Below are positions 1-64,000 of a stretch of DNA of 64,000 bases, piece by piece. The stretch comes from Seonamhaeicola algicola (GTDB lineage: Bacteria; Bacteroidota; Bacteroidia; Flavobacteriales; Flavobacteriaceae): contig NZ_VOSC01000012.1 of assembly GCF_007997385.1 (NCBI RefSeq), positions 186,001-250,000 of the forward strand, read 5' to 3'. Made by a program: the position numbers and the translations under genes. Numbering within the stretch: the stretch's first letter is position 1; the number at the start of each line of letters is the position of its first letter. The notes under the pieces are model-generated. The model had not been told where the DNA came from. It was given only the letters and a program-made list of their open reading frames with translations, and did no database searches.

Positions 1-562
1 CGTTTAAAGCATCTAAAACTAATGTTTTTTCACTAACGTTTTCTTCTAAAACATTGCTTAATAAGTTTGTTTTGGCTTGCGCTTCAAAGGTTTTTACAAA
101 TGCCTCATCTTCATTAGGATAGTAGCCAATTGCTGGTAAAATTTGCGTTAATAAAATTATAACTCCAATAGCCGTCATGAACCCAGATACTACAGGATAA
201 GGAATGTATCTAATGTATTTTCCTAAGCCTAAAACACCTAAACCTATTTGCATTAAACCTGCTAAAAAGAACACCATTAAAATGGCTGGTAATGCTTTTT
301 CAATATTGCCATCGTTTACAGCAATTATACTTGCAATAACTACCATGCTTACGGCAGTCATTGGAGCTGTAGGACCAGAAATTTGTGTATTTGTGCCACC
401 AAAAAGTGCTGCAAAAAAACTGATGAAAATAGCACCATATAATCCTGCACTAGGCCCTAAACCAGATGATACACCAAAAGCTAAAGCTAAGGGTAAAGCA
501 ACAATTCCGGCAGTTATTCCGCCAAAAGCATCACCTTTTATATTTGAAAATAGATTTTTCAT
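1..562 (-). CDS. SulP family anion transporter, 3' part outside window
   Basis: Multi-pass inner-membrane anion transporter of the SulP family; about 187 N-terminal residues are visible and the gene runs off the left edge. Translating the reverse strand from the ATG at 562 gives an MKNLFSNIKGDAFGGITAG start, followed by hydrophobic segments with the SulP-type ALPLALAFG and QISGPTAPMT stretches. Family members carry sulfate, bicarbonate or other anions. It lies 16 bp downstream of the DUF2490 gene and is the last visible gene of a unit with a carbonic anhydrase and a second SulP gene, so bicarbonate is the most attractive substrate, but that is inference from context. Any C-terminal STAS domain lies outside the window. 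Confidence 0.85.
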   Translation of the reverse strand, partial: MKNLFSNIKGDAFGGITAGIVALPLALAFGVSSGLGPSAGLYGAIFISFFAALFGGTNTQISGPTAPMTAVSMVVIASIIAVNDGNIEKALPAILMVFFLAGLMQIGLGVLGLGKYIRYIPYPVVSGFMTAIGVIILLTQILPAIGYYPNEDEAFVKTFEAQAKTNLLSNVLEENVSEKTLVLDALN

Positions 563-578
563 GAGGTTATTAAATTAG

Positions 579-1247
579 TTATAAATTAACAAATGCAATA
601 ATATTAAATTGATCTCTGCCTGAGGTTTCAAAAAACTGATTCATGTAACCAGCCTCTAACCTTACATTTTTGTTTAAGGTATAACCTAAACCTCCGTAAA
701 CCCTATTTCTATCAAAAACTGATGATTCAGTATTTAAAAATATTTCGTTATAGGCCGATACGTATAGCTTACTTTGGTTGCCTTCTTTTGTTTTAAATGG
801 TATTTTAAATGCTAAAAAATATCGAAATCTCATTTTGAAATCGTCTTCAACAAAGCGTTGTTCAAAACGATATCTATGACTTAAACCTACGCTTCCTATA
901 TGCTGTTTTGATATAAATTGCTGAAAAATTCGGTGTTCATTTACAGATTCTTTAGTATCAGTATCACCTAAATAGTTTTCTGAAAGTATGTAGCCATAAC
1001 CTAAAAGCACGTTGCTTTTTCCTTGGTTAAAGGTGTAGCCTAGGCCTGTTCTTAATAATAATTGTTCTAAATCTCCTACTGCATTATAATTTCGGTATTG
1101 TACTTCGTTGTGAATATTCCATTTACTATTAAGTTTTTTATTACCTATGTAAATTAACCAATTACCAAAATTACTGTCTTGTGCGCTTATAAATAGAGGT
1201 AGCATTAACGTTAAGGTTAATGCTACTCTAAATGCTTTATTTTTCAT
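579..1247 (-). CDS. DUF2490 outer-membrane beta-barrel protein
   Basis: 222 residues. A signal peptide (about residues 1-22, ending FISAQ) is followed by alternating amphipathic strands rich in Tyr, Phe and Arg, ending in a short strand with an aromatic near the C-terminus (IIAFVNL), as expected for a small outer-membrane barrel. The pattern NWLIYIGNKKLNSKWNIHNE resembles the start of DUF2490 proteins. Function is unknown in this family. It sits between a carbonic anhydrase gene (9 bp upstream) and a SulP gene (16 bp downstream) on the same strand, so it is probably co-transcribed and may be an outer-membrane component for the same small-anion process. That role is inferred only. Confidence 0.75.
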   Translation of the reverse strand: MKNKAFRVALTLTLMLPLFISAQDSNFGNWLIYIGNKKLNSKWNIHNEVQYRNYNAVGDLEQLLLRTGLGYTFNQGKSNVLLGYGYILSENYLGDTDTKESVNEHRIFQQFISKQHIGSVGLSHRYRFEQRFVEDDFKMRFRYFLAFKIPFKTKEGNQSKLYVSAYNEIFLNTESSVFDRNRVYGGLGYTLNKNVRLEAGYMNQFFETSGRDQFNIIAFVNL

Positions 1248-1256
1248 GTTAACTTT

Positions 1257-1901
1257 TTATTCGTAGAAATTAACAGCTCCTGTGTTAATATCATACATGG
1301 CACCAATTATTTTAATGTCTCCATTTTTTTCCATTTCGCTTAAAATTGGGCTTTCATTATGTATTCTTTCAATAGTAAGTTCTACATTCTTTTTTGAAAC
1401 GCTGTCAACAAAATCTAGGTTTTTGGAGTTACGTAAGCTTTCATCTTTAGGTTCTGTTGTTGCGTTTACTGCTGGTGTAATTTTTTGAATTAGCTTTGTT
1501 AAGTTACCCATTTCGGCATGATCACAAGCGCCTTTTACAGCTCCGCAACTTGTGTGACCTAAAACTACTATTAGTTTTGTTCCTGCAAGTTTACAGGCAA
1601 ATTCCATACTGCCTAAAATGTCTTCGTTTACAAAGTTTCCTGCTATTCTTACACTAAAAATATCACCTAAACCTTGATCAAAAACCAATTCTGCCGATAC
1701 TCTTGAGTCTATACAACTTAAAATGGTTGCAAAGGGAAATTGCCCTTCTTTTGTATCATTTACCTGTTCTAAAAGGTTACGGTTTGCTTTTAAGTTTTGA
1801 ACAAATCTTTGGTTGCCTTCTTTTAAAAATTGCAATGACTTATCTGGTGTCATTGTTGCTTGTGTTTCTTGTGTATGTGCTTTCATATGTATTTTTTTCA
1901 A
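1257..1901 (-). CDS. Beta-class carbonic anhydrase
   Basis: Interconverts CO2 and bicarbonate in the cytoplasm; no signal peptide is seen. 214 residues, normal for the class. The zinc ligands are visible as C63 in the CIDSR motif (with the D65/R67 catalytic dyad) and H116/C119 in GHTSCGAVKGA. A second in-frame Met at residue 6 could be the true start. It is 16 bp downstream of a full-length SulP transporter and 9 bp upstream of a DUF2490 gene. SulP-carbonic anhydrase linkage is known from bacteria and suggests that imported bicarbonate is equilibrated or used for anaplerotic carboxylation. The enzyme class is certain; the pathway is inference. Confidence 0.93.
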   Translation of the reverse strand: MKKIHMKAHTQETQATMTPDKSLQFLKEGNQRFVQNLKANRNLLEQVNDTKEGQFPFATILSCIDSRVSAELVFDQGLGDIFSVRIAGNFVNEDILGSMEFACKLAGTKLIVVLGHTSCGAVKGACDHAEMGNLTKLIQKITPAVNATTEPKDESLRNSKNLDFVDSVSKKNVELTIERIHNESPILSEMEKNGDIKIIGAMYDINTGAVNFYE

Positions 1902-1917
1902 TATTGTTATTAGTATT

Positions 1918-3519
1918 CTAATTCTTGTATTTAGGTTTTAATTCTTGTTTAAAAAACTCAATGTAACTTTCTGGGTTTTCTTCTTCGCCTCTTTGTGATA
2001 CTAGTTTTACTGTTATGTTTCTTTCTTTGGCTTTTAACCCAAAATCTTCAAGAATTTCAATAATATCGTTATCTAAATACTTTGTATTTCTTACATCTAA
2101 CTCTAAAAATGAGTTTTCAGGAACTCTGTCTAATTCATTTAAAATAGCACCTTTGTTAAAAAAGGTTACTTCTTCGGCTAAAGTCATTTTAATTTTTCCA
2201 TCATCAACATCTTCGCCTTCTTTGTGTAAAAAGTGTGAGTTTTGGAAACTTTTTAATAGTATTATAAAAATACCAACTATTAAACCTAAACCAATACCTA
2301 GTAGTAAATCTCCGGTAATTACCATTGGTAAAACTGTTGCCATAAAAGGCACCCACTGTTTCCAACCTAGAGCAAACATACTTTTGAAGGTTGATGGTTT
2401 TGCTAGTTTAAAACCTACTATAAATAAAACAGCCGCTAATACTGCTAATGGAATTTTATTTAAAAGTGTTGGAATTAAAATTACTGAAATTAACAGAAAA
2501 AAACCGTGAATGATTGCTGACATTTTTGACCTACCACCAGATTGAATGTTGGCTGAACTACGTACAATAACCTGTGTAATTGGTAAACCTCCAATCATAC
2601 CTGAAACTATATTTCCTGTTCCTTGTGCAAATAACTCGCGGTTTGTTGGGGTTACATTTTTATGCGGATCTAGTTTATCTGTAGCCTCAACACAAAGTAA
2701 AGTTTCTAAAGATGCTACTAAAGCAATAGTAAAACCTGTTAACCAAATTTCTGGTTTGGTAATTACCGAAAAATTAGGGAAGCTAAATTGCCCTTTAAAG
2801 CTATCTAAACTATCAGGTACTGGCACAGAAACCAATTGGCTATCTACTAAGCCCATAGCGCCATCTTTAGTAAAAAGGTAAAATATAATACCCACAATAA
2901 CGGCTACTAACGGCCCTTGCACTAACTGAAATATTTTTCCTTTTTTTGATAGAACGTTTGACCATAATAATAAAATACCTATTGATATTACACCTATTAA
3001 AGTAGCGCCTATGCTAATATTTCCGCTTAATAAAGCATTAATATCATTTAAAAGGCCCGATAGTAAATTGTTCCATTCTACTTTAAGAAAATCAATATTT
3101 CCTTCAACATTAGCATCCATTCCAAAAAAGAATCTAATTTGTTTTAAAATGATAATGATACCAATACCAGTAAGCATACCTTTAATTACTGATGATGGAA
3201 AGAAGTACCCAATAATACCTAAACGTAGTACACCAAATAGTAATTGTATAACACCGCCTATTACAACAGCTACTAAAAAGTTTTCATAGCCTAATGATGT
3301 AATAGCTGCTAAAACTATAGCTGCTAAACCTGCTGCTGGACCACTAACACCAATGTTAGAACCACTTATGGCACCTACAACTATACCACCAACTATACCT
3401 GCTATTAAGCCTGAAAAAAGTGGTGCACCACTTGCTAAAGCAATACCTAAACATAATGGTAGTGCTACGAAAAAAACGACAATACTTGCCGGTAAATCAT
3501 TTTTAATTGTTTTAAACAT
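1918..3519 (-). CDS. SulP family transporter with STAS domain
   Basis: 533 residues. The N-terminal part (about 1-420) is a chain of hydrophobic helices with SulP hallmarks: PASIVVFFVALPLCLGIALA near the start, GSNIGVSGPAAGLAAIV, and GTGNIVSGMIGGLPITQVIV around residue 300. A polar linker leads to a cytoplasmic STAS-like domain (about residues 440-525). First gene of the visible carbonic anhydrase operon, which follows 16 bp downstream. BicA-type bicarbonate transporters are SulP proteins, and carbonic anhydrase linkage favours bicarbonate here, but sulfate or another anion cannot be excluded from sequence alone. Confidence 0.9.
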   Translation of the reverse strand: MFKTIKNDLPASIVVFFVALPLCLGIALASGAPLFSGLIAGIVGGIVVGAISGSNIGVSGPAAGLAAIVLAAITSLGYENFLVAVVIGGVIQLLFGVLRLGIIGYFFPSSVIKGMLTGIGIIIILKQIRFFFGMDANVEGNIDFLKVEWNNLLSGLLNDINALLSGNISIGATLIGVISIGILLLWSNVLSKKGKIFQLVQGPLVAVIVGIIFYLFTKDGAMGLVDSQLVSVPVPDSLDSFKGQFSFPNFSVITKPEIWLTGFTIALVASLETLLCVEATDKLDPHKNVTPTNRELFAQGTGNIVSGMIGGLPITQVIVRSSANIQSGGRSKMSAIIHGFFLLISVILIPTLLNKIPLAVLAAVLFIVGFKLAKPSTFKSMFALGWKQWVPFMATVLPMVITGDLLLGIGLGLIVGIFIILLKSFQNSHFLHKEGEDVDDGKIKMTLAEEVTFFNKGAILNELDRVPENSFLELDVRNTKYLDNDIIEILEDFGLKAKERNITVKLVSQRGEEENPESYIEFFKQELKPKYKN

Positions 3520-3604
3520 ATATATAAATTTTAACCCAAAAGATAATTTAGGTTGTGTTTTAAAATTAACTTGAGCGGAGAAATTATACCGCCAAAAACT
3601 ACAA

Positions 3605-3907
3605 TTATACTATGTTTAATTCTGGTGGTGGTGATATAAGGTTTAAATGAGGTTTAGGGTATTTTTTTATGTAATACCCTAAGTTATCTTCGCTTTCTAT
3701 TAAAGAGAATGCAGACTCTATGTGTGGGTTTTCAAAAAACAACTTTTCGCAGTTTTTTGTTTTTTCGTTTCCTTTTTCTTCTTCCTCAGCTGAAGTATAA
3801 TACATTGAAATATCAATAGAACTATCAATAAGTGTTACTATTGTTGGTGTTGTTAAAAACACCACAAAAATAAAGGAGAAAAATATTGATATTATACGAA
3901 CAGACAC
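3605..3907 (-). CDS. Small membrane-anchored protein of unknown function
   Basis: 100 residues, apparently starting at a GTG. One hydrophobic segment (about residues 5-27, IISIFFSFIFVVFLTTPTIV) is followed by an acidic linker (EEEEKGNEK) and a C-terminal tail with a PHLNLISPPPE motif. I recognise no functional domain. Small proteins of this design with a terminal SPPPE motif seem familiar from flavobacterial genomes, but I cannot name a role. It lies between the Bat operon end (56 bp upstream) and the SulP gene, on the same strand as both. The hydrophobic helix plus a coherent non-repetitive tail make a real gene likely, but the start codon is uncertain. Confidence 0.55.
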   Translation of the reverse strand: MSVRIISIFFSFIFVVFLTTPTIVTLIDSSIDISMYYTSAEEEEKGNEKTKNCEKLFFENPHIESAFSLIESEDNLGYYIKKYPKPHLNLISPPPELNIV

Positions 3908-3963
3908 TTTAGTGTTGAAGTTTGGTTACAAACAAATATAGGTTATTAATTATTAATTTACTA

Positions 3964-4722
3964 TTAAAACTCTTTCAACAATTTTATATCTTCAGAATTT
4001 ATCCATCCTGTTTTACCATCGGCTAGCTCAATTTTTTTCCAATTATTGTAGTTATCAATCACTTGCACTTTGGTGCCCTCATGCAACCTAAAAGCTTCTT
4101 CACTTCTTAAATTAGGGTCTGTTTTAATCTTTGCTTCTTGCACAAAAACTATAGCCGGATTATTTTTTTTGTCTATATTAAATTTATGAAATGCAAATGC
4201 CAAGGTTATAAAAGCACCCGTTAATGCAATTATACTGCTAATAAATGTTAGCCTTTTTATAACTGTTGAAAATGAAAAATAATACACTAAAAACAGCACA
4301 ACAAAACAAAATACTAATACTACTGCAGCTGTAGCCCAAGCATCAAAAGTAAAAGTATTGGTGGTACTTTTAACTAATTTTGAAAAACCTGCATCGGGTA
4401 CTACATCAATGGCATCAATAGTCATGTTTTTAGCAAAAGCAATATTGTTTTGTATATCGGCATCATTAGGGTTTAACATTAGTGCTTTTTCATAGTAATA
4501 AATACTTGGCGCAATATTATTAAGCTTGTAGTGTGCATTTGCTAAATTAAAATACAAGTCTGCCGAATGCTTTTTGGTATTTAAAACAGCCATATATTTA
4601 TCTATAGCCTCGGCATATTTTTCTTTATTGTAAAGCGCATTGCCTTGTGCAAACAAATCTTGGTTTTGTGCATTTATACCAAAACTTGAAAAAGCAATTA
4701 ATATGTAAATTATATATTTCAT
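3964..4722 (-). CDS. batE: BatE-like TPR and SH3 domain protein
   Basis: 252 residues. Signal peptide (about 1-18, ending GINAQ), then tetratricopeptide repeats (about 20-100, with ALYNKEKYAEAIDKY and YYYEKALMLNPNDADI), two membrane helices (about 130-180), and a C-terminal bacterial SH3 domain (about 190-248, with GTKVQVIDNYNNWKKIELAD and GKTGWI). This layout is that of BatE, the last gene of Bacteroidota aerotolerance (Bat) operons. It follows batD by 25 bp on the same strand. The TPRs probably mediate contacts among Bat proteins at the inner membrane. The precise biochemical role of Bat proteins is unknown; the name rests on operon position and domain order. Confidence 0.82.
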   Translation of the reverse strand: MKYIIYILIAFSSFGINAQNQDLFAQGNALYNKEKYAEAIDKYMAVLNTKKHSADLYFNLANAHYKLNNIAPSIYYYEKALMLNPNDADIQNNIAFAKNMTIDAIDVVPDAGFSKLVKSTTNTFTFDAWATAAVVLVFCFVVLFLVYYFSFSTVIKRLTFISSIIALTGAFITLAFAFHKFNIDKKNNPAIVFVQEAKIKTDPNLRSEEAFRLHEGTKVQVIDNYNNWKKIELADGKTGWINSEDIKLLKEF

Positions 4723-4747
4723 TAGTGCTTAATTTGTTTTGTTTGCT

Positions 4748-6523
4748 TTATTTGGCTTGTTTATCAATTAGTGAAATGGTTGTTGCTGCTTTTTCATAAT
4801 CTTCTTGCATTGTTACCGTGTCTATAGGTGTATACCTTGCAAGTTCACAATTTTCAATAATACCTATAAATTGGTTTATGGTATTTTCATCTACTTGTTT
4901 TTCTTTAAGTAGTGTGGTTATTTTTTCTTTACTAAAATCACTGGTTTCAATATGTAATTTAGCTTTTAAATAGTTATGTAATGCTTTTTCTAAAGCTATA
5001 TAAAAAGCTTCTTTTTGACCCAACGATTTTTTAGCGCCTTTTAAATATTTTCTGGCCAATTTATCGGCTTTTCTAATACGGTTTCCATAAACATCGGCAT
5101 CTCTACTGGCTTTTTTGTTTCTTATAAAAATAGCTAATGGAATGGCTAAAAAAGGCAGCAATAACAAACTCCAAAAAAGTGATGTTTTAAAGAAATAAGC
5201 TTGTTTTATATTTTGAAAACTAGTTTTGGTTTTAATAAACGCAAACTGATTATTGTTTGAAACCACCAATTGTTTATTAGTATTTGCTACTGCATTATTT
5301 TCTGTATTAGTGTTTGATGCAGGACCGTTTAACACGTTTATTACAATTTCATCACTTGAAAGCCTTTTATAGCTTTCGGTTTTTAAATCGAAATACGAAA
5401 AGGAAATACTAGGTATTGGGTATTTGCCTTTGTATTGTGGCACCACGGTGTAACTATCAGAAATAAAACCGTTCATGCCAGATAAATTTGTTTTCACGTT
5501 TTCAGTATGTTCAGGCTCAAAAACCTCTAACGAACTTGGTAAAGACACTTTTGGCAACTTAAATAATTTTAAATTTCCGTTACCTTTAACACTTACTTTT
5601 ACTTGTAAAGATTCTGTAGCATCAAGTTCTGTTTTTGATGCCGAAACATCTAAATTAAAATTACCAACAGCTCCTGTAAAATCTAGTGGTTTTCCTGTTT
5701 CTGGTAATGCTTTAACTTGTATGGTTTTGTTACCTGCAGAAATGGTTCTGTTAACTCGCGTCATTAACAAACTGCCAAAAATATCGCGCCTGTTTGTGGG
5801 TACACGCATAGCAATATCTAGCGTTAGTGGCTCAATGTTTAACTTGCCTGTTTTTTGCGGATATAGTACTGTTTTTCTTAAAACCAAAAATCGGTAATCT
5901 TCACCATTGTAAGTACCGTTTTGCACTTTCTGACCTTGTGTACTAATGTTATGGCTCCAAAAATCATTGTAACGCGGACTATCAATTTCATTCCAATTAT
6001 CAACAGCTATTTTAGGCGATACGTACAATTTGTATACCACTGTAATAGCTTCATTTAAATACGGATTGGTTTTTGAAACTTCGGCAACTAAATGAATATT
6101 TTCTGAAGCAATATATTTAGGGTCATTAGGATCTTTTGGAATATCAACGGCTGCGGTAACCTCAACCTTAACAGGTGTAGTTTTATAAGTTTCGCCTTTT
6201 ATTGTTATTGTGGCTTGTTGTATGGTAAAGACACCTCTTTTTTTGGGTGATAAAAAATAGGTGTATGTTTTTTTGTAGGTTCTTACGCCATTTATCCACG
6301 AGTTACTTACTGATTGGTTTGGGCCACCAACAACTGTAAAATTATCAAAACTTGGCGGATTAAAATTATCGCCATCTTCGTTCATTTCAAACTCTATACG
6401 TAAGCGTTCATTTACCCCAAGTTTGCTTTTGCTTACTTTGGCTTCAAATTTAACTTGCGCTAAGGTAATACTAGATACTAGTAGTAAAAGCGTTATTAAT
6501 ATTTGATTTTTTAATACCTTCAT
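4748..6523 (-). CDS. batD: BatD family protein
   Basis: 591 residues. Signal peptide (about 1-22, ending ITLAQ), then a long periplasmic beta-rich region. It begins with KFEAKVSKSKLGVNERLRIE and contains the typical oxygen-tolerance (BatD) segments NPPSFDNFTVVGGPNQS and KTYTYFLSPKKRGVFTIQ. One membrane helix lies at about 450-468, followed by a cytoplasmic helical tail. BatD is a conserved member of Bat operons, and its large periplasmic part is thought to act as a scaffold or sensor. Neighbours batC and batE flank it. Length and domain order are normal; no frameshift is seen. Confidence 0.9.
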   Translation of the reverse strand: MKVLKNQILITLLLLVSSITLAQVKFEAKVSKSKLGVNERLRIEFEMNEDGDNFNPPSFDNFTVVGGPNQSVSNSWINGVRTYKKTYTYFLSPKKRGVFTIQQATITIKGETYKTTPVKVEVTAAVDIPKDPNDPKYIASENIHLVAEVSKTNPYLNEAITVVYKLYVSPKIAVDNWNEIDSPRYNDFWSHNISTQGQKVQNGTYNGEDYRFLVLRKTVLYPQKTGKLNIEPLTLDIAMRVPTNRRDIFGSLLMTRVNRTISAGNKTIQVKALPETGKPLDFTGAVGNFNLDVSASKTELDATESLQVKVSVKGNGNLKLFKLPKVSLPSSLEVFEPEHTENVKTNLSGMNGFISDSYTVVPQYKGKYPIPSISFSYFDLKTESYKRLSSDEIVINVLNGPASNTNTENNAVANTNKQLVVSNNNQFAFIKTKTSFQNIKQAYFFKTSLFWSLLLLPFLAIPLAIFIRNKKASRDADVYGNRIRKADKLARKYLKGAKKSLGQKEAFYIALEKALHNYLKAKLHIETSDFSKEKITTLLKEKQVDENTINQFIGIIENCELARYTPIDTVTMQEDYEKAATTISLIDKQAK

Positions 6524-6585
6524 TTTATATTGAGATGCTTTGCTTATGTGCTGTATGACATGATTTTTTTACAAACACACCTAAA

Positions 6586-7449
6586 TTACCAGTCTTTATC
6601 TGTTTTTACTTTTATTCCTTTTTGCTTTTCGGCATTCATTTTTTCTTGAACTTTTTGTTCTTGGTTATTCATAGCCTCTAGCAAGTTTTTTATTTGTTGT
6701 GGCGACATTTTTCCTGGTTGTGGTTTTGGCGGCTGCTTTTTTTCATCATCTTTTTTATCGCCTTGTTTACCTTTATCATCTTTTTCATCTTCAGGCTTGC
6801 CATTTTCATCTTCTTTGTCATCACCTTCTTTTTCCTTCTCGTCGCCTTCGTCTTTATTTTCTTGTTCGTCTTTGTTATCGCCTTCGTTTTCGTTGTTTTT
6901 ATTCTTGTCTTCGTTTTGGTCTTTTTCTTGTTGGTCTTCTTTGTTTTCTTTATTGTTATCGTCTTCGTTTTGGTCTTTATTTTCTTGTTCGTTTTTAGCG
7001 CACTCTTTTGCTAAAGCTAAATTGTAACGTGTTTCATCATCAGTTGGGTTATTTCTTAATGCGTTTTTGTAAGCTTCAACAGCTTCAGTGCATTTTTTAT
7101 TTTGCATTAAAATATTACCAATATTGTGAAATGCTTTATGTTTTTCTGCTTTTGAAGTACTGTTGTTAACGGCTTGCTCAAGACGGTATAAGGCTTCATC
7201 TAAATTACCCGATTTGTAATATGCATTTCCTAAGTTGTAGCTTCCTGCTATTGCGTTTGGGTTTTCATAAATGGCTTTACGGTATTCCATTTCAGCCAAT
7301 ACAAAATCATCATTAACAACTTTATTGCCTTCATAAACATAATTATTGGCATTTTTTAAAGCCAATAATTGCTGTTTGTTTTCTTTGTTGTTTTGCGCAA
7401 AAGAAACCGCTACAAATAGTGTTAGTATAACCCGTAGTAAACGTTTCAT
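6586..7449 (-). CDS. batC: BatC-like TPR protein with long acidic/lysine tail
   Basis: 287 residues. Signal peptide (about 1-19, ending AVSFAQ), then TPRs (about 45-150, with AGSYNLGNAYYKSGNLDEAL and NPTDDETRYNLALA). These are followed by about 90 residues made almost only of E, D, K, N, Q and G (about 155-245), and a short conserved C-terminal end (PGKMSPQQIKNLLEAMNNQE). It occupies the batC position between two VWA genes and batD. The charged tract is probably disordered and is the likely variable part of the protein; its DNA is low in complexity and gives spurious long open frames on the other strand. The TPRs should bind partner Bat proteins. Confidence 0.85.
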   Translation of the reverse strand: MKRLLRVILTLFVAVSFAQNNKENKQQLLALKNANNYVYEGNKVVNDDFVLAEMEYRKAIYENPNAIAGSYNLGNAYYKSGNLDEALYRLEQAVNNSTSKAEKHKAFHNIGNILMQNKKCTEAVEAYKNALRNNPTDDETRYNLALAKECAKNEQENKDQNEDDNNKENKEDQQEKDQNEDKNKNNENEGDNKDEQENKDEGDEKEKEGDDKEDENGKPEDEKDDKGKQGDKKDDEKKQPPKPQPGKMSPQQIKNLLEAMNNQEQKVQEKMNAEKQKGIKVKTDKDW

Positions 7450-7507
7450 TTTTTTGTGTTTTAATACTTTAATATATAAAACCTTGTGTTGTTTTTAGTT
7501 AAAGATT

Positions 7508-8545
7508 TTATAAATTCTCATTAAACAAATTAAGCTTTTTTAACCAGGCTGTTTTACGTTCTAGCAAGAACACATCAATACATAAAAAAAATACGCCAAA
7601 GGCTAAAAACCATTGAAATTGGTCTTTAAAATCTGCAAATTGTTTGGCTTCAAATTCTGTTTTATCCATATTGGTTAAAATGTCTCTTATATTTTCAACA
7701 ACATTGTTTGTGTTTTTTCCGTTTATGTATGCGCCATTGGCCTCTTGTGCTATGGCTTGCAAGGTTTCTTCGTTTAAACGTGTTATAACGGTTTCACCTT
7801 GCTGATCTTTTTTATAATTTAAAACTACACCATTTCGCTTAATTGGTATTGGGCCTCCTTTTGCATCGCCAACACCAATTGTAAAAATTCTAATACCTTC
7901 TTCACTGGCTTGTTCTGCTACTGCTGCAGCTTCTTCAGTGTGGTCTTCACCATCAGAAATAATTATTAAAACGCGGTTGGTTTGCTCTTCGTCATTAAAA
8001 TATGTTGATGCTAATTTTATGGCTTCGCTAATGGCTGTTCCTTGTGATGAAAGCATATCGGTATTCATACCTTGTAAAAACATTTTTGCCGAAGCATAAT
8101 CTGTTGTAATGGGTAATTGCGGGAAAGCTTTACCGGCGTAGGCTATTATACCAACCCTATCACTAGCTAAGTTGTTTATTATTTGCGTTACAAGTTGTTT
8201 TGATTTTTCTAACCTGTTTGGTGCAATATCTTCAGCTAGCATACTTTTTGATACATCAACTGCAAAAACTATATCTACACCTTCGCGCTTAACGGTTTCT
8301 AGTTTAGTACCTATTTTAGGGTTTACTAGCGCTAAGGTTAAACACAAAAATGCTAAACTTAAAACAATAATTTTTAATACTGATTTGAATAGTGATGTGT
8401 TTGGACTTAACCTTTTTAACAAGGCTTTATCTGAAAACTTACGCTGTGTTTTGTGTTTCCAGATTTGAAGCACTACAAAGAATAGTATGATTACCGGAAT
8501 AACCAACAATGCCCAAAACCATATTTTTTCTTCTAATTGATACAT
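7508..8545 (-). CDS. batB: BatB-like von Willebrand A domain membrane protein
   Basis: 345 residues. Two N-terminal membrane helices (about 10-30 and 55-75), a VWA domain (about 88-290) with the metal-dependent adhesion site DxSxS seen as DVSKSMLAEDIAP, the conserved Thr in TDYASA and the ISDGED strand, and a third membrane helix near the C-terminus (about 308-328). This matches BatB, a second VWA protein paired with BatA. VWA domains bind proteins through a metal ion; in Bat operons they work with a MoxR ATPase. It is followed by batC after 58 bp. Confidence 0.9.
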   Translation of the reverse strand: MYQLEEKIWFWALLVIPVIILFFVVLQIWKHKTQRKFSDKALLKRLSPNTSLFKSVLKIIVLSLAFLCLTLALVNPKIGTKLETVKREGVDIVFAVDVSKSMLAEDIAPNRLEKSKQLVTQIINNLASDRVGIIAYAGKAFPQLPITTDYASAKMFLQGMNTDMLSSQGTAISEAIKLASTYFNDEEQTNRVLIIISDGEDHTEEAAAVAEQASEEGIRIFTIGVGDAKGGPIPIKRNGVVLNYKKDQQGETVITRLNEETLQAIAQEANGAYINGKNTNNVVENIRDILTNMDKTEFEAKQFADFKDQFQWFLAFGVFFLCIDVFLLERKTAWLKKLNLFNENL

Positions 8546-8587
8546 GTATTAATATTCAAAAAAAATTAAAAAATTCAACTTTTAATG

Positions 8588-9592
8588 TTATACAAAACTT
8601 CTGAAAATTGAGAACCTTAGTAACACTTCTAACAGCAATAATGCACCTGCTAGTAGTACTAGTGGTCTGTATTTTTCATCGTAATTATAAAATTTGAATT
8701 CTTCAATTTCCGTTTTTTCAAGTTTATTTATTTCGTTATAAATGTCTTCTAGTTTTTTATTGTTTGTGGCTCTAAAATATTCGCCACCAGTTGCTTGAGC
8801 AATTTCTTTTAGTAGGTCTTCATCAATTTCAACTTGAATACGCCCATATTGAAAACTTCCGTTTGGTAAAATACCCACTGGCGATAGTGCCATACCATTA
8901 GTGCCTAAACCAATTGTATAGGTTTTTATACCATATTCTACAGCTAATTCACTTGCTGTAATAGGATCTATAAAACCTGCATTGTTTACACCATCAGTTA
9001 ATAAAATAATAACTTTACTTTTGGCTTTACTGTCTTTTAAGCGGTTTACAGCTGTTGCTAAACCCATACCAATTGCCGTACCACTTTCTATAATGTTGTT
9101 ATATTTTATGCTTTTTAAGGCTCTTAACACAATGGCTTTATCACTGGTAATTGGTGTTTTGGTATAACTTTCTCCAGCGTATTCAACTAAGCCAATACGG
9201 TCATTTGGTCTGCCTTTTATAAATTCTGCAGCTACTTTTTTTAGGGCTTCTAATCTGTTTGGCGATAAATCTTTGGCTAACATACTTGCCGAAACATCAA
9301 TAGCCATAACAATATCAATACCTTTTGTTGTTTTTGTTTTTGTAGAAACATCAACCGTTTGTGGTCTTGCCAACGCTGTTATTAAAAGTATTAATGCTAA
9401 AAGCCTTAAAACAAACAATGCATGCCTTAATTTTGGCAACCATGTATTTGTTACTTTAAAGCCTTTTAAACTTGATATTTTAAGTTCGGCAGTTTGTTTT
9501 TTATGTTTAAAAATATACCAAAGTATAAGTAATGGTAACACTAACAGCAACCAAAACCATTGTTTGTTTAAAAATTGAACGCCTTCTATCAT
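8588..9592 (-). CDS. batA: BatA-like von Willebrand A domain membrane protein
   Basis: 334 residues. N-terminal membrane helices (about 12-28 and 58-78), a VWA domain (about 92-290) with an intact adhesion site (DVSASMLAKDLSPNR) and the LLTDGVNNAG strand, and a C-terminal hydrophobic helix. The start ATG overlaps the stop of the upstream BatD-like gene (ATGA, 9589-9592), so the two are translationally coupled. BatA and BatB are paralogues; this one is closer to the usual BatA in place and length. The role is inferred from the operon: a membrane-anchored metal-dependent binding protein driven by MoxR. Confidence 0.9.
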   Translation of the reverse strand: MIEGVQFLNKQWFWLLLVLPLLILWYIFKHKKQTAELKISSLKGFKVTNTWLPKLRHALFVLRLLALILLITALARPQTVDVSTKTKTTKGIDIVMAIDVSASMLAKDLSPNRLEALKKVAAEFIKGRPNDRIGLVEYAGESYTKTPITSDKAIVLRALKSIKYNNIIESGTAIGMGLATAVNRLKDSKAKSKVIILLTDGVNNAGFIDPITASELAVEYGIKTYTIGLGTNGMALSPVGILPNGSFQYGRIQVEIDEDLLKEIAQATGGEYFRATNNKKLEDIYNEINKLEKTEIEEFKFYNYDEKYRPLVLLAGALLLLEVLLRFSIFRSFV

Positions 9593-11244
9593 TTGCTTTC
9601 TTCTTTTTTAAGTTCTATTGAATTTAAAATGCGCTCTACAATTTGGTCTGCGTAGGTATCATTTTCTCGCCATGTTAATACTATTTGTTGCATAACATTT
9701 TGAGCTGTAAACCCTAAAATAACATATTTACCATTTTCTAATTTACTAGTACCAGGTATTGGCATGCTAAGTGTACCAAATACTTTTAAGCCTTGTGCTC
9801 CGTTTGGTGTTTCAAACTTTTCATTTTTGGTAATAATATTTTTAGCACCTGCGGCTTCATACATTTTTAAATTAGCTTCAATAGCTTGCTGTACATCTAT
9901 TTTGTTTTCGCCTAGGTTTTTGTATTTACTTGTAGCAACTACAACGTTAAATTTATCTATTAAACTACCGTACCCAAATGTTGTTATATCTACTTGTTGT
10001 TTTAACTCATCTGGAATATTAGCATCCATACGTTTTAAAACTTTTGGTGTTGAAATTGATACTGGCGGAAAACCATATGAACTTGTTACCCAATTGCCCT
10101 CTAAAAGTTCTTTACTTTGATGCCCAATTATTGTGTCTTTCACGTAGTTAAACCCATATTTTAATGAAAAACCACCAATAGTTGCTAGCAATAAAAACAC
10201 ACAAATTGCTACGGTAATAATCATTTTTTTGCGTTTCTTTTTTTGTGCTTGCTCATTTCTGTATTGCTCATCAAGTAACTTCTCTTCTTCATCGGGTTCA
10301 GGCAATACGTCTTTTACATGATCAATTTCTGCATCAATGGTATTTCTATCTAATTCGGCTAAAGCAACATCGGGTGCAGATTTTGCGAATTTTACCAAAT
10401 CGGCACGCTTCAAAATACTTTCAATATTTTTTATAGTTTCAGCACTTAAATCTATTTGATTACCTTGTTTTAAAAGGTTAAGCCTTGTAACCAACTCATC
10501 GGTGGTACTTTCTAATGCGTGGTCATATACTTTTTCATCTAAGTATTTTCTAATAACCAGTGTAAGTTCAGAGTAATATGTTTTTAAGTCTTCGTGCTCT
10601 AAATAATGGCTTTCGTCTAGTTTTTTTAAAGCTAATTTGGCTCTGTCATATGGTGGTAAAAGTGCTATTTGCTCTGCTTCGGTTAATGGTTTTTTTCGCC
10701 AAATAAACCACCAAAGTAATGCAGCAACTACGCCAATAATTAACAGTGATATTAAAAGATATTTTAACCAATTACCGCTTGTTTTTTTTACTTCAATAAT
10801 TGGTTTTATATCATACAAACCTTGTTTTGTGGTATCTACAACAATATTATTTACAATAACCTGTAAAGAATCTGTAAAAAATGTTTTGTTGCCTACTACT
10901 ATTTTTTGCTTTGGAATGGTATATGCACCAGAATCAAATTGTGTTAAACCGTATTTTTTTATAAGGTTGTATTTGCTGTTTTTTTTAACGGTATCAACAG
11001 CGTAAGATTCTATCATTTCTAATGGCGAAAATGTTTGTCCTTCGGGGAAAACCACTAATTGAGTAGTATCTGTTTCAACCTCAACCTTAAAGGTTATTTG
11101 CTGGCCAATTTTTATTGTTGTGGAATCTATGGACGCTGTAACTTGACCAAATAAGACACTAGAAAAAAGACACAAGACACTAGTTAAAAAAGCTACTGCA
11201 CTTTTTTTGTAAAAAAACAAATTATATCTCTTATCTCTTATCAC
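9589..11244 (-). CDS. BatD-like two-helix membrane protein of the Bat operon
   Basis: 551 residues. A signal peptide (cleavage near VLFGQ, about residue 34) precedes a short extracytoplasmic beta-domain (SIDSTTIKIGQQITFKVEVE, like the first BatD domain). A membrane helix follows at about 160-182 (LLIIGVVAALLWWFIWRKK), then a charged helical cytoplasmic part with TEAEQIALLPPYDRAKLALK, a second helix (about 345-365) and a final alpha/beta domain. I know no experimental function. Position between DUF58 and batA is usual for flavobacterial Bat operons. The GTG at 11244 gives a long charged leader; a TTG at 11220 would give a cleaner signal peptide (MFFYKKSAVAF). The start is therefore uncertain. 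Confidence 0.8.
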   Translation of the reverse strand: MIRDKRYNLFFYKKSAVAFLTSVLCLFSSVLFGQVTASIDSTTIKIGQQITFKVEVETDTTQLVVFPEGQTFSPLEMIESYAVDTVKKNSKYNLIKKYGLTQFDSGAYTIPKQKIVVGNKTFFTDSLQVIVNNIVVDTTKQGLYDIKPIIEVKKTSGNWLKYLLISLLIIGVVAALLWWFIWRKKPLTEAEQIALLPPYDRAKLALKKLDESHYLEHEDLKTYYSELTLVIRKYLDEKVYDHALESTTDELVTRLNLLKQGNQIDLSAETIKNIESILKRADLVKFAKSAPDVALAELDRNTIDAEIDHVKDVLPEPDEEEKLLDEQYRNEQAQKKKRKKMIITVAICVFLLLATIGGFSLKYGFNYVKDTIIGHQSKELLEGNWVTSSYGFPPVSISTPKVLKRMDANIPDELKQQVDITTFGYGSLIDKFNVVVATSKYKNLGENKIDVQQAIEANLKMYEAAGAKNIITKNEKFETPNGAQGLKVFGTLSMPIPGTSKLENGKYVILGFTAQNVMQQIVLTWRENDTYADQIVERILNSIELKKEESK

Positions 11245-11271
11245 TTTTAACTTTTAACTTTTAACTTTTAA
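11244..11271. repeat. Four tandem copies of a 7-bp unit
   Basis: The unit cttttaa occurs four times in direct succession, preceded by two imperfect copies of tctctta. The array fills the gap between the DUF58 gene stop and the next gene of the operon, and may include that gene's apparent GTG start. Such slippage-prone spacers can change length between strains. Confidence 0.85.
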
Positions 11272-11273
11272 TA

Positions 11274-12140
11274 TTATCCTCTTCGTTTAAAGTATCCTAA
11301 TAATTTTTTCACGTAGCTTTCATCTACCCTACAATCAATAGAGCCTGCTCCAGATTTGGTAAAGCTGTTTTTATAATAGTCTACTTTTTGTTTGTAAAAC
11401 TTAGCATAATTATGCCTAACTTTTTTTGATGACGTGTTTACTAACATAAGCTCGCCAGTTTCTTCGTCTTGCATTTGTACCATACCTAAATTTGGTATGT
11501 TTTCTTCGCGTTTATCAAACACCCTAATGCCGGTAACATCATGTTTACCCGATACAATTTTCATGGTGTGCTGATAATCATCGGCTATAAAATCAGAAAG
11601 TATAAATACTATGGCTTTCTTTTTCATAACGTTTGATAAGAATTTTAAAGCCTCGGCAACATTTGTTTGTTTACTTTCTGGCTGAAACTCTATTAATTCA
11701 CGTATAATTCTGAGTACATGCGACCGCCCTTTCTTTGGCGGAATGTAAAGTTCTACTTTATCAGAAAATAAAATAAGCCCTATTTTATCGTTATTTTGTG
11801 TGGCCGAAAATGCTAAAGTTGCTGCAATTTCGGTAACTACTTCGTTTTTAAATTGCTGCTCGGTACCAAAAAATTCTGAGCCTGAAACATCAACCATAAG
11901 CATCATGGTTAATTCGCGTTCTTCTTCAAAAACTTTTACAAATGGCTCATTGTATCTGGCTGTAACATTCCAGTCTATGTTTCTAACATCATCACCAAAT
12001 TGATACTGGCGTACTTCAGAAAACGTCATACCACGCCCTTTGAAGGTAGAGTGGTATTCGCCTCCAAATACATGATCAGACAAACGGCGTGTCTTAATCT
12101 CTATTTTGCGTACTTTTTTTAGTAATTCTTTAGTATCCAT
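11274..12140 (-). CDS. DUF58 domain protein of MoxR/Bat operon
   Basis: 288 residues, soluble by sequence (no membrane segment). The DUF58 core is seen as GRGMTFSEVRQYQFGDDVR followed by NIDWNVTARYNEPFVKVFEE. It is followed by a VWA-like fold with an adhesion-site DVSGSEFFG and ILSDFIADD. DUF58 proteins are near-universal partners of MoxR ATPases and are thought to be their VWA-type substrates or adaptors. It lies 77 bp downstream of the moxR gene and 29 bp upstream of the BatD-like gene, all on one strand. The family call is firm; the mechanism is known only in outline. Confidence 0.92.
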   Translation of the reverse strand: MDTKELLKKVRKIEIKTRRLSDHVFGGEYHSTFKGRGMTFSEVRQYQFGDDVRNIDWNVTARYNEPFVKVFEEERELTMMLMVDVSGSEFFGTEQQFKNEVVTEIAATLAFSATQNNDKIGLILFSDKVELYIPPKKGRSHVLRIIRELIEFQPESKQTNVAEALKFLSNVMKKKAIVFILSDFIADDYQHTMKIVSGKHDVTGIRVFDKREENIPNLGMVQMQDEETGELMLVNTSSKKVRHNYAKFYKQKVDYYKNSFTKSGAGSIDCRVDESYVKKLLGYFKRRG

Positions 12141-12168
12141 CGTTTAATTGTCTATTGAATATTTATTA

Positions 12169-12193
12169 TTGATTATTAACTCTCAATAATCAA
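12169..12193. repeat. 9-bp inverted repeat in moxR-DUF58 spacer
   Basis: Arms ttgattatt (12169-12177) and aataatcaa (12185-12193) are perfect complements around a 7-nt loop. More caatt/aattg half repeats follow at 12191-12211. No T-tract follows on the operon strand, so it is unlikely to terminate; it may be a processing or stability hairpin, or simply neutral spacer sequence. Confidence 0.6.
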
Positions 12194-12217
12194 TTGGCAA
12201 TTATCAATTGAGCAATT

Positions 12218-13222
12218 TTAAGGTACTTCAATTTCGTTTACTATTTTGTTTATGATGTCTAATGAAGTTATGTTTTCTGCCTCAGCTTCGTAGGTAATAC
12301 CTATTCTGTGGCGCAGCACATCGTGCACTACGGCTCTTACATCTTCAGGAATTACATAACCTCTTCGTTTTATAAATGCATAACATTTGGCTGCAGTTGC
12401 TAAATTTATACTACCACGAGGTGAAGCCCCAAAAGAAATTAATGGTTTTAAGTCTGCTAATTTATATTTTTCAGGATATCTGGTAGCAAAAATAATATCT
12501 AGAATATATTTTTCAATTTTTTCATCCATGTAAACCTCTTTTACAGCTTTTTGTGCATTAAGTATTTGCTGCACAGAAACCACAGGGTTTACTTTTTCAA
12601 AAGCGCCTTTTAGGTTAGCTCTAATAATAAGTTGCTCTTCATCAATTTTAGGATAATCTATAACTGTTTTTAGCATAAAACGGTCTACTTGCGCCTCAGG
12701 CAAAGGGTATGTTCCTTCTTGCTCAACTGGGTTTTGGGTAGCCATTACTAAAAAGGGTTTGTCTAGTATAAAGGTTTCATCGCCAATAGTAACTTGCTTT
12801 TCTTGCATAGCTTCTAATAAGGCAGATTGTACTTTTGCTGGTGCACGGTTTATCTCATCGGCTAATACAAAGTTTGCAAAAATGGGTCCTTTTTTTATTG
12901 AGAAATCGTTTTCTTTTATGTTGTAAATTAATGTACCAACAACATCGGCTGGTAATAAATCTGGTGTAAATTGTATTCTGCTAAAACTACCATCAACTAC
13001 CTGAGACAGCGTGTTAATTGCCAGTGTTTTAGCTAGCCCAGGCACACCTTCAAGTAAAATATGCCCTTGCCCAAGCAAACCAATTAGCAAACGTTCTACC
13101 ATGTGCTTTTGGCCTACAATAACCTTGTTCATTTCTAGCATGAGTAAATCTACAAAAGCACTTTCTTTTTCAATCTTTTCGTTAATAGACTTAATATCAA
13201 TTGTACCAGTTTCTTGCATCAT
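12218..13222 (-). CDS. MoxR family AAA+ ATPase
   Basis: 334 residues. AAA+ core with Walker A GVPGLAKT (about residue 81), Walker B as ADEINRAPAKVQSALLEAMQE, sensor 1 ATQNPVEQEG, and the MoxR-type FGASPRGSINLATAAKCYA near residue 285. Cytoplasmic. MoxR ATPases act as chaperone-like remodelers of VWA partners, here DUF58, BatA and BatB. It is the first gene of the Bat operon, with a promoter candidate just upstream. Two Met codons begin the frame (13222 and 13219). Length and motifs are complete. Confidence 0.95.
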   Translation of the reverse strand: MMQETGTIDIKSINEKIEKESAFVDLLMLEMNKVIVGQKHMVERLLIGLLGQGHILLEGVPGLAKTLAINTLSQVVDGSFSRIQFTPDLLPADVVGTLIYNIKENDFSIKKGPIFANFVLADEINRAPAKVQSALLEAMQEKQVTIGDETFILDKPFLVMATQNPVEQEGTYPLPEAQVDRFMLKTVIDYPKIDEEQLIIRANLKGAFEKVNPVVSVQQILNAQKAVKEVYMDEKIEKYILDIIFATRYPEKYKLADLKPLISFGASPRGSINLATAAKCYAFIKRRGYVIPEDVRAVVHDVLRHRIGITYEAEAENITSLDIINKIVNEIEVP

Positions 13223-13241
13223 TTTTATTTTTTTTGAAGCC

Positions 13242-13273
13242 CGAATATAATAAGCTTCATTGAGTGTTGCAAA
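13242..13273 (-). promoter_or_regulatory. Candidate promoter of the moxR-bat operon
   Basis: On the minus strand a TTTG (13273-13270) and a TATATTCG (13249-13242) are separated by 20 bp. The Bacteroidota consensus is TTTG, 19 bp, TAnnTTTG, so the second box has one mismatch and the spacing is off by one. It lies about 20 bp before the moxR start, which fits a short leader. Confidence 0.5.
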
Positions 13274-13449
13274 TTGTTAAAATTTTTACTGACTTGCTGT
13301 TAAAAATTGGTTAAAAATATTTAGCAAAGATGCCGTATTATCAATAGTTTGCATATAAATTAAATTGAAACAGCATTACATATTTTTTTTAATCTGTTTT
13401 AAGTATTTTTATACAGCATAATATTTTCTTTTCAAAAGAAATAGCCACC

Positions 13450-14583
13450 ATGATTAACAAGCGCCTACTTATTAAACACCTTTTGGCTCATAATGATGAA
13501 AACAGTTTTTATGACAAGAAACGAAAGGTTGATATTAGCCATAAAGAAGGAAAGGCTAAATTTTTAAAGCATATTTGTGCACTATCAAATAGCAACCCAA
13601 AAAATAATGCCTACATTGTAATTGGTGTTGAAGATGAAGATAATAACATTGTTGGTGTTGATTTTTTTGATGATAGCAAAATACAAAACTTAATTAACGC
13701 CTATTTAACAAGCCCACCCATAGTGCAATATGAAAACATTCCTTTTCCGCACTTACCCGATGACAAAGTTGTGGGGTTAGTTACCATTAGGCCTACAGGA
13801 AAACTTACATCACTCAGAAAAAATATTTGGAAATATTACGGCGGTTCAGTGTTTTTTAGAGATGGCAGCATGAGCATGCCCAAAGTGTTTGATATTGAAA
13901 TAAAAGATGTTAACTCTAAAATTGTTGAAGCTATTGAAAACAATGCCCAAAACAACATTGAACATACGCTAAATGGAGTTTTTGATTTTATGAATAAACG
14001 TAAAGACTACAATGCCAAATACAAAGTTTTTAAAGAGTATTTTGTACTATGCTGGAGCGGACAAAAAAAGGTTGTAAAAAATGAAACGTTTTTCTCTAGG
14101 GTTGATATTGAGTTGGTAAACGAACAAGTGCGCTTATTCTTTTCGGCGCTTGATGAAGTGTCAATTGTATACAACGAAGATAGTTTTAAAATTGTTGAGT
14201 ACGTTAATTTAGGACTTCAAAACAAACGAAAATATTACAAACTAGAAGAAACACACATTAAGTTTGAAAACAACGCTAATTACAACATAGAAACCAAACT
14301 TTTATTTGAGCCACCAGAGTTTGACAAAAAAGTACTGCACCATATATACAACACCAACAACACCATACTTAGTAAACTAAAAAAAGGGATTGCTCTAACA
14401 AAAAACGAAGAAGCAGACTTGCTAAACTTACCAGCAACTTATTTAATTTGTTACTTAAATTTATTTCATGATGCTATAAATAAATTAAAAGAAGCCAAAC
14501 CATATTTAAAACAACACAACTTAAAAGTTTATCAATTATACAAAGAAACCATGCGTATTTTACGAAAAGTGAAATACAGTTAA
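13450..14583 (+). CDS. AlbA_2/Schlafen-type putative ATP-binding protein
   Basis: 377 residues, soluble. The N-terminal 130 residues look like an AlbA_2 (Schlafen AlbA) domain: KAKFLKHICALSNSNPKNNA, YIVIGVEDEDNNIVGVDFFD and VVGLVTIRPTGKLTSLRKN. The remaining helical part I do not recognise. Proteins with this domain include nucleic-acid-binding regulators and nucleases, but the specific function here is unknown. It stands alone on the plus strand, divergent from the moxR operon, with a 227-bp gap upstream and a small RNA candidate downstream. Codon use looks like its neighbours. Confidence 0.72.
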   Translation: MINKRLLIKHLLAHNDENSFYDKKRKVDISHKEGKAKFLKHICALSNSNPKNNAYIVIGVEDEDNNIVGVDFFDDSKIQNLINAYLTSPPIVQYENIPFPHLPDDKVVGLVTIRPTGKLTSLRKNIWKYYGGSVFFRDGSMSMPKVFDIEIKDVNSKIVEAIENNAQNNIEHTLNGVFDFMNKRKDYNAKYKVFKEYFVLCWSGQKKVVKNETFFSRVDIELVNEQVRLFFSALDEVSIVYNEDSFKIVEYVNLGLQNKRKYYKLEETHIKFENNANYNIETKLLFEPPEFDKKVLHHIYNTNNTILSKLKKGIALTKNEEADLLNLPATYLICYLNLFHDAINKLKEAKPYLKQHNLKVYQLYKETMRILRKVKYS

Positions 14584-14620
14584 TTTCTCACAAAAATTAA
14601 CCTTTAGTTAACGTTAAAGC

Positions 14621-14651
14621 TTTGCTAATAATAAAAAACACTTTACTTTTG
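14621..14651 (+). promoter_or_regulatory. Consensus Bacteroidota promoter for a small RNA
   Basis: TTTG at 14621-14624 and TACTTTTG at 14644-14651 are exactly 19 bp apart, an exact match to the Bacteroidota sigma consensus at both boxes. The only plus-strand structure downstream is a hairpin with a T-tract ending near 14724; there is no plus-strand gene. An imperfect palindrome around gttaac lies just upstream (14603-14620). Confidence 0.75.
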
Positions 14652-14656
14652 CAATG

Positions 14657-14724
14657 CTATTAATCTTTTTAAGATATAACCTTGTTTCTCCCATAAAATT
14701 TGGCACTGAAGCAAGGTTTTTTTT
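14657..14724 (+). ncRNA. Candidate small RNA, about 65-70 nt
   Basis: Predicted from its borders. Transcription should begin about 6-7 nt after the TAnnTTTG box and end at a hairpin with stem aaccttgtttc (14678-14688) and gaagcaaggtt (14708-14718), 11 bp with one G-U pair, a 19-nt loop rich in single-stranded purines, and a run of eight T (14717-14724). There is no open reading frame of note. On the minus strand the hairpin is not followed by a T-tract, so it is not the terminator of the convergent DUF1501 gene. Alternatively it could merely terminate the gene ending at 14583, but that would not explain the perfect promoter between them. Function unknown. Confidence 0.65.
14678..14724 (+). 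terminator. Intrinsic terminator at the end of the small RNA candidate
   Basis: An 11-bp stem with one wobble pair and a 19-nt loop, followed immediately by eight T on the plus strand. The loop is longer than in ordinary terminators and may have a function of its own. The U-run stops 3 bp before the end of the convergent DUF1501 gene. Confidence 0.75.
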
Positions 14725-14726
14725 AT

Positions 14727-15917
14727 TTATATAAAATGCAATTGTTTAAATGATTTTTTAAGTACTTTTTCATCATTTACATCTAACCATTTATTTAAAA
14801 CTGAAGCGTAAATAGCTCTAAAGTCTATTTCAAATTTTAAATCGCCATTAGCATCTAAATCTTCCAAATTGGCCATATTGTTATATAAACCAGGTTTACG
14901 CAACTGATTACCAATAATAAATAAATTATTAGCAGCACCATGGTCTGTGCCAGCGCTACCATTTTGTTTTACACGCCTTCCAAATTCTGAAAAGGTTAAA
15001 ATTAACGTATCATTAAAGGTGCCACCTGCTTGTAAATCTTTAACAAAAGCCTCAACAGCTTCAGCATACTGACTCAACAAGCGTTTTTGTGTACCCAACT
15101 GGTTTACATGTGTATCAAACCCATTTAAAGCCGCATAATACACTTTAGTTTCTAAATGCGAATTAATAAATTGAGCCGTTGTTTTTAATTGTTTACCAAA
15201 TTTATTTGAAGGATATTCTATGTTTGATGATACGGTTTTGCTAGATTCATAAATATATTTAGCTGATGCATGTGCTTCAATCATAGATTTATATAAATAC
15301 CCTAAATTATGTTCATTTAAATGCGCATCATTTTGATGGTTATATAAGTTTTTAAAATACGGGTCTCTAGATAAATTAAATAGCGCTTTGGCATCTTGTG
15401 TGGCAATGGCATTGGTGGTTTCACCTTTCATGGCTAAAGATAAACTGTCGTTAATTTCAATGGCAGCATATGGTTTTTGGCCATAATAATCTAAATACCT
15501 ACCAATCCAACCACTTTGCGAATACTCATTAGCATTGGTTGCTGTTTGCCAAATATCGGTAGACCTAAAATGCGATCGGTTTGGGTTTGGGTAGCCCACA
15601 TTGTTTATTATTGTTAAAAAACCCTCATCATAAAGCCTGTTTAAAGGTGCTAAACTAGGGTGCAAACCAACCTGATTTGTAAGCTTTAAAACATTGTTTT
15701 TAGCAATACTTAATGTGGGGCGTGCGTTGTAGTAAGTATCATTTTCAAATGGAATTACGGTATTTAACCCGTCGTTTCCGCCAGATAATTGAATTATTAC
15801 CAAACGTTTATACCCTAAACTTGCACTAGCAACATTTTCAAAAGCTTTAACAAAACTTGGTACAAAAAATAAACTACTTGCTAATGATGATTGTTTTAAA
15901 AATTTTCTTCTATCCAT
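14727..15917 (-). CDS. DUF1501 domain protein (exported, Tat-like leader)
   Basis: About 396 residues from the ATG at 15917; an upstream in-frame GTG at 15926 is less likely. The leader (MDRRKFLKQSSLASSLFFVP) has twin arginines and a hydrophobic core like a Tat signal. The body shows DUF1501 traits, a sulfatase/alkaline-phosphatase-like fold: LVIIQLSGGNDGLNTVIPFE, NVGYPNPNRSHFRSTDIWQ, TFSEFGRRVKQNGSAGTDHG. Its start is 2 bp past the stop of the DUF1800 gene, so the pair is co-transcribed. The two families almost always occur together in Bacteroidota and Planctomycetes; their biochemical role is unknown. Confidence 0.9.
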   Translation of the reverse strand: MDRRKFLKQSSLASSLFFVPSFVKAFENVASASLGYKRLVIIQLSGGNDGLNTVIPFENDTYYNARPTLSIAKNNVLKLTNQVGLHPSLAPLNRLYDEGFLTIINNVGYPNPNRSHFRSTDIWQTATNANEYSQSGWIGRYLDYYGQKPYAAIEINDSLSLAMKGETTNAIATQDAKALFNLSRDPYFKNLYNHQNDAHLNEHNLGYLYKSMIEAHASAKYIYESSKTVSSNIEYPSNKFGKQLKTTAQFINSHLETKVYYAALNGFDTHVNQLGTQKRLLSQYAEAVEAFVKDLQAGGTFNDTLILTFSEFGRRVKQNGSAGTDHGAANNLFIIGNQLRKPGLYNNMANLEDLDANGDLKFEIDFRAIYASVLNKWLDVNDEKVLKKSFKQLHFI

Positions 15918-15919
15918 AA

Positions 15920-17299
15920 TTAACACATTTGATATTCAGGTAAAGACATTAATTGCACACAGTATTCTTGCTTTGAAACCTTTTGCAATCCGTTTAAATA
16001 ATTTTTGGCTACAGGCGAAATGTTACAAGCTAAAACATAGTGTTGCAAGTGGTTTATATCAATATTTTTAAAATGTTTATTGAAGTAGTTCCAGTTACTT
16101 TCAACATTAAAACGCTTACCAAAATTCTTTTTAAAATAGTTCTTTTTTTGCGCCATTAAAACATCTGATGCGCCTTCTTCTGTTTTAGAAATATAGGCAC
16201 TGTTTAATAATAACGATGGTAATTTTAAACGCATGGTTATGGTATTACTATCTATCCAGTTTTTACCACCTTTCCAGCCCGCAACATTTGGCGGATCTAA
16301 AAGCACTTGCCCTAATAAACGCTGCAAATACAATAATTGTTTTTGGTTTTTAAATGTGGTTGGCACTAATGTTTGTATACCAACTAATAGCTCTATGGGC
16401 GATTTAATTTTATTACCAATATTTTCTTCAGCATAAAACCATTTAGAGCTACAAACATGACGCATAAGCGCTTCAATATTATAGTTTTTATAAAACACTT
16501 GTGTCATTTCTTCAACATGTGCTTTGTTTATAACGTCATTTACGTAGTAGCGGTACAATTTTTCGCAAATGTATTGCGCACAACGCTTTTGGTTTAAAAT
16601 AATATCAACAATATTGTTTCCTTGGAAGTTGCCAGTTTGCCCAAAAAATGTTTTTTCACCATGATCATGCAAACGTTTTCTAAACAAAGAATTGCCTTGT
16701 AAATCATGTGCATACCCTGTAAAAGCTCTTGCAGCCTCTTTTATATCTTGCTCAGTGTAATTACCAACACCCAAAGTAAAAAGCTCCATAAGCTCACGGG
16801 CAAAATTTTCATTAGGTTTTTGCTTTTTATTTTGCTTAGTGTTTAAATACTTTGTCATGGCAGCTTCTTTTGAAACCGCATTTACAAAGTCTTTAAAATT
16901 ACCTAAAGCGTGTTTACGCAAGGTATTGTGATATTTTTGAGTGTATATATAATTGTTGTCTTCGCACACAAAATGATTAGCCCAAAAAAGTGTCATTTTT
17001 TCACGTACTACTTCTGTTGAGTTACTCATTCTATCAATCCACGCCACATTAAGTTTTGGTGTTAATTGCCTACTTAACTTTTGAATTTCACGCAGATTTT
17101 CTTTTGCCGTTACATAAGAATCTCCTATTAAAGCTTTTAATTTTGAAGTATCTTGGGTTAATGGTGTTATGGTTTTTGAAGCATCAAACAAATTATTTAC
17201 TATTTGCTTTTTACTTTTTTTAGAAATTTCATCTAATTCACTAGGTAAAATACCAAAACCTAAGCGCCTGTATAAATGTAAAATATGTTTTTGCTCCAT
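15920..17299 (-). CDS. DUF1800 domain protein
   Basis: 459 residues, helical, without a clear signal peptide. DUF1800 hallmarks are visible: HLYRRLGFGILPSELDEI at the start, MTLFWANHFVCEDNNY, NENFARELMELFTLGVGNYT around residue 165, and the LGQVLLDPPNVAGWKGGKNW segment near residue 330. Function is unknown. It is directly upstream of the DUF1501 gene in a two-gene operon; partner proteins may form one envelope complex. The gene is complete, of normal length, with no frameshift. Confidence 0.9.
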   Translation of the reverse strand: MEQKHILHLYRRLGFGILPSELDEISKKSKKQIVNNLFDASKTITPLTQDTSKLKALIGDSYVTAKENLREIQKLSRQLTPKLNVAWIDRMSNSTEVVREKMTLFWANHFVCEDNNYIYTQKYHNTLRKHALGNFKDFVNAVSKEAAMTKYLNTKQNKKQKPNENFARELMELFTLGVGNYTEQDIKEAARAFTGYAHDLQGNSLFRKRLHDHGEKTFFGQTGNFQGNNIVDIILNQKRCAQYICEKLYRYYVNDVINKAHVEEMTQVFYKNYNIEALMRHVCSSKWFYAEENIGNKIKSPIELLVGIQTLVPTTFKNQKQLLYLQRLLGQVLLDPPNVAGWKGGKNWIDSNTITMRLKLPSLLLNSAYISKTEEGASDVLMAQKKNYFKKNFGKRFNVESNWNYFNKHFKNIDINHLQHYVLACNISPVAKNYLNGLQKVSKQEYCVQLMSLPEYQMC

Positions 17300-17386
17300 A
17301 ACTAATATTATAAATTAAAACTAAAAAAACACTGTAATCATTTAGACTTTAATAATTTAAAAAGGTTTAATTATGAAAGATATAAA

Positions 17387-17417
17387 AAAAGCTGTTTCAA
17401 AAAACGAAACAGCTTTT
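17387..17417 (-). terminator. Intrinsic terminator of the OmpA/HhH operon
   Basis: Arms aaaagctgtttc (17387-17398) and gaaacagctttt (17406-17417) form a perfect 12-bp stem with a 7-nt loop. Read on the minus strand it ends in a T-run (17390-17384), 25 bp after the stop of the helix-hairpin-helix gene. Confidence 0.85.
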
Positions 17418-17442
17418 ATTTATTACAATTATACTATGTGTT

Positions 17443-18042
17443 TTACCTTCCACCATCTAATTGGTCCTGCCAATTTTTAAGTTCTTGCCATTTACCTTCA
17501 TAAGCTAATTGGGCTTGTTTTGGCCATGTGCCTGGGTTGTGCATTTTAAACCTATCGCCACCATTAATTAAAACCTCTTTACATTTTTCAATTGAACATT
17601 CAGAAAGCGCTTTCCAAGTTTTTACACCACTATCATGAAATAACCCTTGAATTTTAGGCCCAATACCTTCAACTACTGTTAAATCATCTTCTTTAATTTT
17701 TTTACCAAAAACAGCTTTAGCACCGGCGGCATCAAAAGCAATTAAAGGAGCTGCAGCTGCCATTGAATTAGCAGCCAAAGAATTTGCTAACGATGTTTTG
17801 GTGGTATTCAATTCTCTTTTGTAAGTTTCTTTGCTGGTTAAACAAGTATCTAAATCGTTTTTCAAAGCTGTTTTACTTTTTAAACATGCTTGTAAATCAG
17901 CTTCTAATTTTGCTATTTTATCACCATCATCATTATTTCCGCCACCCATAAGTTTGCCTAATAAATATCCTAAAATTGCTGAAATTACACCTACTAATAA
18001 AGGAATTAACCAGCACGGTATTGAAATTGCTAATAAAGTCAT
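17443..18042 (-). CDS. Membrane-anchored coiled-coil protein with helix-hairpin-helix domain
   Basis: 199 residues. One strong N-terminal membrane helix with glycine zipper (about 8-33, LIPLLVGVISAILGYLLGKL), a predicted coiled coil with regular Cys and Lys (about 40-90), and a C-terminal domain with LTVVEGIGPKIQGLFHDSGV. The last is the VEGIGPK signature of helix-hairpin-helix folds such as DUF4332 or flap-nuclease-like H3TH domains. Such domains usually bind DNA or act as protein modules. The gene follows an OmpA-like gene by 21 bp, and a terminator lies 25 bp after its stop. A DNA-type fold attached to a membrane anchor is unusual; the function is not known to me. Confidence 0.8.
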   Translation of the reverse strand: MTLLAISIPCWLIPLLVGVISAILGYLLGKLMGGGNNDDGDKIAKLEADLQACLKSKTALKNDLDTCLTSKETYKRELNTTKTSLANSLAANSMAAAAPLIAFDAAGAKAVFGKKIKEDDLTVVEGIGPKIQGLFHDSGVKTWKALSECSIEKCKEVLINGGDRFKMHNPGTWPKQAQLAYEGKWQELKNWQDQLDGGR

Positions 18043-18063
18043 GATTGTATATTTTTTTATATT

Positions 18064-18999
18064 TTAATTAATTGTTACTACGGTTCTTCGGTTTTGTGCT
18101 CTACCTTCTTCGGTTGCGTTATCTGCAATTGGCTCGTGTGGCCCTTTAGATGATGTTTCAATATTTTGCTCTAAAATGCCATTTTTAACCAAGTAGCCTT
18201 TTGCAAAATCTGCTCGCTGTTTACCTAAAGCCACATTATTATTGGCATTTCCTGTATTATCAGTATGCCCAACTACTTGAACTTTTACACCTAATTTATC
18301 AACACAATGTGAAATATTGGCAATTTTTTGGCGTTGTTGTTCGGTTAAATTAATAGCGGCTTGCCCTGTTTTAAAATGAAGTACCAATGGGTTAGCCCTA
18401 ACAGAATCACAAGCTTGCTCTAAAGCTTTTAATAATGATGTATCTGAAGCATCTATAGTTAACATGCTAAAATTTAATGGCCCATAAAGTGTGTTAGCAT
18501 CATCAGGATTTATAGCATCATTTAACTTACCAAACGTATCAATTTGTTTAGCTGGCACACCGTGTAAAACTAAATAGTTTTTAACAGCATTGGCTCTTGC
18601 TAAACCTAAATTAGGATAGGCTGAGTTGTTTTCCTCATCACTTTTATAAAAACCAGTGATTTCAACATCTTTTAACGGATTATTAATTAAATAATTCTTT
18701 AATTTTAAAACACCTTCTTCAACATTTTTAGAAACAGGTTCTAAAATGGTGTAGTTTGAAGTTTTGAAATTGAAATTTTCAGCAATTTCTAGATTAAAAT
18801 CACTTTTTTCATCTGAAATAGAGAAAGCATTTTTAGTAGCTTCTTTGGCTTGTGGGGTTTCTACCAACGGCTCTTGGTTTGGTTTTTCTGTAGCTGCATT
18901 TTTACCACAACATTGGTTGCAGCAAAAAAAATAATACAGAATAGTACCAAGAATGATTGTGAGTAGAATTCCTAAAAGATAGGATGTTTTTTTACTCAT
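18064..18999 (-). CDS. OmpA-family protein with two OmpA-like domains and a Cys-rich anchor
   Basis: 311 residues. An N-terminal membrane helix (about 7-25) runs straight into a cysteine cluster (FFCCNQCCGK), then a polar linker. There is a degenerate first OmpA-like domain (about 95-175, DVEITGFYKSDEENNSAYPN) and a canonical second one (about 205-310) with VVGHTDNTGNANNNVALGKQRAD and RAQNRRTVVTI. OmpA_C domains bind peptidoglycan. With no barrel, the protein is probably inner-membrane anchored with its domains in the periplasm. The five cysteines beside the membrane are odd: they could bind metal, form disulfides, or be acylated. It is the first gene of the pair with the helix-hairpin-helix protein. 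Confidence 0.85.
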   Translation of the reverse strand: MSKKTSYLLGILLTIILGTILYYFFCCNQCCGKNAATEKPNQEPLVETPQAKEATKNAFSISDEKSDFNLEIAENFNFKTSNYTILEPVSKNVEEGVLKLKNYLINNPLKDVEITGFYKSDEENNSAYPNLGLARANAVKNYLVLHGVPAKQIDTFGKLNDAINPDDANTLYGPLNFSMLTIDASDTSLLKALEQACDSVRANPLVLHFKTGQAAINLTEQQRQKIANISHCVDKLGVKVQVVGHTDNTGNANNNVALGKQRADFAKGYLVKNGILEQNIETSSKGPHEPIADNATEEGRAQNRRTVVTIN

Positions 19000-19106
19000 T
19001 TTAAAAGACTGTTTTTGGTTAATATTTAAGTGTTTGTAATATAATACTTTACATATTATTTAAGAAACATTAACCCGAAAAAAGTCACATTAAAAGTTCA
19101 TTCAAC

Positions 19107-20648
19107 CTATAAATTAAACTTTATACCTTGCGCTAAGGGTAATTTTGTGGTGTAGTTTATGGTGTTTGTTTGACGACGCATATAAACTTTCCAAGCATCA
19201 GAACCAGATTCTCTACCGCCTCCAGTTTCTTTTTCGCCACCAAAGGCGCCTCCTATTTCGGCACCCGATGTTCCTATATTTACATTAGCAATACCACAAT
19301 CACTACCGGCATGACTTAAAAAATGTTCGGCCTCACGCAAATTATTAGTCATTATTGCAGAACTTAAACCTTGTGCTACACCATTTTGGATTTCAATAGC
19401 GTTTTCAACACCACCTTCATATTTTAACAAATATAAAATAGGTGCAAAGGTTTCGTGTTGTACAATTTCAAAACTATTTTCTGCTTCGGCTATAGCTGGT
19501 TTTACGTAACAACCACTTTCATAACCTGAGCCTGAAAGCACTTCACCTTCAACTAAAATAGTACCGCCTTCTTGTTCAACTTTTGTTAAAGCATCTTTAT
19601 ACATATTTACAGCAGCTTTGTCTATTAATGGCCCAACGTGATTGGTTTGGTCTAACGGATTTCCAATTTTTATTTGTTTGTACGCATCAACAATGGCTTG
19701 TTTTACTTTGTTATAAATACTAGTATGAATAATTAAACGGCGTGTGCTTGTACAGCGTTGTCCTGCGGTACCAACAGCGCCAAAAACAGCACCTATAACC
19801 GTCATTTTTATATCGGCATCGGGTGTAACAATAATAGCGTTATTTCCTCCTAATTCTAATAAGGTTTTGCCCAATCTGCCAGCCACTTCTTTGGCTACAA
19901 TTTTACCCATTCTGGTTGAACCTGTTGCAGAAACTAACGGAATTCTAACATCTTTAGTCATAAACTCACCAACTTTATAATCGCCATTAATCAAGCATGA
20001 AATACCTTCTGGCAAGTTGTTTTCTTTTAAAACTTCGGCTATAATATTTTGGCACGCTATACCGCAGAGTGGTGTTTTTTCACTTGGTTTCCATACACAA
20101 ACATCGCCACAAACCCAAGCTAAAGCGGTGTTCCATGACCAAACTGCTACCGGAAAATTAAATGCTGAAATAATACCAACCACCCCAAGCGGATGATATT
20201 GTTCATACATACGGTGTCCTGGGCGCTCACTGTGCATGGTTAACCCGTGTAACTGACGTGATAACCCAACGGCAAAGTCGCAAATATCAATCATTTCTTG
20301 TACTTCACCCAAGCCTTCTTGGTAGCTTTTACCCATTTCATAAGACACTAGTTTACCTAAAGCCTCTTTTTTTTCTCTTAATTTATCACCAAATTGGCGC
20401 ACTATATCTCCGCGCTGTGGTGCAGGCATTAATTGCCATGTTTTAAAAGCTTTAGTAGCTGTGGCCATTACAGTTTCATAATCACTTTTTGATGTTGTTT
20501 TTACACTTGCAATAAGCTTTCCATCAACGGGTGAAAAACTTTCTAAAATATTTCCGTTAGAAAAGTTTTTTACGCCTGTAGAAGTGCCATTGTTTATGTT
20601 TTGTATTCCTAATTGTTTTAAGGTGTCATCAATATTAAAAAGTGTCAT
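19107..20648 (-). CDS. amaB: ALDH7-type aldehyde dehydrogenase (L-aminoadipate semialdehyde/piperideine-6-carboxylate)
   Basis: 513 residues, the normal length. Antiquitin-like ALDH7 enzyme that oxidises alpha-aminoadipic semialdehyde, formed from lysine, to 2-aminoadipate with NAD(P). Catalytic Glu265 (LLELGGNN) and Cys299 (GQRCTSTRR) are present, as is the nucleotide-binding GVVGIISAFNFPVAVWSW. The ALDH7-type HSERPGHRMYEQ segment supports the subfamily. It stands alone between unrelated genes on the same strand, with 62 bp to the CAP gene downstream. The symbol reflects subfamily likeness; a broader aldehyde substrate range is possible. Confidence 0.85.
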   Translation of the reverse strand: MTLFNIDDTLKQLGIQNINNGTSTGVKNFSNGNILESFSPVDGKLIASVKTTSKSDYETVMATATKAFKTWQLMPAPQRGDIVRQFGDKLREKKEALGKLVSYEMGKSYQEGLGEVQEMIDICDFAVGLSRQLHGLTMHSERPGHRMYEQYHPLGVVGIISAFNFPVAVWSWNTALAWVCGDVCVWKPSEKTPLCGIACQNIIAEVLKENNLPEGISCLINGDYKVGEFMTKDVRIPLVSATGSTRMGKIVAKEVAGRLGKTLLELGGNNAIIVTPDADIKMTVIGAVFGAVGTAGQRCTSTRRLIIHTSIYNKVKQAIVDAYKQIKIGNPLDQTNHVGPLIDKAAVNMYKDALTKVEQEGGTILVEGEVLSGSGYESGCYVKPAIAEAENSFEIVQHETFAPILYLLKYEGGVENAIEIQNGVAQGLSSAIMTNNLREAEHFLSHAGSDCGIANVNIGTSGAEIGGAFGGEKETGGGRESGSDAWKVYMRRQTNTINYTTKLPLAQGIKFNL

Positions 20649-20710
20649 AAATTACATAGTTTAATTAGTGTTTACTAAAATAAGTATTGTTTTTAACAAA
20701 CCAACTATAA

Positions 20711-21202
20711 CTACTTTTTTAAGAATAACTGCGTGTAGTAAGCCACGCCTTTATTGTTTTTAATTACGGCAATGCCTATGTGTGTAAAATCGCCTTCAAT
20801 ATTTTTTTTATGGCCTGTACTATTTAACCATGCTGCCATTACAGATGCCGCATTTTTTTGCCCGTTAGCTACGTTTTCTCCTGTTTTTTTGGCGTTTTCT
20901 TCTTTCATTAATGCGTCTGATCGTTCATCAAAATTATCATGACTAATGTCGTTTTGAACAATCATATATTCAGTATGCTGTTTAGCTAAACTTGTGGCTA
21001 ATGCGTTTTTAGCTAAAGTATTTTTACCAATACTTTTTCTATGTTCATTTACAAGTAATAAAATTTCATTGGCGGTTGTTAGCGTTTCAATATTACCAGT
21101 TTCATTATCTGTTGCATCATCTTTAGAACAAGCTAATACACTAAACATTAATGATAAAGAAAAAACCAGATACTTAAATGAAGTTAAATTGTAAGTTTTC
21201 AT
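20711..21202 (-). CDS. CAP (SCP/PR1-like) domain lipoprotein
   Basis: About 163 residues from the ATG at 21202, chosen because it starts the signal peptide directly; an upstream Met at 21226 adds eight residues. Lipobox SVLAC gives an acylated cysteine, followed by acidic SKDDATDNETGN. The CAP domain (about 40-160) shows the usual active-site set: LLVNEHRKSIG, QHTEYM with the first His, SHDNFDER, GENVANG, and WLNSTGHKKNI with the second His. CAP proteins in bacteria are secreted proteins of mostly unknown biochemical role. Single gene. Confidence 0.88.
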   Translation of the reverse strand: MKTYNLTSFKYLVFSLSLMFSVLACSKDDATDNETGNIETLTTANEILLLVNEHRKSIGKNTLAKNALATSLAKQHTEYMIVQNDISHDNFDERSDALMKEENAKKTGENVANGQKNAASVMAAWLNSTGHKKNIEGDFTHIGIAVIKNNKGVAYYTQLFLKK

Positions 21203-21445
21203 GATATAATAATTTGGGACTTTCAATATACATTTGTTACACCTTTGTTGCTATAAAAAATTTAAAAAAATACATTTGCCACTTAAAAACCTTGCAGTTC
21301 ATCGGTATTAATTCAAAAAAAACTTTAAAATATTAATACTTTTTTAACACTCTCACAAAGACCGTGTTAACAATAGTTAACGTAACTTTATTAACAGGAA
21401 ACACCGCACAGTTTTTTGTTTGTGTTCATTTAAAATCTATTTCTC

Positions 21446-24400
21446 ATGTATTTAAAAAAACTATTTATCGCCCTTTTAACTCTTTCAGTAATAATTTCCT
21501 GTAAAGAAAAAACTGTTGAAACCGATAATATTTTTAAGTACAAGGCATACATTAGCTACACTACAAGTGGTATTACTTCAGTTACTAAACCTATTGAAAT
21601 TAACTTAGCAAAAGCGGTTAAAGGCTGGGAAACTACTAAAGAAATTAACACAAACATTATAAACATAAAACCGCATGTAGAAGGTAAATTAGCTGTAAGT
21701 AACAGCAACGCATTAGTTTTTACACCCTATGAAAATTTAGAACCATCAACCGAGTATACGGTAACAGTAAAACTATCTGAAATTTATGAAAATGTGCCTT
21801 CAAATTATAAAAACTACACCTTTCAGTTTAAAACCATTACACCTAGTTTTAGCGTGGTTACAAACAATTTACAGTCGTATAGCAAAAACTGGCAATATTT
21901 AGAAGGTGTTATAAAATCGGCCGACGTTATTTCTATTGAAAATGCTAAAAATTTAATTACTGCCAAACAAAACGGTAAAAACCTAAATATTGTTTTTAAC
22001 GAAAGCTATAAAAATAGTGCCGCTTTTGAGTTTAAAATTGATAGTATTAATCGTACTATAAACGATAGTAAAATTGAAATTTCATGGAATGGTAACGCTA
22101 TTAATGCTGATAATAAAGGCGAAAATACCCTAGTAATACCCGGCATAAACAATTTTACCATTACAAAAACCGAAGTATACCAATCACCCGAACAGTATTT
22201 GCTTATTAATTTTTCAGACCCTTTAAAAAAACAACAAAATTTTGATGGTTTGGTATCAATTCAAAAAGCAAAAAACCCAAAATATGTGGTAGATGGCAAT
22301 GTTTTAAAAGTGTACCCAAGCACTAAACTGGTAGGAAATATTAATGTTAATGTGTTTCAAGGCATTAAAAACACTGATGGTTTTAAACTAAAAAAACCAT
22401 TTTCAGAAACGGTAGCCTTCCAATCATTAAAACCTCAAGTGCGCTTGTTAAATAGTGGTAATATTTTACCAAACTCGCAAGAATTAAAATTCAATTTTGA
22501 GGCTGTAAATTTAAGTGCTGTTGATGTTAGGGTTATTAAAATTTACCAAGACAATATTTTACAATTTTTACAAGAAAACAACCTAAATAGCAATAACCAA
22601 TATGACATTAAAAAAGTTGGCCGTCGTATTGCAAAACAAACCATTAAATTACAAACAGCTGCCGAAAACACTGGTAAATGGAAGGCTTACAGCATAGATT
22701 TATCAAACTATTTTAAAGCCGATGTTGGCGCTATTTATCGTGTTGAAATTAGTTTCAATAAAAACTATTCTTTATATGATTGTGAAGAAAATAATGAAAC
22801 AGCAAACACTGATGAAGATGCTTATTATGAAGATGATTTTTATGAAGGTGACACCCAAAATTTTAATGATGAAAACGAAGAACTTCGCGAAGAAAAATAC
22901 TGGGATAACCTACTTTATCGCTACAAAAATTACACATACAATTGGCGCGAAGAAAACAACCCATGCCATGATGCTTACTATGGCGAAAGTAAAATAGCAT
23001 CACAAAATTTAATAGCCTCAAACCTAAGTGTTATTGCCAAACAAGGCACCAATAAATCGTACTTTTTTGCAGTTACCAATATTTTAACCACAGAACCTGA
23101 AGCCAATGCAACAGTAGGTCTTTACAATTTTCAGCAGCAAAAAATGGAAACAGCCACCACTAATAATGAGGGTTTAGCAATTATAGACGCTGAAAAACAT
23201 GCAAATTTTGCTATTGTTTCAAAAGGTAACAACAATACATACGTTAAATTACATGACGGAAACGCTCTATCATTAAGTAAATTTGATGTATCTGGCAGCA
23301 AACTACAACGCGGTTTAAAAGGTTATATTTATGGTGAGCGTGGTGTTTGGAGACCTGGCGACACACTACACTTAGCATTTATGCTAAATGATAATGCTAA
23401 TAAATTACCCAAAGGACACCCAGTTAAGCTAGAAATTACAAATCCTAACGGAAAACTAGTTTATAAAAACGTAACCAGTAACAACCTAAACAATGTATAC
23501 AAATTCACCGTACCAACTTCAACCGAAGATAAAACAGGTAATTACAACGCCAAAATAGCGGTTGGTGGGGCAACATTTAACAAAGGTTTAAAAATTGAAA
23601 CGGTTAAACCAAACCGTTTAAAAATTAAAATAGATTTTGATGAAGAAGTACTCTCTGCCACAAAACCATTAACAGGAAATTTAGATGTAAAATGGCTGCA
23701 CGGTGCACCTGGAAAAAATTTAAAAGCAGAAATTAAAGCTAAATTTAGCTCATCACATACTGGCTTTAGCAACTATAAAAACTATGTGTTTAATGACCCA
23801 ACACGACAATTTTCTTCAGAAGAATTTAACGTATTTGATGGCAAAGTCAATGAAGAAGGTTTAGCCAACATAAACAAAAAAATACATGTAAAAAAGAAAG
23901 CTCCGGGCATGTTAAATGTTCAGTTTTTAGTAAGAGCTTTTGAAAACGGTGGCGATTTTTCTATTGATGCATTTACAAAAAAGTATGCGCCTTACAGCTC
24001 ATTTGTGGGTTTACGTTCACCAAAAGGCAATGCTTATGGTTCATATTTTACTGATGAAAACCAAACCTTTGATGTGGTGGTAGTAAATGCTGAAGGCAAA
24101 CCCGTAAAGCGCAATAACCTTCAAGTAAAAGTTTATAAAATTGAATGGCGTTGGTGGTGGAACTCATCTTATGATAATTTATCAAGTTACGTGTCTAGTA
24201 GTTATCACAAGCCTTATTCAACATCAAAAATAAATACCAATGCTAGTGGTAAAGCAAGTTTCACTATTAATGTTCCAGACCATGATCGTGGGCGCTATTT
24301 AATTAGAATTGAAGACCCTATTAGTGGGCACGCTACAGGCAGAACCGCATATTTCTACAAAAATTGGTGGCAAAATGCTAGTTCTGGCAATAAAGAAGCT

Positions 24401-27010
24401 GCTAAAATGCTCATTTTTGCAAGTGACAAAGAAACCTACAACGTTGGCGAAACTGCTAAAATAACTTTTCAATCTGGTAACGAAGGGCGCGCGTTAGTAA
24501 GCATTGAAAACGGCACCGAAGTTATAGATTACCAATGGGTAAAAACTAAAAAAGGTGAAACAACAGTTACTATTCCTGTAACACCAGAAATGGCACCAAA
24601 CGTGTTTGTTAATATATCATTACTACAACCACACGCCATTACCGCAAATAATTTACCCATAAGGCTATACGGGGTTATTCCTATGATGGTTGAAGACCCA
24701 AACACCAAATTAGAACCCGAAATAAACATGCCCAATGCATTACAACCAGAACAAACATTTAAGGTAACCGTTTCTGAAAAACATAAAAAAGAAATGACCT
24801 ACACTATTGCCATGGTTGAAGAAGGCTTACTAGATTTAACACGCTTTAAAACACCAAATGCTTGGAATAGTTTTTACGCACGCGAAGCTTTGGGTGTAAA
24901 AACATGGGATGTTTTTGATGATGTTGTAGGCGCTTATTCTGGAAGTATAGATCAGGTTTTTGCCATTGGTGGCGATGGTAGTGCCGCCGCTGGTAAAAAG
25001 AAAAAAGCCAACCGCTTTAAACCTGTAGTAAAATATTTTGGCCCATTTACTTTAAATAAAGGTGAAAAAAAATCGCATACCATAAAAATGCCAAATTATA
25101 TTGGTGCTGTTAGAACCATGGTTGTAGCTGGAAACCACACCAAAGAAGCCTACGGAAGTACTGATAAAACTGTACAAGTTAAAAAGCCATTAATGGTATT
25201 AGCAACACTACCGCGTAAGTTAAGCCCTGGCGAAAAAGTTACTTTACCTGTAACCGTTTTTGCTATGGAACCTAAAGTTAAAAACGTAAATATTAGCCTA
25301 AAATTAAGCAATGGCATTACAATTGAAGGCGAAAAAACACAACGACTAAGTTTTGCTAAACCAGATGAAAAAATGGCTTACTTCACTTTAGATGTTAGTA
25401 AAGCCAAAGGCATTAATACTATTGAAGTAATTGCTAATGGCAATGGTGAAACTTCAACCTATAAAGTAGAACTTGATGTTATTAACCCTAATCCGTTTAC
25501 ATCTAAAACATTAGATAAAACCATAACCGCCAATGCTTCAGAAACTGTTAATTTTGAAACTTTTGGTGTTAACGGAACAAATTCAGCTACGGTTGAGTTT
25601 TCAACCTTACCTCCAATGGATTTCTCTCGCAGAATGCAATACTTAATTCAGTATCCGCATGGGTGTGTAGAGCAAACAACTTCAAGCGTATTTCCGCAGT
25701 TGTTTTTAAGTGATGTTTTTGATTTAACTGTAGATAAAAAACAACGCATTCAAGAAAACATTAAAAATGGTATTAAACGCCTTGGGCATTTCCAAAAACC
25801 AAATGGCGGATTAAGTTATTGGATGGGTGAACATAGTACAGATGATTGGGGCACAAGTTACGCAGGTCATTTTATGATTGAAGCTGAAAAGAAAGGCTAT
25901 GTATTACCGCTAACCTTTAAAAGCAATTGGATAGCTTATCAAAAACAAGCCGCCAGAAATTGGCGCCCTAGTTATAAACGCTATAATTCTGATTTAGCCC
26001 AGGCTTACAGGTTATATACTTTAGCATTAGCTGGTAGTCCAGATTTAGCTGCCATGAACCGTTTGCGTGAGTTTTCAGAACTATCAAACAATGCTAAATG
26101 GCGCTTAACGGCAGCTTATGCATTGGCAGGACAACAAGAAGCTAGTGAACGCATTTCGCAACAGGCTAACATTAATTTCACACCTAATACATATGATTAT
26201 TATTCATACGGATCGGTTAACAGAAACAGAGCCATGGCTTTAGAAACTATGGTATTAACCAACAATAAACAAACCCGAAACTTAGCTGAAGATATTGCCA
26301 AAGATTTATCTAGCAACCGCTGGATGAGTACACAAACCACCGCTTACAGCTTATTAGCTATGGCTAAAATGGTTAATAAAAACGGTGGAAAAGCCATGAA
26401 TTTAAGCTATGCTATAAACGGAAAAAACGAATTAATAAATACTAAAAATGCTATTGCGCAACGCACACTAAAAATTAATAATGGCATTAACGCATTAACC
26501 ATAACCAACAACCAAAATAACGTAGTTTATGTGCGTGTTTTAAACACTGGAAAACTTCCGCTTGGGCAAGAAATTGCCGAACAACGTGGTTTAAGCATTC
26601 ACTACACATATAAAGATTTACAAGGTAATAATATAGATATTGCCAACTTAAAACAAGGACAAGATTTTGTAGCTACGGTTAAGGTTAGTAACCTTAAAAA
26701 TGCTGCAATAAATAATGTGGCACTTACTCAAATTTTCCCTTCGGGATGGGAAATTGTAAATACCCGGTTTACAGATTTTGGGGCTGCCACCTCTAATGAA
26801 GCGCGCTATACAGACATTAGAGACGACCGCGTGAATTTCTATTTTGACTTAAGCAAACATGGAAATTCCAATAGTACCAAAACATTCTCGGTAATGCTAA
26901 ATGCTGCTTACTTAGGCAACTATTATTTACCAGGAATTCAGGCGGAAGCTATGTATGATAACGACTTTTTAGTACGAACTAAAGGGCAGTGGATTAATGT
27001 AATTAAATAA
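21446..27010 (+). CDS. Bacterial alpha-2-macroglobulin lipoprotein with thioester motif
   Basis: 1854 residues. Lipobox SVIISC (Cys19) after a short signal peptide. Long series of macroglobulin-like beta-domains: GYIYGERGVWRPGDTLHLAF is the MG/bait-region signature near residue 630, GGATFNKGLKIETVKPNRLK follows, and the intact thioester motif GCVEQ has Cys1407 and Gln1410, followed by the helical alpha-6/alpha-6 toroid. Such proteins trap proteases in the periplasm by covalent thioester attack. They are typically encoded beside PBP1C, as here, to guard the cell when the wall is repaired. The acidic stretch at about 450-490 (many D and E) is unusual. Directly upstream are two gttaac boxes (21366-21381). 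Confidence 0.95.
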   Translation: MYLKKLFIALLTLSVIISCKEKTVETDNIFKYKAYISYTTSGITSVTKPIEINLAKAVKGWETTKEINTNIINIKPHVEGKLAVSNSNALVFTPYENLEPSTEYTVTVKLSEIYENVPSNYKNYTFQFKTITPSFSVVTNNLQSYSKNWQYLEGVIKSADVISIENAKNLITAKQNGKNLNIVFNESYKNSAAFEFKIDSINRTINDSKIEISWNGNAINADNKGENTLVIPGINNFTITKTEVYQSPEQYLLINFSDPLKKQQNFDGLVSIQKAKNPKYVVDGNVLKVYPSTKLVGNINVNVFQGIKNTDGFKLKKPFSETVAFQSLKPQVRLLNSGNILPNSQELKFNFEAVNLSAVDVRVIKIYQDNILQFLQENNLNSNNQYDIKKVGRRIAKQTIKLQTAAENTGKWKAYSIDLSNYFKADVGAIYRVEISFNKNYSLYDCEENNETANTDEDAYYEDDFYEGDTQNFNDENEELREEKYWDNLLYRYKNYTYNWREENNPCHDAYYGESKIASQNLIASNLSVIAKQGTNKSYFFAVTNILTTEPEANATVGLYNFQQQKMETATTNNEGLAIIDAEKHANFAIVSKGNNNTYVKLHDGNALSLSKFDVSGSKLQRGLKGYIYGERGVWRPGDTLHLAFMLNDNANKLPKGHPVKLEITNPNGKLVYKNVTSNNLNNVYKFTVPTSTEDKTGNYNAKIAVGGATFNKGLKIETVKPNRLKIKIDFDEEVLSATKPLTGNLDVKWLHGAPGKNLKAEIKAKFSSSHTGFSNYKNYVFNDPTRQFSSEEFNVFDGKVNEEGLANINKKIHVKKKAPGMLNVQFLVRAFENGGDFSIDAFTKKYAPYSSFVGLRSPKGNAYGSYFTDENQTFDVVVVNAEGKPVKRNNLQVKVYKIEWRWWWNSSYDNLSSYVSSSYHKPYSTSKINTNASGKASFTINVPDHDRGRYLIRIEDPISGHATGRTAYFYKNWWQNASSGNKEAAKMLIFASDKETYNVGETAKITFQSGNEGRALVSIENGTEVIDYQWVKTKKGETTVTIPVTPEMAPNVFVNISLLQPHAITANNLPIRLYGVIPMMVEDPNTKLEPEINMPNALQPEQTFKVTVSEKHKKEMTYTIAMVEEGLLDLTRFKTPNAWNSFYAREALGVKTWDVFDDVVGAYSGSIDQVFAIGGDGSAAAGKKKKANRFKPVVKYFGPFTLNKGEKKSHTIKMPNYIGAVRTMVVAGNHTKEAYGSTDKTVQVKKPLMVLATLPRKLSPGEKVTLPVTVFAMEPKVKNVNISLKLSNGITIEGEKTQRLSFAKPDEKMAYFTLDVSKAKGINTIEVIANGNGETSTYKVELDVINPNPFTSKTLDKTITANASETVNFETFGVNGTNSATVEFSTLPPMDFSRRMQYLIQYPHGCVEQTTSSVFPQLFLSDVFDLTVDKKQRIQENIKNGIKRLGHFQKPNGGLSYWMGEHSTDDWGTSYAGHFMIEAEKKGYVLPLTFKSNWIAYQKQAARNWRPSYKRYNSDLAQAYRLYTLALAGSPDLAAMNRLREFSELSNNAKWRLTAAYALAGQQEASERISQQANINFTPNTYDYYSYGSVNRNRAMALETMVLTNNKQTRNLAEDIAKDLSSNRWMSTQTTAYSLLAMAKMVNKNGGKAMNLSYAINGKNELINTKNAIAQRTLKINNGINALTITNNQNNVVYVRVLNTGKLPLGQEIAEQRGLSIHYTYKDLQGNNIDIANLKQGQDFVATVKVSNLKNAAINNVALTQIFPSGWEIVNTRFTDFGAATSNEARYTDIRDDRVNFYFDLSKHGNSNSTKTFSVMLNAAYLGNYYLPGIQAEAMYDNDFLVRTKGQWINVIK

Positions 27011-27174
27011 TTAAAGTTTCTAATACATATAGTTGAACCCTTATTACCAAACAGGTACAACAAAAGTAATTTGTTTAATAATTTTTGAATTATTAACAAG
27101 GTTGCTTTACATTACTAGCCATGGGAAAAACTATGCTGTTAAAAAGAAACTTTATAAAAAACTTTATAAAAAAA

Positions 27175-28041
27175 ATGACAAAATATATTTATATAGTGGT
27201 ACTATTGATGGTATTCAATATTACCAACGCACAAGAAATTAGATACGTAAACGCCAGCAACGGCTTATTTTTAAGAGACAACCCAAGCCAAAACTCAAAA
27301 CGAATTGATAAACTTGTTTACGGTACCGCATTAGAAATTACTGAACGTACCAATTTAAAACTAGATGTTAAAGATAATAACAACATAATTTCAGGCCAAT
27401 GGGTTAAAGTAACCTGTAAAGATGATATTTACAACAACCGCAGTGGTTATGTGTTTAATGGCTTTTTATCGGAAACAAAAATAGATAAACGTTTTAGTGT
27501 AGATTTTGAAGATTTCACTTTAGAATTTAATAATTTAAAAGCTGAAATTATTGGCAATGAACAACTATCAACACACCCCGACAATAATATTGACGCCATT
27601 ATTGAAATGGGCGAAACGGTTGAAGGCAAAACTATACGTGTTAGGCATCATTCAAAATACAAAAGCATAAAAGTATTTCAGCGTCATGAAAATAGTATTT
27701 CTATTCAGGCCGAAGGACCTCACTGCGATTTAACCGATTGGAAGCATTTCTACTCTGCTTGGGAACCTTTAAAAGCTAAAAAAGCCGGTGTTTTTGAAAC
27801 CATAACTTACAGTAATAAAGCCCAAAATAAGTTTATAAGTGTGGATGTTTCAGAATTTAAAAACGCGGTGAAAGAACATTGCGGTGAAGTTTGGTATAAT
27901 ATGATTAAAGATGAGAAAAAAATAAACAAAGGCGCATCATCTATAGGAGTTAGTAAAATATATTTTAAAGTTATTTTTACTACCATGTTTGATGAAACTA
28001 TTGAAAAAACAATTGCTTTTAATGTACCAATGGGGTGCTAA
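27175..28041 (+). CDS. Exported SH3-domain protein between a2M and pbpC
   Basis: About 288 residues from the ATG at 27175; a Met at 27121 would add a lysine-rich leader. Signal peptide (MTKYIYIVVLLMVFNITNAQ), then a bacterial SH3-type domain (about 20-100, YVNASNGLFLRDNPSQNSKR and GQWVKVTCKDD). The rest I do not recognise: a domain with two conserved-looking cysteines (GPHCDLTDWKHFY, VKEHCGEVWYNMI), ending FNVPMGC. Bacterial SH3 domains often bind cell-wall peptides. It lies 164 bp after the macroglobulin gene and 90 bp before pbpC on the same strand, so it probably belongs to the same periplasmic wall-repair group. Function unknown. Confidence 0.75.
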   Translation: MTKYIYIVVLLMVFNITNAQEIRYVNASNGLFLRDNPSQNSKRIDKLVYGTALEITERTNLKLDVKDNNNIISGQWVKVTCKDDIYNNRSGYVFNGFLSETKIDKRFSVDFEDFTLEFNNLKAEIIGNEQLSTHPDNNIDAIIEMGETVEGKTIRVRHHSKYKSIKVFQRHENSISIQAEGPHCDLTDWKHFYSAWEPLKAKKAGVFETITYSNKAQNKFISVDVSEFKNAVKEHCGEVWYNMIKDEKKINKGASSIGVSKIYFKVIFTTMFDETIEKTIAFNVPMGC

Positions 28042-28131
28042 TAATTAATTATTGTTACCAGAAATTAAAAACTGAAGCAGTTTATAAAATAAATTGCTTA
28101 GTAACACCCTAAATAATAATACATACAAAAA

Positions 28132-30483
28132 TTGAAAAAAATACTAGGCTACATAAAAAAACGAAAGGTTAGGTTTTGCATCTTAACTATACTTTTAGTA
28201 GCCTATTATTTTTGCTTACCAAAACAGCTTTTTAAAACACCAACCTCAACAGTAATAACCAGTTCTAACAACACACTTATTGGCGCAAAAATAGCCAGTG
28301 ATGGTCAATGGCGCTTTCCGCATAGCGATAGTATTCCGCACAAATTTAAAGCCTGTATTATTCAGTTTGAAGACGCATATTTTTATAAACACCCAGGCTT
28401 TAATCCTATCTCAATATTTAAGGCCTTAAAAAACAACCTAAAATCTGGCACCATAAAACGTGGTGGTAGCACTATTACACAGCAAGTAATTCGTTTATCT
28501 AGGCAAGGCAAAGCAAGAACCTATTTTGAAAAATTAAAAGAACTCATTTTAGCCACTCGTTTAGAATTAAGAACCTCTAAAGAACATATTTTAAACTACT
28601 ACGCCAATAATGCGCCTTTTGGTGGTAATGTAGTTGGTTTAAACGCTGCTTCATGGCGCTATTTTAACCAAAGAGCTCATAACCTATCATGGGCAGAAAG
28701 TGCTACTTTAGCTGTTTTACCCAACGCACCAAGTTTAATTTATCCGGGTAAAAATGAAATTCATTTGCGTAATAAACGTAATAAATTGCTTAAAAAATTA
28801 CTTCAAAATAATATTATTGACTCATTAACCTATAGTTTATCTATTGCTGAAAATTTACCTAAAAAACCATATCCGCTACCTCAAATAGCACCGCATGTGT
28901 TACAAAAATTAACTAAAACGCACCAAGGGCAAACCCTAAAAACCACCATTAATGTTTCGCTTCAAAAACAAGTAAACACCATTGTAAAGCAACACTATAA
29001 TGTTTTAAAACAAAACGAAATTAATAATGCGGCAGTTTTGGTTTTAAATGTAAAAACACGACAGGTTTTGGCCTACGTAGGTAATACACCAACTACAAAA
29101 ACACATCAAAAAGATGTTGATATTATTGATAAACCCCGAAGCACAGGTAGTATTTTAAAACCGTTTTTATATGCCGCCATGTTAGACGCTGGCGATATGC
29201 TACCCAACACTTTGGTTGCCGATGTACCTAGCCAATTTGGCAGCTATAACCCCGAAAATTTTAACAAAACATATGCTGGTGCAATTCCTGCAAGTAAAGC
29301 ACTTTCACAATCTTTAAATGTACCGTCGGTTAGAATGTTACAAGCATTTGGGCTAAATAGGTTTCATCATTATTTAAAACAGCTTCACTTAAAAAATCTC
29401 ATACAAAGCGCCAACCATTACGGTTTATCATTAATTTTAGGTGGTGCCGAAAGTAATTTATGGGATTTATGCAAAAGTTACGCTGCAATGGCATCAACAG
29501 TTAACCATTTTGCTGAAACTTCAAGTGAATATTATACCAACGAATTTTGCGAACCGGTTTTATTGGCTTCAGAAAATGTTAACTTCGGAAAATTACAAAC
29601 TGAAAAAACTGTGTTTGATGCCGCTTCTATTTATTTAACTTTTGAAAGTTTAAAACATGTTAACAGACCCGAAGGCGACGAAAATTGGGAGTTTTTTGAT
29701 GACTCTAAACAAATAGCTTGGAAAACCGGTACCAGTTTTGGTTTTAGAGATGCGTGGGCCATTGGCAGCACCAAAGACTACGTTGTAGGCGTTTGGGTTG
29801 GAAATGCTGATGGCGAAGGCAGACCCGGACTTGTAGGCGTGCAAACTGCAGCACCAATACTTTTTGACGTGTTTAATTTACTACCTAAAACACAATGGTT
29901 TGCTAAACCTTTTGACGAAATGCAACAAGTAACCATTTGTAAACAAAGCGGACACAGAGCTTCTTTAAACTGTAACGATACTGAGCTTGCTTACATTCAA
30001 TTAAGCGGATTGAAAACCAAAGCTTGCCCCTATCATAAATTAATTCATTTAGATATTACTGAAACCTTTCAAGTAAATACATCTTGCGAAGATGTGCGTA
30101 ATATAAAACACACCTCTTGGTTTGTATTGCCTCCATTAATGGCTTATTATTACAAAACTAATAATCCGTTTTACAAAACATTACCTCCTTTTAGAAATGA
30201 CTGTTTGGGTAACACCACTATTTCAATGGCATTTATTTATCCAAACGATAATAATAATGTGTTTTTACCAAAAGATTTTGAGGGTAACACCAACGAACTC
30301 GTTTTAAAAGTAGCACACTCTAAACCCGAAAGTACTATATTTTGGTATTTAAATAGTGAGTTTGTTGGTAGCACTAAAAACTTACATGAGCTAGCTATTT
30401 TACCAAAAGAAGGTACACACACCCTAACAGTAGTTGATAGTTTTGGCAATGAAGCAAAACGTATTTTTGAGGTACGTAAATAA
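28132..30483 (+). CDS. pbpC: Penicillin-binding protein 1C
   Basis: 783 residues, starting at a TTG (28132). A single N-terminal membrane helix (about 13-28) is followed by the glycosyltransferase 51 domain (FEDAYFYKHPGFNPISIFKA with the catalytic Glu; GGSTITQQVIRLSRQGKA). Next is the transpeptidase domain with active-site SxxK (STGSILKPFLYAAML), SQSLN and KTGTSFGFRDAW. Last is the C-terminal BiPBP_C domain (about 690-783, ending in GTHTLTVVDSFGNEAKRIFE). It polymerises and crosslinks peptidoglycan in the periplasm. PBP1C plus alpha-2-macroglobulin is a known genetic pair; here an SH3 protein gene lies between. Its stop is 2 bp from the convergent stop of the next gene. Confidence 0.95.
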   Translation: MKKILGYIKKRKVRFCILTILLVAYYFCLPKQLFKTPTSTVITSSNNTLIGAKIASDGQWRFPHSDSIPHKFKACIIQFEDAYFYKHPGFNPISIFKALKNNLKSGTIKRGGSTITQQVIRLSRQGKARTYFEKLKELILATRLELRTSKEHILNYYANNAPFGGNVVGLNAASWRYFNQRAHNLSWAESATLAVLPNAPSLIYPGKNEIHLRNKRNKLLKKLLQNNIIDSLTYSLSIAENLPKKPYPLPQIAPHVLQKLTKTHQGQTLKTTINVSLQKQVNTIVKQHYNVLKQNEINNAAVLVLNVKTRQVLAYVGNTPTTKTHQKDVDIIDKPRSTGSILKPFLYAAMLDAGDMLPNTLVADVPSQFGSYNPENFNKTYAGAIPASKALSQSLNVPSVRMLQAFGLNRFHHYLKQLHLKNLIQSANHYGLSLILGGAESNLWDLCKSYAAMASTVNHFAETSSEYYTNEFCEPVLLASENVNFGKLQTEKTVFDAASIYLTFESLKHVNRPEGDENWEFFDDSKQIAWKTGTSFGFRDAWAIGSTKDYVVGVWVGNADGEGRPGLVGVQTAAPILFDVFNLLPKTQWFAKPFDEMQQVTICKQSGHRASLNCNDTELAYIQLSGLKTKACPYHKLIHLDITETFQVNTSCEDVRNIKHTSWFVLPPLMAYYYKTNNPFYKTLPPFRNDCLGNTTISMAFIYPNDNNNVFLPKDFEGNTNELVLKVAHSKPESTIFWYLNSEFVGSTKNLHELAILPKEGTHTLTVVDSFGNEAKRIFEVRK

Positions 30484-30485
30484 AC

Positions 30486-31397
30486 TTAGTTTTTTATAAC
30501 AGTTTTAATAATAGCATGATCACTTTTAAAGGTACAAACTTTATTGGTTTTTAAAATTTTTAAATCTTTTGAAACCCAAATATGATCTAATGATAAAAGA
30601 GGTAAATTATAAAACCATGTTTCTCTAAACCCAAATCCTTTTTTATTAAAAGCATGGTTAAAATTAGTTTTTAAAGGTTTTAATAACTTAGATTCATAAG
30701 GCACATTAAAATCGCCCAAAACCAATGTGTTTTTATTGTTTAAAATGTTTTTAGAAACAAAATTAAGCTCCCAACTTCTAGGAACATCAAAACTTCCTGA
30801 AACATCAACCGCATAAAAGTTTATATTGTATGTTTCAAAATTTATAACTGTTGAATTGTATTTTGATGGTTTAATGCTTTTAACTGAAATAGGCTGTTTT
30901 GAAAACACACCAATAGCTTCGTTTTTGTTTTCATAAAAATAATAATTAGGGTATTGTTTTTTGGTTTCAGTTAAATAATTCCCGTGATATTCTGATAGAA
31001 CTACAACATTGGGTATTTTTTTAAATTCCTTAAAAACATCAATAAAATCTCTATCATGCGAGGCATTCCAAAAAACAACTTCAACATCAGTATTATTAAT
31101 ACTTTCTGCTATGCTAATTTTAAAATTTCGGCCTAACCAAATAAGTAATAACACGCCTGCTAACACAAGGTTAATGCTTCTAAATTTTTTACCAATAAAT
31201 ACTGAAAGAAAAAGTACTATACTAATAATTACGGGCAACGGAAAGCTATAAAAAAACAATGATGTTTTATAAGTACTTTCTCTTATAATAAAATGAATTG
31301 TTAAAAGTGCGGTAACACAGGCTGCATTTATACATTGAAAAATAAACCTGAAAACTTTTAAAATTAACGCAACGGAAATCCTTTTGCTGCCCACCAC
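30486..31397 (-). CDS. Membrane-anchored endonuclease/exonuclease/phosphatase (EEP) family protein
   Basis: 303 residues. Three N-terminal membrane helices (about 12-33, 43-66, 70-86) and then the EEP fold: VVFWNAS (Asn), VVLSEYHGNY (catalytic Glu), VLGDFNVP (GDFN) and FKSDHAIIKT (SDH) are all intact. It is therefore a probable metal-dependent hydrolase facing the periplasm. Substrates in this superfamily range from phosphodiesters in lipids to nucleic acids, so no specific one is proposed. The ATG at 31397 overlaps the end of the YCII lipoprotein gene by 34 bp in another frame; a later non-ATG start is possible. It ends 2 bp from the pbpC stop on the other strand. Confidence 0.85.
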   Translation of the reverse strand: MVGSKRISVALILKVFRFIFQCINAACVTALLTIHFIIRESTYKTSLFFYSFPLPVIISIVLFLSVFIGKKFRSINLVLAGVLLLIWLGRNFKISIAESINNTDVEVVFWNASHDRDFIDVFKEFKKIPNVVVLSEYHGNYLTETKKQYPNYYFYENKNEAIGVFSKQPISVKSIKPSKYNSTVINFETYNINFYAVDVSGSFDVPRSWELNFVSKNILNNKNTLVLGDFNVPYESKLLKPLKTNFNHAFNKKGFGFRETWFYNLPLLSLDHIWVSKDLKILKTNKVCTFKSDHAIIKTVIKN

Positions 31398-31906
31398 GGA
31401 TGTATTTCAATTTCTAAACGACCTGCTTTTACTGCAGGATCAGATTTTGCTAAACTATCGGCCATTTTTAAGGTTGGTACATTATAAATTGTTATACCTC
31501 TAATATCACCATCATCACCAAAAGGCCCTGAAATATCGGCATATCCAAGTTCATACATTTTGCCTAAATGCTCTAAATGTTCTTTTTGTATTTGAGCAGC
31601 TTCTTCTTCGTTTTGTGTGCGTATTGGGCCGCTTTTTAAAAATGCTATAAAATATTGTTGCATTAAAACGGTATCTTTAGTTTTTTCATCAACATAGTCA
31701 AAAACCTCAAAGCCTTGTTCTTTAAGTTCTTGTTTTATTTGCTGCGTAGTTTTAGGTTTTACAACTTCAACTAATTTAACAGTATCTTGTTGTTTGGTTG
31801 TTTCTTCTTCAACAACTTGTTTTATATCGGGTAAGTTTGCTTTGGTTTCTTCTTTACAAGAAACTACAATAGCTAAAAAACTTAATGCAAACAGTGCTTT
31901 TTTCAT
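31364..31906 (-). CDS. YCII-related domain lipoprotein
   Basis: 180 residues. Lipobox AIVVSC after a short signal peptide (acylated Cys at residue 17). A charged linker rich in E, K, T and V (about 20-60) leads to a YCII-type domain (about 75-175). The recognisable features are FIAFLKSGPIRTQNEEEAAQ, LGYADISGPFGDDGDIRGIT and the C-terminal PAVKAGRLEIEIHPWWAAKG. YCII proteins have a dimeric alpha-beta fold; the His and Asp residues can be catalytic. Enzyme activity is not established. It overlaps the EEP gene downstream by 34 bp. Confidence 0.85.
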   Translation of the reverse strand: MKKALFALSFLAIVVSCKEETKANLPDIKQVVEEETTKQQDTVKLVEVVKPKTTQQIKQELKEQGFEVFDYVDEKTKDTVLMQQYFIAFLKSGPIRTQNEEEAAQIQKEHLEHLGKMYELGYADISGPFGDDGDIRGITIYNVPTLKMADSLAKSDPAVKAGRLEIEIHPWWAAKGFPLR

Positions 31907-31980
31907 GTTTTAGGGTTTTAGTTTTACAAAGTTCAAAAACGCATCACAAAAGCAATGCTTAAACTTAGTTTTTATTGTGG

Positions 31981-32448
31981 TTACCAATTACAAAACGGAT
32001 GTTTACTTAATTGAGAATTATAATATTTTACATTTCCGGTAACTTCATCACCTAACCAACTTGGTTTTTCAAACGCTTCATTTTCATCATTTAGTTCAAC
32101 TTCAGCAACAATTAAACCTTGGTTATCACCAAAAAACTCATCTATTTCAAAAGTATGGTTTTTTACTTGTACTTCATAACGAATTTTATCTATAACACCA
32201 GGTTCACAAATATTTAACAAACTAGTAGCCTCATTAAGTGTTATTTGTTTTTCCCATTCAAACCTAGATAATCCACTTTCAGATGTTTTTCCCTTCACCG
32301 TTAAAAAACCAACATCGCCTTTAATTCTAACTCTAACTGTGCGCGCTTTATGAGTGTTTAAAAAGCCTTGTACAATTTTGGTTTTGTTAGTTGCTTGTGC
32401 TTTAAAATTAGTGTTTTTAACTAAAAATTTGCGTTCTATTTCTATCAT
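31981..32448 (-). CDS. CYTH domain protein (triphosphate tunnel metalloenzyme)
   Basis: About 155 residues from the ATG at 32448, chosen because the family signature starts at once (MIEIERKFLV). The signature is the ExExK motif of CYTH/TTM enzymes, which line a tunnel binding triphosphates. ARTVRVRIKGDVGFLTVKGK supplies the next basic strand, and YEVQVKNHTFEIDEFFGD and VAEVELNDENE supply the acidic metal ligands. Likely reaction: hydrolysis of inorganic triphosphate or a nucleotide, or adenylyl cyclase of class IV type. It is divergent from dinB, 69-87 bp away. Confidence 0.88.
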   Translation of the reverse strand: MIEIERKFLVKNTNFKAQATNKTKIVQGFLNTHKARTVRVRIKGDVGFLTVKGKTSESGLSRFEWEKQITLNEATSLLNICEPGVIDKIRYEVQVKNHTFEIDEFFGDNQGLIVAEVELNDENEAFEKPSWLGDEVTGNVKYYNSQLSKHPFCNW

Positions 32449-32535
32449 AACAAAGTATAAACTCATTAAAAAAACACCATTTTCAAAACTTTGTGAATTG
32501 TGTTTTCGTAATCAAAATTAGCATAATTTTGTGGT

Positions 32536-33636
32536 ATGTTTAACAATTTACCAAAACGAAAAATTATTCATGTAGATATGGATGCTTTTTATGCATCGGT
32601 TGAGCAAATGGATAATCCGGAACTGAAGGGAAAACCCATAGCGGTTGGTGGTGGCGGTAAACGTGGTGTTGTTAGTGCAGCTAGTTACGAAGCTAGAAAA
32701 TTTGGTGTTAAAAGTGCTATGTCTGGCTCATTGGCTGCAAAATTGTGTCCTGAATTAATTTTTGTGAGGCCTAATTTTGAACGTTATTCTGAAATTTCAA
32801 AACGTATTAGAGCCATTTTTTATGATTATACCGACTTAGTAGAACCATTATCTTTAGACGAGGCATATTTAGATGTTACCCAAAATAAAAAAGGAAACCC
32901 AAGCGCTACTTTAATTGCACGAGAAATTCGTGAACGTATTTTAACCGATATTGGCCTTACTGCTTCGGCAGGTATTTCTATTAATAAATTTATTGCCAAA
33001 GTTGCTAGCGACTACAATAAACCTAACGGACAAAAAACGGTAAACCCTGAAGAAGTTTTGCAGTTTCTTGAAGATTTAGACATTAGAAAATTTTATGGTA
33101 TTGGCAAAGTAACAGCCGAAAAAATGTACCAAAAAGGCATTTTTACAGGTGCCGATTTAAAACAAAAATCACTAGAATATTTAGAAACCAACTTTGGAAA
33201 ATCTGGTGCCTACTATTATTACATTGTAAGAGGTATTCATACCAGTGAAGTAAAACCACACCGCACCCGTAAAAGCTTAGCTGCTGAGCGTACTTTTAGC
33301 GAAAATTTATCTAGCGAAATATTTATGCTTGAAAAACTTAAACATATTGCTGCAGAAGTATCAAAACGGCTAAACAAAAGCAACGTTGCTGGTAAAACAG
33401 TAACTTTAAAAATTAAATACAGTGATTTTTCACTACAAACACGCAGCAAAACATTGCCTTATTTTATTAGTGATAAAAGTATAATTTTAGAAACTGCAAA
33501 AGATTTACTCTACCAAGAAAAACTACAAAATTCAGTAAGGTTATTGGGCATATCATTATCTAATTTAAACACCGAAAAGCCCGAAAAAAAACCAGACAAA
33601 AAGAGTATTAGTGTGCAACTAAAGTTTGGGTTTTAA
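32536..33636 (+). CDS. dinB: DNA polymerase IV
   Basis: 366 residues, full length. Y-family translesion polymerase. The palm motifs are intact: IHVDMDAFYASVEQ (metal Asp), SAASYEARKFGVKSAM, and LSLDEAYLDVT (Asp-Glu). It also has the thumb helix-hairpin-helix (RKFYGIGKVTAEKMYQKGI) and a little-finger domain (KLKHIAAEVSKRLNK). The C-terminus has no obvious clamp-binding motif beyond SISVQLKFGF. A TAATTTTG box (32524-32531) only 4 bp before the ATG suggests that transcription may start at or near the initiation codon (leaderless mRNA), but its -33 partner is not well placed. Confidence 0.95.
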   Translation: MFNNLPKRKIIHVDMDAFYASVEQMDNPELKGKPIAVGGGGKRGVVSAASYEARKFGVKSAMSGSLAAKLCPELIFVRPNFERYSEISKRIRAIFYDYTDLVEPLSLDEAYLDVTQNKKGNPSATLIAREIRERILTDIGLTASAGISINKFIAKVASDYNKPNGQKTVNPEEVLQFLEDLDIRKFYGIGKVTAEKMYQKGIFTGADLKQKSLEYLETNFGKSGAYYYYIVRGIHTSEVKPHRTRKSLAAERTFSENLSSEIFMLEKLKHIAAEVSKRLNKSNVAGKTVTLKIKYSDFSLQTRSKTLPYFISDKSIILETAKDLLYQEKLQNSVRLLGISLSNLNTEKPEKKPDKKSISVQLKFGF

Positions 33637-33712
33637 CATGTATAAAACAAATTAACTCCTTCACTTAATAGCCAAAAACCTTATTTATACTCATTCTAAA
33701 AAAATATTTATT

Positions 33713-33747
33713 TTTATTTGGACTTAGTCTAAATAAATGTAATTTTG
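33713..33747 (+). promoter_or_regulatory. Promoter with overlapping palindromic operator for the TonB receptor
   Basis: TTTG at 33717-33720 and TAATTTTG at 33740-33747 are 19 bp apart, a consensus Bacteroidota promoter. A palindrome spans 33713-33737 with 11 of 12 base pairs matching (core ATTTGGACTTAGTCTAAAT, one G/T mismatch). It overlaps the -33 box and fills most of the spacer, as expected for a repressor site. The core shape resembles sites of metal-responsive DtxR/IdeR or Fur-type repressors; which regulator binds cannot be told. Confidence 0.75.
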
Positions 33748-33769
33748 CTCAAAATATAAAACCAGTATT

Positions 33770-36208
33770 TTGGCAAAGTTGTTATTATTTTTAGTTACTA
33801 TTTCTTTTAGTTTAAGCGTGTACGCTCAAAACAGTTCGCTTTCAGGTTATGTGTTATTTGATAATAATAAACCTGCATTAGGCGCAACAATAGTTATTCA
33901 AAACGCACATTTAAAAAAAGAAACATCGGCAGGAATTAATGGTGAATTTTTATTTAAAAACCTTCCTTTAGGTACTTATTCACTAATTGTTAGTTCGCTT
34001 AACGCAAAAACGCAAACACAACAAATTAAAATACTTTCTAATAAAAAAACAGTTAATGTTATTTTAGAAGTAACTAATTACCAAAGCTTAAGTGAAGTTT
34101 TAGTTAAAACCGAAACCGAAAAAAGAAAAACTGAAACCAAAGGCTTTTCAGTTAACCTTATTGAAACTAAAGAAGCCAGTTTAAGAAACATACAAACCAA
34201 TGAACTTTTAAATACTACAGTTGGTGTAAAACTTAGGCAAAATGGCGGTTTAGGCTCGCAAGTTCAGTATAGTTTAAATGGTTTGTCTGGTAACTCTGTT
34301 CGCATTTTTATTGATGGTATTCCTATATCAATGTACGGGTCTTCTTTTAACCTAAACAGCATTCCGCCTTCAATGATAGAAAATATTGAAATTTATAAAG
34401 GCGTAGTGCCGGGTCATTTAGCCGATGATGCTCTTGGTGGCGTAATAAATATTATACTAAAAAAAGGTGCAAAAAGTAATTTGAATGCGTCGGTATCATA
34501 CGGTTCATTTAATACATTTCAAAGCAGTGTTAATGGCTTACATAGATTTGATAAAACAGGGTTTACAGTTAAGGCCTCAGGGTTTTATAATGCCTCTGAT
34601 AACGACTACAAAGTATGGGGTGGGCAAGTAAAACACATTGAAGCCGATGGTAGCCAAGTACCCATAACTGCTAGACGTTTTAATGATGCTTACAGATCTG
34701 TTGGAGGTATGTTTCAAGTTGGTTATACCAATGTAAAATGGGCCGACCAATTTTTTATTGGCATAACAGGATCTGATGATTACAAAGAAGTGCAACACGG
34801 TGCTTTTATGACCATACACCCTTATAAAGGCAGATTTTTAGAATCTGATGCGCTTTTAACTAACCTAAGCTACCAAAAAAAGGATTTGTTTGTAAAAGGT
34901 TTAGATATTAATACAAATGGACTTATTGGTGAGCGTAATAGAATTGTTAATGATACTACAGCTTATGCATATACTTGGCTTGGTGTAAGGCAACAACGCC
35001 CTGTAGATTTCTCAAATCCTGATGGCGAAACCATGGATTTAGAAAACGCTTGGGGTTCTCAGCAAGAAGGTGGCCCAACCTTACTTAATATAAACAGAAA
35101 AGTAGCTTCAATTCGTTCAGGTATTACTTATGAAATTAACAAAAATCACAAGGTTTTATTAAACCATATTTATAGTGGTGTAGACAGAGAAGACCATGAT
35201 GAAATGATATCTTTATTAGAAAACACCTTCAAGCAAACAAGTAACTTACATAAAAATATTTATTCGTTAAGCTACGAACTAACCACCTTTAATAACAAGC
35301 TAAAATTTAATGTATTTGGTAAGCACTACCGCCAAAAAGTAGAACGTATTAAACCCCAATTTAATGATGATAACACCCAAGTTGTAAATGATATTTACAC
35401 AAGTAACAAACATTACAATGGCTATGGTTTTGCTTCATCATATAGTTTTACAACAAACTTTACTCTATTAGCATCTGCAGAAAGAGCTATTCGTTTACCA
35501 AACGAAACAGAGGTATTTGGTGATGCTGGAGATAATACCGTAGAAAACACAAGCATAAAACCCGAAATAAGCAACAATATAAATGTAGGTTTTAGGTTTG
35601 GTAAATTCAATTTTAATAAACATGAATTTCTTGTAACTACTAATCTTTTCTCTAGAAAAATACAAGACTTAATTGGGCTACCTCCAAACGCCGGAGACCG
35701 TTGGGAAAATGATGAACTTGTTCAATACAATAACTTTAACGAAGAAACAACTTCAAAGGGTATTGAGCTACAACTTAATTATACTTACAACAAAAATTTA
35801 GGTTTCAATTTCAACCTTTCAAAATTAAGCTTAGAGTTTAAAAATCAATATGGTAATGTTACCGATGTTCCTAATACACCATTGTTTACCATAAATGGTG
35901 CTTTGCGCTATTCTATTAAAAACTTTATTCAAAATAAAGCCAGTTTAAACCTTTTCTATAACACCTATTTTACTGATGAATTCTCATACATTATTGTATA
36001 CGGAAACACCAGAGACGACGGTAGAAATTTAGTACCTACACAATTTATAAACGACCTTGGTTTAAGTTACACCTTCCCAAAAGAAAACGTTGTATTAAGC
36101 TTTGATGCTAAAAATATTTTTAATGAAGCTGCTTATGATAATCGTTCGGTACAAAAACCCGGACGCGCATTCTACATAAAATTAAATTACACAATTAATA
36201 AATTTTAA
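33770..36208 (+). CDS. TonB-dependent outer-membrane receptor (metal/siderophore type)
   Basis: 812 residues, starting at a TTG (33770). Signal peptide (about 1-19, ending SVYAQ). A carboxypeptidase-regulatory-like domain follows (about 22-105, LSGYVLFDNNKPALGATIVI), then a plug domain (about 120-230, with GLGSQVQYSLNGLSGNSVRI and IENIEIYKGVVPGHLADDAL), then a 22-strand-type barrel ending in the usual aromatic strand (FYIKLNYTINKF). Imports a substrate across the outer membrane using TonB energy. Its partner gene is a DUF4374 lipoprotein 13 bp downstream. The operator overlapping its promoter suggests metal-repressed control. It is not of the SusC polysaccharide type: there is no SusD partner. 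Confidence 0.92.
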   Translation: MAKLLLFLVTISFSLSVYAQNSSLSGYVLFDNNKPALGATIVIQNAHLKKETSAGINGEFLFKNLPLGTYSLIVSSLNAKTQTQQIKILSNKKTVNVILEVTNYQSLSEVLVKTETEKRKTETKGFSVNLIETKEASLRNIQTNELLNTTVGVKLRQNGGLGSQVQYSLNGLSGNSVRIFIDGIPISMYGSSFNLNSIPPSMIENIEIYKGVVPGHLADDALGGVINIILKKGAKSNLNASVSYGSFNTFQSSVNGLHRFDKTGFTVKASGFYNASDNDYKVWGGQVKHIEADGSQVPITARRFNDAYRSVGGMFQVGYTNVKWADQFFIGITGSDDYKEVQHGAFMTIHPYKGRFLESDALLTNLSYQKKDLFVKGLDINTNGLIGERNRIVNDTTAYAYTWLGVRQQRPVDFSNPDGETMDLENAWGSQQEGGPTLLNINRKVASIRSGITYEINKNHKVLLNHIYSGVDREDHDEMISLLENTFKQTSNLHKNIYSLSYELTTFNNKLKFNVFGKHYRQKVERIKPQFNDDNTQVVNDIYTSNKHYNGYGFASSYSFTTNFTLLASAERAIRLPNETEVFGDAGDNTVENTSIKPEISNNINVGFRFGKFNFNKHEFLVTTNLFSRKIQDLIGLPPNAGDRWENDELVQYNNFNEETTSKGIELQLNYTYNKNLGFNFNLSKLSLEFKNQYGNVTDVPNTPLFTINGALRYSIKNFIQNKASLNLFYNTYFTDEFSYIIVYGNTRDDGRNLVPTQFINDLGLSYTFPKENVVLSFDAKNIFNEAAYDNRSVQKPGRAFYIKLNYTINKF

Positions 36209-36221
36209 AACTATCATAATT

Positions 36222-37589
36222 ATGAAAAACCAATCTTTTAATATTAAATTTTTATCATTAGCTTTAAGTGCTTTAGTACTTACTTTTAGCTGTAGTGATG
36301 ATGATTCTACACCTTCTGAAGAGGAAGAAGAACAACAAGAAGACACCCGATGGATTACCGTAGCTGCTGCAAGAATGGGTACAAACCCTGGCGATGGTAA
36401 CGGTGGTACTTTAATATACGCACTTAGTAAAGAAGATGCACAAAACCCAAATGTATCTATAGCGCCTTTTGATAATGGATTTATAGTACCATCTAACCGT
36501 ACAGCACGTTTACAAGCATCTGAAGATGGTAGCACCATTTTTAACATTAGTTATGCTGGTGATACTGGCGGAAATTATTCTAAATATTTAGCAAATGGTG
36601 GCCAAAACTTTACACCTACAGGTTCTGAAATTAGCATTGCACCCTACGTTGGCACCGCCCCTAGATGGATTAAACTTTTTGATGGTGATAAAACGGGGTG
36701 TGCCGTATATGTTGATACTGAACACCAAATAGATGATAATGGTACACCTGATGATGCTACCGATGACACCTACTTAAGAACCGAAGCTAAAGTTGGTATT
36801 GTTCTATTAGATTTAGTAAACTCTAAAATACTAAACTTTAAAGAACTTAGCGTGCCTTTATCTGCTGAAGAAGAAGCCAAAGGTTATTACTTTGGTAGAG
36901 TAGATATGCCTACATTAAACGCTGCAGGTGATAAACTATACATTGGCGGGTGGTTAAGAAAAGTAAACCCAACTACAATTGAAAGCGATAGTGGTTACGA
37001 AATTTTAGCAGCAAAATCTATTGTAGTAGATTACCCAACACTATTTAACCCAGAGGTTATTACATCTAGTGTAGGTACTGGTAATACAAACGGTTACCGT
37101 AGCATTAATTCATTTGAATATAATGGTGCCGTTTATCAAGCTACACAAAGTGACCCCAATGGCTCTCACATTTTAAAAATTGGTGCAGATAACACTTATG
37201 ACGATTCTTATGTGTTTAGCTTAGATGCTGCCTTAGGTGTTACAGGAGCTTATGCTTTAGCTTGGAGGCCAGCAGCTAATGGTAAAGCTGTATTGGCTTA
37301 CCGACATGATGGTTCTCAAGATGGTATCTCTGGACGACCAGAGTCTTACTTTGCATTAATAGATTTAAACGCAAAAACAGCCACTAAATTAGAAGGCATT
37401 CCTTATGAAATAGATATGGAAATGTTTCAATACCAAAGCTATGCTGTAGATGGTAATAATATTTATTTAACCGCTGCACCTGTTGGTAAAAATGGTAATA
37501 TTTACGTTGTAGATACTGAAACTGGTAACGTAACCAAAGGTGCCGAATTAGTAAATGTAGATGGTAGTCACTTTATTGGAGCTTGGTAA
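36222..37589 (+). CDS. DUF4374 family surface lipoprotein
   Basis: 455 residues. Lipobox TFSC (Cys24) is followed by acidic SDDDSTPSEEEEE, the flavobacterial surface-export style of D/E-rich tether. The rest is beta-propeller-like, with WITVAAARMGTNPGDGNGGT, VPSNRTARLQASEDGSTIFN, YFGRVDMPTLNAAGDKLYIG, VYQATQSDPNGSHIL, and GNIYVVDTETGNVTKGAELV. I recall that XusB of Bacteroides, a siderophore-binding lipoprotein, belongs to DUF4374, and that its partner XusA is a TonB receptor; this was not checked. The gene is 13 bp downstream of the receptor and followed by a strong terminator, so the two form one operon. No XusC-like (PepSY) gene follows. Confidence 0.85.
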   Translation: MKNQSFNIKFLSLALSALVLTFSCSDDDSTPSEEEEEQQEDTRWITVAAARMGTNPGDGNGGTLIYALSKEDAQNPNVSIAPFDNGFIVPSNRTARLQASEDGSTIFNISYAGDTGGNYSKYLANGGQNFTPTGSEISIAPYVGTAPRWIKLFDGDKTGCAVYVDTEHQIDDNGTPDDATDDTYLRTEAKVGIVLLDLVNSKILNFKELSVPLSAEEEAKGYYFGRVDMPTLNAAGDKLYIGGWLRKVNPTTIESDSGYEILAAKSIVVDYPTLFNPEVITSSVGTGNTNGYRSINSFEYNGAVYQATQSDPNGSHILKIGADNTYDDSYVFSLDAALGVTGAYALAWRPAANGKAVLAYRHDGSQDGISGRPESYFALIDLNAKTATKLEGIPYEIDMEMFQYQSYAVDGNNIYLTAAPVGKNGNIYVVDTETGNVTKGAELVNVDGSHFIGAW

Positions 37590-37610
37590 AAGTAATCAAC
37601 TTATTGTATA

Positions 37611-37640
37611 AAAAAAGAGAGACAAATGTCTCTCTTTTTT
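37611..37640. terminator. Bidirectional intrinsic terminator
   Basis: Perfect 13-bp stem: aaaaaagagagac (37611-37623) and gtctctctttttt (37628-37640), loop aaat. It has A and T runs on both outsides, so it can end the receptor/DUF4374 unit on the plus strand and pyruvate kinase on the minus strand. Confidence 0.9.
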
Positions 37641-37656
37641 AGTTTATATTTAAAAA

Positions 37657-39099
37657 TTAAAAGCTACAACTAGTAATTTCAGTAACTCTTAATGTATTAA
37701 CCATTCCTTTTTCTTGAATTGGCATAGCAGCTAAACTTACTAACATATCACCTTCTTCTAAATAACCTTTTTCACAAGCCATTTTATTTACATCTTCAAT
37801 AGTTTCATCAGTACTTACAAACCTATCATAATAAAAAGCCCTTACACCCCAAAGTAAACTTAAACGCGTTAATATACGCTTGTTTGAAGTAAATACTAAA
37901 ATATGACATGATGGCCTCCAAGCTGAAATTTGAAACGCTGTATAACCACTATTTGTTAATGTTGAAATTGCTTTCGCATCAATTTCATTAGCCATATTAG
38001 CGGCGTGATAACATATAGATTTTGTTATATATCGGTTTGTTCGAATATGCGGTGGTAATTGTGGTACTTGAATTAATGGCGAATCTTCAACACTTGTTAA
38101 AATGCTAGCCATTTGCCTAATTACTTGTACAGGATATTTACCAACCGATGTTTCACCAGATAGCATTACGGCATCTGCACCATCCATAACTGAGTTTGCA
38201 ACATCATTCACCTCTGCTCTAGTTGGTGTTAAACTAGAAATCATGGTTTCCATCATTTGAGTTGCAATAATAACCGGTATTCTTGCTTTTTTAGCACGTA
38301 AAACTAATTGCTTTTGTACTAATGGTACATCGGCAGCAGGAATTTCAACACCTAAATCACCTCTTGCCACCATTATGCCATCACATTGCGAAACAATTTT
38401 ATCAATGTTTTCAATAGCTTCAGGTTTTTCTATTTTGGCTATAATTGGTATTTTGTGTTCGCTATGTTTGTTAATTAAATCTTGTAATTCTATTAAATCT
38501 TCGGCATGACGTACAAATGAAAGCGCTATCCAATCTACCTCTTGGCTAATGGCAAAAATGGCATCTTTTATATCTTTTTCTGTTAGTGCTGGCTGAGAAA
38601 TATTAGTGTTTGGTAAGTTAACACCTTTTTTAGATTTTAACGGGCCACCCTGTATTACTTTGGCTGTTACTTCGCTTTTTAAATCTGAAGATACAACTTC
38701 AAAAATTAATTTTCCGTCATCTAATAGAATACGTTCACCTGGTTTGGCATCTTGCGGAAAGTTTTTATAGGTCATGTAAACACGTTCTTTTGTGCCTTCA
38801 AAACGTTCGCCAGTTGCAAAAACTATTTCGTCACCTGGGTTTACAACAACCTCTTCTTTCATTACCCCAACGCGTAGTTTTGGCCCTTGTAAATCTGCTA
38901 AAATTGAAGCAGTATAACCATACTCATCATTGAGTTCTCTTATCATTTTTATGCGTTCACTTACATCATCATAATCTGCATGAGAAAAATTTATTCTAAA
39001 TACATTAGCACCTTCATCAAGCATGCCTTTTAATACTTCTTTACTGCTTGTAGCGGGTCCTAAGGTAGCTACTATTTTGGTTTTTTTTCTTTGTGACAT
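37657..39099 (-). CDS. pyk: Pyruvate kinase
   Basis: 480 residues, full length for the short bacterial form. Converts phosphoenolpyruvate and ADP to pyruvate and ATP. Motifs: TKIVATLGPATSSKEVLKGM and FRINFSHADYDD (the substrate-binding Arg and Asn), ADLQGPKLRVG, IIAKIEKPEAIENID (the catalytic Lys/Glu), and IMVARGDLGVEIP. The C-terminal domain is present. Its ATG overlaps the upstream IPExxxVDY gene's stop by one base (TAATG), so it is translationally coupled; the acpP-fabF-rnc-IPExxxVDY-pyk order looks like a conserved flavobacterial cluster. Confidence 0.97.
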   Translation of the reverse strand: MSQRKKTKIVATLGPATSSKEVLKGMLDEGANVFRINFSHADYDDVSERIKMIRELNDEYGYTASILADLQGPKLRVGVMKEEVVVNPGDEIVFATGERFEGTKERVYMTYKNFPQDAKPGERILLDDGKLIFEVVSSDLKSEVTAKVIQGGPLKSKKGVNLPNTNISQPALTEKDIKDAIFAISQEVDWIALSFVRHAEDLIELQDLINKHSEHKIPIIAKIEKPEAIENIDKIVSQCDGIMVARGDLGVEIPAADVPLVQKQLVLRAKKARIPVIIATQMMETMISSLTPTRAEVNDVANSVMDGADAVMLSGETSVGKYPVQVIRQMASILTSVEDSPLIQVPQLPPHIRTNRYITKSICYHAANMANEIDAKAISTLTNSGYTAFQISAWRPSCHILVFTSNKRILTRLSLLWGVRAFYYDRFVSTDETIEDVNKMACEKGYLEEGDMLVSLAAMPIQEKGMVNTLRVTEITSCSF

Positions 39100-39581
39100 T
39101 AGCTAAAAATTAAATGGTCCTTAGATTTTAATTGATTGGTTTCTATACTGTAAGCTGTTGCAACTTGTGGTATTTGTAAAATACTATTAAGTATGTGCTT
39201 TTGTTTGCTTAAGTTAATTTGGTCTTCTATTTTTAAAAGATAATTTACTTTTTTAAATTCTGGCAATAGGTAATTTATCTTGGTTGTTTTTTCTTGTAAA
39301 TTAAACAATGAGTTGTTGTTACCTTGCCTATATACTTCGGTTTTGCAAACATTTTTTGCTAAGCTCCAAAGGGTTTGTTGCTTACAGTCTTCCCACTCAA
39401 AAATTGAATAGGTAAATTCTCCATTGTTAAAATCTAAATCTGAAGGTTTCCTTGTAAGCGTTATTCCTAAAAACTTATTTAATAGATATGCTAGCCTATA
39501 ATCTTCAAGTGTGCAGTGTATTGCCACTAAGGTATATAGGTCTGCTTCAACATCATCTAAAACAAGTTTGTGTATTGCCAT
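39099..39581 (-). CDS. IPExxxVDY family protein
   Basis: About 160 residues from the ATG at 39581; an upstream in-frame TTG (39587) is ignored. Named after its variant signature, here LPEFKKVNYLLKIE near residue 115. The start is MAIHKLVLDDVEADLYTLVA, then a region rich in Tyr and acidic residues (FTYSIFEWEDCKQQTLWSLA). No known function; it occurs with pyk and rnc in this cluster across Bacteroidota. Coupled to pyk by a one-base stop/start overlap. Confidence 0.85.
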   Translation of the reverse strand: MAIHKLVLDDVEADLYTLVAIHCTLEDYRLAYLLNKFLGITLTRKPSDLDFNNGEFTYSIFEWEDCKQQTLWSLAKNVCKTEVYRQGNNNSLFNLQEKTTKINYLLPEFKKVNYLLKIEDQINLSKQKHILNSILQIPQVATAYSIETNQLKSKDHLIFS

Positions 39582-39699
39582 ACCCAAATATAATTGGCGT
39601 AAATATAATATTTATAATATTGAATTATGTTAGGTTTTACTTAATCTTAAAGATAAAGCTAACTAAAACGTTATAGTTAATTTCTTTTTTAACTGAAAT

Positions 39700-40443
39700 T
39701 TATTCTAACATTTTTGATATTTTATTTTGAAACGCAAAAAATGCACGTTTTGATGCTTTTTCTTCTGCTTTCTTTTTTGAAGTTGCTCGGGCTTTGGCCA
39801 CAATTTTATTATCTATTGATAGTTTTACTGCAAAGTGCCTAACATCATCATTACCGGTATCATCATACACATTGTAATTAAATGTTTTCTTTTCTTTTTG
39901 GCACCATTCTATTAGTAAACTCTTGTAACTTATTACTTTACCCTCAAGTTTTTCAATATCAACATACGGAATAATAACGCGTTTAAATATAAATTTTTCG
40001 CAGTGTTTATACCCTTTATCTAAAAAAATAGCGCCTACTAGGGCTTCAAAAAGATTACCGTGTATATTATCACCAAATTGTCCTTGAGGTATTTTACTTT
40101 CAACTAGTTTTATTAAGTTAAGCTCTTTACCTAACTCATTTAAATGCTCTCTACTTACTACTTTTGAGCGCATTTTTGTAAGGTATCCTTCATCACCACT
40201 TGGTACTTCTTGATATAAATGGCTTGCTATTACGGCGCTTAACATGGCATCACCTAAAAACTCTAGGCGTTCGTAATTTATGGCATTTCCTTCAGCATCT
40301 TTTAAGTTCATAGACCTGTGTGTAAATGCCTTTTTAAAGTATAAAATATTTTTAGGCTTAAACCCTAATATTTGGGTTAATTCCATAAAAAAATTCCCGT
40401 TGCGTTTAAAACGGGAATTTAGTATGTTACGAATGTTTTTCAC
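39700..40443 (-). CDS. rnc: Ribonuclease III
   Basis: 247 residues. Endonuclease for double-stranded RNA, which processes rRNA and structured messages. The nuclease signature NYERLEFLGDAMLSAVIA is intact, as is the second acidic motif NLFEALVGAIFLDKGYKHCE. The C-terminal double-stranded-RNA-binding domain (about 175-245, YKSLLIEWCQKEKKTFNYNV and RATSKKKAEEKASKRAF) is complete. It follows fabF by 12 bp and precedes the IPExxxVDY gene by 118 bp. Normal length. Confidence 0.96.
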   Translation of the reverse strand: MKNIRNILNSRFKRNGNFFMELTQILGFKPKNILYFKKAFTHRSMNLKDAEGNAINYERLEFLGDAMLSAVIASHLYQEVPSGDEGYLTKMRSKVVSREHLNELGKELNLIKLVESKIPQGQFGDNIHGNLFEALVGAIFLDKGYKHCEKFIFKRVIIPYVDIEKLEGKVISYKSLLIEWCQKEKKTFNYNVYDDTGNDDVRHFAVKLSIDNKIVAKARATSKKKAEEKASKRAFFAFQNKISKMLE

Positions 40444-40455
40444 TCGGGATTCTAT

Positions 40456-41703
40456 CTATATTTTTTTGAATAATACACAAGCGTTGTGACCGCCAAATCC
40501 AAATGTATTACTCATTGCTACATTTACCTCGCGTTTTTGAGCTTTGTTTAGTGTTAAATTTAACTCTGCATCAATGTTTTCATCAACCGTTGTATGGTTA
40601 ATTGTTGGTGGTACTATACCGTGTTCTATTGCTAAAATACTTGCAATAGCCTCAATAGCACCTGCGGCACCTAAAAGGTGACCTGTCATTGATTTTGTTG
40701 AATTAATATTTATGTTTTTAGCATGACCACCAAATACTTTTGATATGGCTTTAAGTTCAGCCACATCACCAAGTGGTGTAGAGGTTCCATGTGTATTAAT
40801 ATGGTCTACATCTTCTGGTTTAAGTCCTGCATTTTCTAAACAATTTTTCATAACCTCAACTACACCTAAGCCTTCAGGGTGTGGCGCTGTCATATGGTAA
40901 GCATCAGAAGATAAACCACCTCCTGCTACTTCGGCATAAATTTTAGCACCTCGGGCTTTTGCATGTTCATATTCTTCTAGAATTAATGCACCAGCTCCTT
41001 CACCTAAAACAAAACCATCTCTGTTTCCATCAAAAGGTCTTGAGGCTGTTTCTGGGCTTTCATTTCTTGTTGATAATGCATGCATAGCATTAAAACCTCC
41101 CATTCCTGCTATAGTTACTGCTGCTTCACTTCCTCCTGTTACAACTACATCTGTGTACCCTAATCTAATAGAGTTTAATGCATCAAATAATGCGTTTGCT
41201 GAAGAGGCGCAGGCAGAAACCGTTGTGTAATTAGGCCCCATAAAACCATGTTTTATGGAAATGTTTGCCGGAGCTATATCGGCAATCATTTTAGGAATAA
41301 AGAATGGGTTAAATCTTGGAGATCCGTTTCCTTCAGCATAGTTTAATACTTCTTGCTGAAATGTTTCTAATCCACCAATTCCTGCTCCCCAAATAACACC
41401 AACACGTAATTTATTTACTTCGTCTAGATTTAAACCAGAATCATTAATAGCTTCATCTGCGGCAACCATAGCGTATTGCGCAAATTTGTCCATTTTTCTA
41501 GATTCTTTACGATCTATAAAATCTGTTACTTTAAAGTTTTTAACCTCACAAGCAAACTTAGTTTTAAAATTTTCGGTGTCAAAATATGTTATAGGCGCAG
41601 CACCGCTTTTACCATTTATTAAGGCATCCCAATATTCATCTTTGGTATTACCTATTGGTGTTAAAGCTCCTAAACCTGTGACTACAACTCTCTTTAATTC
41701 CAT
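40456..41703 (-). CDS. fabF: Beta-ketoacyl-ACP synthase II
   Basis: 415 residues. Condenses malonyl-ACP with acyl-ACP in fatty-acid elongation. Starts with RRVVVTGLGALTPIGN-like sequence (MELKRVVVTGLGALTPIGNT). Catalytic Cys is in VSACASSANALFDA, and the two His residues are in INTHGTSTPLGD and NSTKSMTGHLLGAAGAIEA. It lies 12 bp downstream of acpP, a usual order, and shares a transcript with rnc. Complete and of normal length. Confidence 0.97.
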   Translation of the reverse strand: MELKRVVVTGLGALTPIGNTKDEYWDALINGKSGAAPITYFDTENFKTKFACEVKNFKVTDFIDRKESRKMDKFAQYAMVAADEAINDSGLNLDEVNKLRVGVIWGAGIGGLETFQQEVLNYAEGNGSPRFNPFFIPKMIADIAPANISIKHGFMGPNYTTVSACASSANALFDALNSIRLGYTDVVVTGGSEAAVTIAGMGGFNAMHALSTRNESPETASRPFDGNRDGFVLGEGAGALILEEYEHAKARGAKIYAEVAGGGLSSDAYHMTAPHPEGLGVVEVMKNCLENAGLKPEDVDHINTHGTSTPLGDVAELKAISKVFGGHAKNININSTKSMTGHLLGAAGAIEAIASILAIEHGIVPPTINHTTVDENIDAELNLTLNKAQKREVNVAMSNTFGFGGHNACVLFKKI

Positions 41704-41715
41704 GAATATAATAGC

Positions 41716-41949
41716 TTATTTTGCAGCTTCTATGTATGATATAGCTTGACCTACTGTTGCAATGTTTTCAGCTTGATCGTCTGGGATTTGAATATCGAAT
41801 TCTTTTTCAAATTCCATAATTAGTTCTACAGTGTCTAATGAGTCTGCTCCTAAATCGTTTGTGAAGCTTGCTTCTGCAACTACTTCGTTTTCATCTACTC
41901 CTAATTTGTCTACGATAATCGCTTTTACTCTTGATGCAATGTCTGACAT
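41716..41949 (-). CDS. acpP: Acyl carrier protein
   Basis: 77 residues. Carries acyl groups on a phosphopantetheine attached to the Ser in [13 protein letters not shown] (intact DSL motif). Acidic, four-helix-type sequence with [20 protein letters not shown]. It is the first gene of the acpP-fabF-rnc unit. A TAnnTTTG-type box (TATTTTTG, minus strand 41989-41982) lies 33 bp upstream and is the likely -7 element, though its -33 partner is poor. Confidence 0.97.
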
Positions 41950-42135
41950 AATTTTTTAATTTTAAGTTTTAATTCAGTTGGCAAAAATAAAAAACTTTAT
42001 TTTTAAAACACACCATTAGCATAAAAATGTGTTTGTAATTTAATAAATAACTTTCAAGTAATTTGTTTTTACCCACTAAATGTTAATAATTATTCTTTTT
42101 TTTGCTGTAATAATTTTAACATTATAAGCTGTATT

Positions 42136-42705
42136 ATGAAGCGTGTAGTAATTTTTGCATCCGGTAGCGGATCTAATGCTGAAAATTTAATTAAGTTTTT
42201 TCAAAACAGTGATAATGTATCTGTTATTCAAGTGCTTACCAACAATCCTCATGCCAAAGTTTTAGACAGAGCTAAAAAACTGCAAGTAAGCGCATTGTCA
42301 TTTAACAGGGTTGCTTTTACAAAAACTAATGATGTTTTAAACATTTTAAAAACAGCAAAACCAGACCTTATTATATTGGCTGGTTTTTTATGGAAATTTC
42401 CTGAAAATATTTTAAATGAATTTCCAAATAAGGTTATAAATGTACATCCGGCATTGCTTCCAAAGTTTGGTGGCAAGGGTATGTATGGTATGAATGTGCA
42501 CAATGCCGTAGTTGAAAATAAAGAAACCGAAACAGGTATAACTATACATTACGTTAACGAAAACTACGATGAAGGCGCCACTATTTTTCAAGCCAAATGC
42601 GCAGTTTTACCAACAGATAACGCCCATGACGTAGCTGAAAAAATTCATGCCTTAGAAATGGAGCACTTTCCAAAGGTTGTAGAGAAACTGTTGAATAACT
42701 TGTAA
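42136..42705 (+). CDS. purN: Phosphoribosylglycinamide formyltransferase
   Basis: 189 residues. Transfers a formyl group from 10-formyl-tetrahydrofolate to glycinamide ribonucleotide in purine synthesis. The start MKRVVIFASGSGSNAENLIK holds the phosphate-binding loop. NVHPALLPKFGGKGMYGMNV carries the catalytic His, and GITIHYVNENYDEGATIFQA carries the conserved His and Asp. Divergent from acpP with a 186-bp gap. Single gene with RNase HI 49 bp downstream. Confidence 0.96.
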   Translation: MKRVVIFASGSGSNAENLIKFFQNSDNVSVIQVLTNNPHAKVLDRAKKLQVSALSFNRVAFTKTNDVLNILKTAKPDLIILAGFLWKFPENILNEFPNKVINVHPALLPKFGGKGMYGMNVHNAVVENKETETGITIHYVNENYDEGATIFQAKCAVLPTDNAHDVAEKIHALEMEHFPKVVEKLLNNL

Positions 42706-42754
42706 AAAAGAGTCTTAATAATTCAAATTCTGAAACACATTCAGGATACTAATA

Positions 42755-43396
42755 ATGTCAAAAAAAAAGAAGAAATATTACACCGTATGGAAAGGCCACA
42801 AAACTGGTATTTTTGAATCATGGAACGATTGTAAAGCACAAATAAACAATTTTGAAGGCGCGCAATATAAATCTTTCGCCACTTTTGATGAAGCTAAAAA
42901 AGCACTAAAAGGTAATTATTTTGATTACGTTGGAAAAAATAAAAGTTTTAAAAGTGAACTCACAGAAGCTCAATTAAAAAAAATTGGACAGCCCAATTAC
43001 AACTCTATAGCTGTTGATGCTGCCTCTAGCGGTAACCCTGGTAAAATGGAATACCGTGGTGTTGACACTAAAACAAAAAAACAACTTTTCATTCAAGGCC
43101 CCTTTGATGAAGGCACCAATAATATTGGTGAATTTTTAGCCATTGTTCACGGTTTAGCATTTTTACAAAAGCATGACAGCAACAGAATTATTTATACCGA
43201 TTCTAGAACGGCTATAAGTTGGGTTAAGAAGAAAAAATGCAACACTAAACTAGAACGCAATACCAAAAACAAAACGCTTTTCGATTTAATTGAAAGAGCT
43301 GAACACTGGCTAAAAACCAATACCTACATTACTATTATTGTTAAATGGGAAACAAAAGCATGGGGCGAAATTCCTGCCGATTTTGGTAGAAAATAA
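42755..43396 (+). CDS. Ribonuclease HI with viroplasmin (hybrid-binding) domain
   Basis: 213 residues. Hydrolyses the RNA of RNA-DNA hybrids. N-terminal caulimovirus-viroplasmin-type domain (about 5-50, YYTVWKGHKTGIFESWNDCK and SFATFDEAKKAL) that binds hybrids, a linker, then the RNase H fold (about 85-213). The catalytic acids are seen as SIAVDAASSGN (Asp), NIGEFLAIVHGL (Glu), IIYTDSRTAISW (Asp) and IPADFGRK (Asp). It follows purN by 49 bp. The family is well known in Bacteroidota; complete. Confidence 0.93.
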   Translation: MSKKKKKYYTVWKGHKTGIFESWNDCKAQINNFEGAQYKSFATFDEAKKALKGNYFDYVGKNKSFKSELTEAQLKKIGQPNYNSIAVDAASSGNPGKMEYRGVDTKTKKQLFIQGPFDEGTNNIGEFLAIVHGLAFLQKHDSNRIIYTDSRTAISWVKKKKCNTKLERNTKNKTLFDLIERAEHWLKTNTYITIIVKWETKAWGEIPADFGRK

Positions 43397-43510
43397 AAAA
43401 ACCAAAGGACACAAGTAAACTCATGCCCCTCAATTATAATTAAATTAATAATAGCATTTGATTATAAGACACAACATTTTTTAATAAGTCACTCCACTTA
43501 AAAAATTATA

Positions 43511-43540
43511 TTGGTTGCGCATTTAAAAGCCCTATATTTG
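43511..43540 (+). promoter_or_regulatory. Promoter of the PfkB kinase gene
   Basis: TTG at 43511-43513 and TATATTTG at 43533-43540, 19 bp apart, match the Bacteroidota consensus. The start codon follows 23 bp after the -7 box. Confidence 0.72.
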
Positions 43541-43563
43541 CACAAAATTATCACACCTCATTT

Positions 43564-44490
43564 ATGAGTAAATTAGTTATTGTTGGCACTATAGCTTTTG
43601 ATGCTATTGAAACGCCATTCGGGAAAACCGATAAAATTTTAGGTGGTGCTGCAACATTTATAGGGTTAGCTGCATCACATTTTAATGTAGATACCGCTGC
43701 CGTATCAGTAGTTGGCGGAGATTTTCCTCAAGAATATTTAGATTTATTATCAAACAGAAACATCAATCTTCAAGGCGTAGAAATTGTTAAAGAAGGTAAA
43801 ACCTTTTTCTGGAGTGGACGTTATCATAACGACATGAACTCTAGAGACACTTTAGTTACAGAACTAAATACCTTAGCAGATTTTAACCCTGTGGTTCCTA
43901 GTGAATATAAAGATGCTAATGTGGTAATGTTAGGTAATTTACATCCAATCGTCCAATCTAGTGTGCTAGATCAAATGACAAGTAAACCAGATTTGGTAAT
44001 TTTAGATACCATGAATTTTTGGATGGATTCTGCATTACAAGATTTACACAACGTAATAAAACGCGTTGATGTTATAACCATAAATGATGAAGAAGCAAGA
44101 CAATTAACTGGAGAGTATAGCTTAGTTGTGGCTGCAAGAAAAATTCATGAAATGGGCCCTAAATACGTAGTTATAAAAAAAGGAGAACACGGTGCATTGC
44201 TATTTCATAATGAAAACGTGTTTTTTGCACCAGCATTACCATTAGAAGAAGTGTTTGACCCAACAGGAGCAGGCGATACGTTTGCTGGCGGTTTTGCAGG
44301 TTACCTTGCTAAAACAAACGATTTTTCTTTTGAAAACATGAAAAACGCTATTATTTACGGCTCAACACTGGCCTCGTTTTGTGTTGAAAAATTTGGAACA
44401 GAGCGCATGGTTAATTTATCAAACGAAGAAGTACATAAACGATTACTGCAATTTAAGCAACTAACGCAGTTTGAAATAGAATTATCATAA
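43564..44490 (+). CDS. PfkB family carbohydrate/nucleoside kinase
   Basis: 308 residues. Phosphorylates a sugar or nucleoside with ATP; the substrate cannot be read from the sequence. PfkB signatures are present: the N-terminal GGAATFIGLAASHF and the C-terminal active-site DPTGAGDTFAGGFAGYLA with the catalytic Asp. It lacks obvious ribokinase or adenosine kinase fingerprints. It is a single gene between RNase HI and the amidotransferase, with its own promoter and a terminator after the stop. Confidence 0.9.
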   Translation: MSKLVIVGTIAFDAIETPFGKTDKILGGAATFIGLAASHFNVDTAAVSVVGGDFPQEYLDLLSNRNINLQGVEIVKEGKTFFWSGRYHNDMNSRDTLVTELNTLADFNPVVPSEYKDANVVMLGNLHPIVQSSVLDQMTSKPDLVILDTMNFWMDSALQDLHNVIKRVDVITINDEEARQLTGEYSLVVAARKIHEMGPKYVVIKKGEHGALLFHNENVFFAPALPLEEVFDPTGAGDTFAGGFAGYLAKTNDFSFENMKNAIIYGSTLASFCVEKFGTERMVNLSNEEVHKRLLQFKQLTQFEIELS

Positions 44491-44495
44491 CACTT

Positions 44496-44522
44496 CGCGC
44501 TCAATTTTTGAGCGCGTTTTTA
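44496..44522 (+). terminator. Intrinsic terminator after the PfkB kinase
   Basis: Arms cgcgctca (44496-44503) and tgagcgcg (44509-44516) pair perfectly around a 5-nt loop and are followed by five or more T, 5 bp after the stop codon. Confidence 0.88.
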
Positions 44523-44597
44523 ATTTAAAATAAATTTCAGAACACATATTTGTTATAATTCTGAAAAGAACAATAAAAAAAGGAAAGCAATTTTATA

Positions 44598-46496
44598 ATG
44601 AGTGATGTTTTAAAACATGAGTGTGGTATAGCCATGATAAGGCTATTAAAACCCTTAGAATATTACAAAGAAAAATACGGAAGTGCATTTTATGGCGTAA
44701 ACAAAATGTACTTAATGATGGAAAAACAACACAATCGTGGTCAAGATGGTGCTGGGTTTGCAAGCATTAAACTAAACACCAATCCTGGTGAGCGTTACAT
44801 TAGCCGTGTAAGATCTATTGAGCCACAACCTATACAAGATATTTTTGCACAAATAAATAAACGTATAAACAATGAGTTTGCAGCACACCCAGAGTATTTA
44901 AATGATGTTGCGGCACAAAAAAAGAACATACCATACATTGGCGAGGTTTTATTAGGCCATGTACGTTACGGTACTTTTGGCAAAAATAGTGTTGAAAGTG
45001 TTCACCCGTTTTTAAGACAAAACAATTGGATGCACCGTAACCTAATTATGGCCGGTAACTTTAACATGACAAATGTTAAAGAACTTTTTTCAAATTTAAT
45101 AGAACTTGGTCAGCACCCAAAAGAATATACAGACACCATTACGGTAATGGAAAAAATAGGTCATTTTTTAGATGATGCTGTGAGCAAAATATATAAAGAC
45201 CTAAAAAAAGAAGGCTACAATAAACGCGAAGCATCGCCATTAATTGCAGAGCGTTTAAAAGTATCCAAAATACTAAAACGTGCCGCTAAAAACTGGGATG
45301 GCGGTTACGCCATGGCAGGCCTTATTGGCCATGGAGATGCCTTTGTTTTAAGAGACCCGGCCGGTATTCGTCCCACTTATTATTATAAAGATGATGAAGT
45401 TGTTGTTATAGCTTCTGAAAGACCCGTAATTCAAACCGTATTTAATGTAAAGTTTGATGATGTTAAAGAACTTGAACCTGGACACGCTATAATTACTAAA
45501 AAATCTGGCGAAGTTAGAATTAAAGAAATACTACCAGCTTTAGAGCGTAAAGCCTGCTCTTTTGAGCGTATTTATTTTTCTAGAGGAAGTGATGCTGAAA
45601 TTTATCAGGAACGTAAAACACTTGGTAAACTTTTAATGCCTAAAGTGCTTGAAGCTATTGATAACGACACAAAAAACACTGTGTTTTCATACATACCTAA
45701 TACAGCCGAAACATCGTTTTACGGTATGGTTGAAACTGCTGAAAACGAACTTAACAAAACAAAAACAAACACCATTTTAAACGGGCAACGTAATCTTTCA
45801 GCAGAAGAAGTAACCAATATACTTTCTGAAAGAATTAGAGTTGAAAAAATTGCTATTAAAGATGTAAAACTTAGAACCTTTATTACTGAAGATAGTAGTA
45901 GAGATGATTTGGTTGCACATGTTTATGATATTACTTATGGTGTTGTAAAACCTAATGACAATTTAGTTATTATTGATGATAGTATTGTTAGAGGAACTAC
46001 TTTAAAGAAAAGTATTTTAAAAATGCTAGATAGGTTAAATCCTAAAAAAATAATAGTAGTATCATCTGCACCACAAATTCGTTATCCAGATTGTTATGGT
46101 ATAGACATGGCAAATCTTGAAAGTTTAGTAGCTTTTAGAGCCGCTTTAGCGCTTCATAAAGACAATAACACTTATAACACCATTGAAGAGGTTTACAACA
46201 AATGTAAAGCTCAAGAAGATTTAGATGATAAAGATGTGAAAAACTTTGTAAAAGACGTTTACAGCCCTTTTACAGATGAGCAAATTTCAGATAAAATTGC
46301 AGAATTGCTGAGTCATGAAAGCATAAAGGCCGAAGTAAAAATAATTTTCCAGCCTGTTGAAAATTTACACAAAGCTTGCCCTAAAAATTTAGGCGACTGG
46401 TATTTTACAGGAAATTACCCAACCGTTGGCGGTAATAGAGTGGTTAATAGGGCTTTTATTAATTTTTATGAAGGCAATAAAGAACGTGCTTATTAA
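44598..46496 (+). CDS. purF: Amidophosphoribosyltransferase-type class II glutamine amidotransferase (long form)
   Basis: 632 residues, longer than typical PurF (about 480-510). N-terminal Cys9 (HECGIAMIRLL), then MMEKQHNRGQDGAGFASI and GHVRYGTFGKNS, place it in the class II glutaminase group. The middle part shows the AMAGLIGHGDAFVLRDPAGI motif. The PRPP-binding loop is intact (LVIIDDSIVRGTTLKKSILK), so phosphoribosyl transfer is plausible. A second, shorter PurF may exist elsewhere; this paralogue has extra helical inserts (about 130-215 and 365-430). An inverted repeat (tttcagaa/ttctgaaa, 44535-44566) sits in the leader. Confidence 0.88.
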   Translation: MSDVLKHECGIAMIRLLKPLEYYKEKYGSAFYGVNKMYLMMEKQHNRGQDGAGFASIKLNTNPGERYISRVRSIEPQPIQDIFAQINKRINNEFAAHPEYLNDVAAQKKNIPYIGEVLLGHVRYGTFGKNSVESVHPFLRQNNWMHRNLIMAGNFNMTNVKELFSNLIELGQHPKEYTDTITVMEKIGHFLDDAVSKIYKDLKKEGYNKREASPLIAERLKVSKILKRAAKNWDGGYAMAGLIGHGDAFVLRDPAGIRPTYYYKDDEVVVIASERPVIQTVFNVKFDDVKELEPGHAIITKKSGEVRIKEILPALERKACSFERIYFSRGSDAEIYQERKTLGKLLMPKVLEAIDNDTKNTVFSYIPNTAETSFYGMVETAENELNKTKTNTILNGQRNLSAEEVTNILSERIRVEKIAIKDVKLRTFITEDSSRDDLVAHVYDITYGVVKPNDNLVIIDDSIVRGTTLKKSILKMLDRLNPKKIIVVSSAPQIRYPDCYGIDMANLESLVAFRAALALHKDNNTYNTIEEVYNKCKAQEDLDDKDVKNFVKDVYSPFTDEQISDKIAELLSHESIKAEVKIIFQPVENLHKACPKNLGDWYFTGNYPTVGGNRVVNRAFINFYEGNKERAY

Positions 46497-46609
46497 TTAA
46501 CATATTCATAAAAAATTACGGTTAAACCGCATAAACTGTATTTTGACTGATATTTATGCTATTCATCTAATAAATAAGTTGATTATCTAAAATACACATA
46601 AATTGGTAC

Positions 46610-46683
46610 CACCATAACATAAGTAGGTTAAGTTCATGGTAGATTTGGGGCAAAAAAAGGTGAACGCTTGTTCGCCTTTTTTT
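46610..46683 (+). repeat. Structured tandem element, copy 1
   Basis: Contains the block caccataacataagtaggt followed by taagttcatggtagatttgg and ggcaaaaa, which recurs in copy 2. Two hairpins can form: ccataac with gttcatgg (one bulged base), and a terminator with arms aaaaaaaggtgaac (46652-46665) and gttcgccttttttt (46670-46683), 14 bp with one wobble pair, loop gctt. It may end purF transcription or be a small RNA of its own. Confidence 0.8.
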
Positions 46684-46837
46684 ATGCAATAACTTTTGCA
46701 AAATGACTGCAATTTCTTTCAAAACACTATAAAACAGACTGTTTAACTGCTTTTTGAGCTTTATTTCTATTAAGCCAATTTATAAGTATTTCAGCCAATA
46801 TATTTTATCAATCTTTTTAACACCGCTACTTTTGGGG

Positions 46838-46909
46838 CACCATAACATAAGTAGGTTAAGTTTATGGTAGATTTGGGGCAAAAAGGTGAACGTTCTAGTT
46901 CACCTTTTT
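46838..46909 (+). repeat. Structured tandem element, copy 2
   Basis: Second copy of the element at 46610, 228 bp downstream (start to start). The conserved block is nearly identical up to the terminator. The arms aaaaaggtgaac (46880-46891) and gttcacctttt plus T (46898-46909) pair perfectly over 12 bp with a different loop (gttcta). The terminator loops differ between copies while the stem is kept, and in the first hairpin the only change is at the bulge (gttcatgg versus gtttatgg). This points to selection on structure. Confidence 0.8.
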
Positions 46910-47114
46910 CATTTTAAATTTTTGTACAAACAGGAATTTCTTTTTTATACTTTCTTATTTAACCTGGGTTTTAGTTATTAGCAATGGGCTGCCTTTAAAC
47001 AAAAACTATAGTTAACGTTTTTGTTATGAATAAGAGTATCTAGTGAATTTTTATGATACAACAACACATACAGTAAAATAGTTTGTGTTGAAAACTGTTA
47101 TGTTGCTGCGCTTT

Positions 47115-47222
47115 GCGTTAGGGATTGAAACGACATCCTTTTTATTGTATAGTGGCTGCCATAGCAGACATTATATAATAAAAAGATATAGTGTAAAGCC
47201 CGACCCCTTGTGGGTAACGCCC
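47115..47222 (+). ncRNA. Candidate three-stem structured RNA
   Basis: Closing stem gcgtta (47115-47120) with taacgc (47215-47220). Inside is a long hairpin with arms ctttttattgtata (47138-47151) and tatataataaaaag (47172-47185), 14 bp with one wobble, extended by ctgc/gcag (47156-47159/47164-47167). A second hairpin has accc (47203-47206) with gggt (47212-47215) around a short loop. The purine-rich gggattgaaac and aaagcccg stretches lie at the junction. The layout fits a multi-branched RNA. I recall similar elements as scattered repeats in flavobacterial genomes but cannot name an Rfam family. A terminator follows at once. Confidence 0.6.
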
Positions 47223-47264
47223 AAAAAAAAATCGTTTAGAACATACATTCTAAACGACTTTTTT
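47223..47264. terminator. Bidirectional terminator between structured RNA and sodA
   Basis: Perfect 10-bp stem tcgtttagaa (47232-47241) with ttctaaacga (47248-47257), loop cataca, A-run on the left and T-run on the right. It can end the plus-strand RNA element and the minus-strand sodA gene, whose stop is 28 bp away. Confidence 0.9.
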
Positions 47265-47284
47265 GATAACACTTAAAATTAATA

Positions 47285-47893
47285 TTACTTCGCGTTAGCG
47301 TAGCGTTTTTCAACTTTATTCCAGTTTACTACATTAAAGAATGCTTTGATGTAATCTGGACGACGGTTTTGATAGTTTAAATAGTATGCGTGTTCCCAAA
47401 CATCTAATCCTAAAATTGGTGTACCTCCGCAACCAACTTCTGGCATTAATGGGTTGTCTTGGTTTGGTGTTGAGCAAATTTCTAATTTACCACCTTTGTG
47501 TACGCATAACCATGCCCACCCTGAACCAAAACGTGTTGCTGCTGCTTTACTGAAGGCTTCAATAAAGGCTTCTTTTGATCCGAAGGTAGCTTCAATTTGG
47601 TCTTTTAATTCTCCTGATAAGTATCCTTTATCTTCAGGATTCATAACAGACCAAAATAGTGAGTGGTTGTAAAAACCACCGCCGTTATTTCTAACAGCGC
47701 CGTTACTCATATCTAAATTAGTTAAAATATCTTCAATAGATTTTCCTTCTAAATCTGTTCCTGCTATTGCATTGTTTAAATTGTTTGTATATCCTGCGTG
47801 GTGCTTAGTATGGTGTATTTCCATTGTGCGTGCATCCATGTGTGGTTCTAACGCATCGTAAGCATAGCCTAATTCTGGTAATTCAAAAGCCAT
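47285..47893 (-). CDS. sodA: Superoxide dismutase (Mn/Fe type)
   Basis: 202 residues. Dismutes superoxide in the cytoplasm. Metal ligands are seen as His27 ([12 protein letters not shown]), the His in [11 protein letters not shown], and the Asp and His in [16 protein letters not shown]. The [11 protein letters not shown] and GSGWAWL motifs fit the Mn/Fe family; metal choice cannot be read with certainty. A TAAATTTG box on the minus strand (47940-47933) is a likely -7 element. Single gene. Confidence 0.95.
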
Positions 47894-48020
47894 AGTGTTT
47901 TTGTTTTTTCTATTTAGTAATTTATTTCAATTCAAATTTACGCATAAAAGCCCTCAATTAAAAATAATAAATTGTTATTAAACCATTGTTTGTTTTTATC
48001 TTGTAATCAAATTAGTATTT

Positions 48021-51000
48021 ATGAGCCTTGACCCTACGTTTACTATTTATAATGCCTCGGCTGGTAGTGGCAAAACTTTTACGTTGGTAAAAGAATATTT
48101 AAAAATTTTATTGAAAGCTAACCACGCCGAAAAATTTAAAAACATTTTAGCTATAACGTTTACCAATAAAGCGGTGGCTGAAATGAAAGAACGTATTATT
48201 AATACTTTAAAAGAGTTTTCAAACAGCAATGTTTTAAATACCCCAAATGGTATGTTTACTGCTATTTGTAATGAGTTAGGTTTAAGTACAAATGAGGTTC
48301 ACAACAAATCTAAAAACATATTAAATGCTATTTTATTTAATTATGCTGCTTTTGATATTTCTACTATTGATGGTTTTACGCATAGAGTTATTAGAACTTT
48401 TGCCCACGATTTAAATTTACCTTTGAATTTTGAAGTTGAACTTGACCAAGCTGAACTTTTAAATGAGGCTGTTGATAGCTTAATTGCTAAAGCTGGCACT
48501 AATGAGCAGCTTACCAAAATTTTAATAGATTTTGCTATTGAAAAAGCTGATGATGATAAGAGTTGGGATGTAGCTTTTGACTTTAATAAAATTGCCAAAT
48601 TACTGGTTAATGAAAATGATATCCCGTTTATTCAAACTTTAAAAGATAAAACGTTTGATGATTTTAATAAACTTAAAATTCATTTAAAAAAAGAAATTTT
48701 AAACATTGAAAATACTATTGTAGAAAATGCTAAACAGGTACTTAATTTAATTGAAAATTCTGGGTTAGAGCATGCCAATTTTTCTAGAGGTACATTGCCA
48801 AATCATTTTATAAAAGCTCATGCGTTAAAATTAGATGGCCTTTACAATAACAAACTTGAAGAAAATATTATTGAACGTAAAGGCATTTACACTAAAAGCT
48901 TAAAACCTGATTTAGCAAACAGCATTGACGCTATATTACCTGAAATAGAATTAGCATTTAAAACCATTAAAAACAACGTTTACCATTATAAGTTTTTAAA
49001 TATTTTTTATAAAAACATCACGCCGCTATCTGTTTTAAACGCTATAAATAACGAGTTAAATTTTTTAAAAGCAGACCAAAATAAAATGCTTATTTCAGAA
49101 TTTAACACCATTATTAGCAATCAAATAAAACAACAGCCTACACCTTTTATTTATGAACGCCTTGGCGAAAAGTTTAAACATTATTTTATTGATGAGTTTC
49201 AAGATACATCGGTTAAACAATGGCATAATTTAATACCACTTTTAGGTAATGCTTTAGCTGCCGAAAACGGAAGCACCATGTTAGTTGGTGATGCTAAACA
49301 AGCTATTTACCGTTGGCGTGGTGGAAAAGCAGAACAGTTTATTGGTTTAATTTACAATGATAATCCGTTTTTTATTGAAAAAGCTGTTAAAAACTTACCC
49401 ACAAACTACCGTAGTTTTAAAGAAATTGTAACCTTTAACAACAGTTTTTTTTCATATACATCAAAACATTTTTTTTCTAGCAAAACACACCAAGAACTTT
49501 ACGAAAAAGCTACACAAAATACAGCCATTGAAAACAATGGCTATGTTGAAATGTGTTTTTTAGATTTTGAAAAAGATGATGACAACTATGCCCTGTACAG
49601 CCAAACTACGCTAACCAAAATAAACGCATGCTTACAACAAGGTTTTAAACTAAGCGATATTTGTATTTTAGTTAGAAAAGGAAAAGAAGGTGTTGCCATT
49701 GCTAACCATTTAAGTGAACATGAAATACCCATAGTATCATCAGAAACTTTATTGCTTAACAACGCGCCTGAAGTTGCATTTATAATAAACCTTTTTAAAC
49801 TACTTATACAACCTAATAACAACGAACTAAAAGTAGCTGTACTAAATTATTTAACTACCCTTTTCAGCATTAAAAATAAACATATTTTTTTTGTTGAACA
49901 TATAAACTTACCATTACCACAACTACTAAAAAGCTTTGAAAAATATGCTGTATTAATAAATACCAATATACTACAATTACCGCTATATGATTTAGCCGAA
50001 ACTATTGTTAGAAACTTTAATTTGGTTAAAACATCAAACGCCTATGTGCAATATTTTTTAGATGTAGTTTTAGAGTTTTCGCAAAAAAAAGGCTCAGATC
50101 TCACAGCATTCATTACTTATTTTGAAAAGAAAAAAGACACCCTTAGTATTGTGTCTCCTGAAGGGCAAAACGCTATAAAAATAATGACCATTCATAAATC
50201 TAAAGGTTTAGAATTCCCTGTGGTTATTTTTCCTTTTGCAGATTTAGATATTTATAAAGAATTAGAACCAAAAGAGTGGTACACACTTAATAAAGATACC
50301 TATTTTGGTTTTGAACACACATTATTAAATTATAATAAAGATTTTGAATATTTTGGAGACGAAGGCTTAAAAATTTACAACAAACACCAAACAGCACTAG
50401 AATTAGATAACCTAAACCTTTTATACGTTGCTCTTACACGTGCTGTTGAACAACTATATATTATTTCAAAGAAAGACATAAATAGTAAAGGCGAAGTAAA
50501 CACTAAAACATACGCAGGTTTATTTATAAATTATTTGCAACAAAAAGCCTTATGGAATAACACACAACTACTTTATACTTTTGGTGAACCCAAAAAAACA
50601 TCGGCTAAAACCCCAGAAAACAATAACACTGTTTTTCAAAACGAATTTATTTCAACAGCCAAAGAAACGCACAATATAAAAGTTGTTACAAAATCTGGTT
50701 TTTTATGGGATACCAAGCAAGAAGAAGCCATAGAAAAAGGAAACCTTATTCATAATATAATGGCACAAATAAAAACTGCAAATAATGTTAATGCAGTAAT
50801 AAATAATTTTTTAGAAACAGCCCTAATAAACAATACCCAAGCCCAAGCACTTAAAAAAACCGTTTTACAAATTGTAAACCACCCTTTGTTAGTTAACTAT
50901 TTTAATTCTGAAGACACCATTTATAACGAACGAGACATAATAACCAAGGAAGGCCTTATTTTAAGACCCGATAGACTAAATATTAACACTAAAAAACAAG

Positions 51001-51164
51001 TTGTAATTATAGATTACAAAACAGGCGCAGAAAACACACAACACGCACAACAATTACAAAGCTACCAAGATGCTTTAGAGGCTATGGAATTAAAAGTAAT
51101 TCATAAACTTTTAGTTTATGTAAATGAAACTGTAAAAATTAAAGAAATTAACACCATTTTTTAA
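48021..51164 (+). CDS. addA: AddA-like UvrD/Rep helicase-nuclease
   Basis: 1047 residues. ATP-dependent helicase and nuclease for double-strand-break repair. Walker A ASAGSGKTFTLVKEYL is followed by motif Ia ILAITFTNKAVAEMKERI, motif II YFIDEFQDTSVKQW, motif III MLVGDAKQAIYRWRGG, motif IV/V KIMTIHKSKGLEFPVVIFP and motif VI LLYVALTRAVEQLYI. The C-terminal PD-(D/E)XK nuclease shows ILRPDRLNI and VVIIDYKTGAENTQ. With the downstream AddB-like gene it should form one complex, but a porin gene lies between them. Complete frame. Confidence 0.9.
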   Translation: MSLDPTFTIYNASAGSGKTFTLVKEYLKILLKANHAEKFKNILAITFTNKAVAEMKERIINTLKEFSNSNVLNTPNGMFTAICNELGLSTNEVHNKSKNILNAILFNYAAFDISTIDGFTHRVIRTFAHDLNLPLNFEVELDQAELLNEAVDSLIAKAGTNEQLTKILIDFAIEKADDDKSWDVAFDFNKIAKLLVNENDIPFIQTLKDKTFDDFNKLKIHLKKEILNIENTIVENAKQVLNLIENSGLEHANFSRGTLPNHFIKAHALKLDGLYNNKLEENIIERKGIYTKSLKPDLANSIDAILPEIELAFKTIKNNVYHYKFLNIFYKNITPLSVLNAINNELNFLKADQNKMLISEFNTIISNQIKQQPTPFIYERLGEKFKHYFIDEFQDTSVKQWHNLIPLLGNALAAENGSTMLVGDAKQAIYRWRGGKAEQFIGLIYNDNPFFIEKAVKNLPTNYRSFKEIVTFNNSFFSYTSKHFFSSKTHQELYEKATQNTAIENNGYVEMCFLDFEKDDDNYALYSQTTLTKINACLQQGFKLSDICILVRKGKEGVAIANHLSEHEIPIVSSETLLLNNAPEVAFIINLFKLLIQPNNNELKVAVLNYLTTLFSIKNKHIFFVEHINLPLPQLLKSFEKYAVLINTNILQLPLYDLAETIVRNFNLVKTSNAYVQYFLDVVLEFSQKKGSDLTAFITYFEKKKDTLSIVSPEGQNAIKIMTIHKSKGLEFPVVIFPFADLDIYKELEPKEWYTLNKDTYFGFEHTLLNYNKDFEYFGDEGLKIYNKHQTALELDNLNLLYVALTRAVEQLYIISKKDINSKGEVNTKTYAGLFINYLQQKALWNNTQLLYTFGEPKKTSAKTPENNNTVFQNEFISTAKETHNIKVVTKSGFLWDTKQEEAIEKGNLIHNIMAQIKTANNVNAVINNFLETALINNTQAQALKKTVLQIVNHPLLVNYFNSEDTIYNERDIITKEGLILRPDRLNINTKKQVVIIDYKTGAENTQHAQQLQSYQDALEAMELKVIHKLLVYVNETVKIKEINTIF

Positions 51165-51290
51165 CAGAAAAAATGTGACTTAACCAAAGTAAACGGGTCT
51201 ATAGCACAAGACAAATGTTTTAAATTTAATTAAAATGAGTCTGAACTATCGATGAACAGACCTTTTGTAGTATTTTTTTATATATTTGTC

Positions 51291-51321
51291 TTTGTTAATA
51301 ATATTTAACAACTTACTTTTG
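51291..51321 (+). promoter_or_regulatory. Consensus promoter of the OmpA/TSP3 porin gene
   Basis: TTTG at 51291-51294 and TACTTTTG at 51314-51321, exactly 19 bp apart. It lies 35 bp before the ATG at 51357. Another TATATTTG (51281-51288) just upstream has no well-placed -33 box. Confidence 0.78.
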
Positions 51322-51356
51322 TTTACAATTAACACTTAAAAATTAAACTTTTGAAT

Positions 51357-52745
51357 ATGAAAAATCTTAGCAGATTATTGTTAGCATTTGTTTTAGTTCT
51401 TGGTTACAACTATGCAGATGCCCAAGACAAAAACAACCCATGGCAAATTACCATAGGTGTAAATGCAGTAGACGCTTTCCCTTCTGGTGATGGTGCATTA
51501 TTTACAGGAAACGGTGAAGCCTCTTACTCTATTTTTGGTAAATTAGTTGATACTGACAACTACAATATTTTACCATCATTATCAACAATTTCAGTATCTA
51601 AATACGTAGGAGATGGCTTCTCTTTTGGTGTAGCTGGATCTTTAAACAAAATTGAAAAATGGGGAGAAGTTCCTGGAACTTCTGATTCTGCTTCAGCTGA
51701 TGATTTATCATACTACGGTGTTGACGGTACTATTAAATACAACTTCTTAGAAGGAACAACTATTGATCCTTACTTAGGTGTTGGTGGTGGTTACACTTGG
51801 ATTGATGAAATTGGTGCTGGTACTTTAAACGGTACTGCTGGTTTAAACATTTGGTTTAACGATAACATTGGTTTCACACTTCAAACATCTTACAAACATG
51901 CTTTTGAAGATTATTTAGATACACATTTCCAACACACTGCTGGTCTTTCTATCAAATTTGGTGGAACTGATACTGACGGTGATGGTATTTATGACAAAGA
52001 CGATGCTTGTCCTGAAGTTGCTGGTTTAGCTGCATTTAACGGTTGTCCTGACACAGATGGTGACGGTATTGAAGATTCTAAAGATGACTGTCCTAACGAA
52101 GCTGGTTCTGCTGAATTAAACGGTTGTCCAGATTCTGACGGTGACGGTATTGCTGATAAAGATGATAAATGTCCTTCAGTTGCTGGTTTAAAAGCTTTAG
52201 CTGGTTGTCCAGATGCTGACGGTGATGGTGTTACTGACGCTGATGATAAATGTCCTAACACAGCTGGTCCTGCAGCAAACAAAGGATGCCCATGGCCAGA
52301 TACTGATGGTGATGGTGTATTAGATAAAGATGATAAATGTCCTGAAGTAAAAGGTACTGTAGCTAACGCTGGTTGTCCTGAAGTTACTGCTGAAGTACAA
52401 AAAACTTTAAATGAGTACGCTAAAACTATCTTATTTGACACTGGTAAATCTTCTATCAAGTCTGAGTCTGAGCAAGTATTAGCTGATATCATCAAAATTA
52501 TCAACGAGTACCCAACAGCTAAATTTACAGTTGAAGGTCATACTGATAGCGTTGGTAGTGAAAAATTAAACCAAAACTTATCTGAGTCTAGAGCGGCTTC
52601 AGTTAAAGATTACTTAACGTCTCATGGTGTTGATCAATTCAGATTATCATCTAAAGGTTACGGTGAGTCTAAGCCTATTGCATCTAACAAAACTAGATCT
52701 GGTAGAGCTCAAAACAGAAGGGTTGAAATTAACTTAGTAAAATAA
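51357..52745 (+). CDS. OmpA-family outer-membrane protein with thrombospondin type 3 repeats
   Basis: About 462 residues from the ATG at 51357; a TTG six bases upstream is unlikely. Signal peptide (about 1-22, ending YADAQ), an eight-strand-type barrel (about 25-200), five calcium-binding TSP3 repeats (about 203-340, [20 protein letters not shown] pattern), and an OmpA_C domain (about 350-460, [20 protein letters not shown] and [12 protein letters not shown]) that binds peptidoglycan. Codon use is strongly biased to T-ending codons, as in highly expressed genes, in contrast with its neighbours. It lies between addA and addB but has its own promoter and terminator. Confidence 0.95.
51968..52384 (+). 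repeat. Coding tandem repeat: five thrombospondin type 3 units
   Basis: Imperfect DNA repeat of roughly 75-80 bp, each unit coding for a D-x-D-G-D-G loop, a KDD-x-C-P core and a GCP end. It lies inside the OmpA-family gene and gives a spurious long open frame on the minus strand. Repeat number could vary between strains. Confidence 0.85.
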
Positions 52746-52769
52746 TAAGTTAATTCTTAAAATAACTTC

Positions 52770-52802
52770 AAAAAACGCTTCGGGAATCCCGAAGCGTTTT
52801 TT
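52770..52802 (+). terminator. Intrinsic terminator after the porin gene
   Basis: Perfect 15-bp stem: aaaaaacgcttcggg (52770-52784) and cccgaagcgtttttt (52788-52802), loop aat, T-rich end. The addB start follows 11 bp later, so addB depends on read-through or a promoter inside the porin gene. Confidence 0.95.
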
Positions 52803-52813
52803 ATTTTTATGCA

Positions 52814-55576
52814 ATGACTAGTTTTATTTTTGATGTTTTAAAAGACCTTCAAAGTCAAAGCATAACCATTTCAAACCTTACCTTTATACTACCAAGTAAA
52901 AGGGCTGGCTTATTTTTAAAACACCAATTAGCCACAGTAAAAAACCAAAACTTTTTTGCACCAACAATACTAAGTATTGAAACCTTTGTAGAAGATCTTT
53001 CAGAATTAAAAAACATTGGCAATACAGAGCTCTTGTTTGAATTTTACAATACCTACAAAGCACTAACACCACAGAAAGAAACAGATAGTTTTGATACTTT
53101 TTCAAAATGGGCTCAAATTTTACTTCAAGATTTTAATGAAATTGATAGATATCTTATTCCGCAGAAAAAAATATTTAATTATTTAGCGGCTATTAAGGAA
53201 ATTGAAGAAAATCATTGGTCATTAGAGCAAAACCAAACAGATTTTATAAAAAACTATCTTAAATTCTGGAATAAACTACCAGAATACTACAACCACTTTA
53301 CCCAAAATTTGCTTAAAAAAAACATAGGCTATCAGGGTTTAATTTATCGTGAAGCTGTAAGTGGTTTGAAAACCTACATTGAAAATAACCCAAACACACA
53401 ACATGTATTTTTAGGTTTCAACGCTTTAAATACTGCTGAAACTACCATTATACAAACTCTTTTAAAAGAAAATTTAGCTAAAGTTTATTGGGATATAGAC
53501 CAAACATTTATTGACAACCCTAAACATGATGCTGCCCTTTTTACTAGGCAACATAAAAAAAACTGGACCTATTTTGAAACGCAGCCGTTTAATTGGATAA
53601 CTAAAAATTATACTAAAAGTAAAAACATTCAAGTATTTGGTATCCCTAAAAGTATTGGGCAAGCAAAATACATTGGGTCATTGTTACAAACAATACAAAA
53701 CAAACAACAAACACTAACTAATACAGCAGTTGTTTTAGGTGATGAAAACTTACTAATACCCACCTTAAACGCACTACCAGAAAATATTGAAGCACTTAAC
53801 GTAACCATGGGGTTTCCGTTAAAATCAATTCCGTTAGCCACACTCTTTGAAACACTTTTTAGAATACACAAAACAAACCCAAAAACCTTTTATTATAAAG
53901 ATATAATTAGTGTTATTTCACACCAATTTATTTTTCCGTTGTTTAATACTGAAACGCTAAACAATGCTTCAAAAATAATAGACACCATTAAAACAAATAA
54001 TTTGGTGTACTTAACTGCTACTAGGCTTAAAAACATTGCAAAAACATCAAGTACTATTATTGATGTTTTATTTAGCAACTGGAATAACAACACTGAAACT
54101 GTTTTAAGTAATTGCTCACAGCTTATTTTAAATATTAAACATTATTTAGATACAGATAAAACAGCCCATTTATTGCCTTTAGAATATCTGTTTCGTTTCA
54201 ATCAATTATTTAATGAGTTAACAAGGTTAAATAACACTTACAAACACATTAAAGATGTAGCAGCATTACACAGCGTTTATAAAGAGCTTTTAGCATCAGA
54301 AACATTAGATTTTCAAGGCGAACCTCTGCAAGGTTTACAAGTAATGGGTATGTTAGAGTCGCGTGTTTTAGATTTTGAAACTGTTATTATTAGTGGTGTA
54401 AACGAGGGTATTTTACCATCAGGAAAAAGCAACAACTCCTTTATTCCGTTTGATGTAAAAATTGAAAACAAACTACCCACTTACAAAGAAAAAGATGCCG
54501 TTTACACCTATCATTTTTATAGATTATTACAACGTGCAAAAAACGTATATATACTTTATAACACAGAAGCCGATGTTTTAACGGGTGGAGAAAAAAGTAG
54601 ATTTATAACCCAACTTGAGCACGAGGGTATTCACAATATTAAGCATAAAATTATAGCCCCTAAAGTACCCGCTATTAAAAAGGAATTAAACAGTATTGAA
54701 AAAAATGATGATGTTATTTTAAAACTGAAAAAAGTAGCTGAAAAGGGGTTTTCGCCATCATCATTAACCAATTATATTAGAAACCCTATTGATTTTTACT
54801 ACCAAAAAGTTTTAAAAATTGATGAATTCATTGATGTTGAAGAAACTGTGGCTGCCAATACACTTGGTACCGTTGTTCACAACACTTTAGAAGATTTTTA
54901 CAAACCTTTAGAAGGTCATTTTTTAACGGTTGAAATTGTTGAAAATCTAAAAAAAAATATTAACAAAACCGTAGCACATCATTTTAACGATGTTTACAAA
55001 GAAGGTGATATTACAACGGGTAAAAACTTAATAATTTTTGAAATTGCTAAACGTTATGTTTCAAACTTTCTAAATCTTGAAATTGCAGATTTAAAAGATG
55101 GTAATAAAATAAAAATAATAGCTATTGAAGCCAATAACACTGTGGTTTTTAATGTGCCTGAATTAGATTTTCCTGTAAAACTTACTGGAAAAGTTGATAG
55201 AGTTGATAACTTTAATGGCACTACAAGAATTATTGATTATAAAACAGGAAAGGTAAATCAAACCGATGTAGAAATTGTTAATTGGGAAGACATTACTACC
55301 GATTATAAAAAGTACAGTAAAAGTTTTCAGGTGCTTACCTATGCTTTAATGATGCAACAATCGGGTTTAATTAAATTGCCTGTTGAAGCTGGTATAATTT
55401 CATTTAAAAATTTAAGTGCCGGATTTTTAAAATTTGCTAAAAAAGAAAAACCAAGCGCTAGAACAAAAGAACATTTAATAACAGAAGACACTATTAATAG
55501 TTTTAGTGCCGAATTAAAACACCTTATTTTAGAAATTTGTAATGTAAATATTCCGTTTACTGAAAAAGAACTATAA
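52814..55576 (+). CDS. addB: AddB-like PD-(D/E)XK nuclease
   Basis: 920 residues. Partner nuclease and inactive-helicase subunit of AddAB-type repair complexes. The N-terminal part (FILPSKRAGLFLKHQLATVK) lacks a classical Walker A GKT, so its helicase fold is probably not ATP-driven. MGMLESRVLDFETVIISGVN is a helicase-like motif. The C-terminal nuclease shows FSPSSLTNYIRNPIDFYYQK, LGTVVHNTLEDFY, LTGKVDRVDNFN and TRIIDYKTGK with the catalytic Asp and Lys. I do not see the four-cysteine iron-sulfur staple of Bacillus AddB. It overlaps the hydrolase gene by one base (TAATG). Confidence 0.85.
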   Translation: MTSFIFDVLKDLQSQSITISNLTFILPSKRAGLFLKHQLATVKNQNFFAPTILSIETFVEDLSELKNIGNTELLFEFYNTYKALTPQKETDSFDTFSKWAQILLQDFNEIDRYLIPQKKIFNYLAAIKEIEENHWSLEQNQTDFIKNYLKFWNKLPEYYNHFTQNLLKKNIGYQGLIYREAVSGLKTYIENNPNTQHVFLGFNALNTAETTIIQTLLKENLAKVYWDIDQTFIDNPKHDAALFTRQHKKNWTYFETQPFNWITKNYTKSKNIQVFGIPKSIGQAKYIGSLLQTIQNKQQTLTNTAVVLGDENLLIPTLNALPENIEALNVTMGFPLKSIPLATLFETLFRIHKTNPKTFYYKDIISVISHQFIFPLFNTETLNNASKIIDTIKTNNLVYLTATRLKNIAKTSSTIIDVLFSNWNNNTETVLSNCSQLILNIKHYLDTDKTAHLLPLEYLFRFNQLFNELTRLNNTYKHIKDVAALHSVYKELLASETLDFQGEPLQGLQVMGMLESRVLDFETVIISGVNEGILPSGKSNNSFIPFDVKIENKLPTYKEKDAVYTYHFYRLLQRAKNVYILYNTEADVLTGGEKSRFITQLEHEGIHNIKHKIIAPKVPAIKKELNSIEKNDDVILKLKKVAEKGFSPSSLTNYIRNPIDFYYQKVLKIDEFIDVEETVAANTLGTVVHNTLEDFYKPLEGHFLTVEIVENLKKNINKTVAHHFNDVYKEGDITTGKNLIIFEIAKRYVSNFLNLEIADLKDGNKIKIIAIEANNTVVFNVPELDFPVKLTGKVDRVDNFNGTTRIIDYKTGKVNQTDVEIVNWEDITTDYKKYSKSFQVLTYALMMQQSGLIKLPVEAGIISFKNLSAGFLKFAKKEKPSARTKEHLITEDTINSFSAELKHLILEICNVNIPFTEKEL

Positions 55577-56421
55577 TGCTTACAACCGAAGATTTTGTAA
55601 TTACCGGAAGCCAAAACAAACCTATTGTTATTGATGTTACTTATTTAAATAACAACACCCAAAAACCCGTAGTTATATTTTGCCACGGCTACAAAGGTTT
55701 TAAAGATTGGGGCGCTTGGAATTTAATGGCAAAAGCTTTTGCAAATGCAGGATGCTGCTTTATAAAATTTAACTTTTCACATAACGGCGGTACCATTGAG
55801 CAACCCATAGATTTTCCAGATTTGGATGCTTTTGGAAATAATAATTACACCAAAGAATTAAACGATTTACAACACGTTATTAACTGGTGTTTTGATAACA
55901 ATACCATTAAAAAAATTGGCAACATTAACAACCTTACATTAATTGGTCATAGCCGCGGTGGTGCCATAGTTTCTATTACAGCTTTTGAAGATGCTAGAGT
56001 TAAAAAAGCCATTAGTTTAGCAGGTGTTTCTAATTTATTAGCTAGATCTGTAACCAATTCTGGTATTGAAAACTGGAAAAAAACAGGTGTAAAATATGTA
56101 GAAAACGGGCGTACAAAACAGCAAATGCCCCATTATTATCAGTTTTATTTAAATACCATTAAAAATAAAGAACGTTTAAACGTTGAAAACGCCGTTAGCA
56201 AGCTTAAAATACCCTATTTAATTATTCATGGTGAAAGTGATACCAGTATTTTAATAGACGAAGCTAAAAACCTCCACAAATGGCAACCAAAAAGTAAATT
56301 GGTTATTATTAAAAATGCCGACCATGTGTTTAATGCACGTCATCCTTGGCAAGAAAATACCATGCCCAAACAATTGCAGGAAGCCGTTACCAAAATGCTA
56401 GATTTTATTAAGCAGCACTAA
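55576..56421 (+). CDS. Alpha/beta hydrolase
   Basis: 281 residues, no signal peptide. A serine hydrolase: the oxyanion-loop region FCHGYKGFKDWGAWNLMAKA, nucleophile elbow GHSRGGAIV (Ser), GESDTSILID (Asp) and NADHVFNARH (His) make up the catalytic triad. The family is close to dienelactone-hydrolase/esterase-like proteins; the substrate is unknown. Its start overlaps the addB stop, so the two are translationally coupled, although no functional link is apparent. Confidence 0.88.
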   Translation: MLTTEDFVITGSQNKPIVIDVTYLNNNTQKPVVIFCHGYKGFKDWGAWNLMAKAFANAGCCFIKFNFSHNGGTIEQPIDFPDLDAFGNNNYTKELNDLQHVINWCFDNNTIKKIGNINNLTLIGHSRGGAIVSITAFEDARVKKAISLAGVSNLLARSVTNSGIENWKKTGVKYVENGRTKQQMPHYYQFYLNTIKNKERLNVENAVSKLKIPYLIIHGESDTSILIDEAKNLHKWQPKSKLVIIKNADHVFNARHPWQENTMPKQLQEAVTKMLDFIKQH

Positions 56422-56460
56422 TTTTCAACAGTCATAAAATCAAATACATTCAAAAATTTA

Positions 56461-56482
56461 TATATTTGCGTGTGCGTACACG
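56461..56482 (+). promoter_or_regulatory. Promoter -7 box and palindromic operator of the uronate genes
   Basis: TATATTTG (56461-56468) is directly followed by CGTGTGCGTACACG (56469-56482), a palindrome with 6 of 7 pairs matching and a CG at its centre. The position at the expected transcription start suggests a repressor site, in shape like LacI-family operators. No regulator of that type is in the window. Confidence 0.6.
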
Positions 56483-56505
56483 AAAACTAAATAAAAGTAA
56501 AAAAT

Positions 56506-57318
56506 ATGTCTCTTTTCAATATAAAAAATAAAGTTGTTATAATTACTGGCGGCTCTGGAGCCCTTGGCGGTAGTATGGCAACTTACTTACTTTCTCAAGG
56601 CGCTAAAATTGCTATTCTTGGCCAAACACCAGCCAAAGTAACTTCAAAACTTAATGAATTAAAAGCCCTAAATAATAATGCTTTAGGCTTTACAGGGAGT
56701 GTATTAGATAAAAAATTTCTTGAAAACGTAAAAGAAGACATTCTAAACACTTGGGGGCACATTGATGTTTTAATTAATGGCGCTGGTGGCAATATGCCTG
56801 GTGCCACAATAAGTGAAGACCAAACTATTTTTGACCTTAAAATGGACGACTTCAGAAAAGTTTCTGAACTTAATTTAGATGGTACTGTTTTGCCTTCTAT
56901 AATTTTTGGAGAAGTTATGGCAAAACAAGGTACAGGTAGCATTATAAACATATCATCTATGGCGGCTCAAAGCGTTATTACGCGTGTTGCTGGTTATTCA
57001 GCTTCAAAAGCAGCTATTGATAATTTTACAAAATGGATGGCCGTAGAATTAGCACTAAAATTTGGTGAAGGCCTTCGTGTAAATGCCATTGCTCCAGGAT
57101 TTTTTATTGGCGAACAAAACAAAAAACTTTTAACTAATACCGATGGTAGTTATACCAACAGAGGTGAAACTATAATTAAAAACACACCCATGAAACGCTT
57201 TGGTGAAGCCGAAGAATTAAACGGAGCAATACATTATTTATGTGCCGAAGCTTCAAAATTTGTAACAGGAACTATATTACCAATTGATGGCGGATTTAGT
57301 GCTTTTAGTGGTGTGTAA
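56506..57318 (+). CDS. SDR family D-mannonate oxidoreductase (fructuronate reductase)
   Basis: 270 residues, short-chain dehydrogenase fold: cofactor loop TGGSGALGGSM, NGAGGNMPGA, IINISSMAAQ (Ser), YSASKAAIDNFT (Tyr-Lys) and a C-terminal VTGTILPIDGGFSAFSG. Some Bacteroidota replace the classic UxuB with such an SDR to reduce fructuronate to mannonate. The gene is followed 11 bp later by uxuA and then uxaC, which makes that reaction very likely, though the family alone would not prove it. It begins the uronate operon. Confidence 0.82.
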   Translation: MSLFNIKNKVVIITGGSGALGGSMATYLLSQGAKIAILGQTPAKVTSKLNELKALNNNALGFTGSVLDKKFLENVKEDILNTWGHIDVLINGAGGNMPGATISEDQTIFDLKMDDFRKVSELNLDGTVLPSIIFGEVMAKQGTGSIINISSMAAQSVITRVAGYSASKAAIDNFTKWMAVELALKFGEGLRVNAIAPGFFIGEQNKKLLTNTDGSYTNRGETIIKNTPMKRFGEAEELNGAIHYLCAEASKFVTGTILPIDGGFSAFSGV

Positions 57319-57329
57319 ACTTTATAACA

Positions 57330-58496
57330 ATGAAACAAACTTTTAGATGGTTCGGTAGTAACGATCCTGTAAAATTATCATACATAAAACAAGCTGGAGC
57401 CACAGGTATTGTAACAGCTTTACACCAAACTCCTAATGGCGAAGTTTGGGATATTGAAACCATTAACAGTGTAAAAAACACTATTGAAAAGGAAGGTTTA
57501 GAGTGGTCTTTTATTGAGAGCATTCCAATACATGAAAACATAAAATTACGAACTGGCGATTATTTACAGCGCATTGAAAACTATAAGCAAAGTTTAATTA
57601 ACGTGGCAAAATGTGGTGTAAAGAATGTATGTTACAACTTTATGCCAGTACTAGATTGGACCAGGACACACTTACACTGGAAGCTTAACAACGGTGCTAC
57701 CGCTTTACGTTTTGATAAAGTTGATATGGCTGTTTTTGAATCGTTTATCATAAAATTAAATGATGTTGAAAACCGCTATTCTAAAGATATTTTAGAAAAA
57801 GCCCATGAACGTTTTTCATTAATGACATCTTTTGAAAAACAACGTTTAGAAGATAGTGTTTTAAAAGGATTACCAGGAACTGTAGATGACCTAACCATTC
57901 CTGTTTTTAAAGATATGATTGCTCAATATAACAACATGTCGCATCAAGATGTTAAATCTAACTTATCGTATTTTTTAAATGAAATTATTCCTTTAGCCGA
58001 AGCGTTAGGTATTAAAATGGCCATACATCCGGATGATCCACCAATAGACATCATGGGATTACCTAGAATTATAAAATCGGAAAGTGATTTAGATGATTTG
58101 GTTGGTTTTATAAATTCGCCTTCAAACGGCATCACCTTCTGTACAGGGTCTTTAGGTGCAAACCCTGATAATGATTTGCCTAAAATGATAAGAAAATTTA
58201 AAGACAAGATTCACTTTCTGCACTTAAGAAATGTAAAGTGTGAAGCTGATGGTAGTTTTTTTGAAGATAATCATTTAGAGGGTTCTTCAAATATGTATGA
58301 CATTGTGAAAGCTGTAAAAGACATTGAAAAAGAACGCAACATTGAACTACCAATGCGCCCAGATCATGGTCATCAAATGCTTAATGATTTAGATACTGTA
58401 AGCACTTATGCAGGCTATACAGCCATTGGCAGGTTAAAAGGTTTGGCAGAATTACGTGGTTTAGAATTAGGAATTAGCAAAAGCCTTGGTTTATGA
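57330..58496 (+). CDS. uxuA: Mannonate dehydratase
   Basis: 388 residues. Dehydrates D-mannonate to 2-keto-3-deoxygluconate. A TIM-barrel protein with the UxuA traits FRWFGSNDPVKLSYIKQAGA, VKNVCYNFMPVLDWTRTHLH, IHPDDPPIDIMGLPRI (metal-binding Asp and His), FLHLRNVKCEADGSFFED and MRPDHGHQMLND. Length is normal. The stop overlaps the uxaC start (ATGA, 58493-58496), so the two are translationally coupled. Confidence 0.97.
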   Translation: MKQTFRWFGSNDPVKLSYIKQAGATGIVTALHQTPNGEVWDIETINSVKNTIEKEGLEWSFIESIPIHENIKLRTGDYLQRIENYKQSLINVAKCGVKNVCYNFMPVLDWTRTHLHWKLNNGATALRFDKVDMAVFESFIIKLNDVENRYSKDILEKAHERFSLMTSFEKQRLEDSVLKGLPGTVDDLTIPVFKDMIAQYNNMSHQDVKSNLSYFLNEIIPLAEALGIKMAIHPDDPPIDIMGLPRIIKSESDLDDLVGFINSPSNGITFCTGSLGANPDNDLPKMIRKFKDKIHFLHLRNVKCEADGSFFEDNHLEGSSNMYDIVKAVKDIEKERNIELPMRPDHGHQMLNDLDTVSTYAGYTAIGRLKGLAELRGLELGISKSLGL

Positions 58497-59902
58497 GCAT
58501 TATAAAAACTAAAAACTTCATAACTGATAATTTTTTACTTCATTCTAAAGAAGCAGAAATACTATACCATGACTATGCTAAACCTATGCCTATTATAGAC
58601 TATCATAATCATTTATCGGCTAAAGAAATTGCAGAAAATAAGCCTCTTAAAAATATTACTGAGGCTTGGTTAAAATATGACCATTACAAGTGGCGTGGTA
58701 TGCGCGCCAATGGCATTGAAGAAAAGTACATTTCAGGAGAAGCTTCTTCCGAAGAAAAATTTTTAAAATGGGCAGAAACAGTGCCTAATACCTTAAGAAA
58801 TCCGTTATTTCACTGGACACAATTAGAACTAAAACGGTATTTTGATATTGATGCTATTTTGCAACCCAGCAATGCTTTAAACATTTATAACAAAGCAAAT
58901 GCAATTTTAGAAAACAAAACACCCGCGCAACTTTTAAAAGAAATGAATGTTGAAGTTGTGTGTACTACCGATGACCCAACCGATGATTTAAAATACCACA
59001 AGCAAATTGCTAAAGGCAACTTTTTCACTAAAGTTTTTCCAACTTTTAGACCCGATGAATTATTCTTTATTGGTCAACCTAAATTTAAAAGTTATTTAGA
59101 AAAATTAGAGCGCTGTGTTAATTTTAAAATTGATAGCTACCAAACACTTTTAATGGCCATAGATAAACGCATTAATTTTTTTAATGAAAATGGCTGTAAA
59201 CTATCAGATTATGGTATTAGTGGTGCGTTTTCATTTGTAGATTATACAGAAAATGACGTTGTTTCTATCTTTAAAAAACAATTAAATGACGAGGCTTTAT
59301 CTGAAACCGATATTAAAAAGTACCGCTCTAGCCTATTAATTTACTTAGGTAAAAAATATCATGAAAAAGGTTGGGTACAACAATTCCATTTAGGTGTAAT
59401 TAGAAACAATAATGCACGATTAAAAAGCCTTGTTGGTGCCGATGCTGGTTGCGATTCTATTGCCGATTATCCTATTATTGAAGGTTTATCAAAATTTTTA
59501 AATACTTTAGATAGTACAAACAAACTCACTAAAACCATAACTTACAACTTAAACCCAGCACAAAACGAAACATTTGCCACCATGATGGGTAATTTTAACT
59601 CAAATGGTATTGCTGGTAAAATGCAATGGGGCGCCGCTTGGTGGTTTTTAGACCAAAAAGATGGCATTGAAAAGCAAATTAATGTGCTTTCAAATATGGG
59701 TTTATTAAGCAATTTTATTGGTATGCTAACAGATAGTAGAAGTTTTTTATCAATACCAAGACACGAGTATTTTAGGCGCATTTTGTGCAATATTATTGCT
59801 GAAGATATAAAACAAGGTCTGCTGCCTAATGATTTAACATTTTTAGGCAATATGGTAAAAAATATTTGCTACACTAATTCAAAAAAGTATTTCAACTTTT
59901 AA
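58493..59902 (+). CDS. uxaC: Glucuronate isomerase
   Basis: 469 residues. Converts D-glucuronate to D-fructuronate, or galacturonate to tagaturonate. Amidohydrolase-like barrel with PMPIIDYHNHLSAKEIAENK, VVCTTDDPTDDLKYHK, GWVQQFHLGVIRNNN, VGADAGCDSI and LTDSRSFLSIPRHEYFRRIL. Length is normal. With the SDR and UxuA it completes the glucuronate-to-KDG route; KDG kinase and aldolase are not in this window. Confidence 0.97.
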   Translation: MSIIKTKNFITDNFLLHSKEAEILYHDYAKPMPIIDYHNHLSAKEIAENKPLKNITEAWLKYDHYKWRGMRANGIEEKYISGEASSEEKFLKWAETVPNTLRNPLFHWTQLELKRYFDIDAILQPSNALNIYNKANAILENKTPAQLLKEMNVEVVCTTDDPTDDLKYHKQIAKGNFFTKVFPTFRPDELFFIGQPKFKSYLEKLERCVNFKIDSYQTLLMAIDKRINFFNENGCKLSDYGISGAFSFVDYTENDVVSIFKKQLNDEALSETDIKKYRSSLLIYLGKKYHEKGWVQQFHLGVIRNNNARLKSLVGADAGCDSIADYPIIEGLSKFLNTLDSTNKLTKTITYNLNPAQNETFATMMGNFNSNGIAGKMQWGAAWWFLDQKDGIEKQINVLSNMGLLSNFIGMLTDSRSFLSIPRHEYFRRILCNIIAEDIKQGLLPNDLTFLGNMVKNICYTNSKKYFNF

Positions 59903-59913
59903 TTGAAATTAGC

Positions 59914-59943
59914 AAATACAATCGATTGTATTTTTTATATTTG
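59914..59943 (+). promoter_or_regulatory. Palindromic operator and -7 box upstream of the TRAP transporter
   Basis: AAATACAATCGATTGTATTT (59914-59933) is a perfect 20-bp palindrome with central CG, 2 bp before a TATATTTG box (59936-59943). No TTTG lies at the -33 position, so an activator bound here may replace it; a repressor is also possible. The site differs in sequence from the palindrome at 56469. Confidence 0.75.
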
Positions 59944-59971
59944 TGATAACCACTAAAACTAACATATAAGC

Positions 59972-60946
59972 ATGAACTATAAATTCCTTTTAGTACTCTT
60001 GCTGTCTTTAGGTTTCATGTCATGTAATCAAAATACAGATAAAAAAGTGCTTTACTTAGCGCACACCTTGCCCCAAACACATCCGGTCCATAAAGGCATT
60101 GTTGCATTTCAAGAAGCATTAGCAAAAAAATCTAATGGTAGCTTAACCATTAAAATTTTTCCCGATGGTCAACTAGGTTCAGAGCGCGAAGTTGTAGAAC
60201 TACTTCAAATAGGTAGTGTTGCTATTACCAAAGTAAGTGCCGCAACCATGTCTAACTTTGTGCCAGATTACCACGTATTTGGTATTCCGTATTTATTTAG
60301 AGACAAGCAGCATATGTTTGAAACTTTAGAAGGCCCCATTGGTAAAGCTGTTTTACAAAAAGGCGAACAATTTTGGTTACGCGGTTTAAGTTATTATGAT
60401 GCCGGTAGCCGTAGCTTTTATACGGCCAATAAAGCCATTAAAACACCTGAAGATTTAAAAGGCTTAAAAATTAGGGTTATGAACAACCAAATGGCCATAA
60501 ATATGGTAAATGCATTAGGCGGATCTGCAACACCCATGGCTTATGGTGAATTATATACCGCTATTCAGCAAGGTGTGGTAGATGGTGCTGAAAACAATCC
60601 GCCTTCATTTGTATCATCAAACCACTATGAAATTAGTAAATATTATACCTTAGATGAACACTCTGCAGTACCCGATGTACTTTTAATTGGAACCAAACAG
60701 TGGGAAAAATTATCTGAAGTTGAAAAAAACTGGGTGCAAGAAGCAGCTAATGAATCGGCTCAGGCACAAAAGCAATTCTGGAAAGCATCTGTTGAAGAAA
60801 GCATGAAAATAGCTAAAGATGCTGGTGTTGAAATTATAATTCCTGAAAAATCATTGTTTTCAGAACAATCTAAATCTGTTTTAGAAGCCTTTCAAAAAGA
60901 ACACCCAGAATTGGCCGATATTGTTAACAAGATAAAAGCTAACTAA
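59972..60946 (+). CDS. TRAP transporter solute-binding lipoprotein (DctP family)
   Basis: 324 residues. Lipobox GFMSC after a short signal peptide, so it is tethered in the periplasm and not free as in many TRAP systems. The DctP fold is shown by YLAHTLPQTHPVHKGIVAFQ, FPDGQLGSEREVVELLQIGS, the ligand-carboxylate Arg in LKGLKIRVMNNQMAINMVNA, and YTAIQQGVVDGAENNPPSFV. Context with uxuA, uxaC and the SDR points to glucuronate or galacturonate as the substrate. Four bases separate it from the small membrane subunit gene. Confidence 0.92.
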   Translation: MNYKFLLVLLLSLGFMSCNQNTDKKVLYLAHTLPQTHPVHKGIVAFQEALAKKSNGSLTIKIFPDGQLGSEREVVELLQIGSVAITKVSAATMSNFVPDYHVFGIPYLFRDKQHMFETLEGPIGKAVLQKGEQFWLRGLSYYDAGSRSFYTANKAIKTPEDLKGLKIRVMNNQMAINMVNALGGSATPMAYGELYTAIQQGVVDGAENNPPSFVSSNHYEISKYYTLDEHSAVPDVLLIGTKQWEKLSEVEKNWVQEAANESAQAQKQFWKASVEESMKIAKDAGVEIIIPEKSLFSEQSKSVLEAFQKEHPELADIVNKIKAN

Positions 60947-60950
60947 ACAT

Positions 60951-61442
60951 ATGGAAGCTAAAAAAACATTATTTGATCGCGTGGTTAAGTTTATGGAAGT
61001 TTTCTTAATAATCATTTTTGCGCTTTTAGTATTTGATGTACTATTTCAGGTATTTTCAAGATACGTATTAAAAGGATCTTTCACTTGGACCGAAGAGCTT
61101 GCCAGATTTTCACTAATATGGATGTCTATTCTTGGAGCCGCCTATTTAAATGCAAAAAGAGCGCATTTATCTATGGATTTCCTCTATCAAAAGTTTTCAG
61201 ATAGTAATAAAAAGAAAGCAGCTATAGCTATTGAAATTCTTATTTTTCTATTTGCACTAATTGTAATGGTTATTGGTGGTTTTAACCTTGTATATACTAC
61301 TTTACATTTAGGTCAATTATCAGGAACACTTCGTATTCCTTTAGGCTATATCTATGCCATTTTACCTTTTAGTGGCCTATTAATTATGTGGTTTTCGTTG
61401 TATCACATTTCAAAAATTTCAAAAAATCAAATAAAACTATAA
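60951..61442 (+). CDS. TRAP transporter small permease (DctQ family)
   Basis: 163 residues with four predicted membrane helices (about 13-35, 50-70, 88-110, 125-150). The DctQ signature is visible as FSRYVLKGSFTWTEELARFS and LIWMSILGAAYLNAKRAHL. It couples with the large subunit to move the bound sugar acid across the inner membrane with a sodium or proton gradient. It lies 4 bp after the binding protein and 3 bp before the large subunit. Confidence 0.93.
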   Translation: MEAKKTLFDRVVKFMEVFLIIIFALLVFDVLFQVFSRYVLKGSFTWTEELARFSLIWMSILGAAYLNAKRAHLSMDFLYQKFSDSNKKKAAIAIEILIFLFALIVMVIGGFNLVYTTLHLGQLSGTLRIPLGYIYAILPFSGLLIMWFSLYHISKISKNQIKL

Positions 61443-61445
61443 GCT

Positions 61446-62750
61446 ATGAGCATTGAAGTAATAAGTATTATTGTATTGTTTGCTAGTTTCTTTTTTCTGT
61501 TATTGTTAAAAGTACCGGTAGCCTATAGTATTGGTATTTCTACCACCTTAAGTTTGCTACTAAATATTGATAAAATGCCAGGTATAACAACCATTGCCCA
61601 ACGTATGACTACGGGTATTGATAGTTTTGCTCTTTTAGCCATTCCGTTTTTTGTTTTAGCTGGCGAAATAATGAAACAAGGTGGTATAGCCAATAGGCTT
61701 ATAAATTTTGCAAAATCGTTAGTTGCAAGTTTACCCGGTGGGCTTGCCTATGTAAACGTGCTAGCATCTATGTTGTTTGGTGCTATTTCGGGTTCTGCAG
61801 TGGCTGCAACATCGGCTATTGGTAGTATCATGACAGATAGAATGGAAGAAGAAGGCTACCCAAGAGCTTTTAGTGCTTCGGTTAATATAACATCATCAAC
61901 AACTGGTTTATTAATTCCGCCAAGTAATATTTTAATTGTTTATGCCTTAGCTAGTGGTGGTGCAGCATCTGTTGCAGCATTATTTATTGCTGGCTATTTA
62001 CCAGGTATTTTATTAGGCTTGGCCATTATTGGTTATATAGTTTTTGTGGCTATAAAACGTAAATTTATTAAAGGACAAAGAGCTACTTTAAAAGAAGTTT
62101 GGAATCATTTTACAAAAGCTTTTTTTAGCTTACTTATGCTTGTAATAGTAGTTGGCGGTATTGTTGCTGGTGTTTTTACTGCTACAGAGGCTTCGGTTAT
62201 TGCAGTTTTATATGCTGCTGTACTAGCGCTAATTTATAAAGATGTTACACTTAAAAGTTTTCCTAATATTTTATTGAATAGTGCTAAAACTACTGCCGTA
62301 GTAATGTTTTTAATTTGTACTTCTATGGCTATGAGTTGGTTGTTTTCTTTTGAAGGTATACCAGCATTAATGAGTAATTTTCTGCTGGAACAATTCAGCA
62401 GTAAGTTTGCTATTTTCTTAGTTATAAACCTTACACTACTTGTTATTGGTACGTTTATGGATATGACACCCGCTGTACTTATATTCACACCCATTTTTTT
62501 ACCTGTGGTAATGGCCTTGGGTATGGATCCTGTACATTTTGGTATTGTATTGGTACTTAACCTTTGTATTGGTTTATGTACTCCGCCTGTTGGTACCATT
62601 TTATTTGTGGGTAGTGGTATTGCCAAAGTTTCGGTATCTCAAGTAGTAAAACCACTATTACCTTTTTTACTTATAATGATAATAGTTCTTTTGCTAATTA
62701 CATATATTCCTGAAATATCAATGTGGTTGCCTAGGCTTTTCGGATTGTAA
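61446..62750 (+). CDS. TRAP transporter large permease (DctM family)
   Basis: 434 residues with 11-13 hydrophobic helices. DctM hallmarks: PVAYSIGISTTLSLLLN, FALLAIPFFVLAGEIMKQGG, SMLFGAISGSAVAATSAIGS, TGLLIPPSNILIVYALASGG and LCIGLCTPPVGTILFVGSGI. It is the transport channel of the tripartite system. Last gene of the uptake unit; a TetR gene follows 95 bp later on the same strand. Confidence 0.95.
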   Translation: MSIEVISIIVLFASFFFLLLLKVPVAYSIGISTTLSLLLNIDKMPGITTIAQRMTTGIDSFALLAIPFFVLAGEIMKQGGIANRLINFAKSLVASLPGGLAYVNVLASMLFGAISGSAVAATSAIGSIMTDRMEEEGYPRAFSASVNITSSTTGLLIPPSNILIVYALASGGAASVAALFIAGYLPGILLGLAIIGYIVFVAIKRKFIKGQRATLKEVWNHFTKAFFSLLMLVIVVGGIVAGVFTATEASVIAVLYAAVLALIYKDVTLKSFPNILLNSAKTTAVVMFLICTSMAMSWLFSFEGIPALMSNFLLEQFSSKFAIFLVINLTLLVIGTFMDMTPAVLIFTPIFLPVVMALGMDPVHFGIVLVLNLCIGLCTPPVGTILFVGSGIAKVSVSQVVKPLLPFLLIMIIVLLLITYIPEISMWLPRLFGL

Positions 62751-62804
62751 AAATCATTTTCAACTTATCTTAAAATGCAAAAATGATGTTAAAAGTTTTT
62801 CTAT

Positions 62805-62827
62805 TTCTAACCTATCGTTTAGTTTTG
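62805..62827 (+). promoter_or_regulatory. Imperfect TetR operator overlapping the regulator's promoter
   Basis: The 20 bases at 62805-62824 match the perfect palindrome at 63426-63451 at 15 of 20 positions: the right half GTTTAGTT is identical, the left is degraded. A TAGTTTTG box (62820-62827, consensus TAnnTTTG) overlaps it. This suggests that the TetR protein also controls its own gene. Confidence 0.55.
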
Positions 62828-62845
62828 TTATGTATTTAAGTTTAA

Positions 62846-63409
62846 ATGGCTAGAAGAAAACAATATAATGAGCAAGAGGTATTAGAAAAAGCAATGCGCC
62901 TTTTTTGGCGTAATGGTTATGAGAATACATCTATGCAAATGCTAGAAAGTGAAATGGGCATTAATAAGTTTTCTATTTATGCTAGCTTTGGTAGTAAACA
63001 TGGTTTATTTAAACAAACACTAAAAAATTATAAAAAGAACAGAAAAAACATTTTTGATAAGCTACAAAACTCAACTAAAGGAGTTGATGCCATAAAAGAT
63101 TTTTTTTATGATTCTGTAGATGTTTGTTATGAAGAGGGCAATGTTAAAGGCTGTTTAATTACAAATACTTACAATGAATTTTCGTTTATTGATGATGAAG
63201 TTATTAAAACTGATATACTTCAATTTATGGAAAATTTAAAGATTTTGTTTATTGAAAAATTAAAAACCGATAAAACAAAAGACGAAGACACTGTATTAAA
63301 ACAAGCTAATTTTCTACTGTTAGCAAAACATGGTTTAGCTGCAGCAACCAGAGTTAATAACAACAAAGAAATAGCAGATTATATTGAATTAACATTTAAA
63401 AACATATAA
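62846..63409 (+). CDS. TetR/AcrR family transcriptional regulator
   Basis: 187 residues. N-terminal helix-turn-helix (about 10-55, MRLFWRNGYENTSMQMLESE and KFSIYASFGSKHGLFKQTLK), then a helical ligand-binding domain with VKGCLITNTYNEF, which resembles the TetR_C_6/16-like groups. Dimeric DNA-binding repressor; the ligand is unknown. A matching palindrome lies 16 bp after its stop, before the AhpD-like gene, and a weaker copy lies in its own promoter. It most likely controls both genes. No link to the uronate genes is seen except proximity. Confidence 0.92.
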   Translation: MARRKQYNEQEVLEKAMRLFWRNGYENTSMQMLESEMGINKFSIYASFGSKHGLFKQTLKNYKKNRKNIFDKLQNSTKGVDAIKDFFYDSVDVCYEEGNVKGCLITNTYNEFSFIDDEVIKTDILQFMENLKILFIEKLKTDKTKDEDTVLKQANFLLLAKHGLAAATRVNNNKEIADYIELTFKNI

Positions 63410-63425
63410 AACATTTTTTTTAACC

Positions 63426-63451
63426 AATAACTAAACGATTGTTTAGTTATT
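63426..63451 (+). promoter_or_regulatory. Perfect palindromic operator before the AhpD-like gene
   Basis: Arms aataactaaac (63426-63436) and gtttagttatt (63441-63451) are perfect 11-bp complements around gatt. It lies 18 bp before the ATG of the next gene, directly behind the TetR gene. The long symmetric arms fit a TetR dimer site. Confidence 0.8.
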
Positions 63452-63469
63452 TAATATAAATTTAAAATT

Positions 63470-64000
63470 ATGAGTACAACAAGTAACGTAGACACATTAA
63501 AAATTCATACTATTGAAACTGCACCTGAAAAAAGTAAAAGTTTATTAGAAAAATCTCAAAATGCATATGGCTATGTACCTAATTTACATGGTGTTTTAGC
63601 AGAATCTCCAGAGCTATTAGAGGCCTATCAAAATTTACATGAGTTGTTTACAAACACATCATTTAACAACGATGAGTTAACCGTGGTGTGGCAAACAATA
63701 AATGTTGAGCACGCATGCCATTATTGTGTTCCGGCGCATACAGCTATTGCCAAAGCAATGAAAGTTGATGATGCTGTTATTGATGCTTTAAGAAATCAAA
63801 CTGCTTTACCCAATGAAAAGCTACAAGTTTTACATGAAACAACTTTAGCATTAACAAAAAACAGAGGTTATATTTCAAATGAAGAAAAAGAAAAATTCTT
63901 TGCTGTTGGTTATACCAACAAACAACTTTTAGAAATAGTTTTAGGACTTTCTCAAAAAGTAATTAGTAATTATACAAATCATATAGCCGAAACAGCAGTA
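63470..64000 (+). CDS. AhpD-like carboxymuconolactone decarboxylase-family protein, truncated by window
   Basis: 177 residues visible from the ATG at 63470; the frame is open at the window end. The redox-active CxxC motif is present in VEHACHYCVPAHTAIAKA, with the family's typical proton-relay His (HYC, AHT). YGYVPNLHGVLAESPELLE and LVLGLSQKVISNYTNHIAETA-like segments confirm the AhpD/CMD fold. AhpD-like proteins act as thiol peroxidase partners or alkylhydroperoxidases. Likely repressed by the neighbouring TetR protein through the operator in between. Confidence 0.9.
   Translation, partial: MSTTSNVDTLKIHTIETAPEKSKSLLEKSQNAYGYVPNLHGVLAESPELLEAYQNLHELFTNTSFNNDELTVVWQTINVEHACHYCVPAHTAIAKAMKVDDAVIDALRNQTALPNEKLQVLHETTLALTKNRGYISNEEKEKFFAVGYTNKQLLEIVLGLSQKVISNYTNHIAETAV

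Follow-up and report, generated by a model that had tools for sequence, protein, structure and literature searches.

Small RNA regulation has been little studied in the Flavobacteriaceae. Among the closest described systems, FopS/GibS of Bacteroides thetaiotaomicron (RF04319) are, in the available part of the published account, multicopy small RNAs with a conserved seed in the single-stranded 5′ part; RbpB binds FopS, whose repression of susC-like mRNAs acts at their translation start (PMC11697453). For Rfp18 of Flavobacterium psychrophilum, the accessible portion of the source names the third stem-loop as the pairing region (PMC9723704).

The locus described here lies in the window (the whole 64,000-nucleotide stretch of Seonamhaeicola algicola DNA that was analysed) and is almost certainly a small RNA gene of the Flavobacteriaceae: a predicted plus-strand transcript would run from 14656 to ~14724 (~69 nt, in agreement with the 65-70 nt of the initial annotation). 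As far as the partial account of FopS goes, both are multicopy RNAs of Bacteroidota with a housekeeping-type promoter and a single-stranded 5′ part followed by a Rho-independent terminator, the seed role being a proposal in the present case. The two differ in that the invariant part of the window RNA begins at its predicted first base and, by the same partial account, in that FopS pairs with translation start regions, whereas the exact complements noticed for the window RNA are mostly at 3′ ends. The FopS covariance model (RF04319) run over 14550-14800 gave only 27.1 bits against a 56-bit cut-off (E 0.025), on the minus strand at 14570-14641, over the promoter. Like Rfp18, as presented in the part of the source available, the window RNA is a conserved Flavobacteriaceae small RNA beside protein genes; unlike Rfp18, which has three stem-loops (the two were compared by description only), it has a single terminator hairpin, joined at most by a weak 5-bp mini-hairpin, and its conserved part pairs weakly or not at all. 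Flavo-1 (RF01705) is likewise a structured RNA of Flavobacteria and differs from the window RNA in sequence and structure; a search of 14550-14800 with its model returns nothing up to E 10. The Rfam search that had been suggested as a check brought no family to its cut-off at the locus, and at gathering thresholds the window yields only Flavo-1, elsewhere (47110-47209, plus strand, 53.4 bits); sub-threshold matches from a permissive scan of 14550-14800 (FopS, atoC, snoR09 and others) were taken as chance. No report of the window RNA was found in the literature searched, which lay outside subscription journals and supplements. The locus adds a gene, a start predicted to the base, an invariant 10-nt element and possible partner genes in many genera. 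Another Flavo-1 is present in the same genome just 5′ of tmRNA (L212:859-937, 973-1368).

Direct reading finds the promoter boxes, the 11-bp hairpin, the 19-nt loop and the eight T residues where the initial annotation had placed them (Table 1), with a 19-nt spacer between TTTG and TACTTTTG. In F. psychrophilum promoters, the available part of the source puts TAnnTTTG at −12 to −5 (PMC9723704); because the −7 box of the window RNA stands 4 nt before the decamer, the decamer is expected to occupy +1 to +10. Transcription and its exact start we infer. How much of this promoter is kept? Across 68 aligned loci the −7 box is strongly conserved (A at −11 in 67/68, TT at −8/−7 in 68/68, G at −5 in 65/68), whereas TTTG is found 18-20 nt 5′ of it in only 13/90 copies: the idea of a consensus promoter holds for the −7 box, and for the presence of both boxes in the window, and weakens at the −33 box. 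An ORF scan returned no frame of at least 40 aa wholly within 14584-14726, as the absence of a protein frame had been asserted, and the plus-strand terminator indeed does not serve the DUF1501 gene, which is convergent in the window; the downstream gene varies between relatives, as befits a separate small RNA gene. The marks of a trans-acting small RNA gene are present at the level of sequence: a predicted promoter of its own, no coding frame, a predicted intrinsic terminator and conservation beyond the species.

Table 1. Features of the small RNA locus and flanking genes (window coordinates)
Feature	Position	Strand	Basis and remarks
−33 box, TTTG	14621..14624	+	Direct read; weakly kept beyond close relatives
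−7 box, TACTTTTG (consensus TAnnTTTG)	14644..14651	+	Direct read and 68 aligned loci
5′ decamer, GCTATTAATC (predicted +1 to +10; proposed seed)	14656..14665	+	Identity across copies given in the text
Variable linker	14666..14677	+	Weak 5-bp mini-hairpin possible, includes last decamer bases
Terminator hairpin	14678..14718	+	Arms AACCTTGTTTC (14678-14688) and GAAGCAAGGTT (14708-14718); loop 14689-14707
T run, predicted transcript end ~14724	14717..14724	+	Direct read; model R1 match 14656-14723
Upstream gene, SLFN_AlbA_2 + DUF5929 protein	13450..14583	+	Pfam PF04326, PF19351; marks syntenic position
Convergent DUF1501 gene	14727..15926	−	Pfam PF07394

The terminator stem has 11 pairs, one of them G-U, and two of the eight T residues fall inside it. 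The plus strand from 14653 to 14730 has a folding energy of −17.0 kcal/mol, whereas shuffles average −8.5 (z −2.9), 2/200 of them folding as well; a simple terminator scan, which allows loops of 3-8 nt only, did not list the hairpin. Covariation of the stem, proposed earlier as a check, bears it out: two-sided changes occur in 10/11 pairs, the eleventh never varying, and 92.4% of cells are paired with 41 two-sided compensatory cells, values that 0/500 shuffles reach. The long loop had been put forward as a target-binding region, and here the alignment points the other way: loop sequence and length vary between relatives, a short apical stem is often found inside, the linker varies too, and the invariant part is the 5′ decamer. 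Elsewhere in the window, a strong two-way terminator-like hairpin is seen at 17387-17417, between a DUF1800 gene and the next gene.

How widely is the RNA kept? A 201-bp region was matched in 7/7 genus genomes, so that the refuting condition set initially, a lack of conservation of boxes and hairpin in close relatives, did not arise. A syntenic set of 87 loci was assembled from the window and 86 relatives, the best 80 of 577 relatives of the upstream gene being taken; the relatives bear the labels Algibacter, Flaviramulus, Flavivirga, Psychroserpens, Winogradskyella, Tamlana, Mariniflexile, Hyunsoonleella and others. The exact decamer lies within 400 nt of the stop codon of the upstream gene in 68/87 loci, and a covariance model, R1, built from 67 of these 68 and biased toward exact decamers, finds 90 copies downstream of the same gene in 78/87 loci and none in the examined stretch of the other 9. 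The decamer (GCUAUUAAUC; GCTATTAATC in Table 1) is identical in 89/90 of these copies, found with a model seeded with exact decamers, and reads GTTATTAATC in the remaining one; several loci have two tandem copies of the RNA, and each duplicate retains the decamer. With the −7 box, the predicted 5′ end and the terminator stem kept in many genera, and no coding frame, the separate plus-strand gene first proposed from the window's letters finds support. At E ≤ 0.01, R1 matches 79/249 family genomes; a class-wide draw of 149 genomes gives a match in the own genome and, beyond it, in a single further one (E 9.8e-4). Spread by mobile elements or phages was considered and dropped: viral contigs gave 27 stretches of TTTG-N4-12-mer, mixed and mostly coding by eye, of which R1 matched one, weakly (E 0.08). 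In some relatives another gene separates the small RNA from the SLFN gene, and at L045, L048, L052 and L080 (near 4.75 kb) this gene seemingly has the decamer in its own leader (minus strand, by eye).

We have hardly any doubt that the decamer is functional, but what does it do? Literature searches with the exact decamer and its complement returned no work on bacterial small RNAs, going by title, among the matches listed. Its abundance in the own genome (22 copies against 1 of the reversed sequence) was set aside as evidence of enrichment: base composition predicts ~16 by our estimate, and positional and control-decamer tests were used for this reason. Of 149 family genomes, 58 carry the pattern TTTG-N4-decamer, at 103 sites in all; the reversed pattern yields 6 sites, and TTTG-N4-complement has 20 in 148 genomes. 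When the gap between TTTG and decamer is varied from 0 to 14 nt, a gap of 4 accounts for 37/150 matches listed, the other 14 gaps averaging 8. Among the 90 of these 103 sites that were read, 80 have A at −11 plus TTTG; an automatic sort divides the 90 into 38 RNA-like sites with a terminator (21 of this RNA and 17 other), 36 leader-like, 9 coding and 7 unsorted, to be read with the caveats that L172 is sRNA-A by sequence though filed under other terminators, L161 resembles a peptide leader, L156 is filed as coding despite a terminator, and the leader status of L121, L159 and L189 is doubtful.

Such placement would suit an element that acts in the DNA, as initially transcribed sequence or an operator past the −7 box, recognised by RNA polymerase or by a clade-specific regulator; the element would then co-regulate small RNAs and mRNAs, and the RNAs would act via other parts. 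The fixed 4-nt spacing from the TTTG of the −7 box, the strand preference at promoters (103 vs 20 sites) and the sharing of the decamer by RNA-like and leader-like sites all speak for this reading, which we nevertheless consider unlikely. Terminator-side complements, in the cases inspected by eye, have no −7 box 4 nt before on the other strand, so an initiation element fails to explain them; the linker and loop of the RNA are unconserved, so little else would be left to act.

The leader-like sites invite another reading. An AUG follows at +24 to +27 in 29/36 of them; they include leaders of curlin-repeat proteins (L147, L192; PF07012), many precede small proteins (~44-51 aa) whose N-termini are signal-like, and the glmS leader of the own genome begins with the decamer (L117; TIGR01135). 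The 5′ decamer might be the site of an RNA-binding protein, with the small RNAs as decoys and the mRNA leaders as regulated targets, in a CsrB-like or GlmY-like logic: the same-sense decamer in RNA-like sites and mRNA leaders, the position of the AUG, the identity of the leaders (curlin-repeat genes and glmS) and the tandem copies at several loci speak for such a protein, but a reader of single-stranded GCUAUUAAUC leaves the recurrence of the complement unexplained, and we rate this account as quite improbable. If the decamer were a DNA or protein-binding element, it would define an unrecognised regulon that includes glmS and the curlin-repeat genes. That the locus merely terminates the SLFN_AlbA_2/DUF5929 gene or forms its 3′ UTR, the promoter having arisen by chance, fits its position downstream on the same strand and is otherwise very hard to credit: a terminator needs neither an invariant decamer nor a conserved −7 box, the RNA lies farther downstream in 9/78 loci (4.9-6.0 kb in the locus vs ~4.2 kb), with another gene intervening in several, and tandem duplicates each retain the decamer. 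Among the leader-like sites, L124, L137, L157, L158, L162, L170, L182, L191, L197, L204, L206 and others have a conserved decamer leader followed by a ~44-51 aa protein that starts like MKKLLLSVAALMFATLLFSQDD; where longer flanks were inspected by eye, a glutamine-synthetase-like gene lies upstream of such small-protein loci.

The reading towards which we lean, if only slightly, is that of a 5′-seed small RNA within a base-pairing network. A housekeeping-type promoter, TAnnTTTG, would start a noncoding RNA of ~69 nt composed of GCUAUUAAUC at the 5′ end, then a linker, short and variable, and last an intrinsic terminator. Its working part would be the invariant decamer, most likely a base-pairing seed, common to several small RNAs and to the 5′ ends of certain mRNAs. 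The partners would be RNAs that carry GAUUAAUAGC closely past stop codons and before terminators (for instance at the ends of the genes for alanine dehydrogenase, GalT, a PfkB-type kinase and a Dps-like protein), acting either as target mRNAs or as 3′-end RNAs that pair with the decamer RNAs. A seed is favoured because the decamer and its complement are each preserved in noncoding DNA and vary in step, whereas a DNA or protein element explains one half of this pattern. Sequence comparison shows the gene, the −7 box, the covarying stem, the invariant decamer, its recurrence in both roles and the 12-mer co-occurrence described below; pairing and the direction of regulation we infer. For the parts of this reading, the chances that the RNA works by base pairing appear about even, and those that the 3′-end complement sites are the partners somewhat lower. 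A plain seed, on the other hand, would have no need to stand in sense orientation at the 5′ end of mRNAs, as the decamer also does.

What is the evidence for the complement? Decamer sites on both strands were read in 7 genus genomes (127 of 193) together with sites of a control decamer of the same composition, CATTAATAGG (70 of 140). Sites outside long ORFs number 54/127 for the decamer and 2/70 for the control (Fisher 1.7e-10), and a terminator lies just downstream on the GATTAATAGC strand in 13/127 vs 0/70 (p 0.005), both p-values overstating independence because sites in related genomes are orthologous; on the strand opposite GATTAATAGC the figures are 3/127 vs 0/70 (p 0.55). The complement, GATTAATAGC, recurs shortly past stop codons, ahead of terminators: after alanine dehydrogenase (L273, TIGR00518; L279, L304 and L339 by end alignment), galT (L249, NF008724), a PfkB-family kinase (L251) and a ferritin-like/Dps-like gene (L347). 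With a limit of 80 nt to the upstream stop codon, the two orientations are equally common (20/127 on the GATTAATAGC strand vs 17/127 on the other); with one of 25 nt, chosen after seeing the data, they are 12 vs 2. One group of sites (T3: L099, L253, L266, L296, L310) was rejected as 3′ UTR sites, its position being upstream of an aminotransferase gene. Across genomes, copies of the 12-mer TTGATTAATAGC average 9.2 where R1 matches (79 genomes) and 1.3 where it does not (170), a statistic that ignores kinship, and the reversed 12-mer control has 0.44 and 0.25, respectively; as exceptions, 10 genomes without R1 have at least 5 copies and two with a strong R1 match have 3 or fewer.

Does pairing extend beyond the decamer? 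For a second decamer RNA, GCUAUUAAUCAGUUC with its own hairpin, kept in five genus genomes (L104, L332, L262, L276, L264), it appears to: its flank adds a mean of 2.98 pairs at 44 intergenic GATTAATAGC sites vs 0.68 at 73 coding ones (p 3e-10), and against shuffled flanks the extension has p 0.012, values that likewise overstate independence; the test omitted this RNA's own sites and promoter-type sites, and the copy in G003 stood for those in G005 and G006. The linker of the window RNA extends no pairing (mean extra pairs 0.16 intergenic vs 1.29 coding), leaving the decamer as its sole part that could pair with the complements. Duplexes predicted between the window RNA and five chosen sites range from −16.2 to −27.3 kcal/mol, part of the energy coming from terminator regions, and are not evidence by themselves.

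Should the decamer prove to be a seed, a pairing network open to direct testing is outlined by its strict placement at +1 together with the complements at 3′ ends. A broader proposal, tentative and on the unlikely side, is a genome-wide complementarity code in a clade of Flavobacteriaceae, in which the fixed 5′ decamer would have its exact counterpart, the complement, at the 3′ ends of genes. On the 5′ side would stand several small RNAs and the mRNAs of glmS, curlin-repeat genes and a small secreted peptide family; on the other, gene 3′ ends and at least one conserved terminator-ended RNA. The 3′-end RNAs would pair with the 5′ ends, the stand-alone decamer RNAs being targets or sponges, and a single word of 10-12 nt would link many transcripts.

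In group T2, GATTAATAGC is retained in a terminator-ended stretch beside fabH-like genes, across five genomes of the genus and G040, which belongs to a different genus; the stretch may be a separate small RNA carrying the complementary word. At its sites (L103, L252, L256, L269, L329, L440), the conserved noncoding sequence has a CGTCTAA-like sequence upstream, then GATTAATAGC and the terminator; the CGTCTAA-like sequence resembles ECF-sigma promoters. In the own genome, two neighbouring promoter-like sites (L222, L223; C30:24165, 24312) show GCTATTAATT and GCTATTAAGC, followed by hairpins, and appear to be additional related small RNAs whose decamers have diverged; at L212, 3′ of tmRNA, there is also a decamer-like RNA with GCTATTAATT, a hairpin and a T run. 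In genomes G001 and G002 (L315, L351), two intergenic decamers stand 32 bp apart, with more sites within 10 kb.
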